Shown here piece after piece: positions 1 through 64,000 of a stretch of 64,000 nt of DNA. Numbering within the stretch: position 1 is the first letter of the stretch; the number at the start of each line of letters is the position of its first letter. The position numbers were made by a program, and so were the translations under genes. Origin of the DNA: Nitrosospira briensis C-128 (GTDB lineage: Bacteria; Pseudomonadota; Gammaproteobacteria; Burkholderiales; Nitrosomonadaceae); assembly GCF_000619905.2 (NCBI RefSeq), contig NZ_CP012371.1:310001-374000 (forward strand). Direction: 5' to 3'. Below the pieces are notes generated by a model. It saw nothing but the letters and a program-made list of their open reading frames with translations, was not told the DNA's origin and made no database searches.

Positions 1-466
1 TCCTTTCAAGTGAGCAAGTAAGCACAACGCATCAGAATTTCGGTAGTCAACAGAAGTGTAAGTTTGTCCCGGCGCAAATTTATAATGTCTGACCTTCCGC
101 GTCAATCAAAATTATCAAGCATATTCAATATGATGTGGCCCGCACTTCATGCGGGCTTCCAATTTGTCAGCTTGGCAAGGCTCTATTGGGCGCCAGCACA
201 AGGTTTATATGCATGAGCCCGAGCTGAGGCTACTCAATCTCCAATTAATGCCGAACAAGCCTCTGAAACATTCAATCCTTATACGCCAGCGTCTTCCATG
301 ACGACATGACTCATATGATCCATATAGACAGTGCAGCGCTGATCCTGACTTGAAGGAAATTGAACTTTTCGCAATTGCTGCTAAAGTGAATTTATAGGAT
401 GAGGAAAATTGGAAGCTGAAATCTCCGCCATTTCGATCTTGTTCGGTTATTGCCAGGAGCTACGAA
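1..466. other. Intergenic, no gene seen
   Basis: No open frame with recognisable protein similarity was found here. The only clear structure is a short GC-rich hairpin at 138-156. The final 15 bases carry the AGGAG ribosome binding site of the next gene. Confidence 0.5.
138..156 (+). terminator. Possible terminator hairpin of an upstream gene
   Basis: GCCCGC and GCGGGC form a perfect 6-bp stem around a 7-nt loop, followed by a weak T-rich stretch (TTCCAATTT). It would fit the end of a gene lying left of the window. The weak T tract keeps confidence low. Confidence 0.35.
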
Positions 467-1555
467 ATGCCCATACTCGACCACAATACCTTCGTTAATC
501 GCCTGAGGGGAAAATTCATCAATACCGCCGAGCTTCAAAGTGCTCACCCGGATTTGAATGTGAGGCGTATATCCAGCAATGGGATTATCGAGGGCACGAC
601 CCAAAACCTTGAGAAGTTGTGGGAGGTCATTGATAATTATGACCATGACGGCAACGTTAATACAATCTCTGACCCACCGGCCTTGGCCATTGCTCAATGG
701 CTATTCTCAAAAACGGGGGGTCCCGCGCTGGGAAGAAACGAGGCAGGGAATTGGAAGAAGGTTGCGGAACTGGGTGACAAGAGCATTACCGACAATAGCA
801 ATGCGCATAAGGCCGCTATCGACAATACCGGTATCGGCCTCTACTACGGCGACCACTCACCTTTCCATGATGCTATCCTGAGAGGCGACCGGCCAGCCCT
901 GCGAACGGAAATAGATGCCATGAGCATGGGAAATTGGCGAATGGGATCGATTGAGCCTGGGTTGGTCATCATAGAAAGTATATCCGGACAGGCTGCGCGG
1001 CTTAAGGAAAGTTCGTGTATCGGCTGGGTAATGGAAAACGTGAAGGCAGCCTACGAGGGGGGCGGCTATGGTGAGCGTTTCGCCGAGATCAACAACAGGG
1101 TAAAGGATGCCGACCTACGCGGCACCGTACTCTGCGAGGAATTGCAGAAAGACGGCTGGACCGCCATTTTTTATTGCCCGAGAACCGCCGAAGACCTTGC
1201 GGATTCAAACGAGCGCGAGAAGTTGGGCGCGCTTAATATGGCAAAGGCGGGCACCCGCGTATGGAAATCGCCGATTCCAGGATCGAATGGCGTGCGCTGC
1301 GATGCAGTCATTACGGGCTACCGCGGCGTCACGCCGGATCGCAATACCTTGATGATGCTGGAAAAACTGGAAAATGTACCTTTCTTCGTCGGAGTCGCGA
1401 ATGGCGGCATACATACGTTCGTAGGGCACAAAGGGAGCGTGTGCGATTTTCATTGGACTGCGCAGCCTGATGACAAAGACGCGATGACCGAGAACCCCGT
1501 CCGGCAATGGAAATGGGACACAGGACTTTACCTGGTGCCGCCGGGATATTGGTAA
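467..1555 (+). CDS. Hypothetical protein, 362 aa
   Basis: Family not recognised. The ATG is preceded by AGGAG at a normal distance, and the frame is open for 362 codons. There is no signal peptide or membrane segment, so a soluble protein is likely. It is fairly rich in Gly, Asp and Trp, and the C-terminus ends in a Trp/Tyr/Pro-rich stretch. A lipoprotein gene and a phosphoesterase gene follow in the same direction, the first after about 160 nt, so a functional link is possible but not shown. No catalytic motif could be picked out. Confidence 0.7.
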   Translation: MPILDHNTFVNRLRGKFINTAELQSAHPDLNVRRISSNGIIEGTTQNLEKLWEVIDNYDHDGNVNTISDPPALAIAQWLFSKTGGPALGRNEAGNWKKVAELGDKSITDNSNAHKAAIDNTGIGLYYGDHSPFHDAILRGDRPALRTEIDAMSMGNWRMGSIEPGLVIIESISGQAARLKESSCIGWVMENVKAAYEGGGYGERFAEINNRVKDADLRGTVLCEELQKDGWTAIFYCPRTAEDLADSNEREKLGALNMAKAGTRVWKSPIPGSNGVRCDAVITGYRGVTPDRNTLMMLEKLENVPFFVGVANGGIHTFVGHKGSVCDFHWTAQPDDKDAMTENPVRQWKWDTGLYLVPPGYW

Positions 1556-1714
1556 AACCAGCCAAGAGGCTGGATGCGGGAAGCCGGGCATGATTACACG
1601 TCCCAATCGTTGCTATCCAGGGGTGCTGGGTTTGATGATCCAGAGTTGAGCCATGAAGGGAAAGAACATGGACACGTTTGACGGACAGCGCAGGTCGTCT
1701 CGGGGAGATAGCAA

Positions 1715-2365
1715 ATGCATGACAGATTTCTAGTATTGACCACGTTGCTTATTGCGCCGCTGGTCGCAGGATGTGCTCAGATCAAATCTTTCTCCGTAAC
1801 CCCGAGCATTGTATGCCCTGGGGAAACTGTCGAGATCGACTGGAAGGCTTCAGACAAAATCGCCCTGGATGCGGCACCTCCATTGGAGGGGATAGGGGAA
1901 GGGCCCACGGAAGGCTCGCGATCTTTCGCTCCAACGGAGAATACCCGGTTTACGATCAAGGTTCCAGGCCTGCTCAAGGGCGCTCAGCGCGAGTGGGATG
2001 TCAAGGTGATACCCAGCCAGAGTACCGGACTGCTGGGAGGCGTTGCCCAGTGTGGCGGCAGTCCCCAATCCGTATCGACATCGTTCACACTGCAGCAAAA
2101 AGACACCTCTTCACGGGTCCGAGCCGTGTCGATTGCAAATAACTATAATCGACAGTTGGCTGTCAGCAAGGAAGATATTGAAGTGGAGATACCACCGAAT
2201 GGTACGACAGATCGCTTCAAGAATGCGTCCGTTATCGGTACATGGACGGTTCGTACCCCATTGGCTCCGGATGAAACTTGCGATAATGCGCTCGACGCGG
2301 TACGGGGCCGATTAACCATCAGAACGCAGATGAGCTGCGAGGAGAGACCCAATGGCGGCCCTTGA
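1715..2365 (+). CDS. Putative lipoprotein, 216 aa
   Basis: The N-terminus is a short lipoprotein signal peptide ending in the lipobox LVAGC, with Cys20 the predicted lipidated residue, so the mature protein should sit on a periplasmic membrane face. The mature part begins with an Ig-like or beta-sandwich type sequence (VTPSIVCPGETVEIDWKAS) and has several further cysteines. GGGGAG precedes the ATG. Its last 14 bases overlap the start of the phosphoesterase gene, so the two are very probably translationally coupled. It may be an accessory or anchor partner of that enzyme; this is inference. Confidence 0.75.
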   Translation: MHDRFLVLTTLLIAPLVAGCAQIKSFSVTPSIVCPGETVEIDWKASDKIALDAAPPLEGIGEGPTEGSRSFAPTENTRFTIKVPGLLKGAQREWDVKVIPSQSTGLLGGVAQCGGSPQSVSTSFTLQQKDTSSRVRAVSIANNYNRQLAVSKEDIEVEIPPNGTTDRFKNASVIGTWTVRTPLAPDETCDNALDAVRGRLTIRTQMSCEERPNGGP

Positions 2366-3725
2366 CCAGTTTCAGACCATCGTGATCGTAATGATGGAAA
2401 ACCGATCCTTCGATCACGTTCTCGGGCACCTCAGCATGGCCCGCTTTGGCAATCGGAAGGACGTGGATGGGTTGGTCGACCCCGAAACGAACCTCGACTA
2501 TACCAATTTCCTGGACGGCCAGGGTTATCAACCTTTCGAATTGAAGGATGGACCTCTGTTGCATGACCTGCCCCACAGCAGGGCTCGTGTAGCGACTCAA
2601 CTGGCAAAGACCGGTTCGCGTTTCACAATGAGCGGTTTCGCCGATGCCTATTTCCAAGCGACAGGCAGCAAGGTCAAGGACCCACCATCATTGGGATTTC
2701 TATCGCCTGGCGATACGCCAATATCGAGTTTTCTGGCCGCACAGTATGCCGTATGCGATAACTGGTTTGCTCCGCTTCCGACGGATACTCAGCCGAATCG
2801 TTCAGTGGCGTACAGCGGCTACAGCATGATCGACGACACGAAACCGCGCCCCATCCCAACAGTGAAGGGAAGTTTTATCTTTGAGTGGCTGAATTCCCGC
2901 AATGTCAGTTGGCGCGTCTATCACTGCGGGGTTTCATTCTTCACTCTTTTCGATCGTTTTCATGAAGAGGTACTGGGACCTGATTTCCGCAGCTTCAGGC
3001 ATTTTCCGGCAGATTTCGAGTCGGAATCAGTCTCGGAGATGCCTAGCGTGATATTCATCGAGCCTGAGTATACTGATTCTCCTGTCCATTTCGGTTGGAT
3101 ACCCAACGACAACCATCCTCCCACGCCTATCGGACCTGGCGAAAACTTCCTGCGGGATATTTACAGCCTGCTGACCCGGGACAGTGCAAAATGGAACCGT
3201 ACGCTGTTGATTACTATGCATGATGAGCATGGCGGATTCTTCGATCATGTTCCGCCGCTCGCGATCCCTGCCGTGGTTCCGCCTCATTCGCTATTCTCAA
3301 CCGCGTTTGGGAGCACCGGCCCGAGGGTTCCGGCGCTTATCGCATCACCATGGATCCGGCCAGGTACTGTTTTCAAGGGATCGATGGATCACACATCGAT
3401 CCTGCAATTGCTATCCGAGAAATTCGCTGGCACGCCGGACTATAACGATGAGGTCGCGCGAAGGAGAAAACTGGGGATACAAAGCGTGTCGCAGGTACTC
3501 GCCGATTCACTTGCCCAACCAAGGACCGACATCCCGCCACCGCCACGGGAGACGATTTCCAGCACGACAGCGCAGGCACCGCAGCTTGATCCGCAGACCG
3601 ATAGTCAGCAGGCTTTCAGCGCAGCTGCGAAAGATCTTCTGAGGTACGACCGCAAGCGAGCACTGGAAAAATATCCTGAGCTTGTGCACCTCCCTGAAGA
3701 ACCTCCCCCGGCTTCCCGGAATTGA
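2352..3725 (+). CDS. Phospholipase C / acid phosphatase-type phosphoesterase
   Basis: Phosphoesterase family (PF04185), which hydrolyses phosphate esters such as phosphatidylcholine. Visible motifs are the N-terminal metal/nucleophile segment VMMENRSFDHVLG (residues about 13-25), the metal-binding block DEHGGFFDHVPP (about 295), and the later TGPRVPALIASPW and DHTSILQ blocks. At 457 aa it is close to the shorter members. Unlike many bacterial phospholipases C it has no Tat signal at its N-terminus, so its location is uncertain. GAGGAG precedes the ATG, inside the end of the lipoprotein gene. The C-terminal 80 residues are Pro/Gln-rich and look like a flexible tail. Confidence 0.85.
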   Translation: MAALDQFQTIVIVMMENRSFDHVLGHLSMARFGNRKDVDGLVDPETNLDYTNFLDGQGYQPFELKDGPLLHDLPHSRARVATQLAKTGSRFTMSGFADAYFQATGSKVKDPPSLGFLSPGDTPISSFLAAQYAVCDNWFAPLPTDTQPNRSVAYSGYSMIDDTKPRPIPTVKGSFIFEWLNSRNVSWRVYHCGVSFFTLFDRFHEEVLGPDFRSFRHFPADFESESVSEMPSVIFIEPEYTDSPVHFGWIPNDNHPPTPIGPGENFLRDIYSLLTRDSAKWNRTLLITMHDEHGGFFDHVPPLAIPAVVPPHSLFSTAFGSTGPRVPALIASPWIRPGTVFKGSMDHTSILQLLSEKFAGTPDYNDEVARRRKLGIQSVSQVLADSLAQPRTDIPPPPRETISSTTAQAPQLDPQTDSQQAFSAAAKDLLRYDRKRALEKYPELVHLPEEPPPASRN

Positions 3726-3763
3726 TGAGGGCACCTTCACCCTCACTATCACCGTGTTTTTTT
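3726..3763. terminator. Possible terminator between convergent genes
   Basis: TGAGGG and CCCTCA can form a 6-bp stem just after the phosphoesterase stop codon, and a run of seven T follows about 11 nt later. The distance from stem to T run is longer than normal, so this is a weak call. Confidence 0.3.
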
Positions 3764-4956
3764 CAGGCGAGCACTTTCGCGATTCGTTCGAGTGCGTTTT
3801 CCAGGTTGGCCATGGTAGTGGCGAAGGAAAGACGAATATATCCTTCGCTTCCGAACGCTGAACCCGGTACCACCGCCACGCCGCCGTGTTCCAGAAGATA
3901 TTCACTGAAGGCGATATCGCTGCCATCCTTGATATCGCCCTTGGCACGCAATTCGCTTATCGCCTTCCGGACGTCTGCGAAAGCGTAGAACGCGCCCTCG
4001 GACAAAAGGCACTCGATGCCGGGGATGGCGTTGAGCGCGTCAGTGACGAACCGGTTACGGTCCCTGAATGCGGCCACCATGGGTTGAATACAGGCTTGAT
4101 CACCGTTAAGGGCTGTTTCCGCAGCCACTTGCGAAATGGAAGTGGGATTGGATGTACTCTGGGACTGAATATTTTCCATGGCGGTAATGATATGTGCCGC
4201 TCCCGCGCAGTAACCAATACGCCAACCCGTCATGGCGTAGGCCTTGGATACGCCATTGAGCACGATGGTACGCGAATATAGCTCGGGGCACGCATTGAGT
4301 ATATTCACGAATTTTCCGCCGGAAAGCAAAATATGTTCGTACATATCGTCGGTGGCCACGAGAATATCGGGATGCCTGAGCAGAACTTCGCCCAGGGCTT
4401 TGAGCTCATCCAGCGTATAAACCCCGCCCGAAGGGTTGCTGGGGCTGTTGATGACGAACATCCTGGTTCTGGGCGTGATGGCTTTTTCCAGTTGCGCCGC
4501 GGTTATCTTGAAACCCTGCTCGATGCCGGCCTCGACGATCACCGGTTTGCCCTCCGCGATAAGAACGATGTCGGGATAGGACACCCAGTAGGGCGCGGGT
4601 ATGATGACTTCGTCGCCAGGGTTGATGGTGGAAAGCACCAGATTGAAAAAGCTCTGCTTTCCGCCGCACGAAACCAGGATCTGGCGGGCAGTATAGTCAA
4701 AACCGTTGTCGCGCTTGAATTTGGCAACGATCGCATTCTTGAGGCCGGGGGTGCCGCCTACTGCCGTATACTTTGTAAAACCCCTGTTGATGGCGGCGAT
4801 GGCGGCATCCTTGATATGCTGCGGGGTATCGAAATCCGGCTCGCCGGCACCCAGTCCGATGATGTCCTTGCCCTCTGCCTTGAGCCGTGCAGCCCGGGCG
4901 GTGACCGCTAAAGTAGGGGAGGGCTTGATGGCCTGAACGCGCTTCGAGAGTTCCAC
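3763..4956 (-). CDS. aspC: Pyridoxal-phosphate aspartate aminotransferase
   Basis: Fold type I aminotransferase of the Ib aspartate aminotransferase group, moving the amino group between aspartate and 2-oxoglutarate in the cytosol. Visible family blocks are GLGAGEPDFDTP near residue 36, the substrate-binding NSPSNPSGGVY near 170, and the Schiff-base lysine in GVSKAYAMTGWRIGY near 238. Full length at 397 aa. It is transcribed divergently from uvrB. Related enzymes accept aromatic amino acids or prephenate, so substrate range cannot be fixed from sequence. Confidence 0.9.
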   Translation of the reverse strand: MELSKRVQAIKPSPTLAVTARAARLKAEGKDIIGLGAGEPDFDTPQHIKDAAIAAINRGFTKYTAVGGTPGLKNAIVAKFKRDNGFDYTARQILVSCGGKQSFFNLVLSTINPGDEVIIPAPYWVSYPDIVLIAEGKPVIVEAGIEQGFKITAAQLEKAITPRTRMFVINSPSNPSGGVYTLDELKALGEVLLRHPDILVATDDMYEHILLSGGKFVNILNACPELYSRTIVLNGVSKAYAMTGWRIGYCAGAAHIITAMENIQSQSTSNPTSISQVAAETALNGDQACIQPMVAAFRDRNRFVTDALNAIPGIECLLSEGAFYAFADVRKAISELRAKGDIKDGSDIAFSEYLLEHGGVAVVPGSAFGSEGYIRLSFATTMANLENALERIAKVLA

Positions 4957-5054
4957 GATAATGTCCTTACGCTGATGTCGGCTGTGCCCGCATGGTAAAA
5001 TTAGCTGGATAGCCGAAGAATGATTTCGAAATAACTGAGCCCGCGATTATACCT

Positions 5055-7139
5055 GTGATCCAGACCTTCCCCAATAGTCCTTACAAACTGCATCAGTTGT
5101 TCGAGCCTGCCGGCGATCAGCCTGAAGCGATCGACAAGCTGGTGGAAGGGATCGAGGACGGCCTCGCGTTCCAGACATTGCTGGGTGTAACGGGTTCTGG
5201 CAAGACCTTCACCATGGCCCATGTGATCGCCCTGCTGGGGCGTCCTGCGATTATCATGGCGCCCAATAAAACACTCGCAGCTCAGCTTTATGCGGAAATG
5301 CGCGAGTTCTTTCCGGAAAACGCCGTTGAGTACTTCGTATCCTATTACGACTATTATCAACCGGAGGCTTATGTTCCTTCGCGTGATCTGTTTATCGAAA
5401 AGGATTCCGCGATCAATGAGCACATCGAGCAAATGCGTTTGTCTGCGACCAAAGCGCTGCTTGAGCGAAACGACACCATAATCATCGCCTCGGTTTCATG
5501 TATATATGGTATTGGTGATCCGGTGGATTACCACGGCATGATCCTGCATTTGCGCGAACAGGAAAAAATTACCCAGCGCCAGGCCATACAGCGTTTGATC
5601 GAAATGCAGTACGAACGCAACGACTTTGAATTCGCGCGTGGAACCTTCAGGGTGAGGGGAGACGTACTCGACATATTTCCCGCTGAAAGTTCGGAAACCG
5701 CAGTGCGCGTATCGCTATTCGATGACGAAGTGGAAAGCATGACGCTGTTTGATCCGCTCACCGGGCATACGTTGAAAAAAGTGTCACGTTATACGGTTTA
5801 TCCGTCCAGCCATTATGTAACCCCCCGAAGTACCACGTTACGCGCGATCGAAACGATCAAGGCCGAGTTGCGGGAACGCATAGATTATTTTCACCTGCAC
5901 AACAAATTGGTGGAGCTCCAGCGTATCGAACAGCGCACTCGTTTCGATCTGGAGATGCTTAACGAATTGGGTTTCTGCAAAGGCATTGAGAACTATTCGC
6001 GGCATTTGTCCGGAAAAAAAGAGGGTGAACCTCCGCCTACGTTGCTGGACTACCTGCCGTCTAATACATTGATGGTAATCGACGAGAGCCACGTCACAGT
6101 CCCTCAGATAGGGGGCATGTACAAGGGAGACCGTTCACGTAAGGAAAATCTGGTGGAATACGGCTTTCGCCTGCCTTCGGCGCTGGACAACCGCCCGCTA
6201 CGGTTTGACGAATTCAGGAAAATCATGCCGCAAACGGTATTTGTTTCCGCGACTCCCGCGGAGTTTGAACGGGTGCACAGCGGGCAAGTCGTGGAGCAGG
6301 TGGTACGGCCCACCGGCCTGGTGGATCCGCAGATCGAGGTTCGTCCCGCTACAACCCAGGTCGATAATCTCATGTCCGAAGTCAGCCTGCGCACGGCCAA
6401 AGGCGAACGGGTATTGGTAACGACACTGACCAAACGCATGTCCGAGGATTTGACGGACTATTTTTCCGATCACGGTATCAAAGTACGCTACCTACACTCG
6501 GACATCGATACAGTGGAACGGGTAGAGATCATTCGCGACCTGCGGCTTGGGAAATTCGACGTGCTGGTGGGGATCAACCTGCTACGGGAGGGGTTGGATA
6601 TACCCGAAGTATCGCTGGTAGCCATACTGGACGCCGACAAGGAAGGATTCCTGCGTTCCGAACGTTCCCTGATACAGACCATCGGCCGTGCCGCACGTCA
6701 CATTAATGGCACCGCGATTTTATATGCCGACCGGATCACCAATTCCATGCGCCTGGCGATGGACGAAACCGAGCGTCGCCGCAATAAACAAACGTTGTTT
6801 AACCAGGAACACGGCATCACACCGCGAAGCGTACATAAGCGTGTGAAGGATTTGATCGATGGGGTTTACAACATTGAAACCGCCCAGCAGCATCTCAAGG
6901 CAGCGCAAGTGCAAGCGCGCTACGACTCGATGAGCGAAGCGCAACTGGCCAGGGAAATCAAGGCGTTCGAGAAGCAGATGCACGATGCCGCAAAGAACCT
7001 GGAATTCGAAAAAGCGGCAGAATATCGGGATGAACTAAAAAAGCTAAAAAACAAGCTCTTCGTGGGGTTTGTTGAACCAGAATCTGGGAAAGATCCGGAA
7101 AAAACAATTAAATATCAAAAAATACGGAAGGGCGCATAA
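5055..7139 (+). CDS. uvrB: Excinuclease ABC subunit B
   Basis: Damage-verifying helicase-like subunit of UvrABC nucleotide excision repair. Walker A GVTGSGKT is at residues 44-51; the beta-hairpin region that clamps DNA ([12 protein letters not shown]) follows near 95, helicase motif DESH near 340, and the later motif [13 protein letters not shown] near 500. The C-terminal UVR domain ([14 protein letters not shown]) binds UvrC. The start is a GTG. At 694 aa it is slightly longer than E. coli UvrB. No CTGT-N8-ACAG LexA-type box was seen in the intergenic region upstream. Confidence 0.98.
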
Positions 7140-7188
7140 CATCGCTGAAAATCAGTCGCTTACCTCGCAATATTAATGTTGTTTCAAG

Positions 7189-7533
7189 CTAATTCACTAT
7201 TGTGGCTGAATTGACGAAAATAATTTGATCAAAGGTTCGGTTGAGCGTTTTGCTATTGAAACCCTTCATAACCAGGCTCTGTTCAAAACGAACACGATCA
7301 CCCACCTTTACTCGAGTAGTCGGGGCGGCGATCCAGAAACGTTTTTCAGTATTGGCCAACTCCATATAGGTATAACCTGGCGCATCCAACGTAGAAAGCA
7401 CTTTGCCTTCATTGCTCGGCATTCCCGCGGCCGCGCTCGCAGTACTGGTACCTGCTGTTTCCGCCAGCACATGTAACGGGCTCAGCAGCATGAGTCCGAT
7501 GGAAAAAGCTACCGTTAGGTGGGATATTCTCAA
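7189..7533 (-). CDS. Small exported NrfJ-like protein
   Basis: Small exported protein, 114 aa from the chosen start. The conserved part runs from GKVLSTLDAPGYTYME through WIAAPTTRVKVGD to MKGFNSKTLNRTFDQIIFV, which matches the NrfJ-related family seen near cytochrome c nitrite reductases and in other respiratory settings. A TTG start at 7533 is preferred: GGAG sits 6-7 nt upstream and the protein then begins with a normal signal peptide (RISHLTVAFSIGLMLLSPL). The frame also opens at a GTG at 7578. No nrf genes are adjacent, so its role is unknown. Confidence 0.75.
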   Translation of the reverse strand: MRISHLTVAFSIGLMLLSPLHVLAETAGTSTASAAAGMPSNEGKVLSTLDAPGYTYMELANTEKRFWIAAPTTRVKVGDRVRFEQSLVMKGFNSKTLNRTFDQIIFVNSATIVN

Positions 7534-7667
7534 AATTGTCTCCAGGATCGATAATATTGGCAGGACGAAATCATACACCTCAATTCCTGAGGTTCCAACC
7601 GAAAAAATTGTTTCGCTTGGGTAGCGTACTGCTTCAGATGCTTATTTTTTGCTGAGAAGAAAGAAAA

Positions 7668-8159
7668 TCAAGGACTTCCAGTCCAGGGATCAACCTTGCG
7701 ATCAGGCGGAGGACCCGCTTGTCCAGGGGTAGATCGAGGATCAAAGACAAAAAGGGAGGGTGTGGAACCACCATCCAGCGCCGTCGGCGAACCAGGCAGG
7801 GTACGAGGCATCACCATGATGCCAGGGGCAAGCGTACTTGAAGATAGCGAATCTGTCGCAGACTGGGCACTGATGGCGTTGACACCCGCCTGATGATATT
7901 TACGCGCGCAAATTGCAGTTCCTTCCTCTATGCTGGTTCCTGCTTTCTGCTCTGCCGCTTCACAGCTCAATCTTTGATAGACAGCCATATATTCAGACGC
8001 TTCTTTGTACTGACCCGCTTTCATCAGTTCTCTCACATGAAGCTGTGCGTCCTTGAACTTGCTTTGGGGGTCCGGCTTTTCAAATATCGGAGGCGCATCC
8101 GCCGCTAATGCGACGGTTGAAATGATCGTGGTAAAAATAGCCAGAACTATAAGTTTCAT
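7668..8159 (-). CDS. Hypothetical exported protein, 163 aa
   Basis: Begins with a signal peptide (KLIVLAIFTTIISTVALA) cleaved before ADAPP, so periplasmic or secreted. The middle (KDAQLHVRELMKAGQYKEA) is helical and resembles a single TPR-like hairpin with two cysteines further on; the C-terminal third is Pro/Gly/Ser-rich and probably disordered. The frame opens at an upstream ATG (8174), but AAAGGAG ends 5 nt before the second ATG, so the start is placed at 8159. Family not recognised. Confidence 0.65.
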   Translation of the reverse strand: MKLIVLAIFTTIISTVALAADAPPIFEKPDPQSKFKDAQLHVRELMKAGQYKEASEYMAVYQRLSCEAAEQKAGTSIEEGTAICARKYHQAGVNAISAQSATDSLSSSTLAPGIMVMPRTLPGSPTALDGGSTPSLFVFDPRSTPGQAGPPPDRKVDPWTGSP

Positions 8160-8174
8160 GTTTTCTCCTTTCAA

Positions 8175-8469
8175 TGAATGGAGTTTGAGAATTATAAGAC
8201 GGCGCCCTAAAAAATTTGTAACGCTTATTTACTCATTCAATCATAAGCTGTTTTCAACAAGTTGAAAAGTGAAAGAATAAAGACAGCCGAACGGTTTCAA
8301 GTCAGATCCAAATCGCACGGATCATGTTCCCATATGGTCGTTGGAGCTACCGCAGCAAGATCTCCTGGACTTGTTGGTTTTACTTGTTGGTTTTATGTGT
8401 GGCGGTTTTCGGTCAATACCGTCTCAAGCCATGAGAACGCGCCATCGAAAGACGTGTCGGCATGCATGA
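8175..8469. other. Intergenic, no gene seen
   Basis: An 80-codon frame on the plus strand (8262-8501) lacks recognisable similarity except in its last residues, which belong to the ParB-like relic that follows. No other gene, RNA or repeat was recognised. Confidence 0.4.
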
Positions 8470-8680
8470 ATGCATCGAATCTGGGCATGGCCGACTGGTG
8501 AACCCCACGCCGGAGGACCACTTTCGCACATGTCCAAAGACCGGATTCTTGAGGTGGTGGGAGAGGTGGTTTACCCTCAAATAGCGTAGACGCTAAAGAA
8601 GATCAAAAAGGGTGAACTGGTCGAGTGGGCGAATGCAAAATTATCTGGCTTGCGCTGGTTGCGGGTAATCTCGACGTGTA
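8470..8680 (+). pseudogene. Relic of a plasmid-type ParB C-terminal region
   Basis: Reading the plus strand from 8530 gives SKDRILEVVGEVVYPQ, then a TAG, then TLKKIKKGELVEWANAKLSG and LRWL. This matches the end of plasmid/ICE ParB-like partition proteins, which have a pattern like KARILEAV...LKKGELA..AE..L.GTGWLP. Upstream, in another frame, LGMADW at about 8485-8502 fits the ADWW block that normally precedes it. The gene is therefore frameshifted, interrupted by a stop and truncated. The call rests on remembered family patterns without alignment. Confidence 0.5.
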
Positions 8681-8817
8681 GGCGCCGCAGGAATAATCTT
8701 AAAACTGTGCCGCTACAGACTCCTATCCGGGTCTGTAACGGCAAGAGGGAAGAGAACATATATGTGAAAACTCAGGATCGCGGAATTGACCTGCGCTCCG
8801 AAAAGTCGTCTTGGTTT

Positions 8818-9345
8818 CTATATGCCAATGCTGAAATGATTGACGCAGGGCGTCTTTGGACTAAAAGTCACTATTACCGGTATAACACTACCTTCCATGG
8901 AACACACTTGCGTGGCCGCCCCTGAGATGGATACATGAATACCTTGCATAGTGGGGCTTGAGATCCACCAGTTATTGGTCAAAATAAAATGTCCCTGGGC
9001 GACAATAAAATTTTCAACAACTATCACCTGGTTGGACTGATTCGTGATCTTCATGGTGCCTTGCACGGCAAAATTCAGTTCATTGGGATAAGTCCCAGCG
9101 CTATCGCATACTACAGTCTGGCCATTACCGGTTGCTGATTTAAACCAGTTTGCAACGGCAGTCGTTTTCTTTCTCCCAGCATTAACCATGATGTAGGCTT
9201 GATCATGGCCATCCTCCTTTTTTATGCCGGATGTAACGCCGTGATATGGCTGCCCCGATGTTATCGAGTGGCTTGTTTCTGTAAAACTAAAAGCTTTCAG
9301 GCCATTTATATCAAAAAATACAAAATTTTCATGAGCGGTAGCCAC
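8818..9345 (-). CDS. Hypothetical protein, 175 aa
   Basis: Family not recognised. There is no signal peptide; the sequence is rich in Thr, Ser, Asn and Val with alternating hydrophobic residues, suggesting an all-beta soluble protein. The frame can open at a TTG at 9372, but AAGGAG lies 6 nt before a GTG at 9345, so that start is chosen. Its neighbours are small unknown genes and plasmid relics, so it may belong to the acquired segment. Confidence 0.6.
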   Translation of the reverse strand: MATAHENFVFFDINGLKAFSFTETSHSITSGQPYHGVTSGIKKEDGHDQAYIMVNAGRKKTTAVANWFKSATGNGQTVVCDSAGTYPNELNFAVQGTMKITNQSNQVIVVENFIVAQGHFILTNNWWISSPTMQGIHVSISGAATQVCSMEGSVIPVIVTFSPKTPCVNHFSIGI

Positions 9346-9701
9346 CTTATTCTCCTTTTTAGTTAATTTCAAGCGTGGAACTTACAGCCCAGTCTGGGTA
9401 ACCATCCTTAATGGTTGTCCAATCGCCTGGTTCATGGAGGCTACCAATTCAGAACCGAAATCAAATTGAGGAATAGAACAGAAAAACCACCTCACTTACC
9501 GGTTGACAGCCTCGTCAGCCAGACCAGCCGCTCCGGAGCATGTTTTTGCATATGAGATTCCACTCAACGATTGGGAATAGCTCTTGGTCGCAGTTATTCC
9601 CTGGCTTAAAATCGCGCTAAATACTTGTCGATCCAGCCAACTTTTACATTGCAAGTCTGAATATTCAAGAATGAGAACCCTCATGCTGAAGCGTTGCCCA
9701 G

Positions 9702-9739
9702 AAAAAGGCCCGGCAAAGAGTAGTTGGCCTTGCCGGGCC
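9702..9739 (-). terminator. Strong Rho-independent terminator on the minus strand
   Basis: GGCCCGGCAA (9707-9716) and TTGCCGGGCC (9730-9739) are perfect 10-bp complements. On the minus strand the hairpin is followed directly by TTTTTC, so it would stop transcripts coming from the right. No annotated gene lies just upstream on that strand. Confidence 0.7.
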
Positions 9740-10229
9740 AGAGACGCCTACTACAAGAGGGAGAAAAAAGTAGACGCCTGATGATAGTTTGCTCAATCGG
9801 CTTTAATCACTCTGTTCCCAACCGCACATAAGTGAATAATTTATTTACAGACCGCACCCGCGAAGATAATTTTAATTTGCGCATAATGTATATTATGTTA
9901 AATTGACTAATGCTCTTATGCTTTCACCCCGAACTTGAACTTCCCGCGACTAAAAACCCATCCGCGCTGATGCTGGTTTATGAGACACATTCCAGTGCCT
10001 TCCGCTCGTGGTAAATGAACGGCCTGATCGGCTGGTTCGTGTCGAGCGGAAAGATTTCTTGTCTTTCCCGTTTTTTTAGCTATAAACAATGTAAGTCATT
10101 TCAACCCGGATAATCCATTAGGACTAATGAATTATCCAGGTTCAATTCACAACAAAGCATTTTTCTCCTAAATTCCATGTCGTATACCTATAGGTCCATG
10201 GTTTAGAGTCAAAAAAACGGGGAGGAATA
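9740..10229. other. Intergenic; possible untranslated RNA on the minus strand
   Basis: No coding frame is convincing. The stretch at 9740-9920, read on the minus strand, leads into the strong terminator at 9702-9739 and contains A+T-rich promoter-like sequence around 9880-9910. The plus strand carries the leader of the next gene, including a hairpin at 10108-10137. Confidence 0.35.
10108..10137 (+). promoter_or_regulatory. Near-perfect inverted repeat upstream of exported protein gene
   Basis: GGATAAT and ATTATCC enclose a second pair CATTA and TAATG, separated by one mismatched position, around a 4-nt centre. It lies about 90 nt before the next start codon. It could be an operator or an RNA hairpin in the leader. 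Confidence 0.3.
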
Positions 10230-10883
10230 ATGAATCTCAAACTTGCTAAGTCGCATCGTTGCAAATCAATGGGACTAAATCTCATCATTGTGGTAGCGCT
10301 TGCGCCGGCTTACGGACACGCGACCGATGCTGGAACCTCGGTCGGGATTTTTCTCGACCCGATACCATCATGCCCTCCTGCAACTTGTAGCGGGGTAGAA
10401 AGGAATTCTTTCAATTGGGGTAAGCCTATGCCTGGTCTTCTTGGTTCACAAGGTAACCTGACCTTTGTTGGAGATAGTTTTTCTCCTTCGGCAGGAGAGA
10501 TTTTCAAATTAGGAACATTAACCTATCATAACGGCGTAACGATTTCAGGAACAGACGTTACCGAAATCAGGTTGGATATCCCGCTCAACTTTGACGACAC
10601 AAGCAAAAATTTTACCTATCACACAAGTCTGAGTATTAACAATACGATGAACATCAGCAATCCAAACATCGGCACCCCTGAAGCCAATGCTGATATCGTA
10701 AGCTTCGTGGGTGATACTTTTCCATATACCTTTCATGTCCTGGAAGGGGCAACAGCCTCAGTTGATCTTATGGTCAAATTGACTCCAACCGAGAATCACC
10801 TCCAATTAGTCGGCCTGGCAAATCCAACTACTGGAGGTTCTGTCAGCATCGTACCTATAATGGACGTCGGCAGAAGTTGGTAG
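10230..10883 (+). CDS. Exported choice-of-anchor K-type protein
   Basis: A long basic N-terminus then a hydrophobic core (LNLIIVVALAPAYGHA) suggest a signal peptide cleaved near residue 32. The mature part has the layout NSFNWGKP, NLTFVGDSF, FKLGTLTYHNG and EIRLDIPLNF, which fits the choice-of-anchor K beta-sandwich family of surface proteins often sorted by PEP-CTERM or similar anchors. Here no PEP-CTERM or other anchor is seen at the C-terminus, so it may be released, or truncated. A strong GGGGAGG ribosome binding site precedes the ATG. Confidence 0.65.
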   Translation: MNLKLAKSHRCKSMGLNLIIVVALAPAYGHATDAGTSVGIFLDPIPSCPPATCSGVERNSFNWGKPMPGLLGSQGNLTFVGDSFSPSAGEIFKLGTLTYHNGVTISGTDVTEIRLDIPLNFDDTSKNFTYHTSLSINNTMNISNPNIGTPEANADIVSFVGDTFPYTFHVLEGATASVDLMVKLTPTENHLQLVGLANPTTGGSVSIVPIMDVGRSW

Positions 10884-11051
10884 CCTGCTATAAAAAGAGC
10901 AAGTGACGAGTGAAAGCAAGCATAAGAATTTTAGTGGTGACTCAAGGCCAAAGTACCCTGGAAGCGCTCCAGGATCTTGGCTACCCCTTGGATACCGGCG
11001 CTCGCGCGGGGGCTGTAATCAAGGCGCTTGTTGGGTTTGTGTGCTTCACTC

Positions 11052-11285
11052 TTAAAACTTGATGGTACGCGCTTCATCTTTGGCTTCCTGGATGCGTTCC
11101 ATCAGCGTTAGCACGTCACGCAGCGAGCACGACAATCGATCAAGCTTCCAAACGACCGATACCTCGCCTTTGCGGAGTTGGTCGAGTAGACGGTAAAGTT
11201 CGAGGAAATCTCACTGACCGCCGGAGGCCTTCTCGCGGAAGATGCGTTCACAGCCTGCCGCCCTCAGTGCGGCTGCTTGGAATGC
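11052..11285 (-). pseudogene. Relic of a serine recombinase (resolvase) catalytic domain
   Basis: The minus strand reads ALRAAGCERIFREKASGGQ, a TGA stop, then DFLELYRLLDQLRKGEVSVV and WKLDRLSCSLRDVLTLMERI. This is the N-terminal catalytic region of Tn3-type resolvases/invertases, where the stop replaces a normal W or R codon and the DRLSRS block has become DRLSCS. The catalytic-serine start and the C-terminal DNA-binding domain are missing. The frame ends in a stop at 11052. It marks a decayed mobile element. Confidence 0.8.
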
Positions 11286-11404
11286 CATTGCTTTTAAGGA
11301 GTATCGTTGCGCAAACGGCCCCTTGCGCAATTGCACCAAGACTCGCAACATGTGGAACTGAATGCGCGATTGAGTAATCAAAACAGACGCATCGAAGGAA
11401 CATC

Positions 11405-12052
11405 ATGATGCTTAAGCTCTACGGTTTTTCCAAGGTCAACGCTTACGCATGCGGGCACACCCGCGACCTGCGCGTGCTGTGGGCACTCGAAGAGATGCAA
11501 CTGCCTTTCGAGCTGGTCGGCATGGACCACCCCGCATACGACCTGAACACCGAAGCCTATCGCCAGTTGAGCCCTTTCGAACAGATTCCGGCGATCGATG
11601 ATGGCGGGTTGGTGTTGTCCGAATCCGCCGCCATTGTCGTTTACCTAGCGAAGAAGTCCGACCGCTTGATTCCCGGCGACCACGCGGGCGAGGCGCAGGT
11701 AATACGCTGGTGTTTTACCGCGATGAACTCGGTGGAACCGCCGTTGCTTAGCCTGATGGTGCACGACTGGACAGCAGATGGGCGTTGCAGCAAGCCCCGC
11801 GATTTCCTGGTCGGCTGGGTCAATCGGGTGTTGACGAACCTTGAGCGCTGGTTCGCCGACCGCGACTTCGTCGCGACAAAAGATTTCACGGTCGCCGACA
11901 TCCTGATGGCACACGTGCTGCTCTCGGGCATCAAGGACGAGGGATTGATCGTGCCATATCCACGAGTCGCGTCGTATCGAGATCGGTGCCTAGCCCGGCC
12001 CGCGTGGAAGCACACCATCGCGGCGTACGGCGCACGGGTCGAGGCGGGATAG
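11405..12052 (+). CDS. Glutathione S-transferase family protein
   Basis: Soluble GST-like enzyme of 215 aa, which would conjugate glutathione to electrophiles or act in a related thiol reaction. The thioredoxin-like N-terminal domain covers residues about 2-80, with the cis-proline block FEQIPAIDDGG and the glutathione gamma-glutamyl contact ESAAIVVYL. The helical C-terminal domain contains the FTVADILMAHVL capping block. Two ATG codons stand in tandem; the first is used. It sits between a resolvase relic and a ParC-like relic, so it may be surviving cargo of a decayed element. Confidence 0.88.
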   Translation: MMLKLYGFSKVNAYACGHTRDLRVLWALEEMQLPFELVGMDHPAYDLNTEAYRQLSPFEQIPAIDDGGLVLSESAAIVVYLAKKSDRLIPGDHAGEAQVIRWCFTAMNSVEPPLLSLMVHDWTADGRCSKPRDFLVGWVNRVLTNLERWFADRDFVATKDFTVADILMAHVLLSGIKDEGLIVPYPRVASYRDRCLARPAWKHTIAAYGARVEAG

Positions 12053-12130
12053 ATCGTCAAAGCCAGCCGCGACGCCCATAAAGTCCCTTCTGCCTCAAAG
12101 CCCTACTTGCTGTGCTGCGTCTTAGCGTGC

Positions 12131-12344
12131 TTAAATTTCCATTTTACCGAAGCGGCGCGGCTCGGTGCTGCATGCCTTCGACAGCACGGTACCGGAACCG
12201 CTGCCCGCTGCAGGTGACAATCTGGACAAGAAACGCCCCGCCCTGCCCTTTCAAGGTCACGCCCGACACACCGCCGGCGTTACTTGCAGCGCGTAGCTGC
12301 TCTATAGTCATGCTTTGCATGGTCGGGTCCTTGTTAATATCCAA
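12131..12344 (-). pseudogene. Relic of a ParC-like plasmid protein
   Basis: The minus strand reads MTIEQLRAASNAGGVSGVTL and then KGQGGAFLVQIVTCSG, which is the start of the ParC-like family found with plasmid and ICE stability genes. After that the matching continues in a different frame (GTVLSKACSTEPRRFGK) and hits a stop at 12131, so the copy is frameshifted and keeps only the N-terminal part of the gene. Recognition is from memory of the family and was not aligned. Confidence 0.55.
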
Positions 12345-12608
12345 TTAAACTGGATTTAGTGTGTGTGATTCCTAGGAGACATGCAACGGTAGATAAAAAA
12401 AAGGGGCATACGCACCTACCGGTCACCGCAACATTGCCGCTGAGCGCTGGCACTTGGTCAGTTGCGGTTATTCATGGTCGACCTCGATGGAATACAGGTC
12501 GGCCTGCCTCCCATTTTATTCTTTACGCAAATATCTTCCGTGTCTTTCATATGGAGCGATATTTTGCGGGATAATGGGCGTTCCAACTGGACAAATCAGA
12601 AGCTCCCT

Positions 12609-13334
12609 ATGCACCTCTCAATTATCATTCCTGCTTTTAATGAAGAGCGTCTGATTGAAGAATGCTTGCAATCCATTTCTACATCACTTGCCGCAAATTA
12701 CAAACCCGGTTTCACATCGGAGATTATTGTGGTGGACAACAATTCCACTGACAACACGGCCAATCTGGCAAGACAGGCAGGCGCCCGGGTTGTGTTTGAG
12801 CCGGTCAATCAGATCGGCCGGGCACGCAATACCGGCGCGGCTGAGGCGACAGGCGACTGGCTGTTGTTTGTGGATGCGGACAGTTATTTAAATACCGGGC
12901 TGCTGGCCGATATCCTGCGGCTTATCGAAGAAGGCAAGAGCGTGGGCTGTGGCAGCACGATACAAATGCCGGGATTGCCGTGGTGGGCAAGTGCGACTTT
13001 GAAGCTCTGGACAGGTATATCGGTTCTATTTGGCTGGGCAGCCGGAGCGCTGGTCGTATCCCGCAGCGATGCGTTTCGCGACGTCGGCGGCTTCGACCAG
13101 GAACTTTACGCTGCCGACGAGATAGGCTTGAGTCAGAAACTAAGAAAATGGGGACAACAGCGCGGGCTTCAATTCGTCATCTTGACCAAACATCCTCTGG
13201 AGTCGTCACCGCGCAAGGTGCAGCTTTACTCCGCGGGAGAGATTAGCGGCCAGATCCTGCGCGTCATGCTGCACCCGCGCCGGTCGTTGCAAGACAAAAA
13301 GCAGTTGCCGGTCTGGTATGACGGGCGGCGCTAA
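12609..13334 (+). CDS. Family 2 glycosyltransferase
   Basis: GT-A fold transferase, 241 aa, that would move a sugar from a nucleotide donor. LSIIIPAFNEE opens the Rossmann-like donor domain; VVDNNSTDNT and LFVDADSYL (the DxD-type metal site) follow, and GWAAGALVVSRSDAFR plus FDQELYAADEIGLSQKL form the acceptor side. The frame is open 49 codons further upstream, but family members begin at this ATG. No export or polysaccharide genes are next to it, so its acceptor is unknown. Confidence 0.88.
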   Translation: MHLSIIIPAFNEERLIEECLQSISTSLAANYKPGFTSEIIVVDNNSTDNTANLARQAGARVVFEPVNQIGRARNTGAAEATGDWLLFVDADSYLNTGLLADILRLIEEGKSVGCGSTIQMPGLPWWASATLKLWTGISVLFGWAAGALVVSRSDAFRDVGGFDQELYAADEIGLSQKLRKWGQQRGLQFVILTKHPLESSPRKVQLYSAGEISGQILRVMLHPRRSLQDKKQLPVWYDGRR

Positions 13335-13659
13335 AAACATATTGATGGTTGTAACAACCCGCCCCTATTCTCCCCTTCTGGCTCTTCTCGTTGACGGAAA
13401 TCGAAAATCCGGTGTTACGCAACACGGGTGCAATCCCGGAAAACCGCATCCTGGGCGCCCGCCTCTTCGACGTGAGGCAGCTCATCAAGGCGCAGCGATA
13501 CCTGGTGTGATGGCGGCATTCGGCAGGCTGCCGATAAACTTTACTCCGGGATATCGAGTGAACGCCAGCACCGACTGCTACTGCAGCAACCCCTGAGAAG
13601 GATATCCGGCGAATTACGTCAAATACAAACCGATTCGTAGATTGGGGCGACCTGAATGA
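13335..13659. other. Intergenic, no gene seen
   Basis: No supported gene. A short frame at 13318-13596 has no recognisable similarity. The segment around 13405-13440 has a passing likeness to part of a cobalamin riboswitch but no downstream gene on that strand (see rejected items). Confidence 0.4.
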
Positions 13660-14286
13660 TTAATCCGTTTTTTTGACGCATTGCGTGCCATAAGGAGTCG
13701 GGTCAACAATTGTACGTGGCGCGGTCTTTACGCTTGCTCTGATTTCTGCGGCCCGCTTCGCTGCCACATCCGCCTCTTCGGAACGTCCAGCCCCGGAAAG
13801 AGCCGACGCGTAATCGTCGAGCAGATTAGAATAAAAAGAGGGGGCAGAGTTTGCGCCGATCACAGGATCAAGCTCGCCTAGAATCTGTTCAAAGTACGAC
13901 ACGGCTTCGGGAAACTTTCGTTGAGCCAGATTGAGGCGCCCCAATTGGGTAAGGGAAAGATAAAACACTCCCCCCGTCTGTTTGTCTCCATCGTTCTTGT
14001 CAAGCTCGTTTCCAGCGATGAACTCGCGCTCTGCTTCCTTGAAAAAACACGTCACGCCAAGGGCGCGGCCATATTCATAGTGGAGAACCGCTTTGAAGCG
14101 AGGATCTGATTGTGCTAAACGCTCATCTGTAAACAAACGGGAATAGATGCTGCGTGCCGTATTCCAATCGCCTCGCTGGCTGGCCGCCGCAGCGTCCTGC
14201 AGATAGGTAGTTACTGTTTTTTCGGCAGCTACGGCCGAACCGGTCATGCTGAAAACGATAACCAGCCCTGAAATCAATTTCCACAT
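13660..14286 (-). CDS. Exported TPR-like protein
   Basis: Signal peptide at residues 1-20 ending in AVAA, then about 185 residues of paired amphipathic helices that look like tetratricopeptide-type repeats (AAAASQRGDWNTARSIYSRL, LGRLNLAQRKFPEAVSYFEQ, ALSGAGRSEEADVAAKRAA). Such proteins are periplasmic scaffolds. AAGGGAA precedes the ATG. Two cysteines are present, one of them near the C-terminus. No partner gene is adjacent. Confidence 0.75.
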   Translation of the reverse strand: MWKLISGLVIVFSMTGSAVAAEKTVTTYLQDAAAASQRGDWNTARSIYSRLFTDERLAQSDPRFKAVLHYEYGRALGVTCFFKEAEREFIAGNELDKNDGDKQTGGVFYLSLTQLGRLNLAQRKFPEAVSYFEQILGELDPVIGANSAPSFYSNLLDDYASALSGAGRSEEADVAAKRAAEIRASVKTAPRTIVDPTPYGTQCVKKTD

Positions 14287-14664
14287 ATATTCCCTTTTTT
14301 AACAAGCGATATGACGCGGCTACCATGTAAGAGTATTACTACAGAATGCTTTACCATTTTTTTGCAACGTTTATTTCAATAGAAAATCTCAAATAGCATT
14401 TTCTGCCAATTGTAGCGCTGGAAATGAATATCTGAAATAGTTATCTATCAAAATACGCCAAAGCGATTCCACGCTGAAAACCGGAGAAGTAATATTTTGT
14501 ATCGCTCATATCGTTTATATTGCTCGTTCAATGAGCAGCGAAAACTGCCGGACGATGGAAGAAGCAGCTGCGAGCGCCTGGAATGAAAGCTGCATAATGT
14601 ATGACAAAATCAATCGCATGAAACACTTCGGCGGCATCGATCCCTCGGTTGTCTACAGGCCGGG
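14287..14664. other. Intergenic, no gene seen
   Basis: A+T-rich upstream part, then a short frame near 14597 that ends before the SpoIIAA-like relic. Nothing else was recognised. Confidence 0.4.
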
Positions 14665-14856
14665 TTGGTCTCGATGAAACTCGCCGCTTTACAAAAGGTG
14701 GAGCGCTATGCCATCGTCGGCACTCTGGATTGGATGTGCAAGATCATCGATACCCTGAATCCAGTTTTTCCCGATCCCGATATGCGCACGTTTCCGGTTG
14801 ACCAGGAGAACAACGCCTGGGCTTGGCTGGATGTCGAACCCAGTAGCCAAGAGTAA
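14665..14856 (+). pseudogene. C-terminal fragment of a SpoIIAA-like (STAS-fold) protein
   Basis: The 63-codon frame contains VERYAIVGTLDWMCKIID, NPVFPDPDMRTFPVDQE and AWAWLDVEP, the C-terminal half of the small SpoIIAA-like family (normally about 120 aa). The N-terminal strand-helix half is absent, so this is probably a truncated gene, although a short product cannot be ruled out. Confidence 0.6.
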
Positions 14857-14892
14857 AATGCGTCCATTTTCGTGTGCGATCCAAACAATGCA

Positions 14893-14926
14893 TGAAATAT
14901 ACGAACAGACAGTCGTATAATGACTG
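14893..14926 (+). promoter_or_regulatory. Promoter with inverted repeat over the -10, before the tetR-type gene
   Basis: TATAAT at 14916-14921 is a perfect -10 box, with a poor -35 (TGAAAT, 14893-14898) 17 bp upstream. CAGTC (14910-14914) and GACTG (14922-14926) form an inverted repeat centred on the -10. This is where a TetR-type repressor would bind to shut its own operon; the assignment to this regulator is inference. Confidence 0.5.
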
Positions 14927-14953
14927 GAGGTCACTTATAGGAGTTTTGAAGCC

Positions 14954-15580
14954 GTGAGTATCCAGGAACGAAAAGCACGAGAATTCAATCGCCGGGAAAG
15001 TGAAATTCTCAACGCGGCTCTGGCCCTTTTCGGCCGTGCCGACTGGGAATTGGTAACGGTTGAAGAAATCTCCCGAAAAGCCGAGGTTGGCAAAGGCACG
15101 ATCTACAAACACTTCGAGAGTAAGGATGAAATTTATGCGCGGCTTGCGCTGGAATTCAATCGCAAGTTGCTGGCGCAAATCCAGCAAGCGGATATATTGC
15201 CCGTGATCGCGCGCTTCCGCGAAATGACCCGGGTTGCGTGGGAGGCCCATCTTTCAAGCAAGGAGCTTCATCGCGTAGTGCTCTACTGCGGACGTGCAGA
15301 GTTCAGGCGAAACCTGCCCGCGCGGATCAGTGAGGAACTCAAGGCAGTAGAGGCAGCGACAAACAAGGCAATCAATGCCACTATCATGCAAGGCGTCGAG
15401 GAAGGGCTGTTTCCACGCAAACCGCTGGACATGCTGATGTTCGGAGCGCAATCGGCTTTCTGGGGAGCGGTTCAACTGATCTGGAGCGGCTATCTGAACG
15501 AGCGCGACAAGGCGAGGTATTGCGACGAAATTACCAACTTCATATTGACGGGCCTGATCTACCAGGACCGGCGCCTGTAA
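14954..15580 (+). CDS. TetR/AcrR family transcriptional regulator
   Basis: The N-terminal helix-turn-helix spans residues about 12-58 (ILNAALALFGRADWELVTVE, then KAEVGKGTIYKHFESKDEIY); the remaining 150 residues form the all-helical ligand-binding and dimer domain. Start is a GTG. It stands first in a run with a membrane-fusion adaptor and an RND pump, separated by 73 and 78 nt, so it probably represses that efflux operon and is relieved by the pump's substrate. Confidence 0.92.
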   Translation: MSIQERKAREFNRRESEILNAALALFGRADWELVTVEEISRKAEVGKGTIYKHFESKDEIYARLALEFNRKLLAQIQQADILPVIARFREMTRVAWEAHLSSKELHRVVLYCGRAEFRRNLPARISEELKAVEAATNKAINATIMQGVEEGLFPRKPLDMLMFGAQSAFWGAVQLIWSGYLNERDKARYCDEITNFILTGLIYQDRRL

Positions 15581-15653
15581 ACGGAAGAGTGCTTCATTCT
15601 TATCTATATGACCAATAGTCCAGATACGACCGACGGACATCTCACAGATTCCC

Positions 15654-16850
15654 ATGATGGATATTGATCATACCGGCAGAGATCGACCTCTCCCGGGCGA
15701 CACCCGGCAAAAAGCATCCAGCAAGCGCCGTGCAGTGCGTATCGTAGCCGTCGTGCTGCTCCTGCTGCTGTCCATCGCGGGCGCACTGCGTATCTTCGGC
15801 CATACGGGGACTAATTCCGCTGCTCCCGCTCCCAAAGCGGCTCCAGCGCTGGAGTTGCTGCCGCGCGACGTCGCCGAGGCAACAGTACGGGCACTGCAAC
15901 GCACTATTCCTCTCACGGGCACGATTCAGCCGCTCAATCAAACGGAGATCAGATCGCAGCAGGCCGCCGAAATCCAGGAAGTGTTGGTCCGCGAGGGCGA
16001 GCCGGTGGAAAAAGGACAGGTTCTCGCCCGGCTCGACACTACGGATCTTGAAGCTAAACTGCGCGACAAGCTCGGCGCGCTCGACGTGGGCAAAGCGCAG
16101 CTGGCGCTTGCCAGAAAGAACCTCCATGCCAATGAGTCACTGCTGGAGCGCAATTTCATTTCACAAACCGCCTTCGACAATTTACAAAGCAATTTTCACA
16201 TCGGCGAAGCGACGCTGGTTTCGCTTCAGGCCCAAGTTGAACAGGCGCGCAAAGCGCTTGCTCATGCCGTCATCCGCTCGCCGATTACCGGCGTGATCGC
16301 CGAACGCGTGGCGCAACCGGGTCTCGCGGTCGCAGTCAACACGAAACTCTTCATCGTACACGATCTTTCCCTGATGAGTATCGAAGCCCTGGTCCCGGCT
16401 CGCGACATTCCCGCGGTACAAGTGGGGCAGGAGGCCCGATTGCTGATCGAGGGATTCGGCGAACGCGTATTTATCGGCAAGGTGGAGCGGATCAATCCTT
16501 CGACCGAACAAGGGTCGCGCTCGATCATGGTGCACCTGCTGATCGCCAACACGGACGGTCAACTGAAGGGGGGGATGTTTGGGCAGGGCACGCTGGGCGT
16601 GTCCAGCATCGTTTCGGCCATTGTCATACCGCAAGCCGCGGTGCGCGAACAAGGCGGCCATGCCTCCGTTTTCCGCATTGAAGCGGGCGTGCTGACCGAA
16701 CAGCCCGTGGAAACCGGCATGCGCGATGCGGCGACTGACACTATCGAAATCAGATCAGGCCTCTCTTCCGGCACCAAGGTAGTGGTAGGCAATCTGGTGA
16801 ATCTGCATACGGGGCAACCGGTACGCGTTATGAATGTCCCCGACGAATGA
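15654..16850 (+). CDS. RND efflux periplasmic adaptor subunit
   Basis: Membrane-fusion protein linking the inner-membrane RND pump to an outer-membrane channel. A transmembrane helix at residues about 24-45 (VRIVAVVLLLLLSIAGALRI) anchors it. Then come the lipoyl half-motifs (QEVLVREGEPVEKGQVLARL and AVIRSPITGVIAERVAQPG), a coiled-coil hairpin between them, a beta-barrel domain and a membrane-proximal domain. Full length at 398 aa. No outer-membrane factor gene is present in the window, so it must share one encoded elsewhere. Confidence 0.93.
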   Translation: MMDIDHTGRDRPLPGDTRQKASSKRRAVRIVAVVLLLLLSIAGALRIFGHTGTNSAAPAPKAAPALELLPRDVAEATVRALQRTIPLTGTIQPLNQTEIRSQQAAEIQEVLVREGEPVEKGQVLARLDTTDLEAKLRDKLGALDVGKAQLALARKNLHANESLLERNFISQTAFDNLQSNFHIGEATLVSLQAQVEQARKALAHAVIRSPITGVIAERVAQPGLAVAVNTKLFIVHDLSLMSIEALVPARDIPAVQVGQEARLLIEGFGERVFIGKVERINPSTEQGSRSIMVHLLIANTDGQLKGGMFGQGTLGVSSIVSAIVIPQAAVREQGGHASVFRIEAGVLTEQPVETGMRDAATDTIEIRSGLSSGTKVVVGNLVNLHTGQPVRVMNVPDE

Positions 16851-16928
16851 CGTCCGCAGCCCGAATTTCGAAAACCGCCGCTGCCTGAGCATTCATAAAA
16901 CCCATCACGCACTCTTCAGCGCATAGCC

Positions 16929-19900
16929 ATGTGGATCACTCGCGTCAGCATCAATAACCCTGTTTTCGCCACCATGATGATGGCGGCGCTGCTGGTGCTC
17001 GGACTGTTTTCCTACCAGCGTCTCAATGTCGACCAGTTTCCGGATGTCAGTTTTCCCATCGTCGTCGTGCAAACGGAATATCCGGGCGCATCCCCCGAGA
17101 CGGTGGAGTCGGATGTCACGCGCAAGATCGAGGAAGCCGTGAATACGGTCAGCGGCATCAAGACCGTCAGTTCGCGCTCTTTCGAAAGCAGCTCGCGCGT
17201 AATAGCGGAGTTCGACCTGACCACGGACCCGGCGGTGGCGGCGCAAGACGTACGCGACAAGATAGCATTGGTGCGCCCCGGCTTCCGGCGTGAAGTCAAG
17301 GAACCCAGGATCAGCCGTTTCAACCCGGACGACACGCCCATCATCTCACTGGCGCTGGATTCCGGTACGCGCGACCTGCGCGAACTTACCACTTTGGCCG
17401 ACCAGGTCATTCGCAAACGGCTGGAAACCGTCCGCGGCGTCGGCCAGGCAACACTGGTCGGTGGAATCATGCGCGAGGTGAAGGTCTACCTCAAGCCCGA
17501 CCAGATGCGCGCGCTCGGTGTCGGCGCGGACAAGATCCTCGAAACCATCACCCGCGAAAACCAGGAGCTCCCCGCCGGCAGCATTTCCACCGGTCGAGAG
17601 GACACCATGGTCCAGGTGCGCGGGCGCATCGCCGAACCTCATCAGTTCGGCAGCCTGATCGTGGCGCAGCGCGGCGGCGCGCCGGTACGCCTCGATCAGG
17701 TGGCAAGCATCGAAGACGGCCGCCAGGAAATGACCACGGCGGCCCTGGTGGACGGCAAACCTGCCCTGAGCATCGATATCGTCAAAGTACGGGGATCCAA
17801 TACCATCGTGGTAGCCGACGGCGTGCGCGCGGCAGCAGCTGAACTGCGCAGCATACTGCCGCCCGATGTAAAACTCAGGGTTGTGCGCGACAGTTCCACC
17901 GGCATCCGCAATTCGGTGGCGGATGTCAAGGCAACGCTGATCGAGGGGGCGGCGCTCACCATCGCCATCGTGTTCTTATTCTTCAATTCCTGGCGCAGCA
18001 CGGTGATCACTGGCCTGACCCTGCCGATCGCACTGATCGGGACGTTTCTTGCCATGTATGCCTTTGGCTACACGCTTAACACCATGACGTTGATGGCGCT
18101 CTCGCTCAGCGTGGGATTGCTGATCGACGACGCCATCGTGGTACGCGAAAACATCGTGCGCCACCTCATGATGGGCAAGAATCACCGCCAAGCAGCGCTC
18201 GAAGGCACGCAGGAAATCGGTCTCGCGGTGCTTGCCACCACCTTCACCATTGTCGCGGTATTCCTGCCGGTGGCTTTCATGGGCGGTATTATCGGGCGTT
18301 TCTTTTTCCAGTTCGGCATCACGGTTTCCGCAGCGGTGCTGCTCTCCCTTTTTGTCAGTTTCACCCTCGATCCGATGCTGTCCAGCGTCTGGCCCGACCC
18401 AGCGACCCAGGGAGGCAGGCCCCGACCCGTACTGGGTCGGTTGCAAGCCGGCCGCGACGCACTGCTCGATGGTATTCATGCCGTGTACGGCACTTTATTA
18501 CACTGGGCGATGAGGCATCGCTTGTGGATCCTGGCGCTGGCCTTCGTTACCTTCTTCGGCAGCTTCGCGCTGGTGCCGCTGATCGGCTCCGAGTTCGCGC
18601 CCCAGGCCGATCTCGGCGAAGCCCAGGTCACTATCAAGACGCGCGTCGGTTCGTCCATCGAATACACGCGAGCCAAGGTGCAGCAGGCGCAGGCGGCGTT
18701 GGCCGAATTTCCGGAAGTTGAATATTCCTACGCCACCGTAAACAGCGGCGGTGCCGTAGGAAAGAATTCAGCAACCATTTATGCGCACCTCACCGATCAT
18801 AAGCAGCGAAGCCGCAGCCAGAAACAGCTGCAGGACCCGATCCGCGAGCGCCTGAACCGTATCGCCGGTATCGAGATCAGCGTCGGCACATCCGGCGGAC
18901 TGGGCGGCGGCAAGCCGATCCAGGTAAGCATACAAGGGGCCGATATTGCGCAACTGGAGAAGCTGTCGCAAGCAGTAATGGCGACCATGCACAGGATTCC
19001 CGGTCTCGTCGATATCGATTCCAGTCTGGAGGCAGCGAAACCGACGCTGGCAGTGGACATCAATCGCGAACTGGCCAGCGATCTGGGGCTCGGGGTTGAA
19101 CAGATTGCCAATGCCTTGCGCCCGCTCGTCGCCGGTGAAATCGCTGGAGCCTGGAAAGCGCCGGACGGAGAGAACTACGATGTAACGGTGCGCCTGCCAC
19201 GCGAGGAGCGCGCACGGGCCGCCAACCTGGACAGGCTCTATCTGACCAGCACGCTTGTCGATGCCGACGGCAGCCCGCGCATGGTGTCCCTGCGGCAGAT
19301 TGCCGAGTTCGTGCCGACACTCGGCGTCTCCCAGATCAATCGCAAGGATTTGCATCGCGAAGTCCTGATCGGCGCCAACCCCTCCGGCCGGCCGCCGGGC
19401 GATCTGGGCCGGGAACTCGGTATCGCACTTAAGGACATAGAGGTGCCGCCAGGATATCGGTTCGTGATCGGCGGCGCAAACAAGGATCTGCAGGAGACCA
19501 TGGGCTACGCCGCTGTCGCACTCGCTTTGGCGATTATCTTCATTTACCTGATCCTGGCTTCGCAGTTCGGCAGCTTCCTTCAACCCGTGGCGATCATGGT
19601 CTCGCTGCCGCTTTCGCTGATCGGCGTATTTCTCGCGCTGCTGATCACGGGCAGCACGCTCAATATCTTTTCCATCATCGGCTTCATCATGCTGATGGGC
19701 CTGGTTACCAAGAACGCTATCCTGCTGGTCGATTTCATCAATCAGGCTGTCAAGGCGGGCAAAGATCGCCACGAGGCAATTATCGAATCCGGCAACGTGC
19801 GCCTTCGCCCCATCCTCATGACCACCATGGCAATGATCTTCGGCATGCTGCCGCTCGCCCTCGGCCTGGGCGAAGGCGGCGAACAGCGCTCGCCCATGGC

Positions 19901-20021
19901 CCACGCTGTCATTGGGGGCCTTGTCACATCGACGCTGCTGACCCTGCTGGTGGTACCGGTGATCTATTCCTACCTGGACGACTTGTCTATTTGGGCAACG
20001 CGCAAATGGGGTGGGAATTAA
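16929..20021 (+). CDS. RND efflux inner-membrane transporter (HAE1-type)
   Basis: Proton-driven pump of 1030 aa with the usual duplicated plan of 12 membrane helices and two large periplasmic loops. Visible features are the first helix ([20 protein letters not shown]), the porter segments, the helix-4 proton relay with two acidic residues ([17 protein letters not shown], near residue 400), and the matching second half with [17 protein letters not shown] near 930. It forms the last gene of the TetR-controlled operon. The sequence looks closer to the multidrug branch than to metal-ion pumps; substrate unknown. Confidence 0.95.
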
Positions 20022-20147
20022 GCAGGCTGCGACCTGTCGGAAAATGCGGTTAAACAGGTGCAAACGTTTGAAGTGCTGCGCATGATGTATGCGCGGCTTG
20101 GACCTCGGGTTGCCCGAACACGCTGAATGGGATCGGACGTTATTTCA

Positions 20148-20176
20148 AATGCAGGCTGTCACGGATAGCCTGCATT
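20148..20176 (-). terminator. Hairpin at the end of the small membrane protein gene
   Basis: AATGCAGGCT (20148-20157) and AGCCTGCATT (20167-20176) are perfect 10-bp complements around a 9-nt loop and overlap the stop codon of the minus-strand gene. The T tract on the minus strand is short (TTTGAAAT). Either a terminator or a transposon-end relic (see findings). Confidence 0.45.
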
Positions 20177-20462
20177 ACCATAGATCTCCCAGCACTCTGT
20201 TAATCACAAAAAGCATCACGGCCAGCGTAAGCAAGCCGAGCAGACGGCCGCTCTCCCCCATCAGATTAGCTGTTAAGGCAGACACGCGATCAAGACGGCG
20301 AAAAAGATATAAGGCAATAATAATGCCCACCACCATTGCCGCATACAAAACCTCCACGTACCCTACTTGATAATACCATTCGCTGTTGTCCACGCTGATT
20401 GCTCCATCGATGTCACTGCTGCTGTGCCGGGTCACAGGTTCCCGCCACAAATTGTCGAACAC
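20175..20462 (-). CDS. Small membrane protein, 95 aa
   Basis: Two hydrophobic helices are visible, at residues about 35-54 (EVLYAAMVVGIIIALYLF) and 72-90 (LLGLLTLAVMLFVINRVLG), with a polar N-terminal tail of about 30 residues. Start is a GTG preceded by a G-rich stretch (GGGCGGA). The stop codon coincides with a perfect hairpin that could be its terminator. Family not recognised. A shorter version starting at an internal GTG, before DNSEWYY, is possible. Confidence 0.55.
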   Translation of the reverse strand: MFDNLWREPVTRHSSSDIDGAISVDNSEWYYQVGYVEVLYAAMVVGIIIALYLFRRLDRVSALTANLMGESGRLLGLLTLAVMLFVINRVLGDLW

Positions 20463-20589
20463 TCCGCCCTGCCCCCTTTGAATCCAAATCCTTGCCTCAG
20501 GGGATTTGCTTCATCTCAGGATAACTGGACTGCTTGGGCTCTTCATCATCATGAACGGCCCAAACGCGTAAATTCCCGGTATGGCATTT

Positions 20590-21309
20590 TTAACGACTGA
20601 TTTTGCCCGTGGATGCACTGGTTCCGGTGGAGCGGCGAAGCAATTCCAGCAGCGCTTCCGCCGCAGGTCCCGAAGAGGCGGGGTTTTGACCGGTCACCAG
20701 GTTACCGTCCACCTGGACATAGGGCAGCCAGTTGCTGGTCTTGCTGTAGTTTCCGCCCAGTTCCCTTAGCCGGTCTTCCAGCAGGAAAGGGACGACCGTG
20801 GTCAAGCCCACGGCCTCTTCCTCCGCATTTGAAAACCCGGTCACGCGCTTTCCTTTAACCAGGTATTCGCCGTCTTTCCCGCGCACATTGACCAGCGCGA
20901 CGGGCGCATGACACACAGCCACAATGGGTTTGTCGGCATTGACGAAGTCTTCGATCAGCGCAATGGATGCCGCGTTATCGGGCATGTCCCACATCGGGCC
21001 GTGGCCACCAGGATAAAATACCGCGTCAAAATCACTTGCCAGAAGATAAACCAGCTCTTCCGTATTCGCCAGCTCAGCCTGTGCAGCGCCGTCTGTCCGG
21101 AAACGCTTTGTCGCGTGAGTCTGGTTTTCCGGCAATTCACTTTTTGGGTCAAGCGGCGGTTGGCCGCCTTTCGGCGAGGCCAGCTTGATCAATGCGCCAG
21201 CGTCCTTCAGCAAATAATACGGTGCGGCGAACTCTTCCAGCCAGAGGCCGGTTTTCTTTCCCGTATTGCCAAGTTGATCGTGAGATGTCATAACAATAAG
21301 AATCTTCAT
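20590..21309 (-). CDS. DJ-1/PfpI (type 1 glutamine amidotransferase-like) protein
   Basis: Single-domain protein of 239 aa from the class I amidotransferase-like fold, similar to Hsp31/HchA-type glyoxalases and chaperones. The core runs KILIVMTSHDQLGN to YPGGHGPMWDM and VAVCHAPVALVNV; the nucleophile-elbow cysteine is in AVCHAP and a conserved glutamate sits in LWLEEFAAPYY. The frame opens 16 codons upstream, but GGAGGT lies 5 nt before the ATG at 21309, which fixes the start. Possible substrates are methylglyoxal or related aldehydes. Confidence 0.88.
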   Translation of the reverse strand: MKILIVMTSHDQLGNTGKKTGLWLEEFAAPYYLLKDAGALIKLASPKGGQPPLDPKSELPENQTHATKRFRTDGAAQAELANTEELVYLLASDFDAVFYPGGHGPMWDMPDNAASIALIEDFVNADKPIVAVCHAPVALVNVRGKDGEYLVKGKRVTGFSNAEEEAVGLTTVVPFLLEDRLRELGGNYSKTSNWLPYVQVDGNLVTGQNPASSGPAAEALLELLRRSTGTSASTGKISR

Positions 21310-21669
21310 CACACACCTCCTTCTGGTTAGAAAGCCATTATCCTGAATCCGCTCCATCCAACTGCTGGATCCAGCAGCCTGTCGGACTTAAAGAAAATCG
21401 GCTGCAAAGCCTGCTGGTTCATATTTCGCTCGCCCTGACGATTAGCGGGAGACAGTGCGGGTCTCAAGGACGTGATTGGCGACTGTCAGAATTCAAGCGT
21501 ATAGTTTTTCAAGTTCACTTGCCGGAAGGCCATCGCATCATGGGTTGGCAAGCCTGTGGGACTTTGCCAGCAAGCAGGACGATATTGAGCTAAATCTCGA
21601 GAGCCGAGCGATAACGCCTTGGCGCTCTGCCCCACCACCAAGCATATATTACATATAACAGGAATAGGC

Positions 21670-22686
21670 ATGACTTTCAAACTCGGCCGCGAGCAGACTA
21701 TGTTGGCCATCGATATCCGGAATCCAGGAGGACCGGAGGTATTGATGTGCGCGTCACACCCTATTCCCCAGCCCGCGAGTGGAGAGATTCTGATCAAAAT
21801 CGAGGCGGCTGGGGTCAACCGGCCGGACATTCTGCAGCGACGCGGACTGTACCCGCCGCCACCGGGGGCTTCCGAGATTCCAGGGCTCGAAATCGCCGGG
21901 GAGATTGTTGCCTTGGGCAAAGGAACCGTGCGCTTCGAGATAGGCGACAAGGTATGCGCACTCGTTGCAGGAGGCGGTTACGCCGAATACTGCACCGTGC
22001 ACGAAAGTAACGCGCTGCCCGTGCCGCAAGGGCTCAGCATGATAGAAGCCGCAGCCTTGCCGGAAACCTTCTTCACGGTCTGGACCAACCTCTTCCAGCG
22101 CGGCAAGCTCAAAGCCGGCGAAACCGTGTTGATACATGGCGGGACATCGGGTATCGGCACCACCGCGACGATGTTGGCCAAGGCATTCGGCGCCACCGTG
22201 CTGGTTACGGTGGGTTCGGAAGAGAAACGGCAGGCCTGCCTGGCGCTAGGCGCTGATCTGGCCATCAATTACCACACGCATGATTTCGTCGCGGAAGCTG
22301 AAAAATTCATGGCTGGCGCAGGGGTCGACGTCGTGGTCGATATCATTGCCGGCGATTATGTCGCCCGAAACTATAAGGCGGCTGCGCTGAATGGCCGCAT
22401 TGTCCAGATTGGCGTCCAGAATGGTCCTGCCAAAGACCTGAACCTCATGACCATGCTGAAAAAACGGCTAACGCATACCGGTTCCACATTACGGTCCCGC
22501 AACGTTTTGGAGAAAGCGCAGATTGCGCAGGAACTGGAACAGCAAGTCTGGCCGATGTTGCATCAGGGAAAGCTGAAACCCTTGATCTTCCGTACCTTCA
22601 GGCTGGAGGACGTAGCCGAGGCCCATACGCTGATGGAATCCGGCGCACATATCGGAAAACTCGTTTTGACGACTGCTGCCATGTAG
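21670..22686 (+). CDS. NAD(P)H quinone oxidoreductase, zinc-free MDR family
   Basis: Medium-chain dehydrogenase/reductase of the quinone oxidoreductase (QOR) group, about 338 aa. The catalytic domain opens with AIDIRNPGGPEVL and includes GVNRPDILQRRGLYPPPPG, the typical QOR signature; the Rossmann domain has ETVLIHGGTSGIGTTATMLA near residue 145. The cysteines that bind structural zinc in alcohol dehydrogenases are absent. The start at 21670 has AGGAA upstream; the next ATG at 21700 is closer to the family N-terminus, so the exact start is uncertain by ten residues. Confidence 0.9.
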   Translation: MTFKLGREQTMLAIDIRNPGGPEVLMCASHPIPQPASGEILIKIEAAGVNRPDILQRRGLYPPPPGASEIPGLEIAGEIVALGKGTVRFEIGDKVCALVAGGGYAEYCTVHESNALPVPQGLSMIEAAALPETFFTVWTNLFQRGKLKAGETVLIHGGTSGIGTTATMLAKAFGATVLVTVGSEEKRQACLALGADLAINYHTHDFVAEAEKFMAGAGVDVVVDIIAGDYVARNYKAAALNGRIVQIGVQNGPAKDLNLMTMLKKRLTHTGSTLRSRNVLEKAQIAQELEQQVWPMLHQGKLKPLIFRTFRLEDVAEAHTLMESGAHIGKLVLTTAAM

Positions 22687-22854
22687 GCAAATGGCTCTGG
22701 AACATCGGCTTGAGGTTACTGCCCTTCTCTCCTGCGCTGCCTTGGAGTTAATCCCGCTAATCGGTGGCATTACCGCCAACGAGGGCTGAACCACCACGGA
22801 ATTTGCGCTCGACCTTCGCATCAATGCGAGGCGCGGCGAACAGCACCGGCATTT

Positions 22855-22959
22855 AGTGCTGAGCGTGATCTTGTTCGCCTTCACGCCTTTCTCGCTCCAG
22901 TAACTTCTAAAGTTGCGGCAAAAGTGGTGAAGCAGTCGGTGGCAGGTGCGCAGCAGTTC
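22855..22959 (+). pseudogene. Relic of a RelE/ParE-family toxin
   Basis: The plus strand reads SAERDLVRLHAFLAPVTSKV then AAKVVKQSVAGAQQF, the N-terminal half of a ParE toxin. The start codon is missing, and the frame then runs into the IS3 relic on the other strand. It is about 90 percent identical by eye at DNA level to the broken toxin at 48,437-48,702 over some 104 bp and has no antitoxin gene beside it. Confidence 0.65.
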
Positions 22960-22960
22960 C

Positions 22961-23035
22961 TCAACCCGGCATTCCCAGTTCCGCCCGCTTCAATACCGCT
23001 ACGATCTGTTCTATTGAAAACCGTTTCTTCTTCAT
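22961..23035 (-). mobile_element. IS3-family OrfA stub
   Basis: The first 24 codons of an IS3-type OrfA are intact on the minus strand (MKKKRFSIEQIVAVLKRAEL then GMPG) and are then cut by a stop where the sequence joins the ParE relic. The upstream end of the element would lie near 23,090. The rest of the transposase is missing. Confidence 0.7.
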
Positions 23036-23355
23036 GGCAAACAGCCCCCCTCAAGGTCAAGTTTGCCGAAAAACTCACTTTTTGTCCGGTCCTGAATTCC
23101 TAAATCAGATCAAGCCGTTGAAGTCCATAAAAAGAAGACATATAAAACAGCCTCTTTTCTTGCTTTAGCTCATTTTTTAATTCTTTAGAATATTGCTGAG
23201 CTATCAAATAGCTCTTGGTAGGCAAATAGGGGGACCGTAAGGATTCCTAAATGAGTAATAGGCGCAAACGGCCATGGAATCAAGTCGTTTCTGCACTACT
23301 GAGTGGCAGGACCCCAAGCAGACCTGCGGTTGGGTCCGCTTTTAGACGAGTCCTT
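23036..23355. other. Intergenic, edge of the IS3 relic then unknown sequence
   Basis: The part next to the OrfA stub probably holds the left end of the insertion sequence. From about 23,100 to 23,355 no gene, RNA or repeat was recognised. Confidence 0.35.
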
Positions 23356-23490
23356 TTATGCCTTGATCAAAATTTTCTGCCCCGCTTGCTTTAACGCACC
23401 ATCACCATTCACATAAGCATAGAGCGTCGTGGTCGTAATATCCAAACGTCGCGCTACTTCGATAGCATTTATTTCATCTGTTGTAACCAT
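23356..23490 (-). pseudogene. Relic of a resolvase C-terminal helix-turn-helix
   Basis: The minus strand reads MVTTDEINAIEVARRLDITT then TTLYAYVNGDGALKQAGQ and stops. This is the C-terminal helix-turn-helix of a serine resolvase or invertase (IAR.L.ITTTTLY.YVNGDG). Only 44 codons remain and the catalytic domain is absent. It lies 35 nt upstream of the hydrolase gene, on the opposite strand. Confidence 0.6.
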
Positions 23491-23524
23491 CTGATTGAAT
23501 AATAATTCTCACCCAAGGTAGGAA

Positions 23525-25237
23525 ATGATGAATTCAGAACCGATTAAGATAGCCTTAAAAGGTAGCGATGGTCTGTTTGTCACTGTCGCGAGTGGAACGA
23601 GTCTATTAACCTCAACGAGCAATATTTGTGGAAATAATGAAATATTCGAAATGATCTATCAGCAGGACATGGTATTCGCGCTGCTGGCATCGAACGGGAA
23701 ATACGTATCGGTTAAATTAAATGATAATAACTTCCTGGCGGCCATTAGCGGTGCCGTGGGTAGCACAGAAACATTTGAGATGTTCAACTGGCACGAAGAT
23801 GACAGGATAGTGCTGTTTGCAGCCAACAAGTCCTATGTTCAGCTTGCAAAGCCTGGCTCCACGTTACAGGCCAGCTCCGCTGACCTGACGCAGGCGGATG
23901 TTTTTGAAATTGTTCCCCTAGATCGGAACGGGCAACCGTTACCGGCTGAACAACAGGAGAATGTGACCGTTCAGCCGGTAACAGAGACCACTCAAACGGT
24001 GGCGCTGGCGGCGGGCACACCTTCTGTTTTCACAGTGTGTTTTAGTGGAACAGCATGCACTCGCGACGAGGGAGAGGTATCCCGACCCGGTAGTGATAAA
24101 AATATCTACTGCCCGAGCACCGGGTATATTCCAGTCCGGATCCATAAAGAAATATCAGGATCATTAAGGGCCGTCACCCCGAGCATTTCTGTCCGGGGGG
24201 TAGGAGAGAATGACTGGGCTGAACCGCGCAACAACAGTGAACCATTGGTATTTAACGGACCTCTCAATGCAGAAAAAAGCCTGCTCAACTACGTAAAAAG
24301 CTACTCTGGCGGTAATCAGTATTCCGTTATCACGCAAGTTGACGGCTGGTCTGCCCCGGCACTTGCGCTGCATGGAGCAAATCTTGCCGCCGCCAGCGGA
24401 GCGCAAAAGTTTAACTTTATTGGCCACAGCCGCGGTGCGGTTGAGTGCATCATGGCAGCATGGTTTATCTATGCCTATGGCTCTGACCAGCTGAAGAAAA
24501 TCCCCATCAATATTTTTGCGATCGATCCCGTTCCGGGGACCGGGCAGTGGTACAGCATGCTGACGCAGCTTCCACCAAACGTGGTGAACTATGTGGGGGT
24601 CTATGCCTGGGATATGTGCATTCAGCCCCAGGATAAACCCTACATGGCACTGGTACCACGTCCAAACGGGCTTATGACCGGCAAAGATAACACCGTGAAG
24701 CTCCATCAATCCCTGCTCTGGTGGGATCGGTGGAAATATATTGCAGACAATGCCCAGCTGACTGACCCGCTGGTAAAAGGAAACCTTCCGCAGCCGACTG
24801 GGTATCAACTCTATACGATCAGAGGGCGTCACAGCACCGTGTCCGGTAACTACACGGCCGATGCCGACTACGTGGCCTCCAATGTGTCTGAATTCGTAGC
24901 GACGGTACCAGAGCTCGTTTATAAAATGGCCAGGGGCTACTTAACCCAGTGGGGCACGGTATTTCCTCGCGCCAGCGAGGTCAGCGAGGATGTCGTTCCG
25001 CTGCGGCAGGGAATTAACACCAACCATAGAGATTTTGACCTTATGGGAGGAGGCGAGACCAGAACAAGTTCCCTTCCCGGACGGCCTTACGTTCGCCGTA
25101 TCTCCTCAATCTACGGGATCAATCCAACCAACAGCTATTACATGGATAACGTGGTGGGTAATCCTCCCTACGATATGGCTTATCCAGTGACGAATGAAAG
25201 AACTGATGCCGGCTGGGTTAAGTGGACGTTTTTGTAA
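23525..25237 (+). CDS. Beta-trefoil (fascin-like) serine hydrolase, putative lipase
   Basis: The first 140 residues contain repeated blocks of the fascin/ricin-type beta-trefoil pattern (GLFVTVASG, LLASNGKYVSVKLND, NKSYVQLA), ending each time in a DVFEIV or ETFEMF-like strand. The second part is an alpha/beta hydrolase: the nucleophile elbow FIGHSRGA puts the likely catalytic serine at residue 302, and NIFAIDPVPGTGQW is a plausible acid strand. GHSRGA resembles the elbow of type VI effector phospholipases. There is no signal peptide. It is followed after 59 nt by the PLD-lectin gene; both sides carry mobile-element relics. Confidence 0.75.
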   Translation: MMNSEPIKIALKGSDGLFVTVASGTSLLTSTSNICGNNEIFEMIYQQDMVFALLASNGKYVSVKLNDNNFLAAISGAVGSTETFEMFNWHEDDRIVLFAANKSYVQLAKPGSTLQASSADLTQADVFEIVPLDRNGQPLPAEQQENVTVQPVTETTQTVALAAGTPSVFTVCFSGTACTRDEGEVSRPGSDKNIYCPSTGYIPVRIHKEISGSLRAVTPSISVRGVGENDWAEPRNNSEPLVFNGPLNAEKSLLNYVKSYSGGNQYSVITQVDGWSAPALALHGANLAAASGAQKFNFIGHSRGAVECIMAAWFIYAYGSDQLKKIPINIFAIDPVPGTGQWYSMLTQLPPNVVNYVGVYAWDMCIQPQDKPYMALVPRPNGLMTGKDNTVKLHQSLLWWDRWKYIADNAQLTDPLVKGNLPQPTGYQLYTIRGRHSTVSGNYTADADYVASNVSEFVATVPELVYKMARGYLTQWGTVFPRASEVSEDVVPLRQGINTNHRDFDLMGGGETRTSSLPGRPYVRRISSIYGINPTNSYYMDNVVGNPPYDMAYPVTNERTDAGWVKWTFL

Positions 25238-25296
25238 TATCCACGCCGAACCAATAAGCGGACATATCTGATTATCCTTTCACAGGAAAGAATACC

Positions 25297-28200
25297 ATGA
25301 GCTATGCACTTAATTTGGCGGGAAACCCGTCATATTTAACTACGCCAAACAGCAATTTTTATAATTTCAACACCGGCGATTTTACCCTCCAGTGCTGGGT
25401 AAGAACCCGATCAACCGGTACCGTTATTTCACGTAAAGCTACCGAGGGTGGAGCAGGGAACGGCGGTTTTTTACTGGTAATAAAACCCGGCGGAGTGATT
25501 AAACTGGCCACTGATAATGGCTTTGGATATTACGAAGTAAATACCGGCACAACTCAAATTAGTGACGGGAAATGGCACTACTTGACGGGAGTCCGTCAGA
25601 GCAGCCAGCTATCTATTTATATCGATGGCCAGTTAATTCCCTCCAGCGTTGGAAAAAATATTAATCCACCGGTCAACGTCAATAACTCGTTGGGATTATT
25701 TATTGGCGCAACGGCCCAGAAACAAGAGCCAAATAATCAGTTTACTGGTGATTTGGATGAGATCCGCATATGGAATATTGCATTGCAGGTGGATCAAATT
25801 AAAGCCTGGATGAATAAACCCCTCACCGGAAATGAATCAGGCCTGGTTTCTTATTACACCTTTGATGGCCAGAAGACGACCGATAAATCCCGGAATCATA
25901 TTGATGCCAGCGTCGTCGGCAAAGTCTCTTTTTCAGCGCCGGGCGTTTTTCCCTCCAGTGCGGGCGCCTATATCGATATCGTGGAACAAGCAGTGCAAGG
26001 GTATTTTAACCAGTTAAGCGGCCCATCCTATATTCGAATTCTTGACACCCCGCATGTCTGGGGGTTGGAGTTTGGCCGCGGCATCATGAAACAGGCCTGG
26101 ATCAGGCAGATTGAATTCGCCCGCTCGATCAATGAGATAATCCAAAAAACCCGCTACAGGTGTGATATCTCATCGTTAAACAGTCCCGATCCCGACTGGC
26201 AACGCGTGATCTTTGGGGCTATGGATACTTGCCTGACCCAGAAGATGGGAAGGACACAGCCTCCCCAGTTTCGTTTCCTTTTTGGACAAACTCCCACCAA
26301 TCCCGTCACCGAGCCTGCAAGCTACACGGAGTTAAAGGCCGGCCTGATACGGCTAATCCAGGAGCGCTCAAAGGAGTGGGAGGTGATGCCGGAAATCTGG
26401 CTGGGAAGATTTTACCGGCTCGGGGCCGGAATCATATCGGTAATTCAGGCCAAAGTGTTTGGCAGCGCCGTGATTGGCGTCGATGATACCAAAATGACCT
26501 GGAACCATACCAAGGTCGTCAGTATGGACGGAACATCCGCTCTGGTTGGGGGCCACAACCTGAACATGGATCTCTTCAGGAGCTATCCGCCGGTGCATGA
26601 TGTCTCGGTGGTTGTCCACGGGAAACCCGCATACGGCTCTCAGCTTTTCCTGAACAATATGTGGAAATGTGGTAACGATTTGCTTTCTAAAGAAACGCTG
26701 AACCTCAGCAAGTTAACCTGGGAAAGCAAGGATAAAGATCCTTCCGTTCCTCGCGACCCCTGTACTCAGCAGGCGGTCATTGATTATATGGATGCGCAGC
26801 AAAAGGCCATTATCAAGCTGCACCAGTCGGGCATCCAGCCCAATGTTGATGAGCCGTCTCCCCGCACGGATGTAGGGGCACCACCCAATCCGACTATTCG
26901 CGAGCAGGACTTAAAAACCCTGCATGATTTGACGCTCCCTGTATTCCCTCTGCGGGTGGTTTACAAAAAATATGAAGGTTTTACGGATTACAAACTTTCT
27001 ACCCGGAACCTGGTGCTCGGGAAATACTGGAGCGGCCCGGATCCAAAGACCGATTTCCAGAAAGCCGCTGAAATTATGAAAGAGCAGCTGATCAGAAATG
27101 CCAAACGCAGCATCCGTATGTCGCAAATGGATTTGGTGAGCGCATGGAAGAAAAACTGGTCGGATCATAAGGTTTGCCAGTGGGTTCTGGAGGCGCTGCT
27201 GGAAAATCCGGCGCTCCAGGTTCAGATAGTCGTTTCACCTCTCGATGCCGGAGCTGGGGCAGCAGGTGACCAGTACTCATTTGGCTCCGGTGCGGTGAGA
27301 ACATTTGAACTGATGAAGTATTACATGACCCATGATGTGACCACTGACGCACCGATAAGTGATCCAACAGGGGCAAGGGCGAATGCTCTGAAACGACTGT
27401 TCATTGCGCCACTTTACTACACCGACAAAGTATCGCCTGACAAGACAACCGAAGGTCAAACCTACAAGTGGCCTGCACTGAGCCCTGAAGGGAAAACCGC
27501 CACATTGAAACAGCCTCCGTTGTCCGTGAAACCTCCGGTTAAAGGCGTCATCGGCAGTGCCGCCATGGCGGTCATCAATGCCAGCGGGTATATCTACAAA
27601 AAAGTGGACTCGGCACCGGGTAACCACGCCAAGATTATGATCATCGATGATGAGGTATACGTGGTGGGGTCTGACAATCTCTATCCAGGGTTCCTTTCCG
27701 AGATAGATTACATCGTGGAGGGCAAAGATGCCGTCAGCGAGATGATCTCCTCCTACTGGGAGCCACTGTGGAAATACTCTGGGCCACACAGCCTTTCAGG
27801 TTCGAATGAGACTCCGGACAAGAGCAATTATCTGTCACTGATGGAGCCGCTCGGCGTGAACGGTACCCTTGTATCCAACAATAATAAATATTTCGCGATC
27901 ATGCAGTCGGACGGCAATCTGTGTGTTTATGAGGGAACGCCCGGGAACCAGGGTCGCTACGTATGGGGAAGCCAGAAAACCGGGTCAGGAGGCCAGTTCT
28001 TTACCGTGGTTCAGGCTGACGGCAACCTTTGTACCTATTACGGCTCTTTAGGAAACCAGGGGAATTACCTGTGGGGAACCCAGCGGCTTGCCGATGGTGG
28101 GAAATTCTTCCTAAAAATGCAGGATGATGGCAATTTGTGCGTCTACAAGGGCAACAGCCCTAAGGATCAGGGCGCATTTGTATGGGGCTCGAAAAACTGA
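25297..28200 (+). CDS. LamG - phospholipase D - bulb-lectin fusion protein
   Basis: 967 aa with at least three parts. Residues about 1-180 form a LamG/concanavalin-like domain (FTLQCWVRTRSTGTVI, DGKWHYLTGVRQ, GDLDEIRIWN). The centre carries two phospholipase D HxKxxxxD motifs, at His404 (HTKVVSMD) and His777 (HAKIMIID), each followed by a GGHN or GSDN block, as needed to build one active site. Residues about 848-967 hold three bulb-type lectin repeats (MQSDGNLCVYEG, VQADGNLCTYYG, MQDDGNLCVYKG). No signal peptide. ACAGGAAAG precedes the ATG. The stop codon abuts the IS3 relic. Confidence 0.82.
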   Translation: MSYALNLAGNPSYLTTPNSNFYNFNTGDFTLQCWVRTRSTGTVISRKATEGGAGNGGFLLVIKPGGVIKLATDNGFGYYEVNTGTTQISDGKWHYLTGVRQSSQLSIYIDGQLIPSSVGKNINPPVNVNNSLGLFIGATAQKQEPNNQFTGDLDEIRIWNIALQVDQIKAWMNKPLTGNESGLVSYYTFDGQKTTDKSRNHIDASVVGKVSFSAPGVFPSSAGAYIDIVEQAVQGYFNQLSGPSYIRILDTPHVWGLEFGRGIMKQAWIRQIEFARSINEIIQKTRYRCDISSLNSPDPDWQRVIFGAMDTCLTQKMGRTQPPQFRFLFGQTPTNPVTEPASYTELKAGLIRLIQERSKEWEVMPEIWLGRFYRLGAGIISVIQAKVFGSAVIGVDDTKMTWNHTKVVSMDGTSALVGGHNLNMDLFRSYPPVHDVSVVVHGKPAYGSQLFLNNMWKCGNDLLSKETLNLSKLTWESKDKDPSVPRDPCTQQAVIDYMDAQQKAIIKLHQSGIQPNVDEPSPRTDVGAPPNPTIREQDLKTLHDLTLPVFPLRVVYKKYEGFTDYKLSTRNLVLGKYWSGPDPKTDFQKAAEIMKEQLIRNAKRSIRMSQMDLVSAWKKNWSDHKVCQWVLEALLENPALQVQIVVSPLDAGAGAAGDQYSFGSGAVRTFELMKYYMTHDVTTDAPISDPTGARANALKRLFIAPLYYTDKVSPDKTTEGQTYKWPALSPEGKTATLKQPPLSVKPPVKGVIGSAAMAVINASGYIYKKVDSAPGNHAKIMIIDDEVYVVGSDNLYPGFLSEIDYIVEGKDAVSEMISSYWEPLWKYSGPHSLSGSNETPDKSNYLSLMEPLGVNGTLVSNNNKYFAIMQSDGNLCVYEGTPGNQGRYVWGSQKTGSGGQFFTVVQADGNLCTYYGSLGNQGNYLWGTQRLADGGKFFLKMQDDGNLCVYKGNSPKDQGAFVWGSKN

Positions 28201-28202
28201 AG

Positions 28203-28510
28203 AGTCTGATGGCTATCTGGCAACGCCGGCCACAAGCAGGCCTGCTAGTGCATTCGGATCATGGATCACAATATGCCAGCAAACAATACCGATGGCTTCT
28301 GAAAACATATGGCTTTATCGGTAGCATGCCGTGCCGGAGATTGTTTTGATAATGCTGTTGCAGAAAGCTTCTTCAGCAGTCTTAAACAGGAGCGAGTCCA
28401 CTGGCAATACTACCACACTAGCCATGCAGCACAGCAAGATGTGCTGCAGTATATTTCCATGTTTTATAACAGACGCGGCCGTAGGATTCTGTACCAAAGC
28501 GGCTGCCGAA
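28203..28510 (+). mobile_element. IS3-family OrfB C-terminal relic
   Basis: The plus strand reads MAIWQRRPQAGLLVHSDHGS then QYASKQYRWLLKTYGFIGSM, shifts frame by one base and continues GDCFDNAVAESFFSSLKQER and VLQYISMFYNRRGRR. These are the HSDHGSQY and DNAVAESFF (catalytic Glu) blocks of the DDE integrase domain. The relic starts directly at the stop codon of the PLD gene and ends in foreign sequence near 28,510. Confidence 0.85.
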
Positions 28511-28576
28511 GTCACGCGCTAAACAGTGCTTGGCTCCCGTCCTATGCGTCAGCTCGTGCAGGGCCACGCCGCCCAT
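28480..28576 (-). pseudogene. Fragment of an ArdC-like antirestriction protein
   Basis: The minus strand encodes GGVALHELTHRTGAKHCLAR then DFGSRFGTESY, which fits the zinc-metallopeptidase part of plasmid ArdC-type antirestriction proteins (pattern LHELTHWTG...LNRD..GRFGS..YA). Both ends of the gene are missing and the 3' side overlaps the IS3 relic. Confidence 0.5.
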
Positions 28577-28677
28577 GCTTTCAGGAACACGACGAGCTGC
28601 GGGTATGGGGTGTCGTAACCGGCGCGGTATCCGCTTTGTATATAGCCATGCTTGCATCCGGCGCAACGGCCAGCTAG

Positions 28678-29004
28678 CAGATTTTCGCGCTGGTGGACGT
28701 CAATAATTTTTACGTCAGCTGCGAGCGGGTGTTCAATCCGACCCTCGAAAACCGGTCTGTAGTCATGCTCTCCAACAATGACGGTTGCTGCGTGGCGCGC
28801 TCAAGTGAATCGAAAGAAATTGGGGTCACGATGGGGGCGCCCTGGTTCCAGCTATCGGTGCTGGCGAAAAAGCACAATATCGTCGCCCTTTCTTCCAATT
28901 ACACCTTGTAGTAAGTTAGGTGGAATACACTCTGCGATAGGCTGATCATATGGCCGCACGGTGTCAATCCTGCGCGATTACAGCCCCAACGTCGAACATC
29001 TTGT
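28678..29004 (+). pseudogene. Truncated UmuC-like Y-family DNA polymerase
   Basis: From a TAG at 28,675 the frame reads QIFALVDVNNFYVSCERVFN then PTLENRSVVMLSNNDGCCVA, the palm start of UmuC with its first catalytic aspartate, down to IVALSSNYTL and a TAG at 28,909. After a frame change the homology resumes as VSILRDYSPNVE near 28,970. The start codon, the second catalytic block and everything downstream are missing. Likely left over from a plasmid or phage SOS mutagenesis operon. Confidence 0.8.
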
Positions 29005-29094
29005 TCCCATATCTCATACTGCGCCCGTTCAACCGCTTTCGCCAATTCGTTGCTTCAGTAAATGTGTTGGCTGCGCGCGATTCACATTGCCGAT

Positions 29095-29496
29095 TTACTC
29101 ACAGTTAATCATCCATGGCACGCCGAATTGATCGACGAGCATGCCAAACCGGGCGGCCCAAAAGGTTTCCTGTAGCGGCATTCGCACTGTTCCATTTTCC
29201 GCTAATGCGTGGAAAATACGTTCTGCATCTGCCGGAGCCTCGGTATTCAGCGCTACGTAAAAACCTTTCATCTCCTCATGGTGATCGGGTGGGCTGTCGG
29301 AACCCATCAATACTGCATCTCCCACCGTTAGGCGAGCATGCATGATTTTGTTGCGCCATTCGGGTAGTCCTTGTTCTGCCATTGGTGAGCTTCCGTGGGT
29401 GAGCATTACAAGGATTTTTCCGCCAAGACGCTCCTCGTAGAATTTGAACGCTGCCTCGCATTGACCGTTGAAAATAAGATAAGGGTTCAGTTGCAT
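29095..29496 (-). CDS. VOC family (PhnB-like) protein
   Basis: Vicinal oxygen chelate fold protein of about 133 aa, PhnB/glyoxalase-like subgroup. Visible are LNPYLIFNGQCEAAFKFYEE at the N-terminus, KIMHARLTVGDAVLMGSD in the middle and WAARFGMLVDQFGVPWMIN at the end, which is the DRFG-type metal site. The frame opens at 29,610, but AAGGAG precedes the ATG at 29,496, which also matches the family start. Next to a YciI-like gene in the same direction; such pairs are common in stress or ECF sigma clusters. Exact substrate unknown. Confidence 0.88.
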   Translation of the reverse strand: MQLNPYLIFNGQCEAAFKFYEERLGGKILVMLTHGSSPMAEQGLPEWRNKIMHARLTVGDAVLMGSDSPPDHHEEMKGFYVALNTEAPADAERIFHALAENGTVRMPLQETFWAARFGMLVDQFGVPWMINCE

Positions 29497-29628
29497 AGAC
29501 CGCTCCTTAGGGGTGATTGATAATTCGAGAAATCGAGCTGAATCCATTATTATCCAGCAAGCGCCCGCCTCCGGTTTTTGTAGCGCCGCATCGACCACTA
29601 TGCGCATCATTCCAGGCGGGGGGTTCCG

Positions 29629-30066
29629 TCAGGTTTCAAATTCGCCCTTTCCCGCCAGTTGCGCTCGCATGCGCTCCTCCTGCTCCCTCAGCTCGGGAGT
29701 GAACTCCGCGCCGAAGTCACTCGCTTCAAATACCTGGCGAATTTCTATCTCAGCGTCTCCTTCAAGGGGATTGGGGCAGCGTTTAACCCATTCTATCGCC
29801 TCTTCCCTGGACTTTACCTGGAACAGCCAAAAGCCGGTAATCAGCTCTTTTACCTCTGGAAAAGGTCCTTCAATTACGGTTCTCTTTCCATCCGAGAACC
29901 TGACGCGCGCGCCCTTCGAACTTGGGTGGAGCCCCTCGCCAGCAAGCAGCACGCCGGCGTTAATGAGCGCTTCGTTATACTTGCCCATATCGGCAAGGAG
30001 CCTTTCGCTTGGCATGACGCCCGCTTCGGTATTTTTATCGGCCTTGAGCAAGATCATGAATTTCAT
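29629..30066 (-). CDS. YciI-like / DGPF domain protein
   Basis: 145 aa protein of the YCII-related superfamily. It begins KFMILLKADKNTEAG and contains VIEGPFPEVKELITGFWLFQ (the DGPF-type strand) and EIEIRQVFEASDFG. These small dimeric ferredoxin-like proteins often sit beside VOC genes or ECF sigma factors, and their chemistry is generally unknown. The VOC gene follows 132 nt downstream in the same direction, so co-transcription is plausible. No sigma factor gene is present. Confidence 0.88.
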   Translation of the reverse strand: MKFMILLKADKNTEAGVMPSERLLADMGKYNEALINAGVLLAGEGLHPSSKGARVRFSDGKRTVIEGPFPEVKELITGFWLFQVKSREEAIEWVKRCPNPLEGDAEIEIRQVFEASDFGAEFTPELREQEERMRAQLAGKGEFET

Positions 30067-30359
30067 GGTAATTTCTCCGTTTAATTTCGGGTTGGGGAAT
30101 CCCGGATACGGCTTTCATGCCGCGAGGGTTGACGAGAGGTTACCTTAAATTCAGCCCGGCATCGACTTGACCCCGGGTATTGCTATGGCTTGATGCCGAG
30201 CAATCACTTGGCGTTCTCCGTGTCGAACAGGACGAAGAGATGTTCCTGTACGATGCTCCATTCCCGGTTCTGCTGACGGTAACAGATTATCATGCGCATC
30301 CATCTAGCTTATTTTTCCCCGCTTCCCTCTCCATCGCTACACGAGTGAGATGCATAACA

Positions 30360-31055
30360 TCAGTTGCCGGTCGTCGAGATGCGGAATTCGCGGACAGATT
30401 CCATTTCACGCATCACATCCGCAAGTGCTGAAGTTCCGCCAAGGTCTGTGGTTCGAATATCCATGCGGTATTCAAACAAGGCCGCCGAAGTGATGCGATA
30501 ACTCATCGTGACAACTTCAAACCCGTGGTCAACCAGGAGTTTTCGGATTTCGCTTTCCAACATGATGTTGCCGCGATCAAAGCTGACATGATATTGAGCA
30601 TATAGTTGACGGGGGAGTCTGTCCTCAATCAAGCGGAACAAAGAGAGAATACCGAGCGTCAGGATAGTTCCAAGAATGCCGGGAAGAAAAAATCCTATAC
30701 CCATCAAAATGCCGATTCCTGCCGTGATCCAGATCGAAGCGGCGGTGGTCAGGCCGCGAACGCTCAAACCCTCCTTGAAAATCACGCCCGCGCCCAGAAA
30801 ACCTATACCCGTCATAATTCCCTGAGCCATTCGGGTCGGATCCATTCTGATGGCGTCGATCGGAACATTCGGGAGCCATTTCCATTGATATAGGGTGATC
30901 AGCATCAGTAAACTGGAGGCGAGACTGACGAGCGCATGCGTTCTGAAACCGGCAGGATGGCCGTGCAAGCTTCTTTCCATGCCGATGGCACCCCCTGCCA
31001 CCAACGCTGCGACAAGATGCATGGCGATTATCAGGAAATCGCCATCAATGTTCAT
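30360..31055 (-). CDS. MgtC/SapB family membrane protein
   Basis: Inner-membrane protein, 231 aa. The N-terminal MgtC domain has about five helices with the family block GAIGMERSLHGHPAGFRTHA and the GIGFLGAGVIFKEG segment; the C-terminal 85 residues form a soluble ACT-like domain. The family is linked to growth at low magnesium, acid adaptation and modulation of the ATP synthase. The frame opens 12 codons upstream at a TTG or similar, but GGAG before the ATG at 31,055 supports the shorter form. Confidence 0.88.
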   Translation of the reverse strand: MNIDGDFLIIAMHLVAALVAGGAIGMERSLHGHPAGFRTHALVSLASSLLMLITLYQWKWLPNVPIDAIRMDPTRMAQGIMTGIGFLGAGVIFKEGLSVRGLTTAASIWITAGIGILMGIGFFLPGILGTILTLGILSLFRLIEDRLPRQLYAQYHVSFDRGNIMLESEIRKLLVDHGFEVVTMSYRITSAALFEYRMDIRTTDLGGTSALADVMREMESVREFRISTTGN

Positions 31056-31329
31056 AATGGACTCCACGATTGTGATCCTTGACCCGGTCAACCAACTGAG
31101 CGAATAGTCACAGCCTTCAGCCTGTGCCGTCAGGCATCATTTCTGCTGTTAATCTTAATAATGAGGATTAGCCTTCAAGCGACTGAAAATGATTGTTTTT
31201 GTGATAATGGGATAACGGGATAGTGGCACGACAACACCCATTGTATAAAAAATTTCGACCTGTGGCACTCGATCGAGATAATGCTGTCAAATTCAGTATA
31301 GGTGAAATTTTTTTGGCAAGGAGATCGCC

Positions 31330-31596
31330 ATGAAAACAATGCATGAGATATTGATGGCAGCGCCACCGACACAAGTAACGCGGTGCAAGATTGCCATGCT
31401 GGAGATTGCACATGGTCACTGGGCTGCCGCTGCATCGACGATGGAAGACGCGGTATACGAATCGGAACCTGGAGAATGGGCTCTGGATTGCATGCAAATG
31501 AGGAACTTCTGCTTGATGATGGATATAGTCAAATCCCACGGCATCAAGGGAATAGAGGACGCTGCAATAATGGAAGTAGACCGGCTATTAATGTAG
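31330..31596 (+). CDS. Small hypothetical protein, 88 aa
   Basis: Family not recognised. A strong AAGGAG lies 7 nt before the ATG, and a Rho-independent terminator follows about 45 nt after the stop, so this is a tidy single-gene unit. The protein is Met-rich, acidic near the C-terminus and predicted to be mainly helical, with no signal peptide or membrane helix. Small cytosolic regulators look like this, but no function can be named. Confidence 0.7.
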   Translation: MKTMHEILMAAPPTQVTRCKIAMLEIAHGHWAAAASTMEDAVYESEPGEWALDCMQMRNFCLMMDIVKSHGIKGIEDAAIMEVDRLLM

Positions 31597-31638
31597 AGGC
31601 CGCCAGTAGCGGTATCTACCGGTAATTACTCGATGCAC

Positions 31639-31669
31639 GAGGGGGATTCTTGGGAATCCTCTTTTTTTT
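31639..31669 (+). terminator. Rho-independent terminator
   Basis: GGATTC and GAATCC pair around TTGG, with the stem extended by G-T/A-T pairs, and are followed by a run of eight T. It ends the unit of the small gene at 31,330. Confidence 0.75.
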
Positions 31670-31932
31670 GCCCAGGCCCATCCTTGGCTAAACCTATCCC
31701 CTGCTTGGGGCCATCAAGTTTCCACTCGAAAAAGCTGCGTGAAACCAGCCGGGCTAGCTCTAGCTCACCTGTAAGATTCTACAGCTATTAAACGGCTGAG
31801 CTCTGCTATTTAATGATATCCGTCCGCCAACGAACGAAAGGGCGTAGGTAGCGGGGCGATACCCTGTCTGATCCTATTTTTCCTGATGCGCTTATTTTTC
31901 CACATGTGCTGTTTATTCGAAGCGTGCATGGC
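31670..31932. other. Intergenic, no gene seen
   Basis: Between the terminator and the end of the acyl-AMP ligase gene no gene or structure was recognised. Confidence 0.4.
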
Positions 31933-34767
31933 CTAAACTTTCGGCGCGAGGTCCGGCTCTCTGCACAGACGTAAGATTTCAGTGCGAGCTGCGTCCCGCA
32001 AACGAATGGCGGCAGCCCAGTCCTTTCCATCCGGCACGATTGGCTTGCTGATCGTGATAGTTATAACTCCACGGCGCGGAAACCAGTGGTCGGCGCGCAG
32101 GATGGAACGAGTGCCACGAATGATTACGGGCACTATCGGCACACCCGCTTCGGCCGCCACCACAAATGCGCCCATGCGGAACGGCAGCAAGCCGGGCATG
32201 CGGGTGAATGTGCCCTCCGGGAAAAATATCGGGCAGCGGCCCGACTGCAGGGAGAGTGCCACCTGCTTCAATTCCTCCACACCGCGTTCCGGATCGAAGC
32301 GCTCGACGAAATCCGATCCGATATGCCGTAGATACACGCGCGAAACAATATTGTCCAGCAGCTCACGCTTGGCCACAAAACTGAAATACCCCTTGGCACT
32401 GTACTCGCCCGGCAGGGCCGCGACGAGCGCAATTCCATCAAGATAGCTGGCATGGTTAGCCACCAGCACGCAAGGTGTCTCACGGGGCAGATTTTCCAAT
32501 CCGTGAACTGCTAATGATGTTCCCGACAGGCGTGTAAGGAGGTGTGCGTTCCCGCGGCTCACCGCCCAACCCCAGGCGGGACGGGGCAGCAGCGCGGTTG
32601 CCAGCCAAGTTGCTGGTGCCAGCAGGGAGAATAGTGTCCACACATATGCAGCGTAGAGAATGTCGGACGCCACCCTGCTGCCGCGGCGCAACTGAGGCAG
32701 CACACCAGTGTACGTCAGCCGGATCAGTTGCCACCACACCGGGCGCAGCGGAGCCGCCCCCTTTTCATATAGCTCGCGGCAGGCCGCCCGGCGGATCTTG
32801 CCGCTCGAAGTCTTGAGCACGCTGTGGACGGGCGCCAGCACGATATCGTCTGCTGGCATTCCCAGCATATCCATGGTCAGGGCATTGATCTGGTCGCGTA
32901 ATTCCTCACGCTTCCCGGAATCGGCATCGCGTATTTCAGCGAGCACCACCAATCGCTCCGTGCTGGAAACTGGATCCGGACTGCCAAAAACCGCGACGCA
33001 CCCCTTGCGAATGCCGGTGATATTGCCCACGGCCTCTTCCAGTTCATGGGGGTAGATATTGCGCCCGGCACGGATGATGATGTCCTTTGCGCGCCCAGTC
33101 AGATAAAGATCACCTGCAGCGAGATAGGCGAAGTCGCCAGAATCCAGCCAGCCGTCGTGGAACAGCTGGCGATTCTGTTCCGGATTACGGAAGTAACCGC
33201 TGGTAGCGGAAGGCCCTTTGAATTCCAGGTGTCCTTCCACCCGCTCCCCCACTTCGCTGCCCGTGGCATCAACAATTTTGATCTGGTGGCCGGGAAGCGG
33301 CCGGCCGCAGGCCACGAAGCGCAATGCATCCGCCTCTTCGCTGCCGGCTGGCTCCGCCTGACCGGAACGCATGAATTTGTCCCGTTTAATACGGTCGATC
33401 AGCGGCCCGCGTCCCGGCGGCGGAAAGGCCAACCCTACTGAACATTCTGCCAGCCCATATACCGGCGCAATTGCCTCCGGGTGCAGCCCGTAGCGTGCGA
33501 AGCGCTGCGTGAAATTGACGATGGTTTCGGGACTTACCGGCTCGGCGCCGTTGAAAGCTATACGCCAACTCGAAAGATCCAATCCGTCGAGAACATCGTC
33601 CGACATCTTGCGCAGGCACAGCTCATAGCCAAAATTGGGGGACGCTGAAAGGGTGCCGCGGTGCTCGTGAATCGCCCACAGCCAGCGTTCCGGCCGCGCC
33701 AGAAAGGTGATGGGGGACATCACCACCAACGGGCAGGCATAGTACAGGCTGCCCAGCCAGGCGCCGATCAATCCCATGTCATGGTATAGCGGCAGCCAAC
33801 TGACAAACACATCTGTGGACGTGACCTGCTCCGCCTGTCCCATTGCACGGATATTGGTCAGTAGATTGGTATGAGTCAGCGCAACACCCTTTGGGTTGGC
33901 GGTACTGCCGGAAGTGTACTGGAGCAGCGCAACCTGCTCGGGCTGGATAGGGTACTCTGGTGCCTGCCCGGGAATGGAAAGCTCGGCCACGGTGGCAACT
34001 GCGCGCAATGTTTCAACTTGTGCCTGGAGCAGCCTCGCGACAGGCTTTGCCTCGGGCACCGTAATCAGGACTGCAGCGAGCGCGTTGGACAGAATGCCAG
34101 CATGCCGACGCAGATGATCCTCGATCTGTGAGATGCGAGCAGGCGGATAAATTGGCACGGGTACTCCACCTGCCAGCAGCGCCCCGAAGAAGCAGAAGAA
34201 ATAATCGTGGCTGGTCGGCAGCATGATCGCCACGGACTGTCCAGGTTGCAACCCATGTTCCAGCAACCCCGACGCGACCTCCACGGCACCTTTCCGTAAT
34301 GCCGCGTAGGAGATCCCGGCTCCCTTGCCCGCTGCATCCAGCAGCGTAATATGTGTCCGGTCCGGGTGGGTGCGCACATGCCAATCAAGAACTTCAGGCA
34401 GAGTAAGCGCATCCGATGGTTCGGCTTGTACCCGAACTGGGGTTTCGCCCCGCTGCATTCCCTTCAGGGGCGCCGCTGCAGGAGCAGCAGTCAACACCGC
34501 TTGCAATAGATCGCGTGGCGTTTCGGCATTGGCTACCACTTGTTCCGGTAGATTAATTCCAAAGGCGCGCTCAATGCGTGCAATCAGTTCCACGCGTCCA
34601 AGACTGTCAAAACCCAGATCCCGCTCCAGGGAATCGTCGAGCGTTGCCGAAATTTCCCCACCGGAGCGTACGTGCAATTCGACTGCCAGCTGCCGCACGG
34701 TTTCCAGTAGAATGCCAGCCGCATCTTCCGTGGTTGCTGCTTGTTCTGTTGTCTGCCGTTCAGTCAA
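31933..34767 (-). CDS. ACP - fatty acyl-AMP ligase - PlsC acyltransferase fusion
   Basis: 944 aa in three parts. Residues about 15-95 form an acyl carrier domain with the phosphopantetheine serine at position 55 (LGFDSLGR). Residues about 115-660 are an AMP-binding ligase with LLQYTSGSTANPKGVALTH near 282, resembling fatty acyl-AMP ligases. The last 260 residues form a PlsC-type acyltransferase with NHASYLDG near 771 and FPEGTFTR near 851, after two hydrophobic segments. The enzyme could load a fatty acid on its own carrier and transfer it to a lysophospholipid or other acceptor. GAAGGAG before a TTG at 34,767 sets the start. Confidence 0.88.
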   Translation of the reverse strand: MTERQTTEQAATTEDAAGILLETVRQLAVELHVRSGGEISATLDDSLERDLGFDSLGRVELIARIERAFGINLPEQVVANAETPRDLLQAVLTAAPAAAPLKGMQRGETPVRVQAEPSDALTLPEVLDWHVRTHPDRTHITLLDAAGKGAGISYAALRKGAVEVASGLLEHGLQPGQSVAIMLPTSHDYFFCFFGALLAGGVPVPIYPPARISQIEDHLRRHAGILSNALAAVLITVPEAKPVARLLQAQVETLRAVATVAELSIPGQAPEYPIQPEQVALLQYTSGSTANPKGVALTHTNLLTNIRAMGQAEQVTSTDVFVSWLPLYHDMGLIGAWLGSLYYACPLVVMSPITFLARPERWLWAIHEHRGTLSASPNFGYELCLRKMSDDVLDGLDLSSWRIAFNGAEPVSPETIVNFTQRFARYGLHPEAIAPVYGLAECSVGLAFPPPGRGPLIDRIKRDKFMRSGQAEPAGSEEADALRFVACGRPLPGHQIKIVDATGSEVGERVEGHLEFKGPSATSGYFRNPEQNRQLFHDGWLDSGDFAYLAAGDLYLTGRAKDIIIRAGRNIYPHELEEAVGNITGIRKGCVAVFGSPDPVSSTERLVVLAEIRDADSGKREELRDQINALTMDMLGMPADDIVLAPVHSVLKTSSGKIRRAACRELYEKGAAPLRPVWWQLIRLTYTGVLPQLRRGSRVASDILYAAYVWTLFSLLAPATWLATALLPRPAWGWAVSRGNAHLLTRLSGTSLAVHGLENLPRETPCVLVANHASYLDGIALVAALPGEYSAKGYFSFVAKRELLDNIVSRVYLRHIGSDFVERFDPERGVEELKQVALSLQSGRCPIFFPEGTFTRMPGLLPFRMGAFVVAAEAGVPIVPVIIRGTRSILRADHWFPRRGVITITISKPIVPDGKDWAAAIRLRDAARTEILRLCREPDLAPKV

Positions 34768-35070
34768 ACCTGATCTCCTTCGCCACACAAATCCACGCAA
34801 CTCGACTCGATAGTTGCCGCAGCATAATTAGGCAACCACGCTGTTTTAGACTAGTGGTAGTGGCATTAATCGTCAAGGATTCGCTGGCAGGAATGCGCGC
34901 GATTGTTTTCCAGCGTGCGTGGCTTTACCTTTGATCATGACGTGATTTCCTCAGTTTCCTCAGCAGGACCATAATGATCCTGTATCGGGGGTTGGGGAGT
35001 GTCAACGCCGATTTAAAACTGATACACTTTGGAATAAACCCTTGGAACTGGACGACTTGCGATAAAGAAT
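34768..35070. other. Intergenic, promoter region of the ligase gene and edge of IS relic
   Basis: Contains the leader of the acyl-AMP ligase gene and, towards 35,070, the right-hand end of the IS3 relic. No gene was recognised. Confidence 0.35.
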
Positions 35071-35578
35071 TTAAGCCGCTTGCCTGGCAAGTTGTGATTT
35101 AAACTGCTCTGGCGATACATAACCTAAGGCAGAGTGCATCCCATCTGGCATTGTCCTCAATAAAGCGCGCGGTAGACGTGACGTGTCGGCAAGCGTCCGG
35201 TAGCCGGCCAAATATATCTCCTCCACTTTCAAGGTTTTCATAAAGCTTTCGGTTTGGGCGTTGTGATAGGGATTTCCAGGCGCACTCATGGAATCCGTCA
35301 GCCCGTATTCGCTTAACGCCTGGCGATAACGCCAACTGGCGTATTGACTTCCACGGTCTGTCGGGTGGATACACGTTGTTGGGGGCCGGTTGACAAGTTC
35401 GCACAGCGGCTTTTAACGCGGCCGGGGTCAGATCTGTGTCAATCTGTCGGGAAATCGCATAGCCCACTGTCTTGCGGCTGCAGGCATCCAGGATCACCGC
35501 CACGTAGACGAAACCCGTCTGAATACGGACGAACGTAATATTAGCGACCCAGGCTTGATCGGGCAACCCGGCGATCAC
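35071..35578 (-). mobile_element. IS3-family OrfB relic, frameshifted
   Basis: In one minus frame, PDQAWVANITFVRIQTGFVY and VILDACSRKTVGYAISRQID form the first part of the DDE domain; in another, SAPGNPYHNAQTESFMKTLK and HSALGYVSPEQFKSQLARQA form its end. The linking HSDRGSQY region is garbled (NNVYPPDRPWKS). The N-terminal third and OrfA are missing. It is a different IS3 lineage from the relic at 28.2 kb. Confidence 0.88.
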
Positions 35579-35739
35579 ATTGTGATAGAGGTTGGGGAAG
35601 AATTGGGTGCCACTTTCGTTGCCATTTTGTTTTGGCGTAAAACGCTTGCGTAGCTTGATGCCCAGCCCATGCTCTCGTCCAACTGGTTCCGCAGCAATTT
35701 ACAGCAGTTTATTGATACAACCTACGGGAGTATCCGGCA

Positions 35740-37695
35740 ATGGCCAAAAACGTAACGCAGAAGTTGATCGCAAGTCATTTGGTTGAAGGCGGCATGAGGG
35801 CCGGCGAAGAGATCGGTTTGAAAATCGATCAAACACTGACCCAGGACGCGACCGGCACCTTGGTTATGCTGGAATTTGAAGCCCTGGGAATTCCGCGCGT
35901 CCGGACCGAGCTTTCCGCCCAGTATGTGGACCATAACCTCTTCCAGGAAGACTTCAAGAACCCCGACGACCATCTGTTTCTGCGCAGCGCGTGCAAGAAG
36001 TTCGGCCTTTGGTACAGCCGCCCCGGTAACGGCGTGAGCCATCCCGTACATATGGAGCGCTTCGGCGTGCCGGGGAAAACCTTATTGGGCTCGGACAGCC
36101 ACACCTGCGCAGCCGGCTCGTTGGGGATGCTGGCCATTGGGGCGGGCGGCCTGGAGGTGGCGATGGCAATGGCGGGGGAGCTATTCTACATCAAAATGCC
36201 GAAAATCTGGGGCGTCAAGCTGGTCGGGGAGCTTCCTGACTGGGTGAGCGCCAAGGATGTGATCTTGGAAATGCTGCGCCGGCACGATGTGGATGGCGGG
36301 ATCGGCAAGATAATCGAGTATTACGGTCCCGGATTGATGGCCCTGAGCGCTATGGACCGGCACGTGATCGCCAATATGGGGGCCGAACTGGGCGCCACCG
36401 CGACAGTCTTTCCATCGGACGAAGCTGTCAAGGAGTTTCTGAAGAGCCAGGGACGGGGTGATGCTTGGCGGGAAATCCTCGCAGACGAAAATGCGGCATA
36501 CGACGAACACGCCGAAATCAACCTGTCAGAGCTTGAGCCGCTTATCGCGCTGCCCAGCAGTCCGGGTAATGTGGTGCCGGTGCGCGAGGTGGCGGGCAGG
36601 GAAATCTATCAGTCCTACATCGGATCGTCCGCCAATCCGGGGCTCCGGGACTTTGCCATTGCCGCCTTCATCGTGGATGGCAAACAGGTACACGACCGCG
36701 TTTCCTTCGATGTCAACCCCACCTCCCGGCAGATTTTAGAGAATATGATCGAATTGGGAATTCTCGGAAAACTCATCCGTGCCGGTGCGCGTCTGCACCA
36801 GGCAGGTTGCGGCGGCTGTATCGGCATGGGACAGGCGCCAGCCACTGGACGCATTAGCCTGCGCACCGTTCCGCGGAATTTCCCTGGTCGCTCGGGCACC
36901 AAGGAAGATCAGGTTTATCTGTGCAGTCCGGAAACCGCCGCCGCCTCGGCCCTGACCGGCGTCATCACCGATCCGCGCATGCTGGACATGGCGTACCCCC
37001 GCTTCAAGGAGCCGGAGACCAACCGACTCAATACCGAGATGCTGGTTCCTCCCACGTCGGAAGGCGCGCCGTATGAGCTGGAGAAGGGCCCCAATATAAA
37101 ACCGCTGCCGACTCTGGAGCCCCTGCCAAATCAACTCGAAGGGCCGGTTCTATTGAAAGTGGCGGACGATATTTCCACGGACGGAATCATGCCAGCTGGA
37201 GCCAAGGTGCTGCCTCTCCGCAGCAATATCCCGGAACTCAGCAAGTTTGCTTTCAGCCAGATCGACGAGACCTACTACGCAAGAGCCATGGGCTGTCAAA
37301 AGCGGGGCTCATTCGTCGTGGGCGGCGCCAATTATGGCCAGGGTTCGAGTCGCGAGCACGCGGCCCTGGGACCCCGCTATTTGGGCCTCAAGGCGGTGCT
37401 TGCGAAAAGTTTTGCCCGGATACACCTGCAGAATTTGAGCAACTTCGGCATCCTGCCATTGACCTTTGTCGATCTGGAGGATTATAAAAAGATCGCCCAA
37501 GGCGATGTGCTTTCCATCCCGGATGTGCGAAATGCCATCCGTAAAGGAAATCGGGTGAGGGTGATCAATCTGACTAAGAACGAGACCTATGAGACCGAGC
37601 ACCCGATGACGCCGCGCCAAGTGGAAATGGTGCTGGCGGGCAGCCTGATCAATCTGGTTCGGCAGAAAAGGTTGAACCTATCAAGAAATAATTGA
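35740..37695 (+). CDS. acnA: Aconitate hydratase (aconitase A-type)
   Basis: Fe-S enzyme that interconverts citrate and isocitrate in the TCA cycle, here the shorter mitochondrial-like branch of about 650 aa. GSDSHTCAAGSLGMLAIGAG carries the first cluster cysteine, and CGGCIGMGQAP near residue 352 the other two; VGGANYGQGSSREHAALGPR near 527 is the swivel-domain active site with the catalytic serine. GGGAG precedes the ATG. An IS3 relic lies upstream and a transposon ATPase relic downstream, so the gene may have been acquired or moved. Most betaproteobacteria rely on AcnB. Confidence 0.95.
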   Translation: MAKNVTQKLIASHLVEGGMRAGEEIGLKIDQTLTQDATGTLVMLEFEALGIPRVRTELSAQYVDHNLFQEDFKNPDDHLFLRSACKKFGLWYSRPGNGVSHPVHMERFGVPGKTLLGSDSHTCAAGSLGMLAIGAGGLEVAMAMAGELFYIKMPKIWGVKLVGELPDWVSAKDVILEMLRRHDVDGGIGKIIEYYGPGLMALSAMDRHVIANMGAELGATATVFPSDEAVKEFLKSQGRGDAWREILADENAAYDEHAEINLSELEPLIALPSSPGNVVPVREVAGREIYQSYIGSSANPGLRDFAIAAFIVDGKQVHDRVSFDVNPTSRQILENMIELGILGKLIRAGARLHQAGCGGCIGMGQAPATGRISLRTVPRNFPGRSGTKEDQVYLCSPETAAASALTGVITDPRMLDMAYPRFKEPETNRLNTEMLVPPTSEGAPYELEKGPNIKPLPTLEPLPNQLEGPVLLKVADDISTDGIMPAGAKVLPLRSNIPELSKFAFSQIDETYYARAMGCQKRGSFVVGGANYGQGSSREHAALGPRYLGLKAVLAKSFARIHLQNLSNFGILPLTFVDLEDYKKIAQGDVLSIPDVRNAIRKGNRVRVINLTKNETYETEHPMTPRQVEMVLAGSLINLVRQKRLNLSRNN

Positions 37696-37784
37696 TCGAC
37701 CGTGTCAGCACCCTCCGCAGATTCAGGTAGGTATAACGGCCTATATTTGAAACAGCGTCAACAAGCATTCAACACAATTTTGAA

Positions 37785-37910
37785 CTACAAATAACTGCGA
37801 CTATCCATCCCCGCAAACCGGATTAACTGCAAATGACCTGCATTTATCCCCGCCACCTGCATTTGATTCTCGCGAACCAGAAATAAGTGCGACTGACTTA
37901 AAGTGCGACT
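37785..37910. repeat. Cluster of short subterminal repeats, transposon-end-like
   Basis: Three copies of a motif like ATCCATCCCCGCAAACC occur in tandem (second ATTTATCCCCGCCACC, third ATTTGATTCTCGCGAACC). CCTGCATTT occurs at 37,837-37,845 and 37,856-37,864, and its reverse complement at 38,292-38,300. GTGCGACTGACTTA is repeated directly at about 37,889-37,920. Repeated short boxes like these are typical binding sites at the ends of TniA/TnsB-type transposons. Confidence 0.5.
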
Positions 37911-37989
37911 GACTTAGTTCACTCATCGGCAGTTGGGTCTAGGAATTACCGGAATCGTCAATTCAGCTATGTCCACACTATCGGTATCA

Positions 37990-38288
37990 GACGTGCCCAT
38001 CCGAAAACGCTTTAGGGCCGATGAGCGTGTGCCCATTCAAGTCATGCGCTTCATCAACGAACAGTGCCACCGGGCGTTTCCCCTTCTTCACCAACTCTCC
38101 TGCAACTCGCGCTCGCGTCGCTCGCCTTGCTTGGGAATCTGTACCAGCTTGTCCTGCGTCAAGTCATAGAAGAGTGCCGTAATCAGGGTCGCGAGCTTGA
38201 TGCTATGCTTTTCCACCGATAGCGATTTGGCGACGGCCACGCGATTTTCATCCTTCAGAATCTGCTGTAGCCGGCGCAAGGTGACAGT
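37990..38288 (-). pseudogene. Relic of a TniB/ExeA-like transposition ATPase
   Basis: The minus strand reads TVTLRRLQQILKDENRVAVA, KSLSVEKHSIKLATLITALF and IPKQGERRERELQE; in a second frame it continues KKGKRPVALFVDEAHDLNGH, which includes the Walker B block LFVDEAHD. This matches AAA ATPases that work with DDE transposases (TniB, ExeA-like). The Walker A end and the C-terminus are missing and there is at least one frameshift. Confidence 0.7.
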
Positions 38289-38390
38289 TTCAAATGCAGG
38301 CTGTTACACCTAAGAGAGGGTGTGCAAAAGCTGGGATTGACTTGCCGTTATATTCATTAGCCTGGCGCACTGATAAGCTTGTCATGGAGA

Positions 38391-39134
38391 TCATGCAGCT
38401 CCGCCGCTGGCGCTGATATTCTGCCCCGTAACCCAGCCCGCTTCTTCGCTGACCAGAAAGAGTACCAAGCGCGCAATGTCTTCCGGTTCACCGATGCGAC
38501 CCTGGAAGGACATTGCGGCCATCCGTTCGATCATTTCCTTATTTTTTCCCGAAATAAACATTTCGGTATTGACCGGCCCCGGTGAAACGATATTGGCCGT
38601 AACGCCCCGTTCTCCCATTTCCTTTGCAAAGACGCGCGTCAATTGCTCGACAGCGCCCTTGCTTGCCGCATATGCACCGTAGTTCGGCAGCATAAGCCGG
38701 GTAACAGTGCTGGATAGGCTGACCACGCGCCCGCCATCCTCGATTCGCCTAGCAGCCTCCCGCAGGGCATAAAAAACGCCTTTTATGTTAATGTTCAGGA
38801 CACGGTCAAACTCTTCATCGCTGATGTCGGCAATTTGCCTGGATAGAAGCACACCCGCATTATTGACGAGAATGTCAAGGCGTTTGAAGCGTTCGATTGT
38901 GGTATCAAACAACATTCGAACCTGAGCCGGATCGCTGACATCCGCTTTGACCGCCAGCGATTCGCCGCCTGCTTGCGCTATCGCGACGCATACCGCTTCG
39001 GCGGCACTCGGGTTCGCGGCAAAATTAACCACGACCTTTGCGCCCGCACCAGCCAGCGTGCGGGCAATTTCCGCGCCGATGCCCCGCGACGAGCCGGTAA
39101 TAATGGCAACTTTATCCTGAAGCGGTTTTTTCAC
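38391..39134 (-). CDS. SDR family oxidoreductase (FabG-like)
   Basis: Short-chain dehydrogenase of about 247 aa. The NAD(P) site TGSSRGIG is at residues 13-20, NNAG near 88, and the catalytic tyrosine/lysine in YGAYAASKG near 155. Closest in appearance to 3-oxoacyl-ACP reductase-like SDRs, so it reduces or oxidises an alcohol/ketone pair of unknown identity. GTG starts are possible at 39,134 and 39,176; the shorter is preferred because it matches the family N-terminus, but neither has a good ribosome binding site. Confidence 0.88.
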   Translation of the reverse strand: MKKPLQDKVAIITGSSRGIGAEIARTLAGAGAKVVVNFAANPSAAEAVCVAIAQAGGESLAVKADVSDPAQVRMLFDTTIERFKRLDILVNNAGVLLSRQIADISDEEFDRVLNINIKGVFYALREAARRIEDGGRVVSLSSTVTRLMLPNYGAYAASKGAVEQLTRVFAKEMGERGVTANIVSPGPVNTEMFISGKNKEMIERMAAMSFQGRIGEPEDIARLVLFLVSEEAGWVTGQNISASGGAA

Positions 39135-39236
39135 TACTGTGTTTCCGGGTGAATGCCAAATACGGCGATGTTCCACGCGTGGTGCTTGTTTTCGCTGCCT
39201 CTGCTATCTGTTGTCGCTTGTAACGGCGTCATCAAG

Positions 39237-39647
39237 TTAACGACTAATTCCGTCAGGCTGGACTTGGCCTTCGGCAAAGCTCAATTCTATTCCGTTCCCT
39301 GCCGGATCCTTGAAAAATAGCTGGGCGATGCCAAGAGAAGGTACCTTGCCTCCCCGGAATTCGACATTGTGCTGTTTCAGGCACGCCTCCATTTCCGGGC
39401 GATCGGTACAGGTAAACGCCACGTGATCAAAAGTGGTGGCGATATGCGTAAGGCGCACTTCATCCGGGCGTGCCTGGCTCAAGTGGAGGACACATTGATC
39501 GCCTGCGTAAAGCCAATACCCAAAGCTCTCAAAAGGTGGACGCTGGCCTTGCGTGAGTCCCACTATTTCGCAATAGAAATCCTTGAGCTCGTCTATCAGC
39601 TCGCGCGGACCGCGCAAATTATAATGATTGAATCCAATCGTGCTCAT
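39237..39647 (-). CDS. VOC family protein (glyoxalase/bleomycin-resistance type)
   Basis: 136 aa protein with the paired beta-alpha-beta-beta-beta modules of the VOC fold: GFNHYNLRGPRELIDELKDF, DHVAFTCTDRPEMEACLKQH and QLFFKDPAGNGIELSFAEG, the last containing the usual metal-ligand glutamate. AGGAG precedes the ATG. The upstream SDR gene is in the same direction about 100 nt away. Function is not predictable beyond a metal-dependent enzyme or binding protein. Confidence 0.88.
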   Translation of the reverse strand: MSTIGFNHYNLRGPRELIDELKDFYCEIVGLTQGQRPPFESFGYWLYAGDQCVLHLSQARPDEVRLTHIATTFDHVAFTCTDRPEMEACLKQHNVEFRGGKVPSLGIAQLFFKDPAGNGIELSFAEGQVQPDGISR

Positions 39648-39687
39648 GTCGCTCCTGACAGTTACCGGTTTACCTGGAAGGATTCCG

Positions 39688-40341
39688 TTATTCCGTCGCT
39701 CCGCTGGTTTTCAACAATTCAGCGACTTTCTGATGATCTTTGCTCAAAGCCCAGTCCAATGCCGTTTTTCCCGACTCGTTCCTGATATTGGGATCGGCGC
39801 CGTTTTCCAGGAGCACCTTTGCGGTATCCACATGATTGCCTCTGGCCGCCATCATTAATGGGGTTGATCCGTTGTCGGATATCGAATTAGCTTTCGCGCC
39901 GCCTTCCAATAATAATTGGACGATTTTCGCGTGACCAGCGATTGCGGCATAAAGCAGCGGATTCCACCCCTTATGGTTGATTTCCGCACCCTTGACATAT
40001 AGTTTCTCGACGACATTCCCAAGCCCGTTATAGCTGGCGAGCATAATGGCGGTTTCGCCATATTTATTGCGCAAGTTGAGCTTTGCGCCAGCCTTTATCA
40101 GCAGATCAACGAGTTCGGCATTTTTGTTGCGTACCGCAACCATCAAAAGCGTGTTTCCCTGCGCATCGGGCGTGTTAGGGTCGGCACCCTTGGCAAGCAA
40201 CTTCGCCATGTCTGTGGTGTTGTTGTCTTCAGCCGCCCAACGTAGATCCTCATAGGCGCCCGCCTTGGCAACCGGCTGCTGCCACAAGCTGACTGCAAGC
40301 ATCAGACCAGCAGCGAAAAAAAAATTTCCTGGTAAGCTCAT
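39688..40341 (-). CDS. Exported ankyrin-repeat protein
   Basis: Signal peptide at residues 1-28 (LPGNFFFAAGLMLAVSLW ending KAGA), then about five ankyrin repeats of 33 residues, e.g. DAQGNTLLMVAVRNKNAELV and NGSTPLMMAARGNHVDTAKV. It should act in the periplasm as a protein-binding scaffold. The gene starts 3 nt after the tatD stop codon, so it is co-transcribed with tatD. An ankyrin gene directly after tatD is a recurrent arrangement in this bacterial group. Confidence 0.88.
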   Translation of the reverse strand: MSLPGNFFFAAGLMLAVSLWQQPVAKAGAYEDLRWAAEDNNTTDMAKLLAKGADPNTPDAQGNTLLMVAVRNKNAELVDLLIKAGAKLNLRNKYGETAIMLASYNGLGNVVEKLYVKGAEINHKGWNPLLYAAIAGHAKIVQLLLEGGAKANSISDNGSTPLMMAARGNHVDTAKVLLENGADPNIRNESGKTALDWALSKDHQKVAELLKTSGATE

Positions 40342-40344
40342 CTT

Positions 40345-41109
40345 TCAGGCCGCCTTGAATAAGTTGAAAAAATTTTCGGTCGTAGCTGTGCCCACTTCGT
40401 CGATGCTGATACCGCGCAATGCGGCTATTTCCCCCGCCACATGCCGCACAAAGGCAGGCTGATTCATTTTGCCGCGATGCGGCACCGGCGCAAGATATGG
40501 CGAATCTGTTTCTATGAGCATTCTCTCCAGTTTGATTCTCTTCGCCACATCCTTTAAAGCAACGGCATTCTTGAAAGTGACAATCCCGGAAAAAGAAATA
40601 TAAAAATTCATTTCCATCGCCTGCTGGGCCACTTCCCAGCTTTCCGTGAAGCAATGCATCACCCCGCCGACACTATCCGCGCCCTCCTCCGCCATGATAC
40701 GCAACGTATCGGCAGCAGCCTCGCGCGTGTGAATGATGAGCGGTTTACCGCACTGCCTGGCAGCACGGATATGCTGGCGGAAGCGTTCCCGCTGCCATTC
40801 CAGATCGCCCTTCAGGCGAAAGTAATCCAGCCCCGTCTCGCCGATGGCGACGATGCGGGGATGTTCGGCCAGGGATGCCAGTTGCGCTGCTTGTGGCTCG
40901 GCCAGATTTTCATAATCAGGATGAACACCCACTGAAGCAAACAGGTTCGGATGGGCTTCCGCCAACGCAAGCACTCGAGGAAAGTCTTCCAGGTTAACGC
41001 TTACGCAGAGCGCATGGCTAACATCGTTCGCCCGCATTTTCTCCAGCAACTCGTTGAGGTTGCTCGACAGATCAGGAAAATCCAGGTGGCAATGAGAATC
41101 AACAAACAT
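40345..41109 (-). CDS. tatD: TatD family metal-dependent DNase
   Basis: Amidohydrolase-fold hydrolase of 254 aa. Metal ligands are visible in FVDSHCHLDF at the N-terminus, GETGLDYFR near residue 90, PLIIHTREA, MHCFTES and the closing LIETDSPYLAPVPHRGK. TatD proteins act as 3'-5' exonucleases in DNA repair or fragmentation. The frame opens 25 codons upstream, but the family start is the ATG at 41,109. Downstream of holB, upstream of the ankyrin gene. Confidence 0.94.
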   Translation of the reverse strand: MFVDSHCHLDFPDLSSNLNELLEKMRANDVSHALCVSVNLEDFPRVLALAEAHPNLFASVGVHPDYENLAEPQAAQLASLAEHPRIVAIGETGLDYFRLKGDLEWQRERFRQHIRAARQCGKPLIIHTREAAADTLRIMAEEGADSVGGVMHCFTESWEVAQQAMEMNFYISFSGIVTFKNAVALKDVAKRIKLERMLIETDSPYLAPVPHRGKMNQPAFVRHVAGEIAALRGISIDEVGTATTENFFNLFKAA

Positions 41110-41276
41110 GACTATGGAACCTCTGAACAAGTACTTCCCGTGGACTATCGGCGGTAGCTGGCCGCAAACCCGGGGTGATTGCAAGCGTACGACGAAAGGG
41201 ATAGCTTAGTCTAGGATGCCGAGGAGTGCAACGCACTGGGCGTGGATATTGCCCCAGTCCAAGTCAAGTAGGCTGC

Positions 41277-42410
41277 TTATGCTTCCACTTGAGATGATGG
41301 TGATGCCGCTGATAGCGCAATGACATAGGAAAACAGCAACTCTTCCAGGAATAATCGAGTATTGAGGGGATGGTTTGCCAGCAGTTGCGCGTCGGCCAGG
41401 GTCCGCGAGTACGTTGCCAGTGAACGCGGCTCGATCCCTGGCGCCAGCAATTTTATGGCGGCCAGCCTATCCAGATGATAGCGAACCTTGCCGGTTGTGC
41501 GAAAACTCATCAAGTCGTAGCACCATTTCTGCATCCAGTTGACCACCGTGGGCAAGTCTGATTTTTGCAACTCTTCTGCCAGCGCAATCGGGCTGATATC
41601 CGTGGGCATACTGATCTGTCCGATAAAGTTGCTATGCCGCTTCAGATAATCGTCATCGTTGAATTCCAGTGCCAACAAAGGCGCATATCCAGCGGAAGCC
41701 AGACATGCTTCCGGATCTTTGATCCCCTGCTGTTGAAGCCAGGCAATGGCGGTTGCCGGATCAGGCACGGGCATTGCAACTTGCAGGCACCGGCTGCGTA
41801 TGGTCGGCAGCAAATACTGCGCATGATGGGTAACGAGGATGAAAAGTGTTTGGGGCGGCGGTTCTTCCAGGTTCTTCAGTAGCGCATTGGCAGCGGCTGC
41901 ATTCATGGTTTCCGCCGGATGGAGCAAGATGATCTTGTAACCGTTCTGATGGCTGGATATATTGATGAAATCGGCCAGATCCCGTATTTGCGTGACACTG
42001 ATCTGTTTGCTTGGTTTTTTCCTGGATTTCGCGCCGCTGGCCTCTGTCGTGGCGCCCGAGGCGGACCCAGGCGTGGAGCCCGGTCCGATATCGCTTCCAT
42101 CGTCCCCGTTATCATCGGGCGATCCTGCCATCGGGGATGGCGCCGATATGGCTTCCGGCTCGATCAGGCGATAATCCGGATGACTGCCTTGTTCAAACCA
42201 GCGGCAACTTGCACAGGTTTGACATGCCTCGCCTTCAGCAGATGGATGCTCGCAAAGTCTGGATTTGGCCAGGTAACGGCCGAATGCAAGTTTGCCCAAG
42301 CCCTTTCTGCCCCTCAGCAGCAAGGCATGGGCTGATGCCCTCCTGCTTCCTTGAACATCCTGGGCCAATCTCCGCCAGGCTTCTTTTTGCCATGAATAGA
42401 TATTATTCAT
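41277..42410 (-). CDS. holB: DNA polymerase III subunit delta'
   Basis: Clamp-loader subunit of 377 aa. Typical blocks are AHALLLRGRKGLGKLAFGRY (a degenerate P-loop), the zinc-binding set C-E-A-C-Q-T-C-A-S-C-R-W near residue 59, and ALLKNLEEPPPQTLFILVTH with the SRC motif shortly after (RSRCLQV). An acidic, low-complexity Ser/Gly/Asp-rich stretch of about 45 residues is inserted after the zinc finger (PDDNGDDGSDIGPGSTPG). The stop of tmk overlaps its ATG by one base (TAATG), so the two are coupled. Confidence 0.95.
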   Translation of the reverse strand: MNNIYSWQKEAWRRLAQDVQGSRRASAHALLLRGRKGLGKLAFGRYLAKSRLCEHPSAEGEACQTCASCRWFEQGSHPDYRLIEPEAISAPSPMAGSPDDNGDDGSDIGPGSTPGSASGATTEASGAKSRKKPSKQISVTQIRDLADFINISSHQNGYKIILLHPAETMNAAAANALLKNLEEPPPQTLFILVTHHAQYLLPTIRSRCLQVAMPVPDPATAIAWLQQQGIKDPEACLASAGYAPLLALEFNDDDYLKRHSNFIGQISMPTDISPIALAEELQKSDLPTVVNWMQKWCYDLMSFRTTGKVRYHLDRLAAIKLLAPGIEPRSLATYSRTLADAQLLANHPLNTRLFLEELLFSYVIALSAASPSSQVEA

Positions 42411-43042
42411 TAACAGAAGGATAGAATGATTTTTTCAACTGATTTCTTAACTTCCTCAAGAGGCTGGTTTGCATCTATCACAGAAATACGTCGCGGAAAC
42501 CGGCGGGCCCTCTCCAGGTATGCATTTCGCACTCGCCGGAAAAACTCATCCTGTTCCGCTTCGAACCGATCGGCCGGCTTGATGGCATCTATTCGTTGCC
42601 TGCCTAATTCGACTGTTACGTCGAAATAAAGCGTGAGATCAGGTTGAAATTCCCCTTGCACCCAATGCTCGAGCTTATCGAGTTTCTCCGTTGGCAGACC
42701 CCTGCCACCGCCCTGATAGGCGAAGCTGGCATCGGTGAACCGGTCTGAAATCACCCAATCGCCGCGATCCAGGGCTGGGAAGATAACCTTGTCCAGGTGC
42801 TCCCGCCGTGCTGCGAACATTAGCAGAGCTTCGGTTTCCGCATGCATGGCCTGGTCGCTGGCAAGCAGAAGCTCGCGCAACCCTTCGCCCAAACGAGTGC
42901 CACCCGGCTCGCGTGTCACGATTACGCTTTTCCCCCTGCTACGCAAAAGGCTCGCAAGCCAGCCTAGGTGGGTACTCTTGCCTGCACCGTCTATGCCTTC
43001 CAGGGTAATGAATTTACTCTTGGATAATTTGGAAACTGTCAT
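42410..43042 (-). CDS. tmk: Thymidylate kinase
   Basis: Phosphorylates dTMP to dTDP in the cytosol. The P-loop GIDGAGKST is at residues 16-24, followed by the DR(Y/F) block [18 protein letters not shown] near 95 and the LID arginines in the [12 protein letters not shown] region. Full length at 210 aa. First gene of the tmk-holB-tatD-ankyrin run on the minus strand; no pilZ gene is present between holB and tatD, where some relatives have one. Confidence 0.96.
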
Positions 43043-43289
43043 TCTCGGGATTGCTGGTCAGGCGGATGGCCGGTGTATTAGAAGACTACTTTCCATTTTT
43101 TTTCCCGTATTGTTCCTCTCCGCGCAGTTTAACTTATACTCGCAAACAGCAGTAGCCTTGTCTGATATCCTGATTTTACCGAGCTCAAAGCCGACCCCTA
43201 AGCTAAACGATAAGCACCAGAAATTGGAGTCGAGCGTTAAACAGGTATACCATCATATTCGACGAAACAACATACTCAGGAGCTCATCC

Positions 43290-44030
43290 ATGACATCGCA
43301 TATGAGGCGCTTATGGACGCGATACGCGGCCATGATTGCTCTGGCGTTGGGACTATCCTTACCGAATGCTTTCGCAGAACAGGCAGAGCAGGAGCTGTCG
43401 GCAAATGATGTGTCCGAAGACGCTTCGCGTCCTATCGGAGAACCGCTCACCGATTTCGAGAAACTGGAGCTGTACCACCGGCGCTACAGCAATGCTGCCA
43501 ATGGTATGGCCCAGTTGCTCAAGCAGTTGAATCAAAAAATCCAGGAGGTCTCGCTGGCAGTAAAAACTGTCGAAGCAAAAGATAATTCCCATAACCGGCG
43601 CCTGCTGGAAACAAAACTACGGCAATTGGAAAGCACGCGGAGCTCCTACAGCATTCAATATTCGCAGTTGCACTCCCAGATGCAGAATGAGTATCGCAGC
43701 TATATGGCCATAAGTGCCAATCTCAAAGCCAGGCATGATACCGCCGATATTTCGAAGAATCCGCTGGATACAGCCGAAGGCCGTAAAGATGCAAAGACGC
43801 AGCCTGCAAAGGTAAGGACCTCGAAGGTGAAAGACCAGAAGGGAACAAAGGTAAAAACCAGAGAATCCGGGATGCAATATCTGGAGGCCGACGATAATAC
43901 GGCTAAAGATCCCCGAATCATGGATATGGATACCACTGAGCTCAGGGAAAGGCGTGACGGGAGCGGTCGTTCGAATCCGGGCTTGACTCCAAGCCCAGCA
44001 TCGGGCCCAGCCTTGAACGCTGTGCACTAA
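43290..44030 (+). CDS. Exported coiled-coil protein, 246 aa
   Basis: The first 28 residues are a signal peptide (MRRLWTRYAAMIALALGLSL ending AFA), after which come about 100 residues of heptad-like helix (ELYHRRYSNAANGMAQLLKQ, KTVEAKDNSHNRRLLETKLR) and then a basic, Lys/Thr-rich linker that is probably disordered. It should be periplasmic. AGGAG lies 8 nt before the ATG at 43,290. The frame is open for another 185 codons upstream, but that part is antisense to tmk and is not coding. Family not recognised. Confidence 0.75.
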   Translation: MTSHMRRLWTRYAAMIALALGLSLPNAFAEQAEQELSANDVSEDASRPIGEPLTDFEKLELYHRRYSNAANGMAQLLKQLNQKIQEVSLAVKTVEAKDNSHNRRLLETKLRQLESTRSSYSIQYSQLHSQMQNEYRSYMAISANLKARHDTADISKNPLDTAEGRKDAKTQPAKVRTSKVKDQKGTKVKTRESGMQYLEADDNTAKDPRIMDMDTTELRERRDGSGRSNPGLTPSPASGPALNAVH

Positions 44031-44242
44031 GAGACATCTTGCGCAACCCCTTGTAGAAACTCACACCTGATCCCACGAAAGCAGGGTAGGAAAATAAGGG
44101 GAGAATTGCCCGTTATTCGAGAGGTCTGGGAGGTAAAAGGTTGCAGGCTGCAACCGAGTCTCAAAGTGAGTCAAAGTATAGAGCTACAATAAACGTAGCG
44201 CATTGCTACGCGTGAGCATACCCTCGATCCCCGCCTCCCCGG

Positions 44243-44980
44243 CTATTTGCGAATACCCCATACCTGGGCTAGACGCGCATCGCGACCACAGCTGCTGCGG
44301 TAATAGGAATAGCGGAGGGGATTTTTGATGTAATAATCCTGATGGTATTCCTCCGCTGGGTAAAACTTCGTGGCGGGTAAAATCTCGGTCACGATAGACT
44401 GTGTAAAACGACCTGAGGCTTCGAGCTCGGCTTTGGATGCCTCGGCCTGCCGCTTTTGATCGGCATCATAATAAAAGATTGCACTGCGATATTGTGAGCC
44501 TTCATCACAGAATTGACCGTTGGAAGTGAGGGGATCGATCGTCGGCCAGAATGCTGCCAGCAGCTTGGCGAAATTGGTCTTTTCCGGATCGAAGCGCACC
44601 TGCACTGCTTCAATGTGACCGGTTTTTCCTGAAGATACCTGTTTATAAGTTGGATTGGCCACCTTGCCGCCGATATAACCGGATGTGGTGGATATGACGC
44701 CGGGCATCTTGTCGAAATCCGCTTCCGTACACCAGAAGCAACCGCCAGCGAAAATGGCGATGTCCGTAACGGAAGACCCGGCGGACGAGTTGGCATGTTG
44801 ACTCGCTGAGGGACCGGCAGCCGAGGCATTGATGTGTGCGCCCGGCGGTTCGCATGCGGCTAGCATAACCAGAATCATGCCCATCATCACGGTATCGAAC
44901 ATCCGGCGGAAAAGATGGGCGTGAGGCATGGCGTAAAATATAAATGGCTTGAACATAGTCCGGGGCTGGGGGTTAATCAA
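44243..44980 (-). CDS. msrA: Peptide methionine-S-sulfoxide reductase, exported
   Basis: Repairs the S-epimer of methionine sulfoxide in proteins. The catalytic cysteine sits in AGGCFWCTEADFD, followed by GYIGGKVANPTYKQVSSGKT and the HAEAVQ-like block GHIEAVQVRFDP. The N-terminus has a hydrophobic stretch ending in the lipobox-like VMLAAC, so it is probably a lipoprotein acting in the periplasm. Start TTG at 44,980 overlaps the stop of msrB; internal ATG codons before MFDTVMMGM would give a more usual signal peptide, so the true start is uncertain. Confidence 0.92.
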   Translation of the reverse strand: MINPQPRTMFKPFIFYAMPHAHLFRRMFDTVMMGMILVMLAACEPPGAHINASAAGPSASQHANSSAGSSVTDIAIFAGGCFWCTEADFDKMPGVISTTSGYIGGKVANPTYKQVSSGKTGHIEAVQVRFDPEKTNFAKLLAAFWPTIDPLTSNGQFCDEGSQYRSAIFYYDADQKRQAEASKAELEASGRFTQSIVTEILPATKFYPAEEYHQDYYIKNPLRYSYYRSSCGRDARLAQVWGIRK

Positions 44981-45501
44981 CCTCTGAGGGCCGGCAGCTG
45001 TTCACCTTTCAGCACGAATCGGAGGGCCAGGCCATTGTTACACCAGCGCTCTCCCCTGGGAAGGGGGCCATCGTTAAATACATGACCTTGGTGACCTCCG
45101 CAGCGCGCGCAATGGTATTCCGTGCGCGGCAGAATCATCTTGAAATCGCGCCTTGTTTCCATATGTCCTGCGATGGGCTGGGTGAAACTGGGCCATCCCG
45201 TGCCGCTTTCAAATTTATTCGCGCTATCGAACATCGGCAGATAGCACGCGGCGCAAATAAAAGTGCCTTCCCGGTCTTCACGATTCAGTGCGCTACTGCC
45301 CGGAGGCTCCGTATCTTCTTCAAACAATACCTTATAAGCGGCGGGCGAAACCAGGCCTCGCCAATCTTCATGCGGTTTGTTCAGGGGTTTTACCGTTATC
45401 GCAGTTGGCGTATTTACCGCTGTTTTGCTGCTTGAGCATGCCGAAATCAACGGCAACCCCGCCAGCGTGGCGAGACTTTGCAGTACGGCGCGTCGATTCA
45501 T
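44977..45501 (-). CDS. msrB: Peptide methionine-R-sulfoxide reductase, exported
   Basis: Repairs the R-epimer of methionine sulfoxide. Four zinc cysteines are in CAACYLPMF and CARCGGHQGHVF; SGTGWPSFTQPI and the catalytic cysteine in GERWCNNGLALRFV complete the active site. The N-terminus NRRAVLQSLATLAGLPLISA then Cys has a twin-arginine-like start and a lipobox, so a membrane-anchored periplasmic enzyme is likely. It overlaps msrA by 4 bases; the two stereospecific enzymes thus form an envelope oxidative-repair pair. Confidence 0.94.
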   Translation of the reverse strand: MNRRAVLQSLATLAGLPLISACSSSKTAVNTPTAITVKPLNKPHEDWRGLVSPAAYKVLFEEDTEPPGSSALNREDREGTFICAACYLPMFDSANKFESGTGWPSFTQPIAGHMETRRDFKMILPRTEYHCARCGGHQGHVFNDGPLPRGERWCNNGLALRFVLKGEQLPALRG

Positions 45502-45613
45502 GGGATCCTCCTTCGGTTATTACAAACTTTGACCGTGTACGCGCGGTTATGGTTCTTCAGGGCCTGAACAAGCTCCCTCGATATTTTCCGAATGGAATGA
45601 TTGAGAAAATCCG

Positions 45614-46546
45614 TTATTTTTCGATGGCGGCGAGGATGGCATCCCTGCTGCTATATCGCGGGCACCATCCCGTGGCTTTCAGTTTTGCATTACTCAAGGT
45701 CGCATCCACCAAAGCCGACCGGATCCAGGATGGGTGTATGGGCGAACCGAGATATTGCCAGCGAATGAATGTTATCAGGTGCGCCAGCCATAATGGGACG
45801 AGTATGGGCTTCGCATCGATAATTTTATAGACCTCACTGAGCCGGATGTCGCCATCTGGAACAGCGTTAAAGGCGCCAGGCATTTCGGTGCGCACTGCCT
45901 GCCCAAAAGCTTCAGCCACATCCTCTTCATGCACAAATTGCGCGCGTGGATCCCGGCCTGGGAAATTTGCTGCATTCTCGCGAAACCCCGCCACAGTCAC
46001 GCGATTGCGCGGACCAATGATGTAGCTGAGGCGGAGCAAGGTCAACACGATCCCGGACGGTTCCACAATCTCTGTCAGTATCTTTTCCGCGATCGCCTTA
46101 TTGTTCCAGTAGTACATGGAGGAATCGCCTTTTCCGGTAGGAAATTCTTCCTTTACGTTATCTGTTCCTTGCACCAGGGTGGGGTCGTACGCCGAGATAC
46201 TGCTGGCATAGATAAACTTTTGAGCACGGCTTTCGATCGCCGCCTGAGCCAAATTCCGCGTGCCTCTCAAATTGATGTCATCGCGAACTGCCGCGGGCAT
46301 CCTGGATGTCCACTGCACAAGGAATGCAGTGTGTACAACGACCTCATGCCCGGCCATTACGCTCGCCAGTTCAGGTGAACGGATATCCATCTTGACGAGA
46401 TTGACTTTAGCCGACAGGGGCGTTGGCGGCAATGTATTGTTAATAAGACCGGTTATACGCTCGACCTCTGGCATAGCGGCCAGATGAGCAACGAGCACAT
46501 TTCCGAGATAACCGCCGGCTCCGGTGACAAAGACTTTCAAGCCCAT
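45614..46546 (-). CDS. NAD(P)-dependent epimerase/dehydratase family protein
   Basis: Extended SDR of 310 aa. The Rossmann motif GAGGYLGN is at residues about 8-15, DIRSPE near 53, VVHTAFLVQW near 70, and the catalytic Tyr-Lys pair is in the MYYWNNKAIAEKIL block near 145, where the motif is YWNNK. Such enzymes epimerise nucleotide sugars or reduce flavonoid-like substrates; the substrate cannot be read from sequence. The ATG lacks a clear Shine-Dalgarno. It follows no obvious operon partner. Confidence 0.85.
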   Translation of the reverse strand: MGLKVFVTGAGGYLGNVLVAHLAAMPEVERITGLINNTLPPTPLSAKVNLVKMDIRSPELASVMAGHEVVVHTAFLVQWTSRMPAAVRDDINLRGTRNLAQAAIESRAQKFIYASSISAYDPTLVQGTDNVKEEFPTGKGDSSMYYWNNKAIAEKILTEIVEPSGIVLTLLRLSYIIGPRNRVTVAGFRENAANFPGRDPRAQFVHEEDVAEAFGQAVRTEMPGAFNAVPDGDIRLSEVYKIIDAKPILVPLWLAHLITFIRWQYLGSPIHPSWIRSALVDATLSNAKLKATGWCPRYSSRDAILAAIEK

Positions 46547-46943
46547 GGAGGAGGCGTTCGGACAATAGTTCTGATGCCTGGAATAGGCTTTCGCACCTCG
46601 AGGGCCAGACGAAGGCTATATATCAATTTCCGCTTTCCAGCGAGAACTCCACGGAAGCCGCCGAAATTGCCTTTCGCAAAGTGATCGGATTGAAATTTCA
46701 CAAAACTTTTATAGTAAAACAATAATTTCATCACACGGGCTGTGTTAAATGAGAACCACGCCTCTCATCCCGGAAAAGGCTGCACCCAACGGTCATGGAT
46801 AATTTAACGCAATATCGATTCTACAGGTCGTAAGCTTTTATTTTCAAGAGAAAAAAGTAAGGGACAGAACGGGATAGAGAAGAATAGAGAGGGAACAAAC
46901 TAGCGTAGCATCGAGTTCTTATAATTATCTTAGGGGAAATATC
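46547..46943. other. Intergenic, promoter region of the PEP-CTERM protein gene
   Basis: 397 bp without a gene. The final 140 bp are A/G-rich and must hold the leader of the next gene. No hairpin or RpoN-type TGGCAC-N5-TTGCA box was found. Confidence 0.4.
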
Positions 46944-48074
46944 ATGCGACAAGTTCGATCCTTTTTGCCTTCACTCGCAGCAGGGATAGTGGTATCTCTG
47001 CTCTCTATCCCTGCCTGGGCTGTTCCATTCACGGCGACCGGTCTTGTGACCGACGACCAGGCGGCGAATCCCGCACAACTTACCGATCCCGGCCTCCAGA
47101 ATGCATGGGGGATGTCATACGCGCCAACCGGTCCGTTCTGGGTCTCCGCAAATGGTACTGGAACAGTGCCTTTATATAGCGTGAACCCGGCAACACAGGC
47201 CACCGCCAAGCAAGCGCTGACCATTTCGATCCCTGGCGGCGGCGTTACCGGGCAAGTATTCAACAGCACCGCATCATTCAATGGCAATCGCTTTTTGTTC
47301 GTCACTGAAAACGGTAGCGTTTCCGGTTGGCGCCCGGCGCTGGGTACAACAGGATTGGTAAATGCCGACACCATCGCCCCGGCCTCAACGAATAATGTTT
47401 ACAAGGGCGCAGCCATCGGCAGCGTTTCGGGACAGGATTACCTGTACGCAGCCAACTTCAGAGCCGGCACCATTGATGTCTACAAGGGCACCACCTCGGC
47501 CCCAGCGTTGACAGGTTCATTCACGGACCCGAGCCTTCCCGCGGGATATGCTCCTTTCAATGTTCAGAATCTCAATGGCTCGCTCTATGTCACCTATGCC
47601 TTGCAGGATGCAACCAAGAAGGATGATGTCGCAGGTTTGGGATTCGGTTTTGTCGACAAATATAACCTGAACGGCGACTTCGCGGGACGCGTTGCGTCGG
47701 GTGGAACATTAAACGCGCCTTGGGGGGTAGCTACCGCGCCATCTTCGTTCGGCCCGATGGCGGGCGACCTGCTGGTGGGTAATTTCGGCGACGGGCACAT
47801 AAATATTTACGACCCGAATACTCATGCGTTTCTTGGACAAGTGCTCGATGCCAGCAATAAACCGCTGGCGGTCGATGGATTATGGGCACTTTCCCCTGGA
47901 AACGATACGTTGGCCGGGAGCAGCCACCTGTTGTATTTCACCGCCGGGCCCAATGACGAAGCCCACGGGTTATTTGGCGTTCTGACACCGGTTCCGGAGC
48001 CATCAACCTATGCAATGATGCTCGTTGGGCTTGGGGTATTGGGTCTGCTGATCCGACGCCGCGCTTTGATTTAG
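46944..48074 (+). CDS. TIGR03118 family protein with PEP-CTERM anchor
   Basis: 376 aa exported protein. Signal peptide at residues 1-29 (ending AWA), then a beta-propeller-like body whose start LTDPGLQNAWGMSYAPTGPF is diagnostic of the TIGR03118 family. The end is a PEP-CTERM sorting signal: VPEPSTYAMMLVGLG, a hydrophobic helix and a final RRRA cluster, recognised by exosortase/EpsH systems in biofilm-forming Gram-negatives. GGGGAA precedes the ATG. Its biochemical role is unknown. Confidence 0.9.
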   Translation: MRQVRSFLPSLAAGIVVSLLSIPAWAVPFTATGLVTDDQAANPAQLTDPGLQNAWGMSYAPTGPFWVSANGTGTVPLYSVNPATQATAKQALTISIPGGGVTGQVFNSTASFNGNRFLFVTENGSVSGWRPALGTTGLVNADTIAPASTNNVYKGAAIGSVSGQDYLYAANFRAGTIDVYKGTTSAPALTGSFTDPSLPAGYAPFNVQNLNGSLYVTYALQDATKKDDVAGLGFGFVDKYNLNGDFAGRVASGGTLNAPWGVATAPSSFGPMAGDLLVGNFGDGHINIYDPNTHAFLGQVLDASNKPLAVDGLWALSPGNDTLAGSSHLLYFTAGPNDEAHGLFGVLTPVPEPSTYAMMLVGLGVLGLLIRRRALI

Positions 48075-48171
48075 GAAGGGAAGAGAAAGATCCCGGGTTT
48101 TTATCGGCTGATCGACATAAATCGGCATGCCCCGGTCTGATTTCGCTGATTGGGATATGCCGCAAAAATGC

Positions 48172-48199
48172 TTGACTTTATTTCTGGGAGTTTTATCAT
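48172..48199 (+). promoter_or_regulatory. Sigma-70-type promoter of a candidate small RNA
   Basis: TTGACT (48,172-48,177, five of six consensus bases) and TATCAT (48,194-48,199, five of six) are spaced by 16 bp. The next possible reading frame downstream is meaningless, and a terminator begins about 45 nt after the predicted start site. Confidence 0.6.
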
Positions 48200-48205
48200 G
48201 TAGTC

Positions 48206-48280
48206 GTTGGATAAGTGATCCCTCCTTTGTAAGTGGAAACTCTAAACCCGAACCCGGCCCGTCCGTCTTCGGGTTTTTTT
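48206..48280 (+). ncRNA. Candidate small RNA with anti-Shine-Dalgarno segment
   Basis: About 75 nt between the promoter above and the terminator at 48,245-48,280, with no coding frame. Near the middle it holds GATCCCTCCTTTG (48,217-48,229), which differs by one base from the 3' tail of 16S rRNA (GATCACCTCCTTT) and can pair with AAAGGAGG ribosome binding sites. No family name is known to me. Ends are estimated from promoter and hairpin positions. Confidence 0.5.
48245..48280 (+). terminator. Rho-independent terminator
   Basis: AACCCGAA (48,245-48,252) and TTCGGGTT (48,268-48,275) pair perfectly over 8 bp, with a short CGG/CCG inner stem, and are followed by T residues up to 48,280. It could also back up termination of the PEP-CTERM gene. 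Confidence 0.8.
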
Positions 48281-48436
48281 ATGACCGCTAAATTCCCCCG
48301 GATTTAAATTCTTACAATAGAAGCGCAGATAGCATGCAGGGGTTTTACACGCGACAGCATCCGGGGTGGGAGAAAACAACGCCGACAGTGCCACTGATCC
48401 GTGAAGCAGATAGGTTGGCACTATGTCATCATCGAT

Positions 48437-48702
48437 CTTCCGAGCGTGCCAAAGGCGAAGGATATCAATAATGCTGTCCACAACTTCATAACGTACTTCG
48501 TTATCCCCCACAATTACTTGACGTACATCACGGGGTGCAAATTCGTCGAGCGGCACTCCAATCTACGGATAAACAAGAAGCTGCTGCGCGCCTGCTACCA
48601 GTTGCTTCACCACTTTGACGCAACCTTAGAATTTGCTGGAGCGAGAAAGGCGTGAAGGCGAACAAGATCGCGCTCAGCACTAACCGTCCATTTAAGCGTC
48701 AT
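48437..48702 (-). pseudogene. Broken RelE/ParE-family toxin gene
   Basis: Starts 3 nt after the antitoxin stop with MTLKWTVSAERDLVRLHAFL. A single A lost from a run of four (compare the relic at 22.9 kb) shifts the frame after SKVASK; with the base restored it reads VVKQLVAGAQQLLVYP, a TAG, and IGVPLDEFAPRDVRQVIVGD up to ILRLWHARK. So there is one frameshift and one nonsense codon, and the normal stop is lost as well. A ParE gyrase-type or RelE-type toxin is inferred from the fold pattern only. Confidence 0.85.
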
Positions 48703-48705
48703 GAA

Positions 48706-48948
48706 TTAAGCCGGCTTGTCGAGGCTCGTAGCCCAAGCATCAATCGAAGCATGATCCACCAAGCGTCCGGCATCGACATCCGCCATTCCTTCCAAGGTAA
48801 GCTGGTGGCGTTTTGCTTCAAGGGCAACCCAAGAGGTCAACGCTTGTTTTACGATCCAGCCCTTGGGACGATCAAGTCGAGCAGAGAGTTGATCAATTTG
48901 TTCGGCAAGTTCATTAGGAATGTGAGCGGTGACGACACGTGTATTCAT
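48706..48948 (-). CDS. Ribbon-helix-helix antitoxin, orphaned
   Basis: 80 aa CopG/ParD-like protein. The N-terminal strand TRVVTAHIPNELAEQIDQLS and helix pair with RPKGWIVKQALTSWVAL form the DNA-binding ribbon-helix-helix; the C-terminal tail VDAGRLVDHASIDAW would wrap the toxin. The frame opens ten codons upstream, but members start at NTRVV. The partner toxin downstream is a pseudogene, so this antitoxin is intact but has nothing to neutralise here. It may still repress its own promoter or act on related toxins. Confidence 0.85.
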   Translation of the reverse strand: MNTRVVTAHIPNELAEQIDQLSARLDRPKGWIVKQALTSWVALEAKRHQLTLEGMADVDAGRLVDHASIDAWATSLDKPA

Positions 48949-49208
48949 ATTTAATCCTATTGAAACAATATCAATCAATACTAATCATTCAGATTGAGAT
49001 TGCCCAGTCCCAACATGGATATGAAATAATATTTCGGCCACTTTAAAATACATTAATGAATGATAACGTCCTTATCATCCATTAAGGGAATGAAAAAAAA
49101 TGACCTAATGAGGTAGTGAATCTGTTTGGAACTTAAATGACGATTGGTTCAGATGACTTTTTGCGGGATGTCGTTAGCCCTGGCAGTCCGGATATTATAG
49201 TTGTTCCG
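48949..49208. other. Intergenic, antitoxin promoter region
   Basis: A+T-rich, holding the leader of the antitoxin gene. A 68-codon plus-strand frame at 49,137 has no recognisable similarity and lies over the small membrane protein gene on the other strand. Confidence 0.35.
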
Positions 49209-49373
49209 TTATTTATCGCGCCTGAGCACCAGCCCTGCTATTTCCAGGGCGAGACCAAGCGTGAAAAGAATGGCGCCGATCCAGATGTTTTCCGGCGCCA
49301 GGAACATCAGCATGCCGCCCACGATAAGCAGCAAAATAGATAAAACTCGTTTAGTGCGACGACTTCTGGACAT
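49209..49373 (-). CDS. Tiny membrane protein, 54 aa
   Basis: From an ATG at 49,373 the minus strand encodes SRSRRTKRVLSILLLIVGG, then a turn and a second hydrophobic segment (IWIGAILFTLGLALEIAGLV) closing with LRRDK. Basic residues at both ends fit a two-helix inner-membrane hairpin with both ends in the cytosol. No strong Shine-Dalgarno. The family resembles small uncharacterised inner-membrane proteins widespread in betaproteobacteria. It is below the usual size cut-off for gene callers. Confidence 0.6.
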   Translation of the reverse strand: MSRSRRTKRVLSILLLIVGGMLMFLAPENIWIGAILFTLGLALEIAGLVLRRDK

Positions 49374-49520
49374 GATTTAGAAACTCATTGCGGACAAGAT
49401 GATATATCACTATAGACCGCAGGCGAGAAAATGCCATCATTCCAACGAATGCTGGAATCCAGGCGGATGCAACAAGCATGCGTTTCCACGGTTTCGTACA
49501 GCAAGTCCGAAGCCTGGGCG

Positions 49521-51272
49521 TCATCCTCCGCTGACTGCACCTTGCCTGGCCTCCGCCTCCAACCCCAGCTCAAAGCCCAGCGAATCATCAAGGGATAAAA
49601 GCTGCTCAATAACCTGATCAATTTGGGGAGTTATTGCCGCCGGAACGATGTTTTGCACCAGCGATGCCTTAAGTGCTTCCTGTAAGCGTAACGGTTTTTC
49701 TGCCAGCAAACAGTGCAAATCTGTCGGCAACCCCTGGCGAAAAAGAGCGTAGGGTACCGCGGGTAGCAGCATGTGTTGAAATGACCATTGTGCATCCAGC
49801 CGCAAATAATTGAGCTGCTTAGGTGAAATACCCGTTTTGCCGCCCAGGAAATGCAAATCCTCCTTCGTTAATTCGTGAATTGGCACGCTTTCAACCAGCG
49901 GTTGCAGCTCGGCAAGATATCGCTCGTACTCGGACGGCCCGCGAAATTTTTCCAGTTCAACCTCAATATCGATAGTTTGTTGTGGCGAAACGTTAAATAT
50001 AATACCCGACACAGCGATTTCGCCCCCCTTCCCCGCTGGTTCGAACGCGCGGATGACCAGATCGGCCCGCGCTTTTTCCGGGCGCCGCAACTGGCCGGTG
50101 GTATAGGCAATCTCATAGAACCCTTGAGTATCGGCCACCGCCTGTCCAAGTAACGTCTCTGTCCGCATATCCCGGTCGAATGCCTGCACGATGACATCCG
50201 GCAAAGGGAAGCCATCCGTCTGTCGAACGGCGCCTCGGACAATACGCAGCTCTCCCCCGGCTTTCGGCACCGTAACCAGAATTTCCACCGACTGGTTCCC
50301 AGGTAGAAGGTTTTCGATAAAGGTATCGGTATCGAGCGCTTGATCATCCTGATATACGCGGAACAGAACCTCGACAGTATGTCCTGTGCCAAAAAAAGAT
50401 TCATCAACCGGGATAAGCGTCATGCCTTCGGCATCTGTCGTACCTGAGCGAATCAGTTGCTGGCCGTTAATCTGGAATACGGCGTCAACCTGTATCCTGG
50501 GCAAAGAAGCATCCGTCGCATGGTTTTTAATCGTTATTGTCAACGCATAGGTTTCAGGTTCGAAGTGGTGGACCGTGATGTCGAGGAATTCCTGAATAGC
50601 CGCTGAGGTTTTTCTGCCTTCCGCAACGATATTTCCTTGCGGATCAAAAACGTGAACCAGTAGATTGGGTCCCTTTCTACCGTCTGACTGCCAGGCAAAA
50701 TCGATGCGATAATTTCCATTAGTCTGAAGCGCAACCGTATTTCCACGTGGGACAAGATTTGTTGGCGCCAGCGCATCGAAAGCGCGCACGGTAAAGCCGA
50801 CAGTGCTGATCGGGGTGCCGTCTGGCTGGCTGACCTGGCCGCAAACTGTATGAATAGATGGTTGCGGGATGTCCGGTGCAGTAATAACGGTAGCAATGGT
50901 TTCGAGCCGTTTTCTCAGATCCTCGGCTTGATCGGGTGGGAGATTTTCAATAGTAAAACCACGTTCCCAAAAAATTTCCGCAAAAGCGTTTTGTCTACGC
51001 CCGATGGGCATCACCAGCCCAAACAGGGTACGCAATTCACCATTGGCGATGAGCAGGCGAATGGTGCTGTCTGTGGCGATATAACTCGAATACCCAAGGT
51101 TTGTCAGCGCTTTTTTTAATATCTCCACATCGTTTTTATTCAATTTGTCGAGTAATACGCCATGCGCAAGGATATGCGGCCGCAAACTGCCGATACCTTG
51201 AATGATGCCCAGCAGCTTCGTGAGGATAGCCAGTTTCCTGTCCGGCTGGATAAATTGAATGGTAGCCCGCAT
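49521..51272 (-). CDS. Tc-toxin-like multidomain protein
   Basis: 583 aa from the chosen ATG. Near the N-terminus, RPHILAHGVLLDKLNKNDVE looks like a peptidoglycan-binding-type helical repeat. The middle holds at least three carboxypeptidase-regulatory-like beta domains (TVCGQVSQPDGTPISTVGFT; GAVRQTDGFPLPDVIVQAFD). The end has LTKEDLHFLGGKTGISPKQL and LPAVPYALFRQGLPTDLHCL, as in the neuraminidase-like region of insecticidal Tc-toxin A subunits. Real TcA proteins are far longer, so this is a short relative or a truncated one. An upstream ATG at 51,353 is possible. Function unknown. Confidence 0.6.
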   Translation of the reverse strand: MRATIQFIQPDRKLAILTKLLGIIQGIGSLRPHILAHGVLLDKLNKNDVEILKKALTNLGYSSYIATDSTIRLLIANGELRTLFGLVMPIGRRQNAFAEIFWERGFTIENLPPDQAEDLRKRLETIATVITAPDIPQPSIHTVCGQVSQPDGTPISTVGFTVRAFDALAPTNLVPRGNTVALQTNGNYRIDFAWQSDGRKGPNLLVHVFDPQGNIVAEGRKTSAAIQEFLDITVHHFEPETYALTITIKNHATDASLPRIQVDAVFQINGQQLIRSGTTDAEGMTLIPVDESFFGTGHTVEVLFRVYQDDQALDTDTFIENLLPGNQSVEILVTVPKAGGELRIVRGAVRQTDGFPLPDVIVQAFDRDMRTETLLGQAVADTQGFYEIAYTTGQLRRPEKARADLVIRAFEPAGKGGEIAVSGIIFNVSPQQTIDIEVELEKFRGPSEYERYLAELQPLVESVPIHELTKEDLHFLGGKTGISPKQLNYLRLDAQWSFQHMLLPAVPYALFRQGLPTDLHCLLAEKPLRLQEALKASLVQNIVPAAITPQIDQVIEQLLSLDDSLGFELGLEAEARQGAVSGG

Positions 51273-51716
51273 GTTGGATTTTTCCCGGATAAAAAATGAG
51301 TGCCTTATATAAGCATGGCTTCGCTTTGACAAGTCGATAAGGCTGCGCTCCATGTTCGGCCGGCTGATCTTTTCAGGCCGGCCTGGACAGTTCGGAAAGA
51401 AGCTCCAGCTCATCGGAAACCTGGACCGGCCTTTGGCAGCTTATCGAAGCGTAAATATGCTCAGTCATGCTACCTTATCTATAGCGGCTCAGGTAATGGC
51501 ATGACTGTCGCCTCATCACAAACCAGTTGCCCGGCATAACGCAGACATATATTTATTTACTATTCGAATGGGTGTGGCGATTGAGGCATCCGTTTTAAAC
51601 ATAGCTGACGAGAATGAGAAATCAAGAATAAATCGCTTTCCGCTGCCCAATCCCGCTTTTCGTACCCGGCCCTTCCGCTGCGCTAAAATACGCGTCTTTT
51701 CTTGAATAACCGGTTG

Positions 51717-54700
51717 ATGAAAAAACTTCCTGCCATTTCTGTGATTGATACTGAGCGCCGCCTCGCCAACCTGCCTAAACCGGTCTATCCGGAAGATCTG
51801 CCTGTGGTTGCGCGGCGCCACGAGATAGCGCGCGCAATCCGGGAAAACCAGGTGGTAATTGTGTGCGGTGAGACTGGCTCGGGCAAGACTACGCAGTTAC
51901 CCAAAATTTGCCTTGAACTCGGGCGTGGGGTTGCCGGCATGATCGGTCATACGCAGCCTCGGCGCATCGCTGCACGCACGGTGGCAGCCCGGATCGCTTC
52001 GGAACTCAATAGTCCGCTGGGGCACGCGGTAGGCTATAAGGTGCGTTTTTCCGACAAAGTGAGTTCGGAAACTTATATCAAACTCATGACCGATGGAATT
52101 CTCCTGGCGGAAACCCAAGGTGACCACTTCCTGCTGGCCTACGACACTATCATCATTGATGAGGCACATGAACGAAGCCTCAATATTGACTTTCTGCTCG
52201 GCTATCTCAAGCAGTTGCTACCCGCGCGGCCCGATCTGAAACTGATCGTCACTTCCGCCACCATCAATGCGCAACGCTTTTCAGCCCACTTCGATGATGC
52301 GCCGGTGGTTGAAGTATCGGGCAGAGTGTATCCGGTGGAGGTGCGCTACCGGCCCATCCAATCGCGCGGTTCCATTGATCCTGAATATCAGGCGAAAAAC
52401 CGAAGTAAGGATGAAGCCCAGAATGAGGATAAGGAAGAAGACGACATTGAACAATCCATCCTTGATGCAATGGATGAGATCACCGGCTCCGCCGGTTCCA
52501 GTACTGGTGACGTGTTGATATTCCTCCCCGGCGAGCGGGAAATCCGCGAGACTGCCGAAGCACTGCGCAAGCATGGCATGAGCAGGCCCGGCCCCCGTGG
52601 CGCCGCCATATCCGGTATGGAAATTCTGCCTTTGTTCGCGCGATTGTCCTATGCCGAGCAGGAGCGAGTGTTCAAACCCGGTGGCAGCAATTTGAGACGT
52701 GTCGTGCTGGCTACCAACGTAGCGGAAACTTCGCTCACCGTTCCCGGCATTCGCTATGTGATCGATACAGGATTTGCGCGGCTCAATCGCTATAGTTATC
52801 GCAACAAAGTGGAGCAATTACAGGTCGAGAAAATTTCACGTGCTTCCGCCAATCAGCGAGCGGGGCGCTGTGGCCGCGTGATGAGCGGCGTCTGCATCCG
52901 TCTTTATTCGGAAGAGGATTACCTTGCGCGTCCGGAATTTACCGATCCGGAAATCCTGCGCTCATCGCTGGCAGCCGTGATTTTGCGCATGAAGTCTCTC
53001 AAAATTGGAGAAGTACAGAATTTTCCGTTCCTTGATCCGCCCCTGCCCCGAATGATCGCGGATGGCTACCAATTACTGGCGGAACTCGGTGCTGTAGACG
53101 ATAGCAATTCGCTGACCGGCATAGGCTGGCAATTGGCCAAGTTTCCAATCGATCCTAAGATTGCACGGATGATCCTGGCTGGCAAAGAAGAGAACTGCCT
53201 GAGTGAAGTGCTGATCATCGCATCCGGCTTGAGCATGCAAGATCCGCGCGACCGGCCGTTCGAGCGGCAAGAGGCCGCCGACAGGGCGCATCAGCGCTTT
53301 CAGGATGAGCGATCCGACTTCATCGGCTACCTGAAGCTGTGGGATTTCTTCAATGAATTGTTGAAACATAAAAAATCCAATCGAAAACTGATGGAGCAGT
53401 GCCAGGAAAATTTTATATCCCACCGCAGAATGCGGGAGTGGCGTGAAATCCATGGTCAGCTACATACCTTGGTGGCCGAATTCGGGCTGAGACCAAACGA
53501 GATTCCCGCGAGTTATGACGAAATCCATCGCGCACTTCTGGCGGGGTTGCTCGGCAATATCGGCTTCAAGGCCGACGAGGATGGCGAGTATCTGGGAGCG
53601 CGTGGAATCAAGTTTTCTATTTTTCCGGGTTCGGTGCTCAAAAAAGCCAAACCTAAATGGATCATGGCTGCCGAACTGACCGAAACCAAAAAACTCTACG
53701 CACGTAGCGTAGCCAGGATCGACCCCCTTTGGGTGGAAAAAATCGCAGCAGGCGGGTTGTGCAAGAAGCACTATTTTGACCCCCATTGGGAGAAGACACC
53801 CGCACAGGTATCGGCATTCGAGCGCATAACACTGTACGGCTTGACGATCATGCCGAAGCGGCGGATTTATTACGGCGCCATCAATCCGAAGGAAGCGCGC
53901 GAAATTTTTATACGCTCGGCACTGGTGGCGGGTGAATACGTGACCCAGGCACCGTTTTACCAGCATAACCGCAAACTCATCGCCGATGTCGCAGCGCTGG
54001 AGCACAAGACACGCCGCCCGGATGTGCTCGTGGATGAAGCAGAAATCGTTGCGTTTTACGACGATCTCATCCCTGACGGGATATGCAACGGCGCAACGTT
54101 CGAAAAATGGCGCAGGCAGGCCGAGCGGGAAAACCCGCGCCTGCTCTATCTCACCAGGGAATACCTGATGCGTCATGAGGCGGGTAACGTTACGGAAGCG
54201 CGTTTTCCCGATAGCACGGTCGTGGATGGAGTACGGCTACCGTTTGCCTATCGCTTCGAACCAGGGCATCTATTGGATGGCGTCACCATTACCGTGCCGT
54301 TACCCCTGCTCAACAAGCTTCAGGCTACCTGGTTCGATAACCTCGTCCCGGGCCTGATCCGCGAAAAAATAACCTGGTATTTGAAAGCCCTTCCCAAACA
54401 GATACGCCGCCACCTGGTACCGATACCGGATTTCGTGACGCAGTTTCTGGAAGGCCATGAGTCAACGGTTACAGCTTCCGCCCCTGTGCCCCTACCCCAA
54501 CCTCTGACCGAAGCATTGGCGGATTTTATCTCATTCAAGACGGGAATCACCGTTCCGCGGGATAGGTGGCACGACGAAAAGCCCCCGCTGCATCTGCTGA
54601 TGAATTATAACGTTGTGGACGATGCAGGTCGCGAACTCGCGATGAACCGTGATCTCGCGCAACTCAAGGCGCAACTTGGCCAGGCCGCGCAGCTGACGTT

Positions 54701-55610
54701 CGCTCGGCTCGATTCGGGCGAACGCAGCCCAATCGAGCGTGACGATGTGAAACGCTGGGATTTTGGTGACCTGCCCGAAGAAATCACTTTTATCCGGAAT
54801 GGGAAGAAACTGACCGGCTACCCGGCGCTGGTCACGCGAGAGGAAAAAGTAGCCATCCATTTGTTCGATACGCGCCCTGCGGCACAAGCAAAGATGCGCG
54901 GAGGTGTGCGGCAGCTGCTGTGCTTCGAACTCAAGGAGCAAATGAAGCGATTGGAAAAAGATCTGTCGGGACAAAATCGATCCCAGAGCCAGGCTGTATT
55001 GCAATTGCAAACCCTTATCAGCCCCCAGTTACTCAGGGAAGATATGCTGGACGCTATCGCCGACCGCGCTTTCATCGGCGACGATGCGCTGCCGCGCAGC
55101 GAAAAAGAGTTTATTGCCCAGCGGCAGCGGGCGAGAGCACGGCTACCCGCCGTGACTGAAGCTGTTATCCGAACGATACAAAGTATCGCGGGTGAATGCC
55201 AGGCATTGTCGAGCAGTCTTTCCGCAGCGGGATCGGCTACTCCCAAGCTGAAGGACAAGCTTTCCATTCAACTGCACAGCCTCGTTTATCCCGGTTTTTT
55301 AAATGCCACCCCATGGGAGCAGCTGCCACATCTGCCGCGTTATTTGAAAGGCATGGTTCTGCGGCTGGATAAATACGCGACCAACCCCGAGCGTGACGCC
55401 CGCCACGGCGCCGTTATTGCCGGGTTATGGAACCAGTATGAGCAGCGTATGGAAAAACATCTCAAGGCCGGAATCCACGATCCGGCCCTAGCTGGATTCC
55501 GCTGGCAAATCGAGGAACTGCGCATCTCGCTATTTGCGCAGGAGTTGAAAACGCCCTACCCCGTTTCCGCCAAACGACTGCAGAAACTGTGGGAAGAAAT
55601 AAGCGCTTGA
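51717..55610 (+). CDS. hrpA: ATP-dependent RNA helicase HrpA
   Basis: DEAH-box helicase of about 1297 aa, the usual HrpA length. GETGSGKT (residues 51-58), IIIDEAHERS near 150, the SAT motif VTSATIN near 185 and the motif VI block NQRAGRCGRV near 380 form the helicase core. Then follow the winged-helix and HA2 regions and the long C-terminal HrpA domain (DUF3418). The enzyme remodels RNA and helps stalled ribosomes. A TTG five codons upstream is in frame; ATG is used here. Confidence 0.96.
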   Translation: MKKLPAISVIDTERRLANLPKPVYPEDLPVVARRHEIARAIRENQVVIVCGETGSGKTTQLPKICLELGRGVAGMIGHTQPRRIAARTVAARIASELNSPLGHAVGYKVRFSDKVSSETYIKLMTDGILLAETQGDHFLLAYDTIIIDEAHERSLNIDFLLGYLKQLLPARPDLKLIVTSATINAQRFSAHFDDAPVVEVSGRVYPVEVRYRPIQSRGSIDPEYQAKNRSKDEAQNEDKEEDDIEQSILDAMDEITGSAGSSTGDVLIFLPGEREIRETAEALRKHGMSRPGPRGAAISGMEILPLFARLSYAEQERVFKPGGSNLRRVVLATNVAETSLTVPGIRYVIDTGFARLNRYSYRNKVEQLQVEKISRASANQRAGRCGRVMSGVCIRLYSEEDYLARPEFTDPEILRSSLAAVILRMKSLKIGEVQNFPFLDPPLPRMIADGYQLLAELGAVDDSNSLTGIGWQLAKFPIDPKIARMILAGKEENCLSEVLIIASGLSMQDPRDRPFERQEAADRAHQRFQDERSDFIGYLKLWDFFNELLKHKKSNRKLMEQCQENFISHRRMREWREIHGQLHTLVAEFGLRPNEIPASYDEIHRALLAGLLGNIGFKADEDGEYLGARGIKFSIFPGSVLKKAKPKWIMAAELTETKKLYARSVARIDPLWVEKIAAGGLCKKHYFDPHWEKTPAQVSAFERITLYGLTIMPKRRIYYGAINPKEAREIFIRSALVAGEYVTQAPFYQHNRKLIADVAALEHKTRRPDVLVDEAEIVAFYDDLIPDGICNGATFEKWRRQAERENPRLLYLTREYLMRHEAGNVTEARFPDSTVVDGVRLPFAYRFEPGHLLDGVTITVPLPLLNKLQATWFDNLVPGLIREKITWYLKALPKQIRRHLVPIPDFVTQFLEGHESTVTASAPVPLPQPLTEALADFISFKTGITVPRDRWHDEKPPLHLLMNYNVVDDAGRELAMNRDLAQLKAQLGQAAQLTFARLDSGERSPIERDDVKRWDFGDLPEEITFIRNGKKLTGYPALVTREEKVAIHLFDTRPAAQAKMRGGVRQLLCFELKEQMKRLEKDLSGQNRSQSQAVLQLQTLISPQLLREDMLDAIADRAFIGDDALPRSEKEFIAQRQRARARLPAVTEAVIRTIQSIAGECQALSSSLSAAGSATPKLKDKLSIQLHSLVYPGFLNATPWEQLPHLPRYLKGMVLRLDKYATNPERDARHGAVIAGLWNQYEQRMEKHLKAGIHDPALAGFRWQIEELRISLFAQELKTPYPVSAKRLQKLWEEISA

Positions 55611-55638
55611 ATCGGCGCGGTACCTTGACAGTATTCAG

Positions 55639-56580
55639 CTAAGCGGCAGATGGAAATTCACTCTCGAACTCAGTCAAATGCTGTTCTATGCGATAGTTTG
55701 CCGCCAATCGCACTTCCCTGCCTGGATCGACTTGCATAATATCCACGCCCGCATTGGCGGTTTCTACGCACACAAAGCGCTTGTAATCGTCATCTTTCAA
55801 GTCGCCCATTTCCGCCGAAATTTTTGCCCAAGGGTTCCACACTACCGCGGTTTTGCTCCCTGTGGATGTGATTCGTATCCGGCGGCCCAAGCCTGCATCA
55901 TCGATCAGCACCTCACCGTGTATGCCCTGATAGATACGGTCGACTTCCGTATCGATTATTACCGAACCTGCCTGGAACTTTTGAAGGCCATTATCAACTT
56001 TATCGATATACTTGATCCCCTCCAGGCCCGATATCGCTACCTGATCGATATGCCCTACTTTGAAATAAGTGTGCAACGCCTGAGTTACGTGAAATGTATG
56101 GGCTGTCGGGTTATGCGTAATCAATTCCAGGTTCAGCGATTCCCCAACAGTAATTTCCAGCGAAAGTTTGAATGAATGCGGCCATATCGCCTGTGTTTCG
56201 GGTGTATCTGTCAGACCCAGGGTAATCTTGCATTCCCCATTCGCGGTGACTTCAGTTTTCATCACATTCCAGAGCCGGTTTCGCACAAAACCGTGAGCTG
56301 GGCGCCCCAGTTGCTCGGGGTCCGGCCCAAACCAGGGCCAGCAGATCGGCGCTCCACCCTTGATGCTCTTACCCGTCTGGTAATATGCAGCATCGCTGAG
56401 AAACATCAGGTTATACGGCTCATTGGCAGGCTGAAAAGACAAGACCTGACCGCCATAGATAGAGATCAGAGCGCTTGCCTTGACGTTATCAATCTTGATG
56501 AAAGGGAATCCTCCCACACCTTCGATGAATTTGACCTGGTCGGCAATTCCGTATTCGGCATTCAGTTGTTCTATATTCAT
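55639..56580 (-). CDS. D-hexose-6-phosphate mutarotase (YeaD-like)
   Basis: Galactose-mutarotase-fold protein of 313 aa. GGAPICWPWFGPDPEQLGRP (near residue 88) and AHGFVRNRLWNV carry the conserved substrate histidine; VTQALHTYFKVGHIDQV near 180 has the second histidine, and FVCVETANAGVDIMQVDPG the catalytic glutamate. It would interconvert alpha and beta hexose 6-phosphates. Convergent with hrpA. The frame opens 16 codons upstream, but the ATG at 56,580 matches the family N-terminus. Confidence 0.9.
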   Translation of the reverse strand: MNIEQLNAEYGIADQVKFIEGVGGFPFIKIDNVKASALISIYGGQVLSFQPANEPYNLMFLSDAAYYQTGKSIKGGAPICWPWFGPDPEQLGRPAHGFVRNRLWNVMKTEVTANGECKITLGLTDTPETQAIWPHSFKLSLEITVGESLNLELITHNPTAHTFHVTQALHTYFKVGHIDQVAISGLEGIKYIDKVDNGLQKFQAGSVIIDTEVDRIYQGIHGEVLIDDAGLGRRIRITSTGSKTAVVWNPWAKISAEMGDLKDDDYKRFVCVETANAGVDIMQVDPGREVRLAANYRIEQHLTEFESEFPSAA

Positions 56581-56715
56581 TATTTTATTCCATTCGGGTT
56601 TTATCTGGATTTGACTAGATAGAAACAACCTGATAATAGCATTCCAACGATTTGTTTGGAAGGATTTTTCTGGATATCATAACTTATTCTAATATCATTA
56701 AAATATATGAGAAGA

Positions 56716-57168
56716 TTATCGGAGAAGGATCAGTCTGGGGACGGCGTCGGCGCCAGCCCATACTATAGCGTTCTGGCCAAACGCTTTCCCAAGCGCACAC
56801 GATGCCTCAAGATCCAGCCCAAGTGCAAGAAAGCTCTTCTCGGCCGGCCACTTCCCGGAGGGATCGAAACCTTCACCCTCGATAATCCGGCCGGCCCCGA
56901 CCAGGCTGCACAGTTTGCCGAAAAGATGCACACAAGCCTTCCGATTTGTCTCAGGACTCTGAATTTGGCCGAATGGATTGCAAGCAGTGATGAACGCAGT
57001 ACATTGATGACCCGAAGCGGAAAAAAGCCGCGATAGCGGCTCGGAATACTGATCTACGCGCAAGATAATCGCACCGGAGCCTGTCCGGCAGTCAACCTGC
57101 TGGTCAACCCGATAGTGAGCTGAGCGGTAAGCGGCGACGAGGTCGCCGGTAATTTTAGACTGTGGCAA
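56716..57168 (-). CDS. DUF3293 domain protein
   Basis: 150 aa. The sequence YRSAHYRVDQQVD, ILRVDQYSEPL, AFITACNPFGQIQS and GKAFGQNAIVWAGADAVPR fits DUF3293, small cytosolic proteins of unknown function common in proteobacteria. The start is a TTG at 57,168; no clear Shine-Dalgarno is seen, so a downstream start cannot be excluded. It lies between the mutarotase and acetyltransferase genes in the same direction. Confidence 0.8.
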   Translation of the reverse strand: MPQSKITGDLVAAYRSAHYRVDQQVDCRTGSGAIILRVDQYSEPLSRLFSASGHQCTAFITACNPFGQIQSPETNRKACVHLFGKLCSLVGAGRIIEGEGFDPSGKWPAEKSFLALGLDLEASCALGKAFGQNAIVWAGADAVPRLILLR

Positions 57169-57273
57169 ATAAAAATCCCGGGATTACCCTTGCAGCAATT
57201 CCCAACCTTGTTCCTGGTTCTCCGGTTTATAAGAAAAAGCGCTTCAGACGTGTTTATCCAGCGGAATTGCCGG

Positions 57274-57837
57274 TTAGCCAAGATGCCGTATTACTTTGCA
57301 AGGGTTCCCGGCAGCGAAAACGTTCGGTGGGATATTTTTGGTTACGATGCTGCCTGATCCAATGGTTGTGCCTTGGCCAATCGTCAAACCAGGATTGATA
57401 ATCGCACCGCCGCCAATCCAGACGCTATCTCCCAGTTCAATGGGTTTAGCCGCTTCCAGCCCGGTATTACGCTCTTCCGCCACCAGCGGATGCGTTGCGG
57501 TATAGATCTGAACACCGGGACCCAGAAACACGTTATCGCCTATGGTGACTTCTGCGCAATCGAGCACCACGCAGTTGAAATTGGCATAAAAGTTATCGCC
57601 GATGTGGATGTTATAGCCGTAATCGCAAAAAAAAGGCGGCTCAATCACCGCACGCTGGCCTAGCGTACGGAGTAGCTCCCGCAGAATGATCGATCGCTTA
57701 TCAAGCTCGTCCGGCGAGGTATCATTGAATGTCCTCAGCAATTTTCTGGCGTGCCTTCTTTCCCTGCACAGCAACTCATCGCTGGACCGGTACAACTGTC
57801 CGGTGAGCATTTTGTGCTTTTCCGACTGATGGGCCAT
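57274..57837 (-). CDS. Sugar O-acetyltransferase (Maa/NodL-like)
   Basis: Left-handed beta-helix acetyltransferase of 187 aa. The N-terminal maltose-transacetylase helix region (KMLTGQLYRSSDELLCRERR) is followed by hexapeptide repeats (IHIGDNFYANFNCVVLDCAE, VTIGDNVFLGPGVQIYTATH) and the catalytic histidine in TATHPL. It moves an acetyl group from acetyl-CoA to a sugar hydroxyl. In-frame ATG at 57,837. Substrate could be maltose, galactoside or a lipooligosaccharide; not decidable. Confidence 0.92.
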   Translation of the reverse strand: MAHQSEKHKMLTGQLYRSSDELLCRERRHARKLLRTFNDTSPDELDKRSIILRELLRTLGQRAVIEPPFFCDYGYNIHIGDNFYANFNCVVLDCAEVTIGDNVFLGPGVQIYTATHPLVAEERNTGLEAAKPIELGDSVWIGGGAIINPGLTIGQGTTIGSGSIVTKNIPPNVFAAGNPCKVIRHLG

Positions 57838-57979
57838 AAATTACCCCGTGGCACAAGAAATCGACGAGTAAAACGAATATGATTTTTTATTGAAGTTTTA
57901 TAAAGTGCGCGCTCAAAGACCCTGCCACAGACTGCCCTCTTCCACGCAATCCATAGCGAGCTTGATCTTGCGTCAACTA

Positions 57980-58360
57980 CTAATTGTGAGAGGTCGCATT
58001 TGAGTGCTGGCTCAAAAATTCTTGCGCATCACTCGCGGGATCGTGCTTGGAGCCCCAGCGCAACAACTCCAGGATTGCTGGCGACAGATCATGGCCTTTC
58101 TCAGTGAGTGTATAAATCACTCTACGCGCATTGCCGGGATCGCGCTGGCGCAAAACGATATTGGACTCTTCCAGTTTTCTTAGCCGGTCGGAGAGTATGT
58201 TGGAAGCGATCTTCTCCGGTGATGTCAAAAAATCCCCAAAATACTGCTTGCGCATAAACATAATGTCGCGAATGACAAGCAGGGTCCACTTGTCGCCCAA
58301 GATATCGAGTGCACAACTGACCGGACAGGAAGAGCGTTTGATCTGATCTTGTTTAACCAT
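57980..58360 (-). CDS. HxlR family transcriptional regulator
   Basis: 126 aa winged-helix protein. CPVSCALDILGDKWTLLVIR near residue 13 is the HxlR signature (with a conserved cysteine that senses electrophiles in some members), followed by RKLEESNIVLRQRDPGNARR and VIYTLTEKGHDLSPAILELL, the wing and C-terminal helix. It probably senses aldehydes or redox stress. It is followed, in its own direction, by the sugar acetyltransferase gene after about 140 nt. Target genes unknown. Confidence 0.92.
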   Translation of the reverse strand: MVKQDQIKRSSCPVSCALDILGDKWTLLVIRDIMFMRKQYFGDFLTSPEKIASNILSDRLRKLEESNIVLRQRDPGNARRVIYTLTEKGHDLSPAILELLRWGSKHDPASDAQEFLSQHSNATSHN

Positions 58361-58696
58361 GACAGCCTCAGCGTATTATTTTAGTTGCACTATGCAATTA
58401 ATCAATTATACTTTCCTTGCGCAACTCATATACAGGATAAAATAAACTTGGCGGCGGGGCGAATTTTCGCAGATGTAGAGCGTCTTAAAATTATCCTGCC
58501 AAGCCGGCAAGGCAGCTAATGCTGCTGTAAAGGATTCAAAGCGCATTTTACTTTATCCGGGCTTTTCCGGAAAAATCATTATGGCTGGTGCGAGTGAGAT
58601 TTCTTCCACCAGACAATGGCTTGGCCTCTGCTAAATCGTAACTCATAGAAGGGTTCATTGCAGGGGCGAGCGTTATAAACAGAGAGGAGTAATTCA
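58361..58696. other. Divergent intergenic region
   Basis: Separates the HxlR regulator from the exported protein gene on the other strand, so it should contain promoters for both. No clean operator repeat or hairpin was found. Confidence 0.4.
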
Positions 58697-59278
58697 ATGA
58701 TGATCAAGGAAGTGATACGGGTCGGCGTATCGACTCTTGCGCTCGCCGCAGCGCTCTACAGCGGTGTGGTGGCTGCGCATGGAAGAGTCTCCATGGAAGA
58801 AGACACGTGCATGCGCCGGCTTGGCGACAACAGCATGGTGCATCTAAGCGCCTACCAGCCTCAGTACGAGCCCAGCGATCAGTACTGCACCGAAATCCCG
58901 AAGGGAGGCGATACTTTTCTGGTGGTGGACCTCGTGGATCCCGCGCTCCGTGACATACCGATTGGTGTGCGAATCGTCAAAGGGAGCCACGAGACAGAAG
59001 ATGAAACAGTGACCTATTTGCATCCGACTTACCACCCTGACGGTGTGATCAAGGGAGAGACCAGTCTGGATAAGGGTGAATATACCGTATTCATTACGGG
59101 GGAGGCGGTACCTCCTGTGCGCTATCAATATCCGTTGCGCGTAGAGCTGGTTAATTATGCGAAAACTTTTCGTGCCGCGATAGGGCCACTGATCGTGGTG
59201 CTTCTATTGAGCTTGCTCGGGTATAAAGTCATGCACTCGAAGCGGATGAAGCAGTGGCGTGCGTCCCGGCGCTCGTAG
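58697..59278 (+). CDS. Exported, membrane-anchored protein with possible N-terminal His
   Basis: 193 aa. The signal peptide (residues 1-27, ending VVAA) is followed directly by HGRVSMEEDTC, so cleavage after AA would leave histidine as residue 1, as in copper-binding CopC, AmoB/PmoB and LPMO proteins. The mature domain of about 125 residues is beta-rich with two cysteines and ends in PLIVVLLLSLLGYKVM, a single C-terminal membrane helix with a basic tail. AGAGGAG precedes the ATG. Family not recognised; a copper link is inference. Confidence 0.75.
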   Translation: MMIKEVIRVGVSTLALAAALYSGVVAAHGRVSMEEDTCMRRLGDNSMVHLSAYQPQYEPSDQYCTEIPKGGDTFLVVDLVDPALRDIPIGVRIVKGSHETEDETVTYLHPTYHPDGVIKGETSLDKGEYTVFITGEAVPPVRYQYPLRVELVNYAKTFRAAIGPLIVVLLLSLLGYKVMHSKRMKQWRASRRS

Positions 59279-60296
59279 GCGCTATTCGGCGGCAAAGAGC
59301 AGGAATGGAAAAGAAAGTTGTTTCCTGTTACATGACGTGAGATATGGCTCAGCCAAGGAAGCTGGCAAACAAGGAAGCTGACAAAAGCGAGACAGAAGCT
59401 TCCATTATGGATTCTGCGTTATCGTAGAGCTTTACTGGAAAGTGCGCCGAGATACGCTAAGGCGATAAAGCATAAACTACGATGACATGGGTAGGTGTCG
59501 ATGTGCTGGCGAAGTCCTTCATGGGGGAGGCATCAAGCTCCGTCGCCAGCTTCGATAGGCTAGCGATGATCTGCTTCGGCAGGCATCGCTAGCCATTTTG
59601 TTATGGGGCGTTATTGATCATGAGCCTTGTAACTCATTCCGGCTCGTATCCGCACGCCGTCTGGCTTGCGTCCAATAGCAATCCAGCCTGATCCTGCCGG
59701 TTTTTATTGAGTTCCGTCTGCTGGGAGGTGTAAGCCGGAGCCGCCGAAAATTCCATCAACCCAATTCCAGCCTCGCCACGATCGCATCCAGGTCAATGAT
59801 CTTCCCATCGTTGTGGACGCATGATCCTCAAACAAATGACCGGCATCAATGCCGGTAGACAGCAGTAGTAGACAGCCGTGCATCGCGCAGGTTGGTGGTC
59901 CGGCGATCTGAGTCGAGGGAAACGCGCATAGCCGACAAGCATGTACGGAAAATCGGTAGCTTAAGATTTGCGTACGCTATACCATGACGGCCTTATTTTC
60001 CGCACAATTTTTCGTGGGAGTGGGGCGATTTCGGCGCACGAACAATGCCTGTCGCAAAACAGTTGTTTCCCGACACCACTTGGACCCACATGACGAACCG
60101 AAGCATCAGCATAGGGCACCCAGGCCGCCACAGGGGCTGCTATGCGCAGGACTACATCTCGCTCACCATTATGATGAAGAGCTTCGACGATGACGGCGGC
60201 GACGAGGGCGACCCTTTACGAGTGTCCGCAACCCATACCAGCAATCGCTCCCTCTGCGGGAAGCGTATGCAAGACGTCACATAGGCAAGATGCATC
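59279..60296. other. 1-kb non-coding stretch before the methyltransferase operon
   Basis: No firm gene. A weak IS110-like start (MTWVGVDVLAKS) lies at about 59,481. A strong hairpin lies at 59,558-59,594. A 40-codon minus frame at 59,634-59,756 (MEFSAAPAYTSQQTELNKNR) looks protein-like but was not recognised. The plus-strand frames at 59,984-60,284 have no recognisable similarity. Confidence 0.4.
59558..59594. repeat. Perfect 11-bp inverted repeat
   Basis: GGCTAGCGATG (59,558-59,568) and CATCGCTAGCC (59,584-59,594) pair fully around a 15-nt loop, then ATTTTG follows. It could be a terminator or a transposon or integration-site remnant. Confidence 0.5.
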
Positions 60297-63095
60297 ATGA
60301 ATGCAGTAGAAATCGAAGCAGCCATATCGGAACTGGCCTGTCAGCCCTTCGACGCAGCCGAGTTCCCGTTCGCGTTCCTGGCCGCTTTCGGCAATAAGGA
60401 CACGGCCCTCAAACGCCTGCGTGCAGGCAACAACAACGCTTCGGATGTGCCCGGTGGCGTGCTTCAGCGCAACAACATCCATATTGCCGTATGCGAAGCC
60501 GGCACTGTGGGCGAAACCCTCAAGGCGTTGCGCGCCAGCCGGGCCACCACCAAAGCCAAGGCCAAGTTCATCCTCGCCACCGACGGGCAGACCCTTGAGG
60601 CCGAAGAGCTGGGCTGTGGCGAAACCATCACTTGCGACTATCCGGACTTCCCGAACCACTTCGGTTTCTTCCTGCCACTGGCCGGCATCTCCACCATCAA
60701 GGAGATCAAGGATAATCCCATCGACGTACGCGCCACCGGCCGTTTGAACAAGCTGTACGTCGAGTTGCTGCGCGAGAACTCGGACTGGGCCAAGGACGAG
60801 CGCCGTCCGGACATGAACCATTTCATGGCAAGACTGGTGTTCTGCTTCTTTGCCGAAGACACTGATATCTTCAACGGTGAGGGACTATTCACCCGCACGG
60901 TGGACCAGTACAGCGAGCGCGACGGCGCCAATACCCACCAAGTGCTGTCCGAAATCTTCCGTGCTATGAACACCCGGATTGCTGATCGGGCCGAAGCGAA
61001 ATTCCGCCCGTGGGCCGATCAGTTCCCTTACGTCAACGGCGGTCTGTTTTCCAGCAGCACCGAAGTGCCACGCTTCACTCGCATGGCGCGCACCTACCTG
61101 CTGCACACCGGTAGCCTGAAATGGCGCGAAATCAATCCCGACATCTTCGGCAGTATGATTCAGGCCGTGGCCGACGACGAAGAGCGCGGCGCCTTGGGCA
61201 TGCACTACACCAGCGTGCCCAACATCCTGAAGGTGTTGAATCCCTTGTTCCTGGATGACCTGCGCGCACAGTTGGCTGAAGCCGGTGATAACGAGCGTAA
61301 GCTGCTGAACCTGCGCAAGCGCATGGCGCGCATCCGCGTGTTTGATCCGGCCTGCGGTTCAGGCAACTTCCTGGTTATTGCCTACAAGCAGATGCGCGAG
61401 ATCGAGGCAGAGATCAACCGTCGCCGGGGAGAAATGCATCTCGGTAGCGAGATTCCTATAAAAAGTTTCCGAGGCATCGAGCTGCGCGACTTCCCGGCGG
61501 AGATTGCACGCTTGGCCCTGATCATTGCCGAATTCCAGTGTGACGTGCTGTATCGCGGGCAAAAGGATGCTCTGGAGGAGTTTTTGCCGCTGGATGCGCA
61601 GAACTGGATCATCTGTGGTAATTCGCTGCGGCTGGACTGGTTGAGCATCTGCCCGCCCACGAGCACAGGCGTGAAGCTGGTGGCAGATGATTTGTTTGGC
61701 ACACCACTGAATCAAACGGAAATCGATTTCGGGAATGAAGGCGGTGAGACGTACATCTGCGGGAATCCGCCGTATCTGGGGTTCACGTGGCAATCGTCAG
61801 AGCAAAAGCAAGAGATGAAAGCCATCTTCGAGCATCGCGTGAAAGGCTGGAAGTCGCTTGACTACGTCGCTGGCTGGTTCATGAAGGCTGCCGACTATGG
61901 CTCGCGAACAAGAGCGATTTCAGCTTTTGTAGCGACGAACTCGATTTGTCAAGGCGAACAGGTGGCGCTGCTTTGGCCGCTTATCTTCGCGTCGGGGCAT
62001 GAGATTGCTTTTGCCCATACGTCATTCAAGTGGGCGAACCTGGCAAGCCACAATGCCGGAGTAACTGTGGTCGTCGTTGGTATTTCACGAGACACCAACC
62101 AGAAAAGAAAGCTCCTTGACGATGATGGCGATGGCGTGATTGCCGTGCGAGAGGTTGACAGCATCAATGCTTATCTTGTGCCTGGGCAGAATGTTGTGAT
62201 CGAACCAATTCCACGCTTGGTTCGCGATTCGGACAAAGCCACAATGGTCTGGGGAAATAAGCCGACGGATGGTGGCAACTTGTCACTGGCGGCAGAGGAG
62301 AGAGATAAGTTTCTCGCGGAGAACCCCGAGACGGAGAAGTTTATGCGCCCCTATTTTGGAGCAGCTGAATACATTCGGGGGCTGGCACGATTCTGCATCT
62401 GGGTGAATGACGCCGAGGCGAACGTAGCGGCACAGATTCCGGCGTTGCTCCGTCGATTCGAGAGGGTGCGAACCTTTCGAGAAGAAAGCAAAGCGGCGGA
62501 AACAAGGCCGGCCGCCGATTATCCGCACCGTTTTCGGCAGATCCAAGGAGTCGCCATCAGTCACGCTCTGATCGTTCCTCAAGTGAGTTCAGAACGCCGA
62601 GGGTATCTGCCGGTTGGTCTTCTGCCGCCTCGTTCGATTGTCAGCAACCTTGCGTTCGCTCTCTACGACGCGCCTCTTTGGAACATGGCACCCATCGCTT
62701 CGCGCCTTCACCTTGTCTGGATTGCGACGGTCTGCGGCAAATTAGAAACACGCTATCGCTATTCCAATACCCTCGGCTGGAACACCTTCCCCGTGCCGCT
62801 GCTCACCGAGCAGAGCAAGGCTGACCTGACCGCCTGCGCCGAGAACATCCTGCTTGCCCGCGAAGCGCATTTCCCCGCCACCATCGCCGACCTCTACGAC
62901 CCGGACAACATGCCGGAAAACCTGCGTCGCGCCCACGAACGCAACGATGAAGTGCTGGAGCGTATCTATATCGGCCGCCGCTTCAAGAACGACACCGAAC
63001 GGCTGGAAAAACTGTTTGAGCTTTATACGAAGATGACGGCGGCAGCGGCCAAGGCCAAGCCCACCACAAAAGCGACAAGGAGAAAGAAAGCGTGA
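60297..63095 (+). CDS. MmeI-like class I DNA methyltransferase
   Basis: 932 aa adenine-type DNA methyltransferase related to MmeI/PglX-like proteins. The region around residues 150-330 (LNKLYVELLRENSDWAKDER, MNHFMARLVFCFFAEDTDIF, PYVNGGLFSSS) is the helical spacer of MmeI-type enzymes. Motif I DPACGSGNFL starts at residue 350, and the catalytic NPPY lies at 490-493. The C-terminus holds a target-recognition-like part. No clear PD-(D/E)xK nuclease site was seen in the N-terminal 150 residues, so it may only methylate. GTGA overlap links it to the helicase gene. Confidence 0.9.
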   Translation: MNAVEIEAAISELACQPFDAAEFPFAFLAAFGNKDTALKRLRAGNNNASDVPGGVLQRNNIHIAVCEAGTVGETLKALRASRATTKAKAKFILATDGQTLEAEELGCGETITCDYPDFPNHFGFFLPLAGISTIKEIKDNPIDVRATGRLNKLYVELLRENSDWAKDERRPDMNHFMARLVFCFFAEDTDIFNGEGLFTRTVDQYSERDGANTHQVLSEIFRAMNTRIADRAEAKFRPWADQFPYVNGGLFSSSTEVPRFTRMARTYLLHTGSLKWREINPDIFGSMIQAVADDEERGALGMHYTSVPNILKVLNPLFLDDLRAQLAEAGDNERKLLNLRKRMARIRVFDPACGSGNFLVIAYKQMREIEAEINRRRGEMHLGSEIPIKSFRGIELRDFPAEIARLALIIAEFQCDVLYRGQKDALEEFLPLDAQNWIICGNSLRLDWLSICPPTSTGVKLVADDLFGTPLNQTEIDFGNEGGETYICGNPPYLGFTWQSSEQKQEMKAIFEHRVKGWKSLDYVAGWFMKAADYGSRTRAISAFVATNSICQGEQVALLWPLIFASGHEIAFAHTSFKWANLASHNAGVTVVVVGISRDTNQKRKLLDDDGDGVIAVREVDSINAYLVPGQNVVIEPIPRLVRDSDKATMVWGNKPTDGGNLSLAAEERDKFLAENPETEKFMRPYFGAAEYIRGLARFCIWVNDAEANVAAQIPALLRRFERVRTFREESKAAETRPAADYPHRFRQIQGVAISHALIVPQVSSERRGYLPVGLLPPRSIVSNLAFALYDAPLWNMAPIASRLHLVWIATVCGKLETRYRYSNTLGWNTFPVPLLTEQSKADLTACAENILLAREAHFPATIADLYDPDNMPENLRRAHERNDEVLERIYIGRRFKNDTERLEKLFELYTKMTAAAAKAKPTTKATRRKKA

Positions 63096-64000
63096 GCGAG
63101 CAAACCAGCAACCCCACCCACGCCTACACCGTACCGTCGGTGTCCATCACCACGGCGCGCACGGGCACTTCCAGTAAGGCCAACGCGCTGGGAATGCGCG
63201 CCATGCAGGAGCGTGCCTACGCCAAGCGTGGCGAGCAGTATCTGCTGATCAAATCGCCACCGGCATCAGGCAAATCCCGCGCGCTGATGTTCATCGCGCT
63301 TGACAAGCTCAACAACCAAGGCTTGCAGCAGGCCATCATCGTGGTGCCTGAGCGTTCCATTGGCGGCAGCTTTGCCGATGAACCCCTGAGTCAACACGGC
63401 TTCTATTGGGATTGGCAGGTGGCCCCGCAGTGGAACCTGTGCAACGCTCCTGGCGTGGACGAGCCGCGCGTGGCCAAGTCCAAGGTGGATGCGGTGCGCA
63501 AGTTCCTTGAGAGCACCGACAAGGCACTGGTCTGCACCCATGCAACCTTCCGCTTTGCGGTGGAAGAGCTGGGCATCGAAGCGTTCGACAACCGCCTGAT
63601 CGCCATCGACGAGTTCCACCACGTCTCCAGCAACCCGGACAATAAGCTGGGTAGTCAGTTGGGCGCGTTCATCATCCGCGATAAGGTACATCTAGTGGCC
63701 ATGACTGGCTCCTACTTCCGTGGCGATACCGAGGCTGTGTTGGGTCCGGCGGATGAGGCCAGATTCGAGACGATCACTTACACCTACTACGAACAGCTCA
63801 ACGGCTACCGCTGGCTCAAATCGCTGGACATCGGCTACTTCTTCTACACAGGTCCTTACGTGAACGCCATCGCCAAGGTGTTGGACCCGGCGCTGAAAAC
63901 CATCGTCCATATTCCCAATGTGAATGCCCGCGAAAGCCTCAAAGACAAGCAGCGCGAGGTGGATGAAATCATGCACAGCTTGGGGGAATGGAAAGGTGTT
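63092..64000 (+). CDS. DEAD/DEAH helicase, 3' end outside window
   Basis: Starts at a GTG overlapping the methyltransferase stop (GTGA), with AAGGAG upstream. The 303 codons present include SPPASGKS at residues 55-62 (Walker A variant with Ser for the first Gly), AIIVVPERSIGGSF near 75 (motif Ia), VCTHATFRF near 150 and IDEFHH at 172-177 (Walker B, DEFH in place of DEAH), then VAMTGSYFRG (the SAT-like motif III). It would translocate on DNA or RNA. Partner of the methyltransferase in a restriction or defence operon that continues beyond the edge. Confidence 0.88.
   Translation, partial: MSEQTSNPTHAYTVPSVSITTARTGTSSKANALGMRAMQERAYAKRGEQYLLIKSPPASGKSRALMFIALDKLNNQGLQQAIIVVPERSIGGSFADEPLSQHGFYWDWQVAPQWNLCNAPGVDEPRVAKSKVDAVRKFLESTDKALVCTHATFRFAVEELGIEAFDNRLIAIDEFHHVSSNPDNKLGSQLGAFIIRDKVHLVAMTGSYFRGDTEAVLGPADEARFETITYTYYEQLNGYRWLKSLDIGYFFYTGPYVNAIAKVLDPALKTIVHIPNVNARESLKDKQREVDEIMHSLGEWKGV

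Follow-up and report, generated by a model that had tools for sequence, protein, structure and literature searches.

Two neighbouring genes of Nitrosospira briensis C-128 encode a predicted serine alpha/beta-hydrolase and a predicted phospholipase D (PLD). Comparison of their close relatives shows that these core enzymes are kept as an adjacent pair and are inherited together, and that the binding modules attached to them are exchanged. Each part has a known fold; for the conserved mobile pairing with exchangeable heads we found no description in the open-licence literature. Our leading interpretation, held tentatively and with somewhat less than even confidence, is that of a horizontally mobile, lectin-targeted, phospholipid-degrading pair that acts on other cells, probably eukaryotic ones, when released or ingested. 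The window, i.e. the whole stretch of DNA that was analysed, comprises 64,000 nt of contig NZ_CP012371.1. Both open reading frames (ORFs) lie on its + strand with exact coordinates, as do all features of the two genes given below, and are separated by 59 nt.

Domain structure of the hydrolase and the phospholipase D

The upstream gene (23525..25237) encodes a protein of 570 amino acids in which a fascin-like beta-trefoil precedes a serine hydrolase, as judged from the ORF, Pfam, an AF2 model and structural matches. The trefoil (residues 7–133, 23543..23923) has the bacterial fascin-like or CBM92-like fold and matches the FRG1/fascin trefoil models of Pfam (1.6e-10 and 6e-6). No Pfam model covers the catalytic domain (residues 168–570, 24026..25234), and NCBIfam gave no matches to the protein. 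The AF2 model (pLDDT 80.8) matches the alpha/beta-hydrolase fold, and the nucleophile elbow, acid and histidine of a serine alpha/beta-hydrolase are present. In the model the elbow with Ser302 (24428..24430), the predicted nucleophile in the motif GHSRG, follows the strand 295–301. This residue is serine in 32 of the 33 aligned hydrolases and asparagine in L047 (Photobacterium aquimaris), which keeps its PLD partner. His436 (24830..24832) is the candidate catalytic histidine and Asp363 (24611..24613) the candidate acid, with Asp334 (24524..24526) as the alternative; all three are conserved in 33/33 sequences.

The motif of CBM92 is described as WExF in PMC11039641, where trefoils of this type are modules of carbohydrate-active enzymes. 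Its tryptophans are absent from the window trefoil, whose motifs read NEIF, TETF and ADVF. Among ten trefoil rows compared, L046 has WExF in all three positions, L018 in one of three and the rest in none, and 23 of the 33 aligned hydrolases are missing the trefoil. In Sphingobacterium chungjuense (L023, 7495–7959) the trefoil is a separate ORF with a 4-nt overlap with the hydrolase start.

The downstream gene (25297..28200) encodes a protein of 967 amino acids with LamG, PLD and bulb-type lectin parts (ORF, Pfam, phmmer and AF2). The LamG module (Laminin_G_3, residues 9–169, 25321..25803) matched with an E-value of 2.5e-25, and PLDc and PLDc_2 lie above the Pfam cut-offs; NCBIfam matches are all sub-threshold. 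The catalytic core (residues 226–835, 25972..27801) is the part common to the relatives. It holds two HKD motifs (His404, Lys406, Asp411, 26506..26529; His777, Lys779, Asp784, 27625..27648), and these active-site residues are invariant in 26/26 aligned PLDs. The AF2 model (pLDDT 68.9) is well predicted in the core, which as a whole adopts the two-lobed PLD fold, and poor in the LamG and lectin parts. Sequence and structure prediction show a phospholipase D of the Streptomyces type in which neither HKD motif is missing, with predicted activity. The likeness of the tail (residues 846–953, 27832..28155) to bulb-type lectins comes from phmmer matches to PDB chains of pyocin L1/L2 and gastrodianin, with no support from Pfam, and from three QxDGNLCxY repeats. 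These follow the pattern QxDxNxCxY, with C in place of the V in the bulb-type mannose lectin consensus QxDxNxVxY given in PMC6359319. Fourteen of the 26 aligned PLDs are minimal proteins of 603–688 amino acids with little room for a lectin.

The initial annotation, made from the letters of the window, had described a beta-trefoil hydrolase and a LamG-PLD-lectin protein 59 nt apart in one direction, and ORFs, Pfam and PDB chains agree. Ser302, His404 and His777 are found where it had placed them and, as the counts above show, the active-site residues that it wished to see followed in homologues are retained. Binding modules are present on both enzymes, as it had proposed, and its description of the two as phospholipid-attacking fits the phospholipase-type fold predicted for the PLD and the lipase-like fold predicted for the hydrolase.

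Insertion site and spread of the pair

Three amo-family (PF02461) loci in the 3.21 Mb single-contig genome identify the host as an ammonia oxidiser. Comparison by blastn with three same-genus genomes (L111, L112, L113) delimits an insertion of ∼ 6.4 kb (22683..29094). The alcohol-dehydrogenase (ADH) and glyoxalase genes that flank it are 66–81 bp apart in these three genomes, and the pair therefore lies inside the insertion. L114, in which dehydrogenase and MgtC genes are ∼ 0.5 kb apart with no glyoxalase match, is likewise without the insert. For the closest species (G009), the flanks are common up to 22965 and again from 29006, on two different contigs; beyond the same breakpoints (L109/L110) it has other DNA, including a Dak1/Dak2 dihydroxyacetone kinase, a PAS-GAF histidine kinase and an IS240-type transposase. 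This arrangement may reflect an insertion hot spot or a rearrangement at 22683–29094. A search of 61 genomes for the hydrolase detected it in one, that of the host, and in 0 of the 22 same-genus genomes. A PLD search of the 61 relatives matched six, all by LamG or lectin parts and none by the PLD core. One genome of the same order (G057) has five loci (L002, L008–L011) with bulb-lectin-type domains 34–45% identical to the PLD tail.

Relics of mobile elements surround the two genes. To the left lie an IS3 OrfA-like relic (22687..23078, − strand) and a resolvase C-terminal tail (23356..23508, − strand), read by eye from the translation and the six-frame translation respectively; a segment inside the left relic (22853–22956) has an 89% identical repeat at 48581–48683. 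To the right are an IS3 OrfB remnant (28309..28677, + strand; PF13333, 3e-6) and a UmuC-type polymerase stub (impB/mucB/samB; 28693..28911, + strand; PF00817, 3.1e-12). Of the relics listed in the initial annotation, Pfam thus recovers IS3 OrfB and the UmuC-type stub, and the resolvase tail and IS3 stub stand on translation only; no ArdC-like relic was recovered, the ORF at that place (28309–28677) matching integrase models only. The suggested comparison of codon use and GC with the neighbours did not mark the pair as foreign (codon distances 0.077 for the hydrolase and 0.084 for the PLD, range over 16 window genes 0.041–0.118), and composition was rejected as a proof of acquisition. That the pair was acquired, as had been proposed, is supported by the empty site in relatives, the patchy distribution and the trees.

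The hydrolase domain was scanned against one genome per species (84,980), which confirmed 194 relatives; the best 80 of these 194 loci were analysed. Lone PLDs would be missed by a scan seeded with the hydrolase. Among the best 80, 32 loci (L016–L047, 30 genomes) are close relatives that align over the whole domain with 53–88% identity. PLD is directly downstream of the hydrolase in 27 of the 32, which bears out the expectation that the genes are neighbours elsewhere; two of the 27 PLD genes are incomplete (L018 interrupted, L021 cut by the contig end). In L022 (Ignavibacteria bin), a closed 170-aa ORF (9308–9820) stands behind the hydrolase, 17 nt before the contig end, and shares 63% identity with the tectonin head of the PLD in L017; no PLD match was found in this genome by a search that ran without a positive control, and the locus is counted neither among the 27 nor among those without a PLD. 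L032–L035 (Duganella, Rugamonas and two Streptomyces) gave no genome-wide PLD match, with 5/5 positive controls detected. The hydrolase can therefore occur by itself, as it does at these 4 of 32 loci, whose genomes have no detectable PLD. The 48 distant loci among the best 80 (L048–L095, 25–43% identity over part of the domain) are mostly Pseudomonas hydrolases, of ∼ 380 aa in several of the six inspected, and have no PLD match at the locus.

By their NCBI labels, the carriers belong to Pseudomonadota, Bacteroidota, Ignavibacteriota, Myxococcota and Actinomycetota; 9 of the 32 close relatives are metagenome bins, for which mis-binning is possible, and when only isolates are counted, Pseudomonadota, Bacteroidota and Myxococcota have the pair. 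Both window genes are closest to those of the gammaproteobacterium Phytobacter diazotrophicus (88% identity for the hydrolase domain, 79% for PLD), a grouping supported by 100/98 and 100/100 in the two trees. Bacteroidota come next in both, with weaker support (86/83 and 94/86). Hydrolase and PLD distances are correlated over 26 pairs (window plus 25 loci; Mantel r 0.884, 0 of 9999 permutations as high). From the adjacency and this correlation we conclude that both genes moved and evolved together. The accessory modules that are swapped are LamG, tectonin, Kelch, jacalin, bulb lectin and the fascin-like trefoil. As to vehicles, viral contigs gave no hit to close-relative patterns, a further search of them gave 84 pattern matches with 0 confirmed, and 50,697 phage records gave no match at a cut-off of 1e-3, so viral carriage was rejected. 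Plasmid records (72,556) yielded 2 hydrolase and 14 PLD matches, none of which reaches 60% identity or covers 80% of the query; plasmid carriage of close relatives was rejected.

Export and possible functions

A crude scan for hydrophobicity and motifs found no evident signal peptide in the window proteins, in line with the initial annotation, which had noted that Sec signals are lacking. Near its N-terminus the hydrolase is most hydrophobic at residues 16–29; this stretch, with a score of 1.42, equals those of the relatives with Tat signals and lies inside the trefoil. The same crude scan found the Tat motif absent from 28 of 33 hydrolases and from all 26 PLDs. The start of the L024 PLD is moderately hydrophobic, and with the stretch in the window hydrolase this shows that hydrophobicity by itself does not tell every protein apart. 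All five Vibrionaceae hydrolases, which form one clade, begin with a Tat-type signal, and their PLDs are without one. Because Tat can export heterodimers with a signal on one partner (as described in PMC10924467), the Vibrionaceae PLD may hitch-hike through Tat on the hydrolase.

We took 101 flanking ORFs from a list of 151, setting aside long ones; each Pfam family is present in two of them at most, and VgrG, PAAR and Hcp are absent from the 25 commonest of their 130 families. Besides the pair, no ORF cluster shared among the loci exceeds 5 ORFs, drawn from 4 loci; such clustering would overlook an immunity gene that evolves fast. The host genome gave no match to VipA or Hcp, with an E. coli control detected in both searches, nor to a phage-type contractile sheath. 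On these markers, delivery in this host by a type VI secretion system (T6SS) or by a phage-type contractile sheath was rejected, and the proposed check for T6SS genes next to the pair was negative among the 25 commonest flanking families. With no recurrent flanking family, no widely shared third gene and no VipA, Hcp or sheath match, the system looks self-contained, without a dedicated export gene or an obvious immunity gene; the initial annotation had likewise seen no immunity-like gene nearby.

We favour an anti-eukaryote pair because membrane-harming enzymes, swapped lectin-type heads, signals that are mostly absent and no obvious immunity together follow the logic of fungal defence lectins. 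These are cytoplasmic proteins without a signal sequence, which the target encounters by eating the cell, according to PMC6272156 and PMC13324453. The binding modules would dock the enzymes on a foreign surface, where PLD would release the head group and leave phosphatidic acid, and the hydrolase would remove acyl chains and, with PLD, break up the membrane. Without signal peptides in most hosts, this ammonia oxidiser among them, both proteins would fold inside the cytoplasm and meet the target on lysis or ingestion, a route modelled on fungal chimerolectins. In Vibrionaceae, where the hydrolase has acquired a Tat-type signal, the PLD has none and may leave the cell in a folded complex with the hydrolase. 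Eukaryotic grazers, hosts or fungi would be the likeliest targets. Several observations fit this picture poorly: 4 of 32 loci keep the hydrolase without a detectable PLD, L047 is without the catalytic serine, the window trefoil is without the CBM92 tryptophans, the trefoil is missing from 23 of 33 hydrolases, and neither a weapon nor a digestive enzyme would be expected in an autotrophic ammonia oxidiser. Lectin targeting cannot be universal either, given the 14 small PLDs. A fuller version, which we put forward as speculation and consider unlikely, is that hydrolase and PLD assemble into a single heteromeric lipolytic toxin, a bacterial equivalent of the cytoplasmic chimerolectins of fungi. 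Its lectin heads would be exchanged as it passes between phyla, and it would kill or deter eukaryotic grazers on eating or lysis; in Vibrionaceae it would leave through Tat in folded form, the PLD hitch-hiking on the hydrolase.

If the anti-eukaryote reading is right, the pair would be a portable membrane-attack kit, found from ammonia oxidisers to myxobacteria, with a two-lipase core and an interchangeable targeting domain. It would open a direct way to study the action on other cells, grazers among them, of bacteria that have no dedicated secretion systems. It would also supply a naturally occurring collection of glycan-targeted lipases and a case in which Tat hitch-hiking by two enzymes could be examined. 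We rank it above phospholipid scavenging, followed by phage defence and then by T6SS effectors.

Scavenging, the best placed of the alternatives and in our view still rather unlikely, would make the pair a nutritional one that takes phospholipid from dead cells or hosts, its lectin modules holding particles as the CBMs of glycoside hydrolases do. The occurrence of CBM92-type trefoils on carbohydrate-active enzymes (PMC11039641), the Tat-type signals in Vibrionaceae and the saprophytic, marine and predatory carriers named in record titles are consistent with this. However, it is hard to reconcile with the missing Tat motif in most hydrolases and all PLDs (L024 again with its moderately hydrophobic start), with flanks that share no Pfam family in more than two ORFs and with the presence of the pair in an autotroph.

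Cytosolic abortive phage defence, in which the binding domains would detect phage and the lipases would then destroy the membrane of the cell that made them, is improbable. It would suit a patchy, mobile two-gene system mostly without an evident signal peptide, and beta-propellers can act as sensors. The Vibrionaceae Tat-type signals speak against it, as do the bulb-lectin, jacalin and LamG modules, which suggest binding to surface glycans. PADLOC holds no model that matches the hydrolase and links the PLD weakly to DrmC and MkoB only, and a named defence system was therefore rejected. Absence from the phage records says little about defence.

Still less probable are antibacterial effectors of the Tle1/Tle5 kind, delivered by T6SS or another contact-dependent route. 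A GxSxG hydrolase and a PLD are Tle effector chemistry, and a distant Nostoc relative weakly matches the Tle1-like model PF09994 (E 0.0086, below the cut-off); the window hydrolase gave no match to this model. Against delivery of this kind stand the lack of VipA, Hcp and sheath matches in the host, the lack of VgrG, PAAR and Hcp among the commonest flanking families, and the occurrence of the pair in an actinobacterial MAG (L025) and of hydrolases in two Streptomyces. That the two genes stand side by side by chance in an island under decay, with no function in common, is very hard to credit: relics do surround them within the window, but adjacency in 27 of 32 loci across phyla and the Mantel correlation contradict it, and for the pair as a class the adjacency refutes it.

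Comparison with known systems

Streptomyces-type PLDs (PDB 8ctq/7js7/1v0y) and Moritella PLD (7wu1) are 21–22% identical to the window PLD, which differs from them by extra insertions and by its LamG and lectin modules, and by the hydrolase gene next to it, an arrangement seen in relatives that were located by searching with the hydrolase. Streptomyces-type phospholipase D is a Sec-secreted enzyme, whereas the window PLD has no hydrophobic N-terminus in the crude scan and starts with LamG. For the hydrolase, the closest fold among the chains compared (a Foldseek list from which families may be absent) is Legionella Lem25 (Lpg2422, 4m0m); by sequence the likeness is significant over a stretch of ∼ 60 residues only (E 2.2e-4). 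Unlike in Lem25 and related alpha/beta-hydrolases, the predicted acid is Asp363 or Asp334, not Glu. The window trefoil has the beta-trefoil fold in common with CBM92 and bacterial fascin-like modules; in contrast to CBM92, it has no Trp in the three motifs and sits on a lipase-type domain, not a glycosidase.

Partial parallels occur on other replicons. A Planktothrix agardhii plasmid (L014:2819-7159) carries a distant PLD (28–47% identity in pieces) followed by a phospholipase gene, but there the partner is a patatin, and this is a single instance. On a Vibrio nigripulchritudo plasmid (L096:3339-8886), a distant PLD relative with 44% identity around the first HKD motif adjoins a 948-aa protein without a Pfam match. 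Burkholderia arboris (L015:1583-6898) has a LamG-LamG-PLD protein whose LamG parts are 34–35% identical to that of the window; its neighbour contains three tail-collar stretches. The LamG-LamG-PLD protein was rejected as a relative, only the LamG parts matching significantly.

The combination of a lectin-type module and an effector domain without a signal is found in the window proteins and not in the 14 minimal PLDs. Fungal chimerolectins (MOA, LSL, CCTX2) likewise fuse a lectin to a non-lectin effector domain. The system described here differs in being bacterial and in dividing its putative toxic role between two separate enzymes with phospholipase-type catalytic parts.
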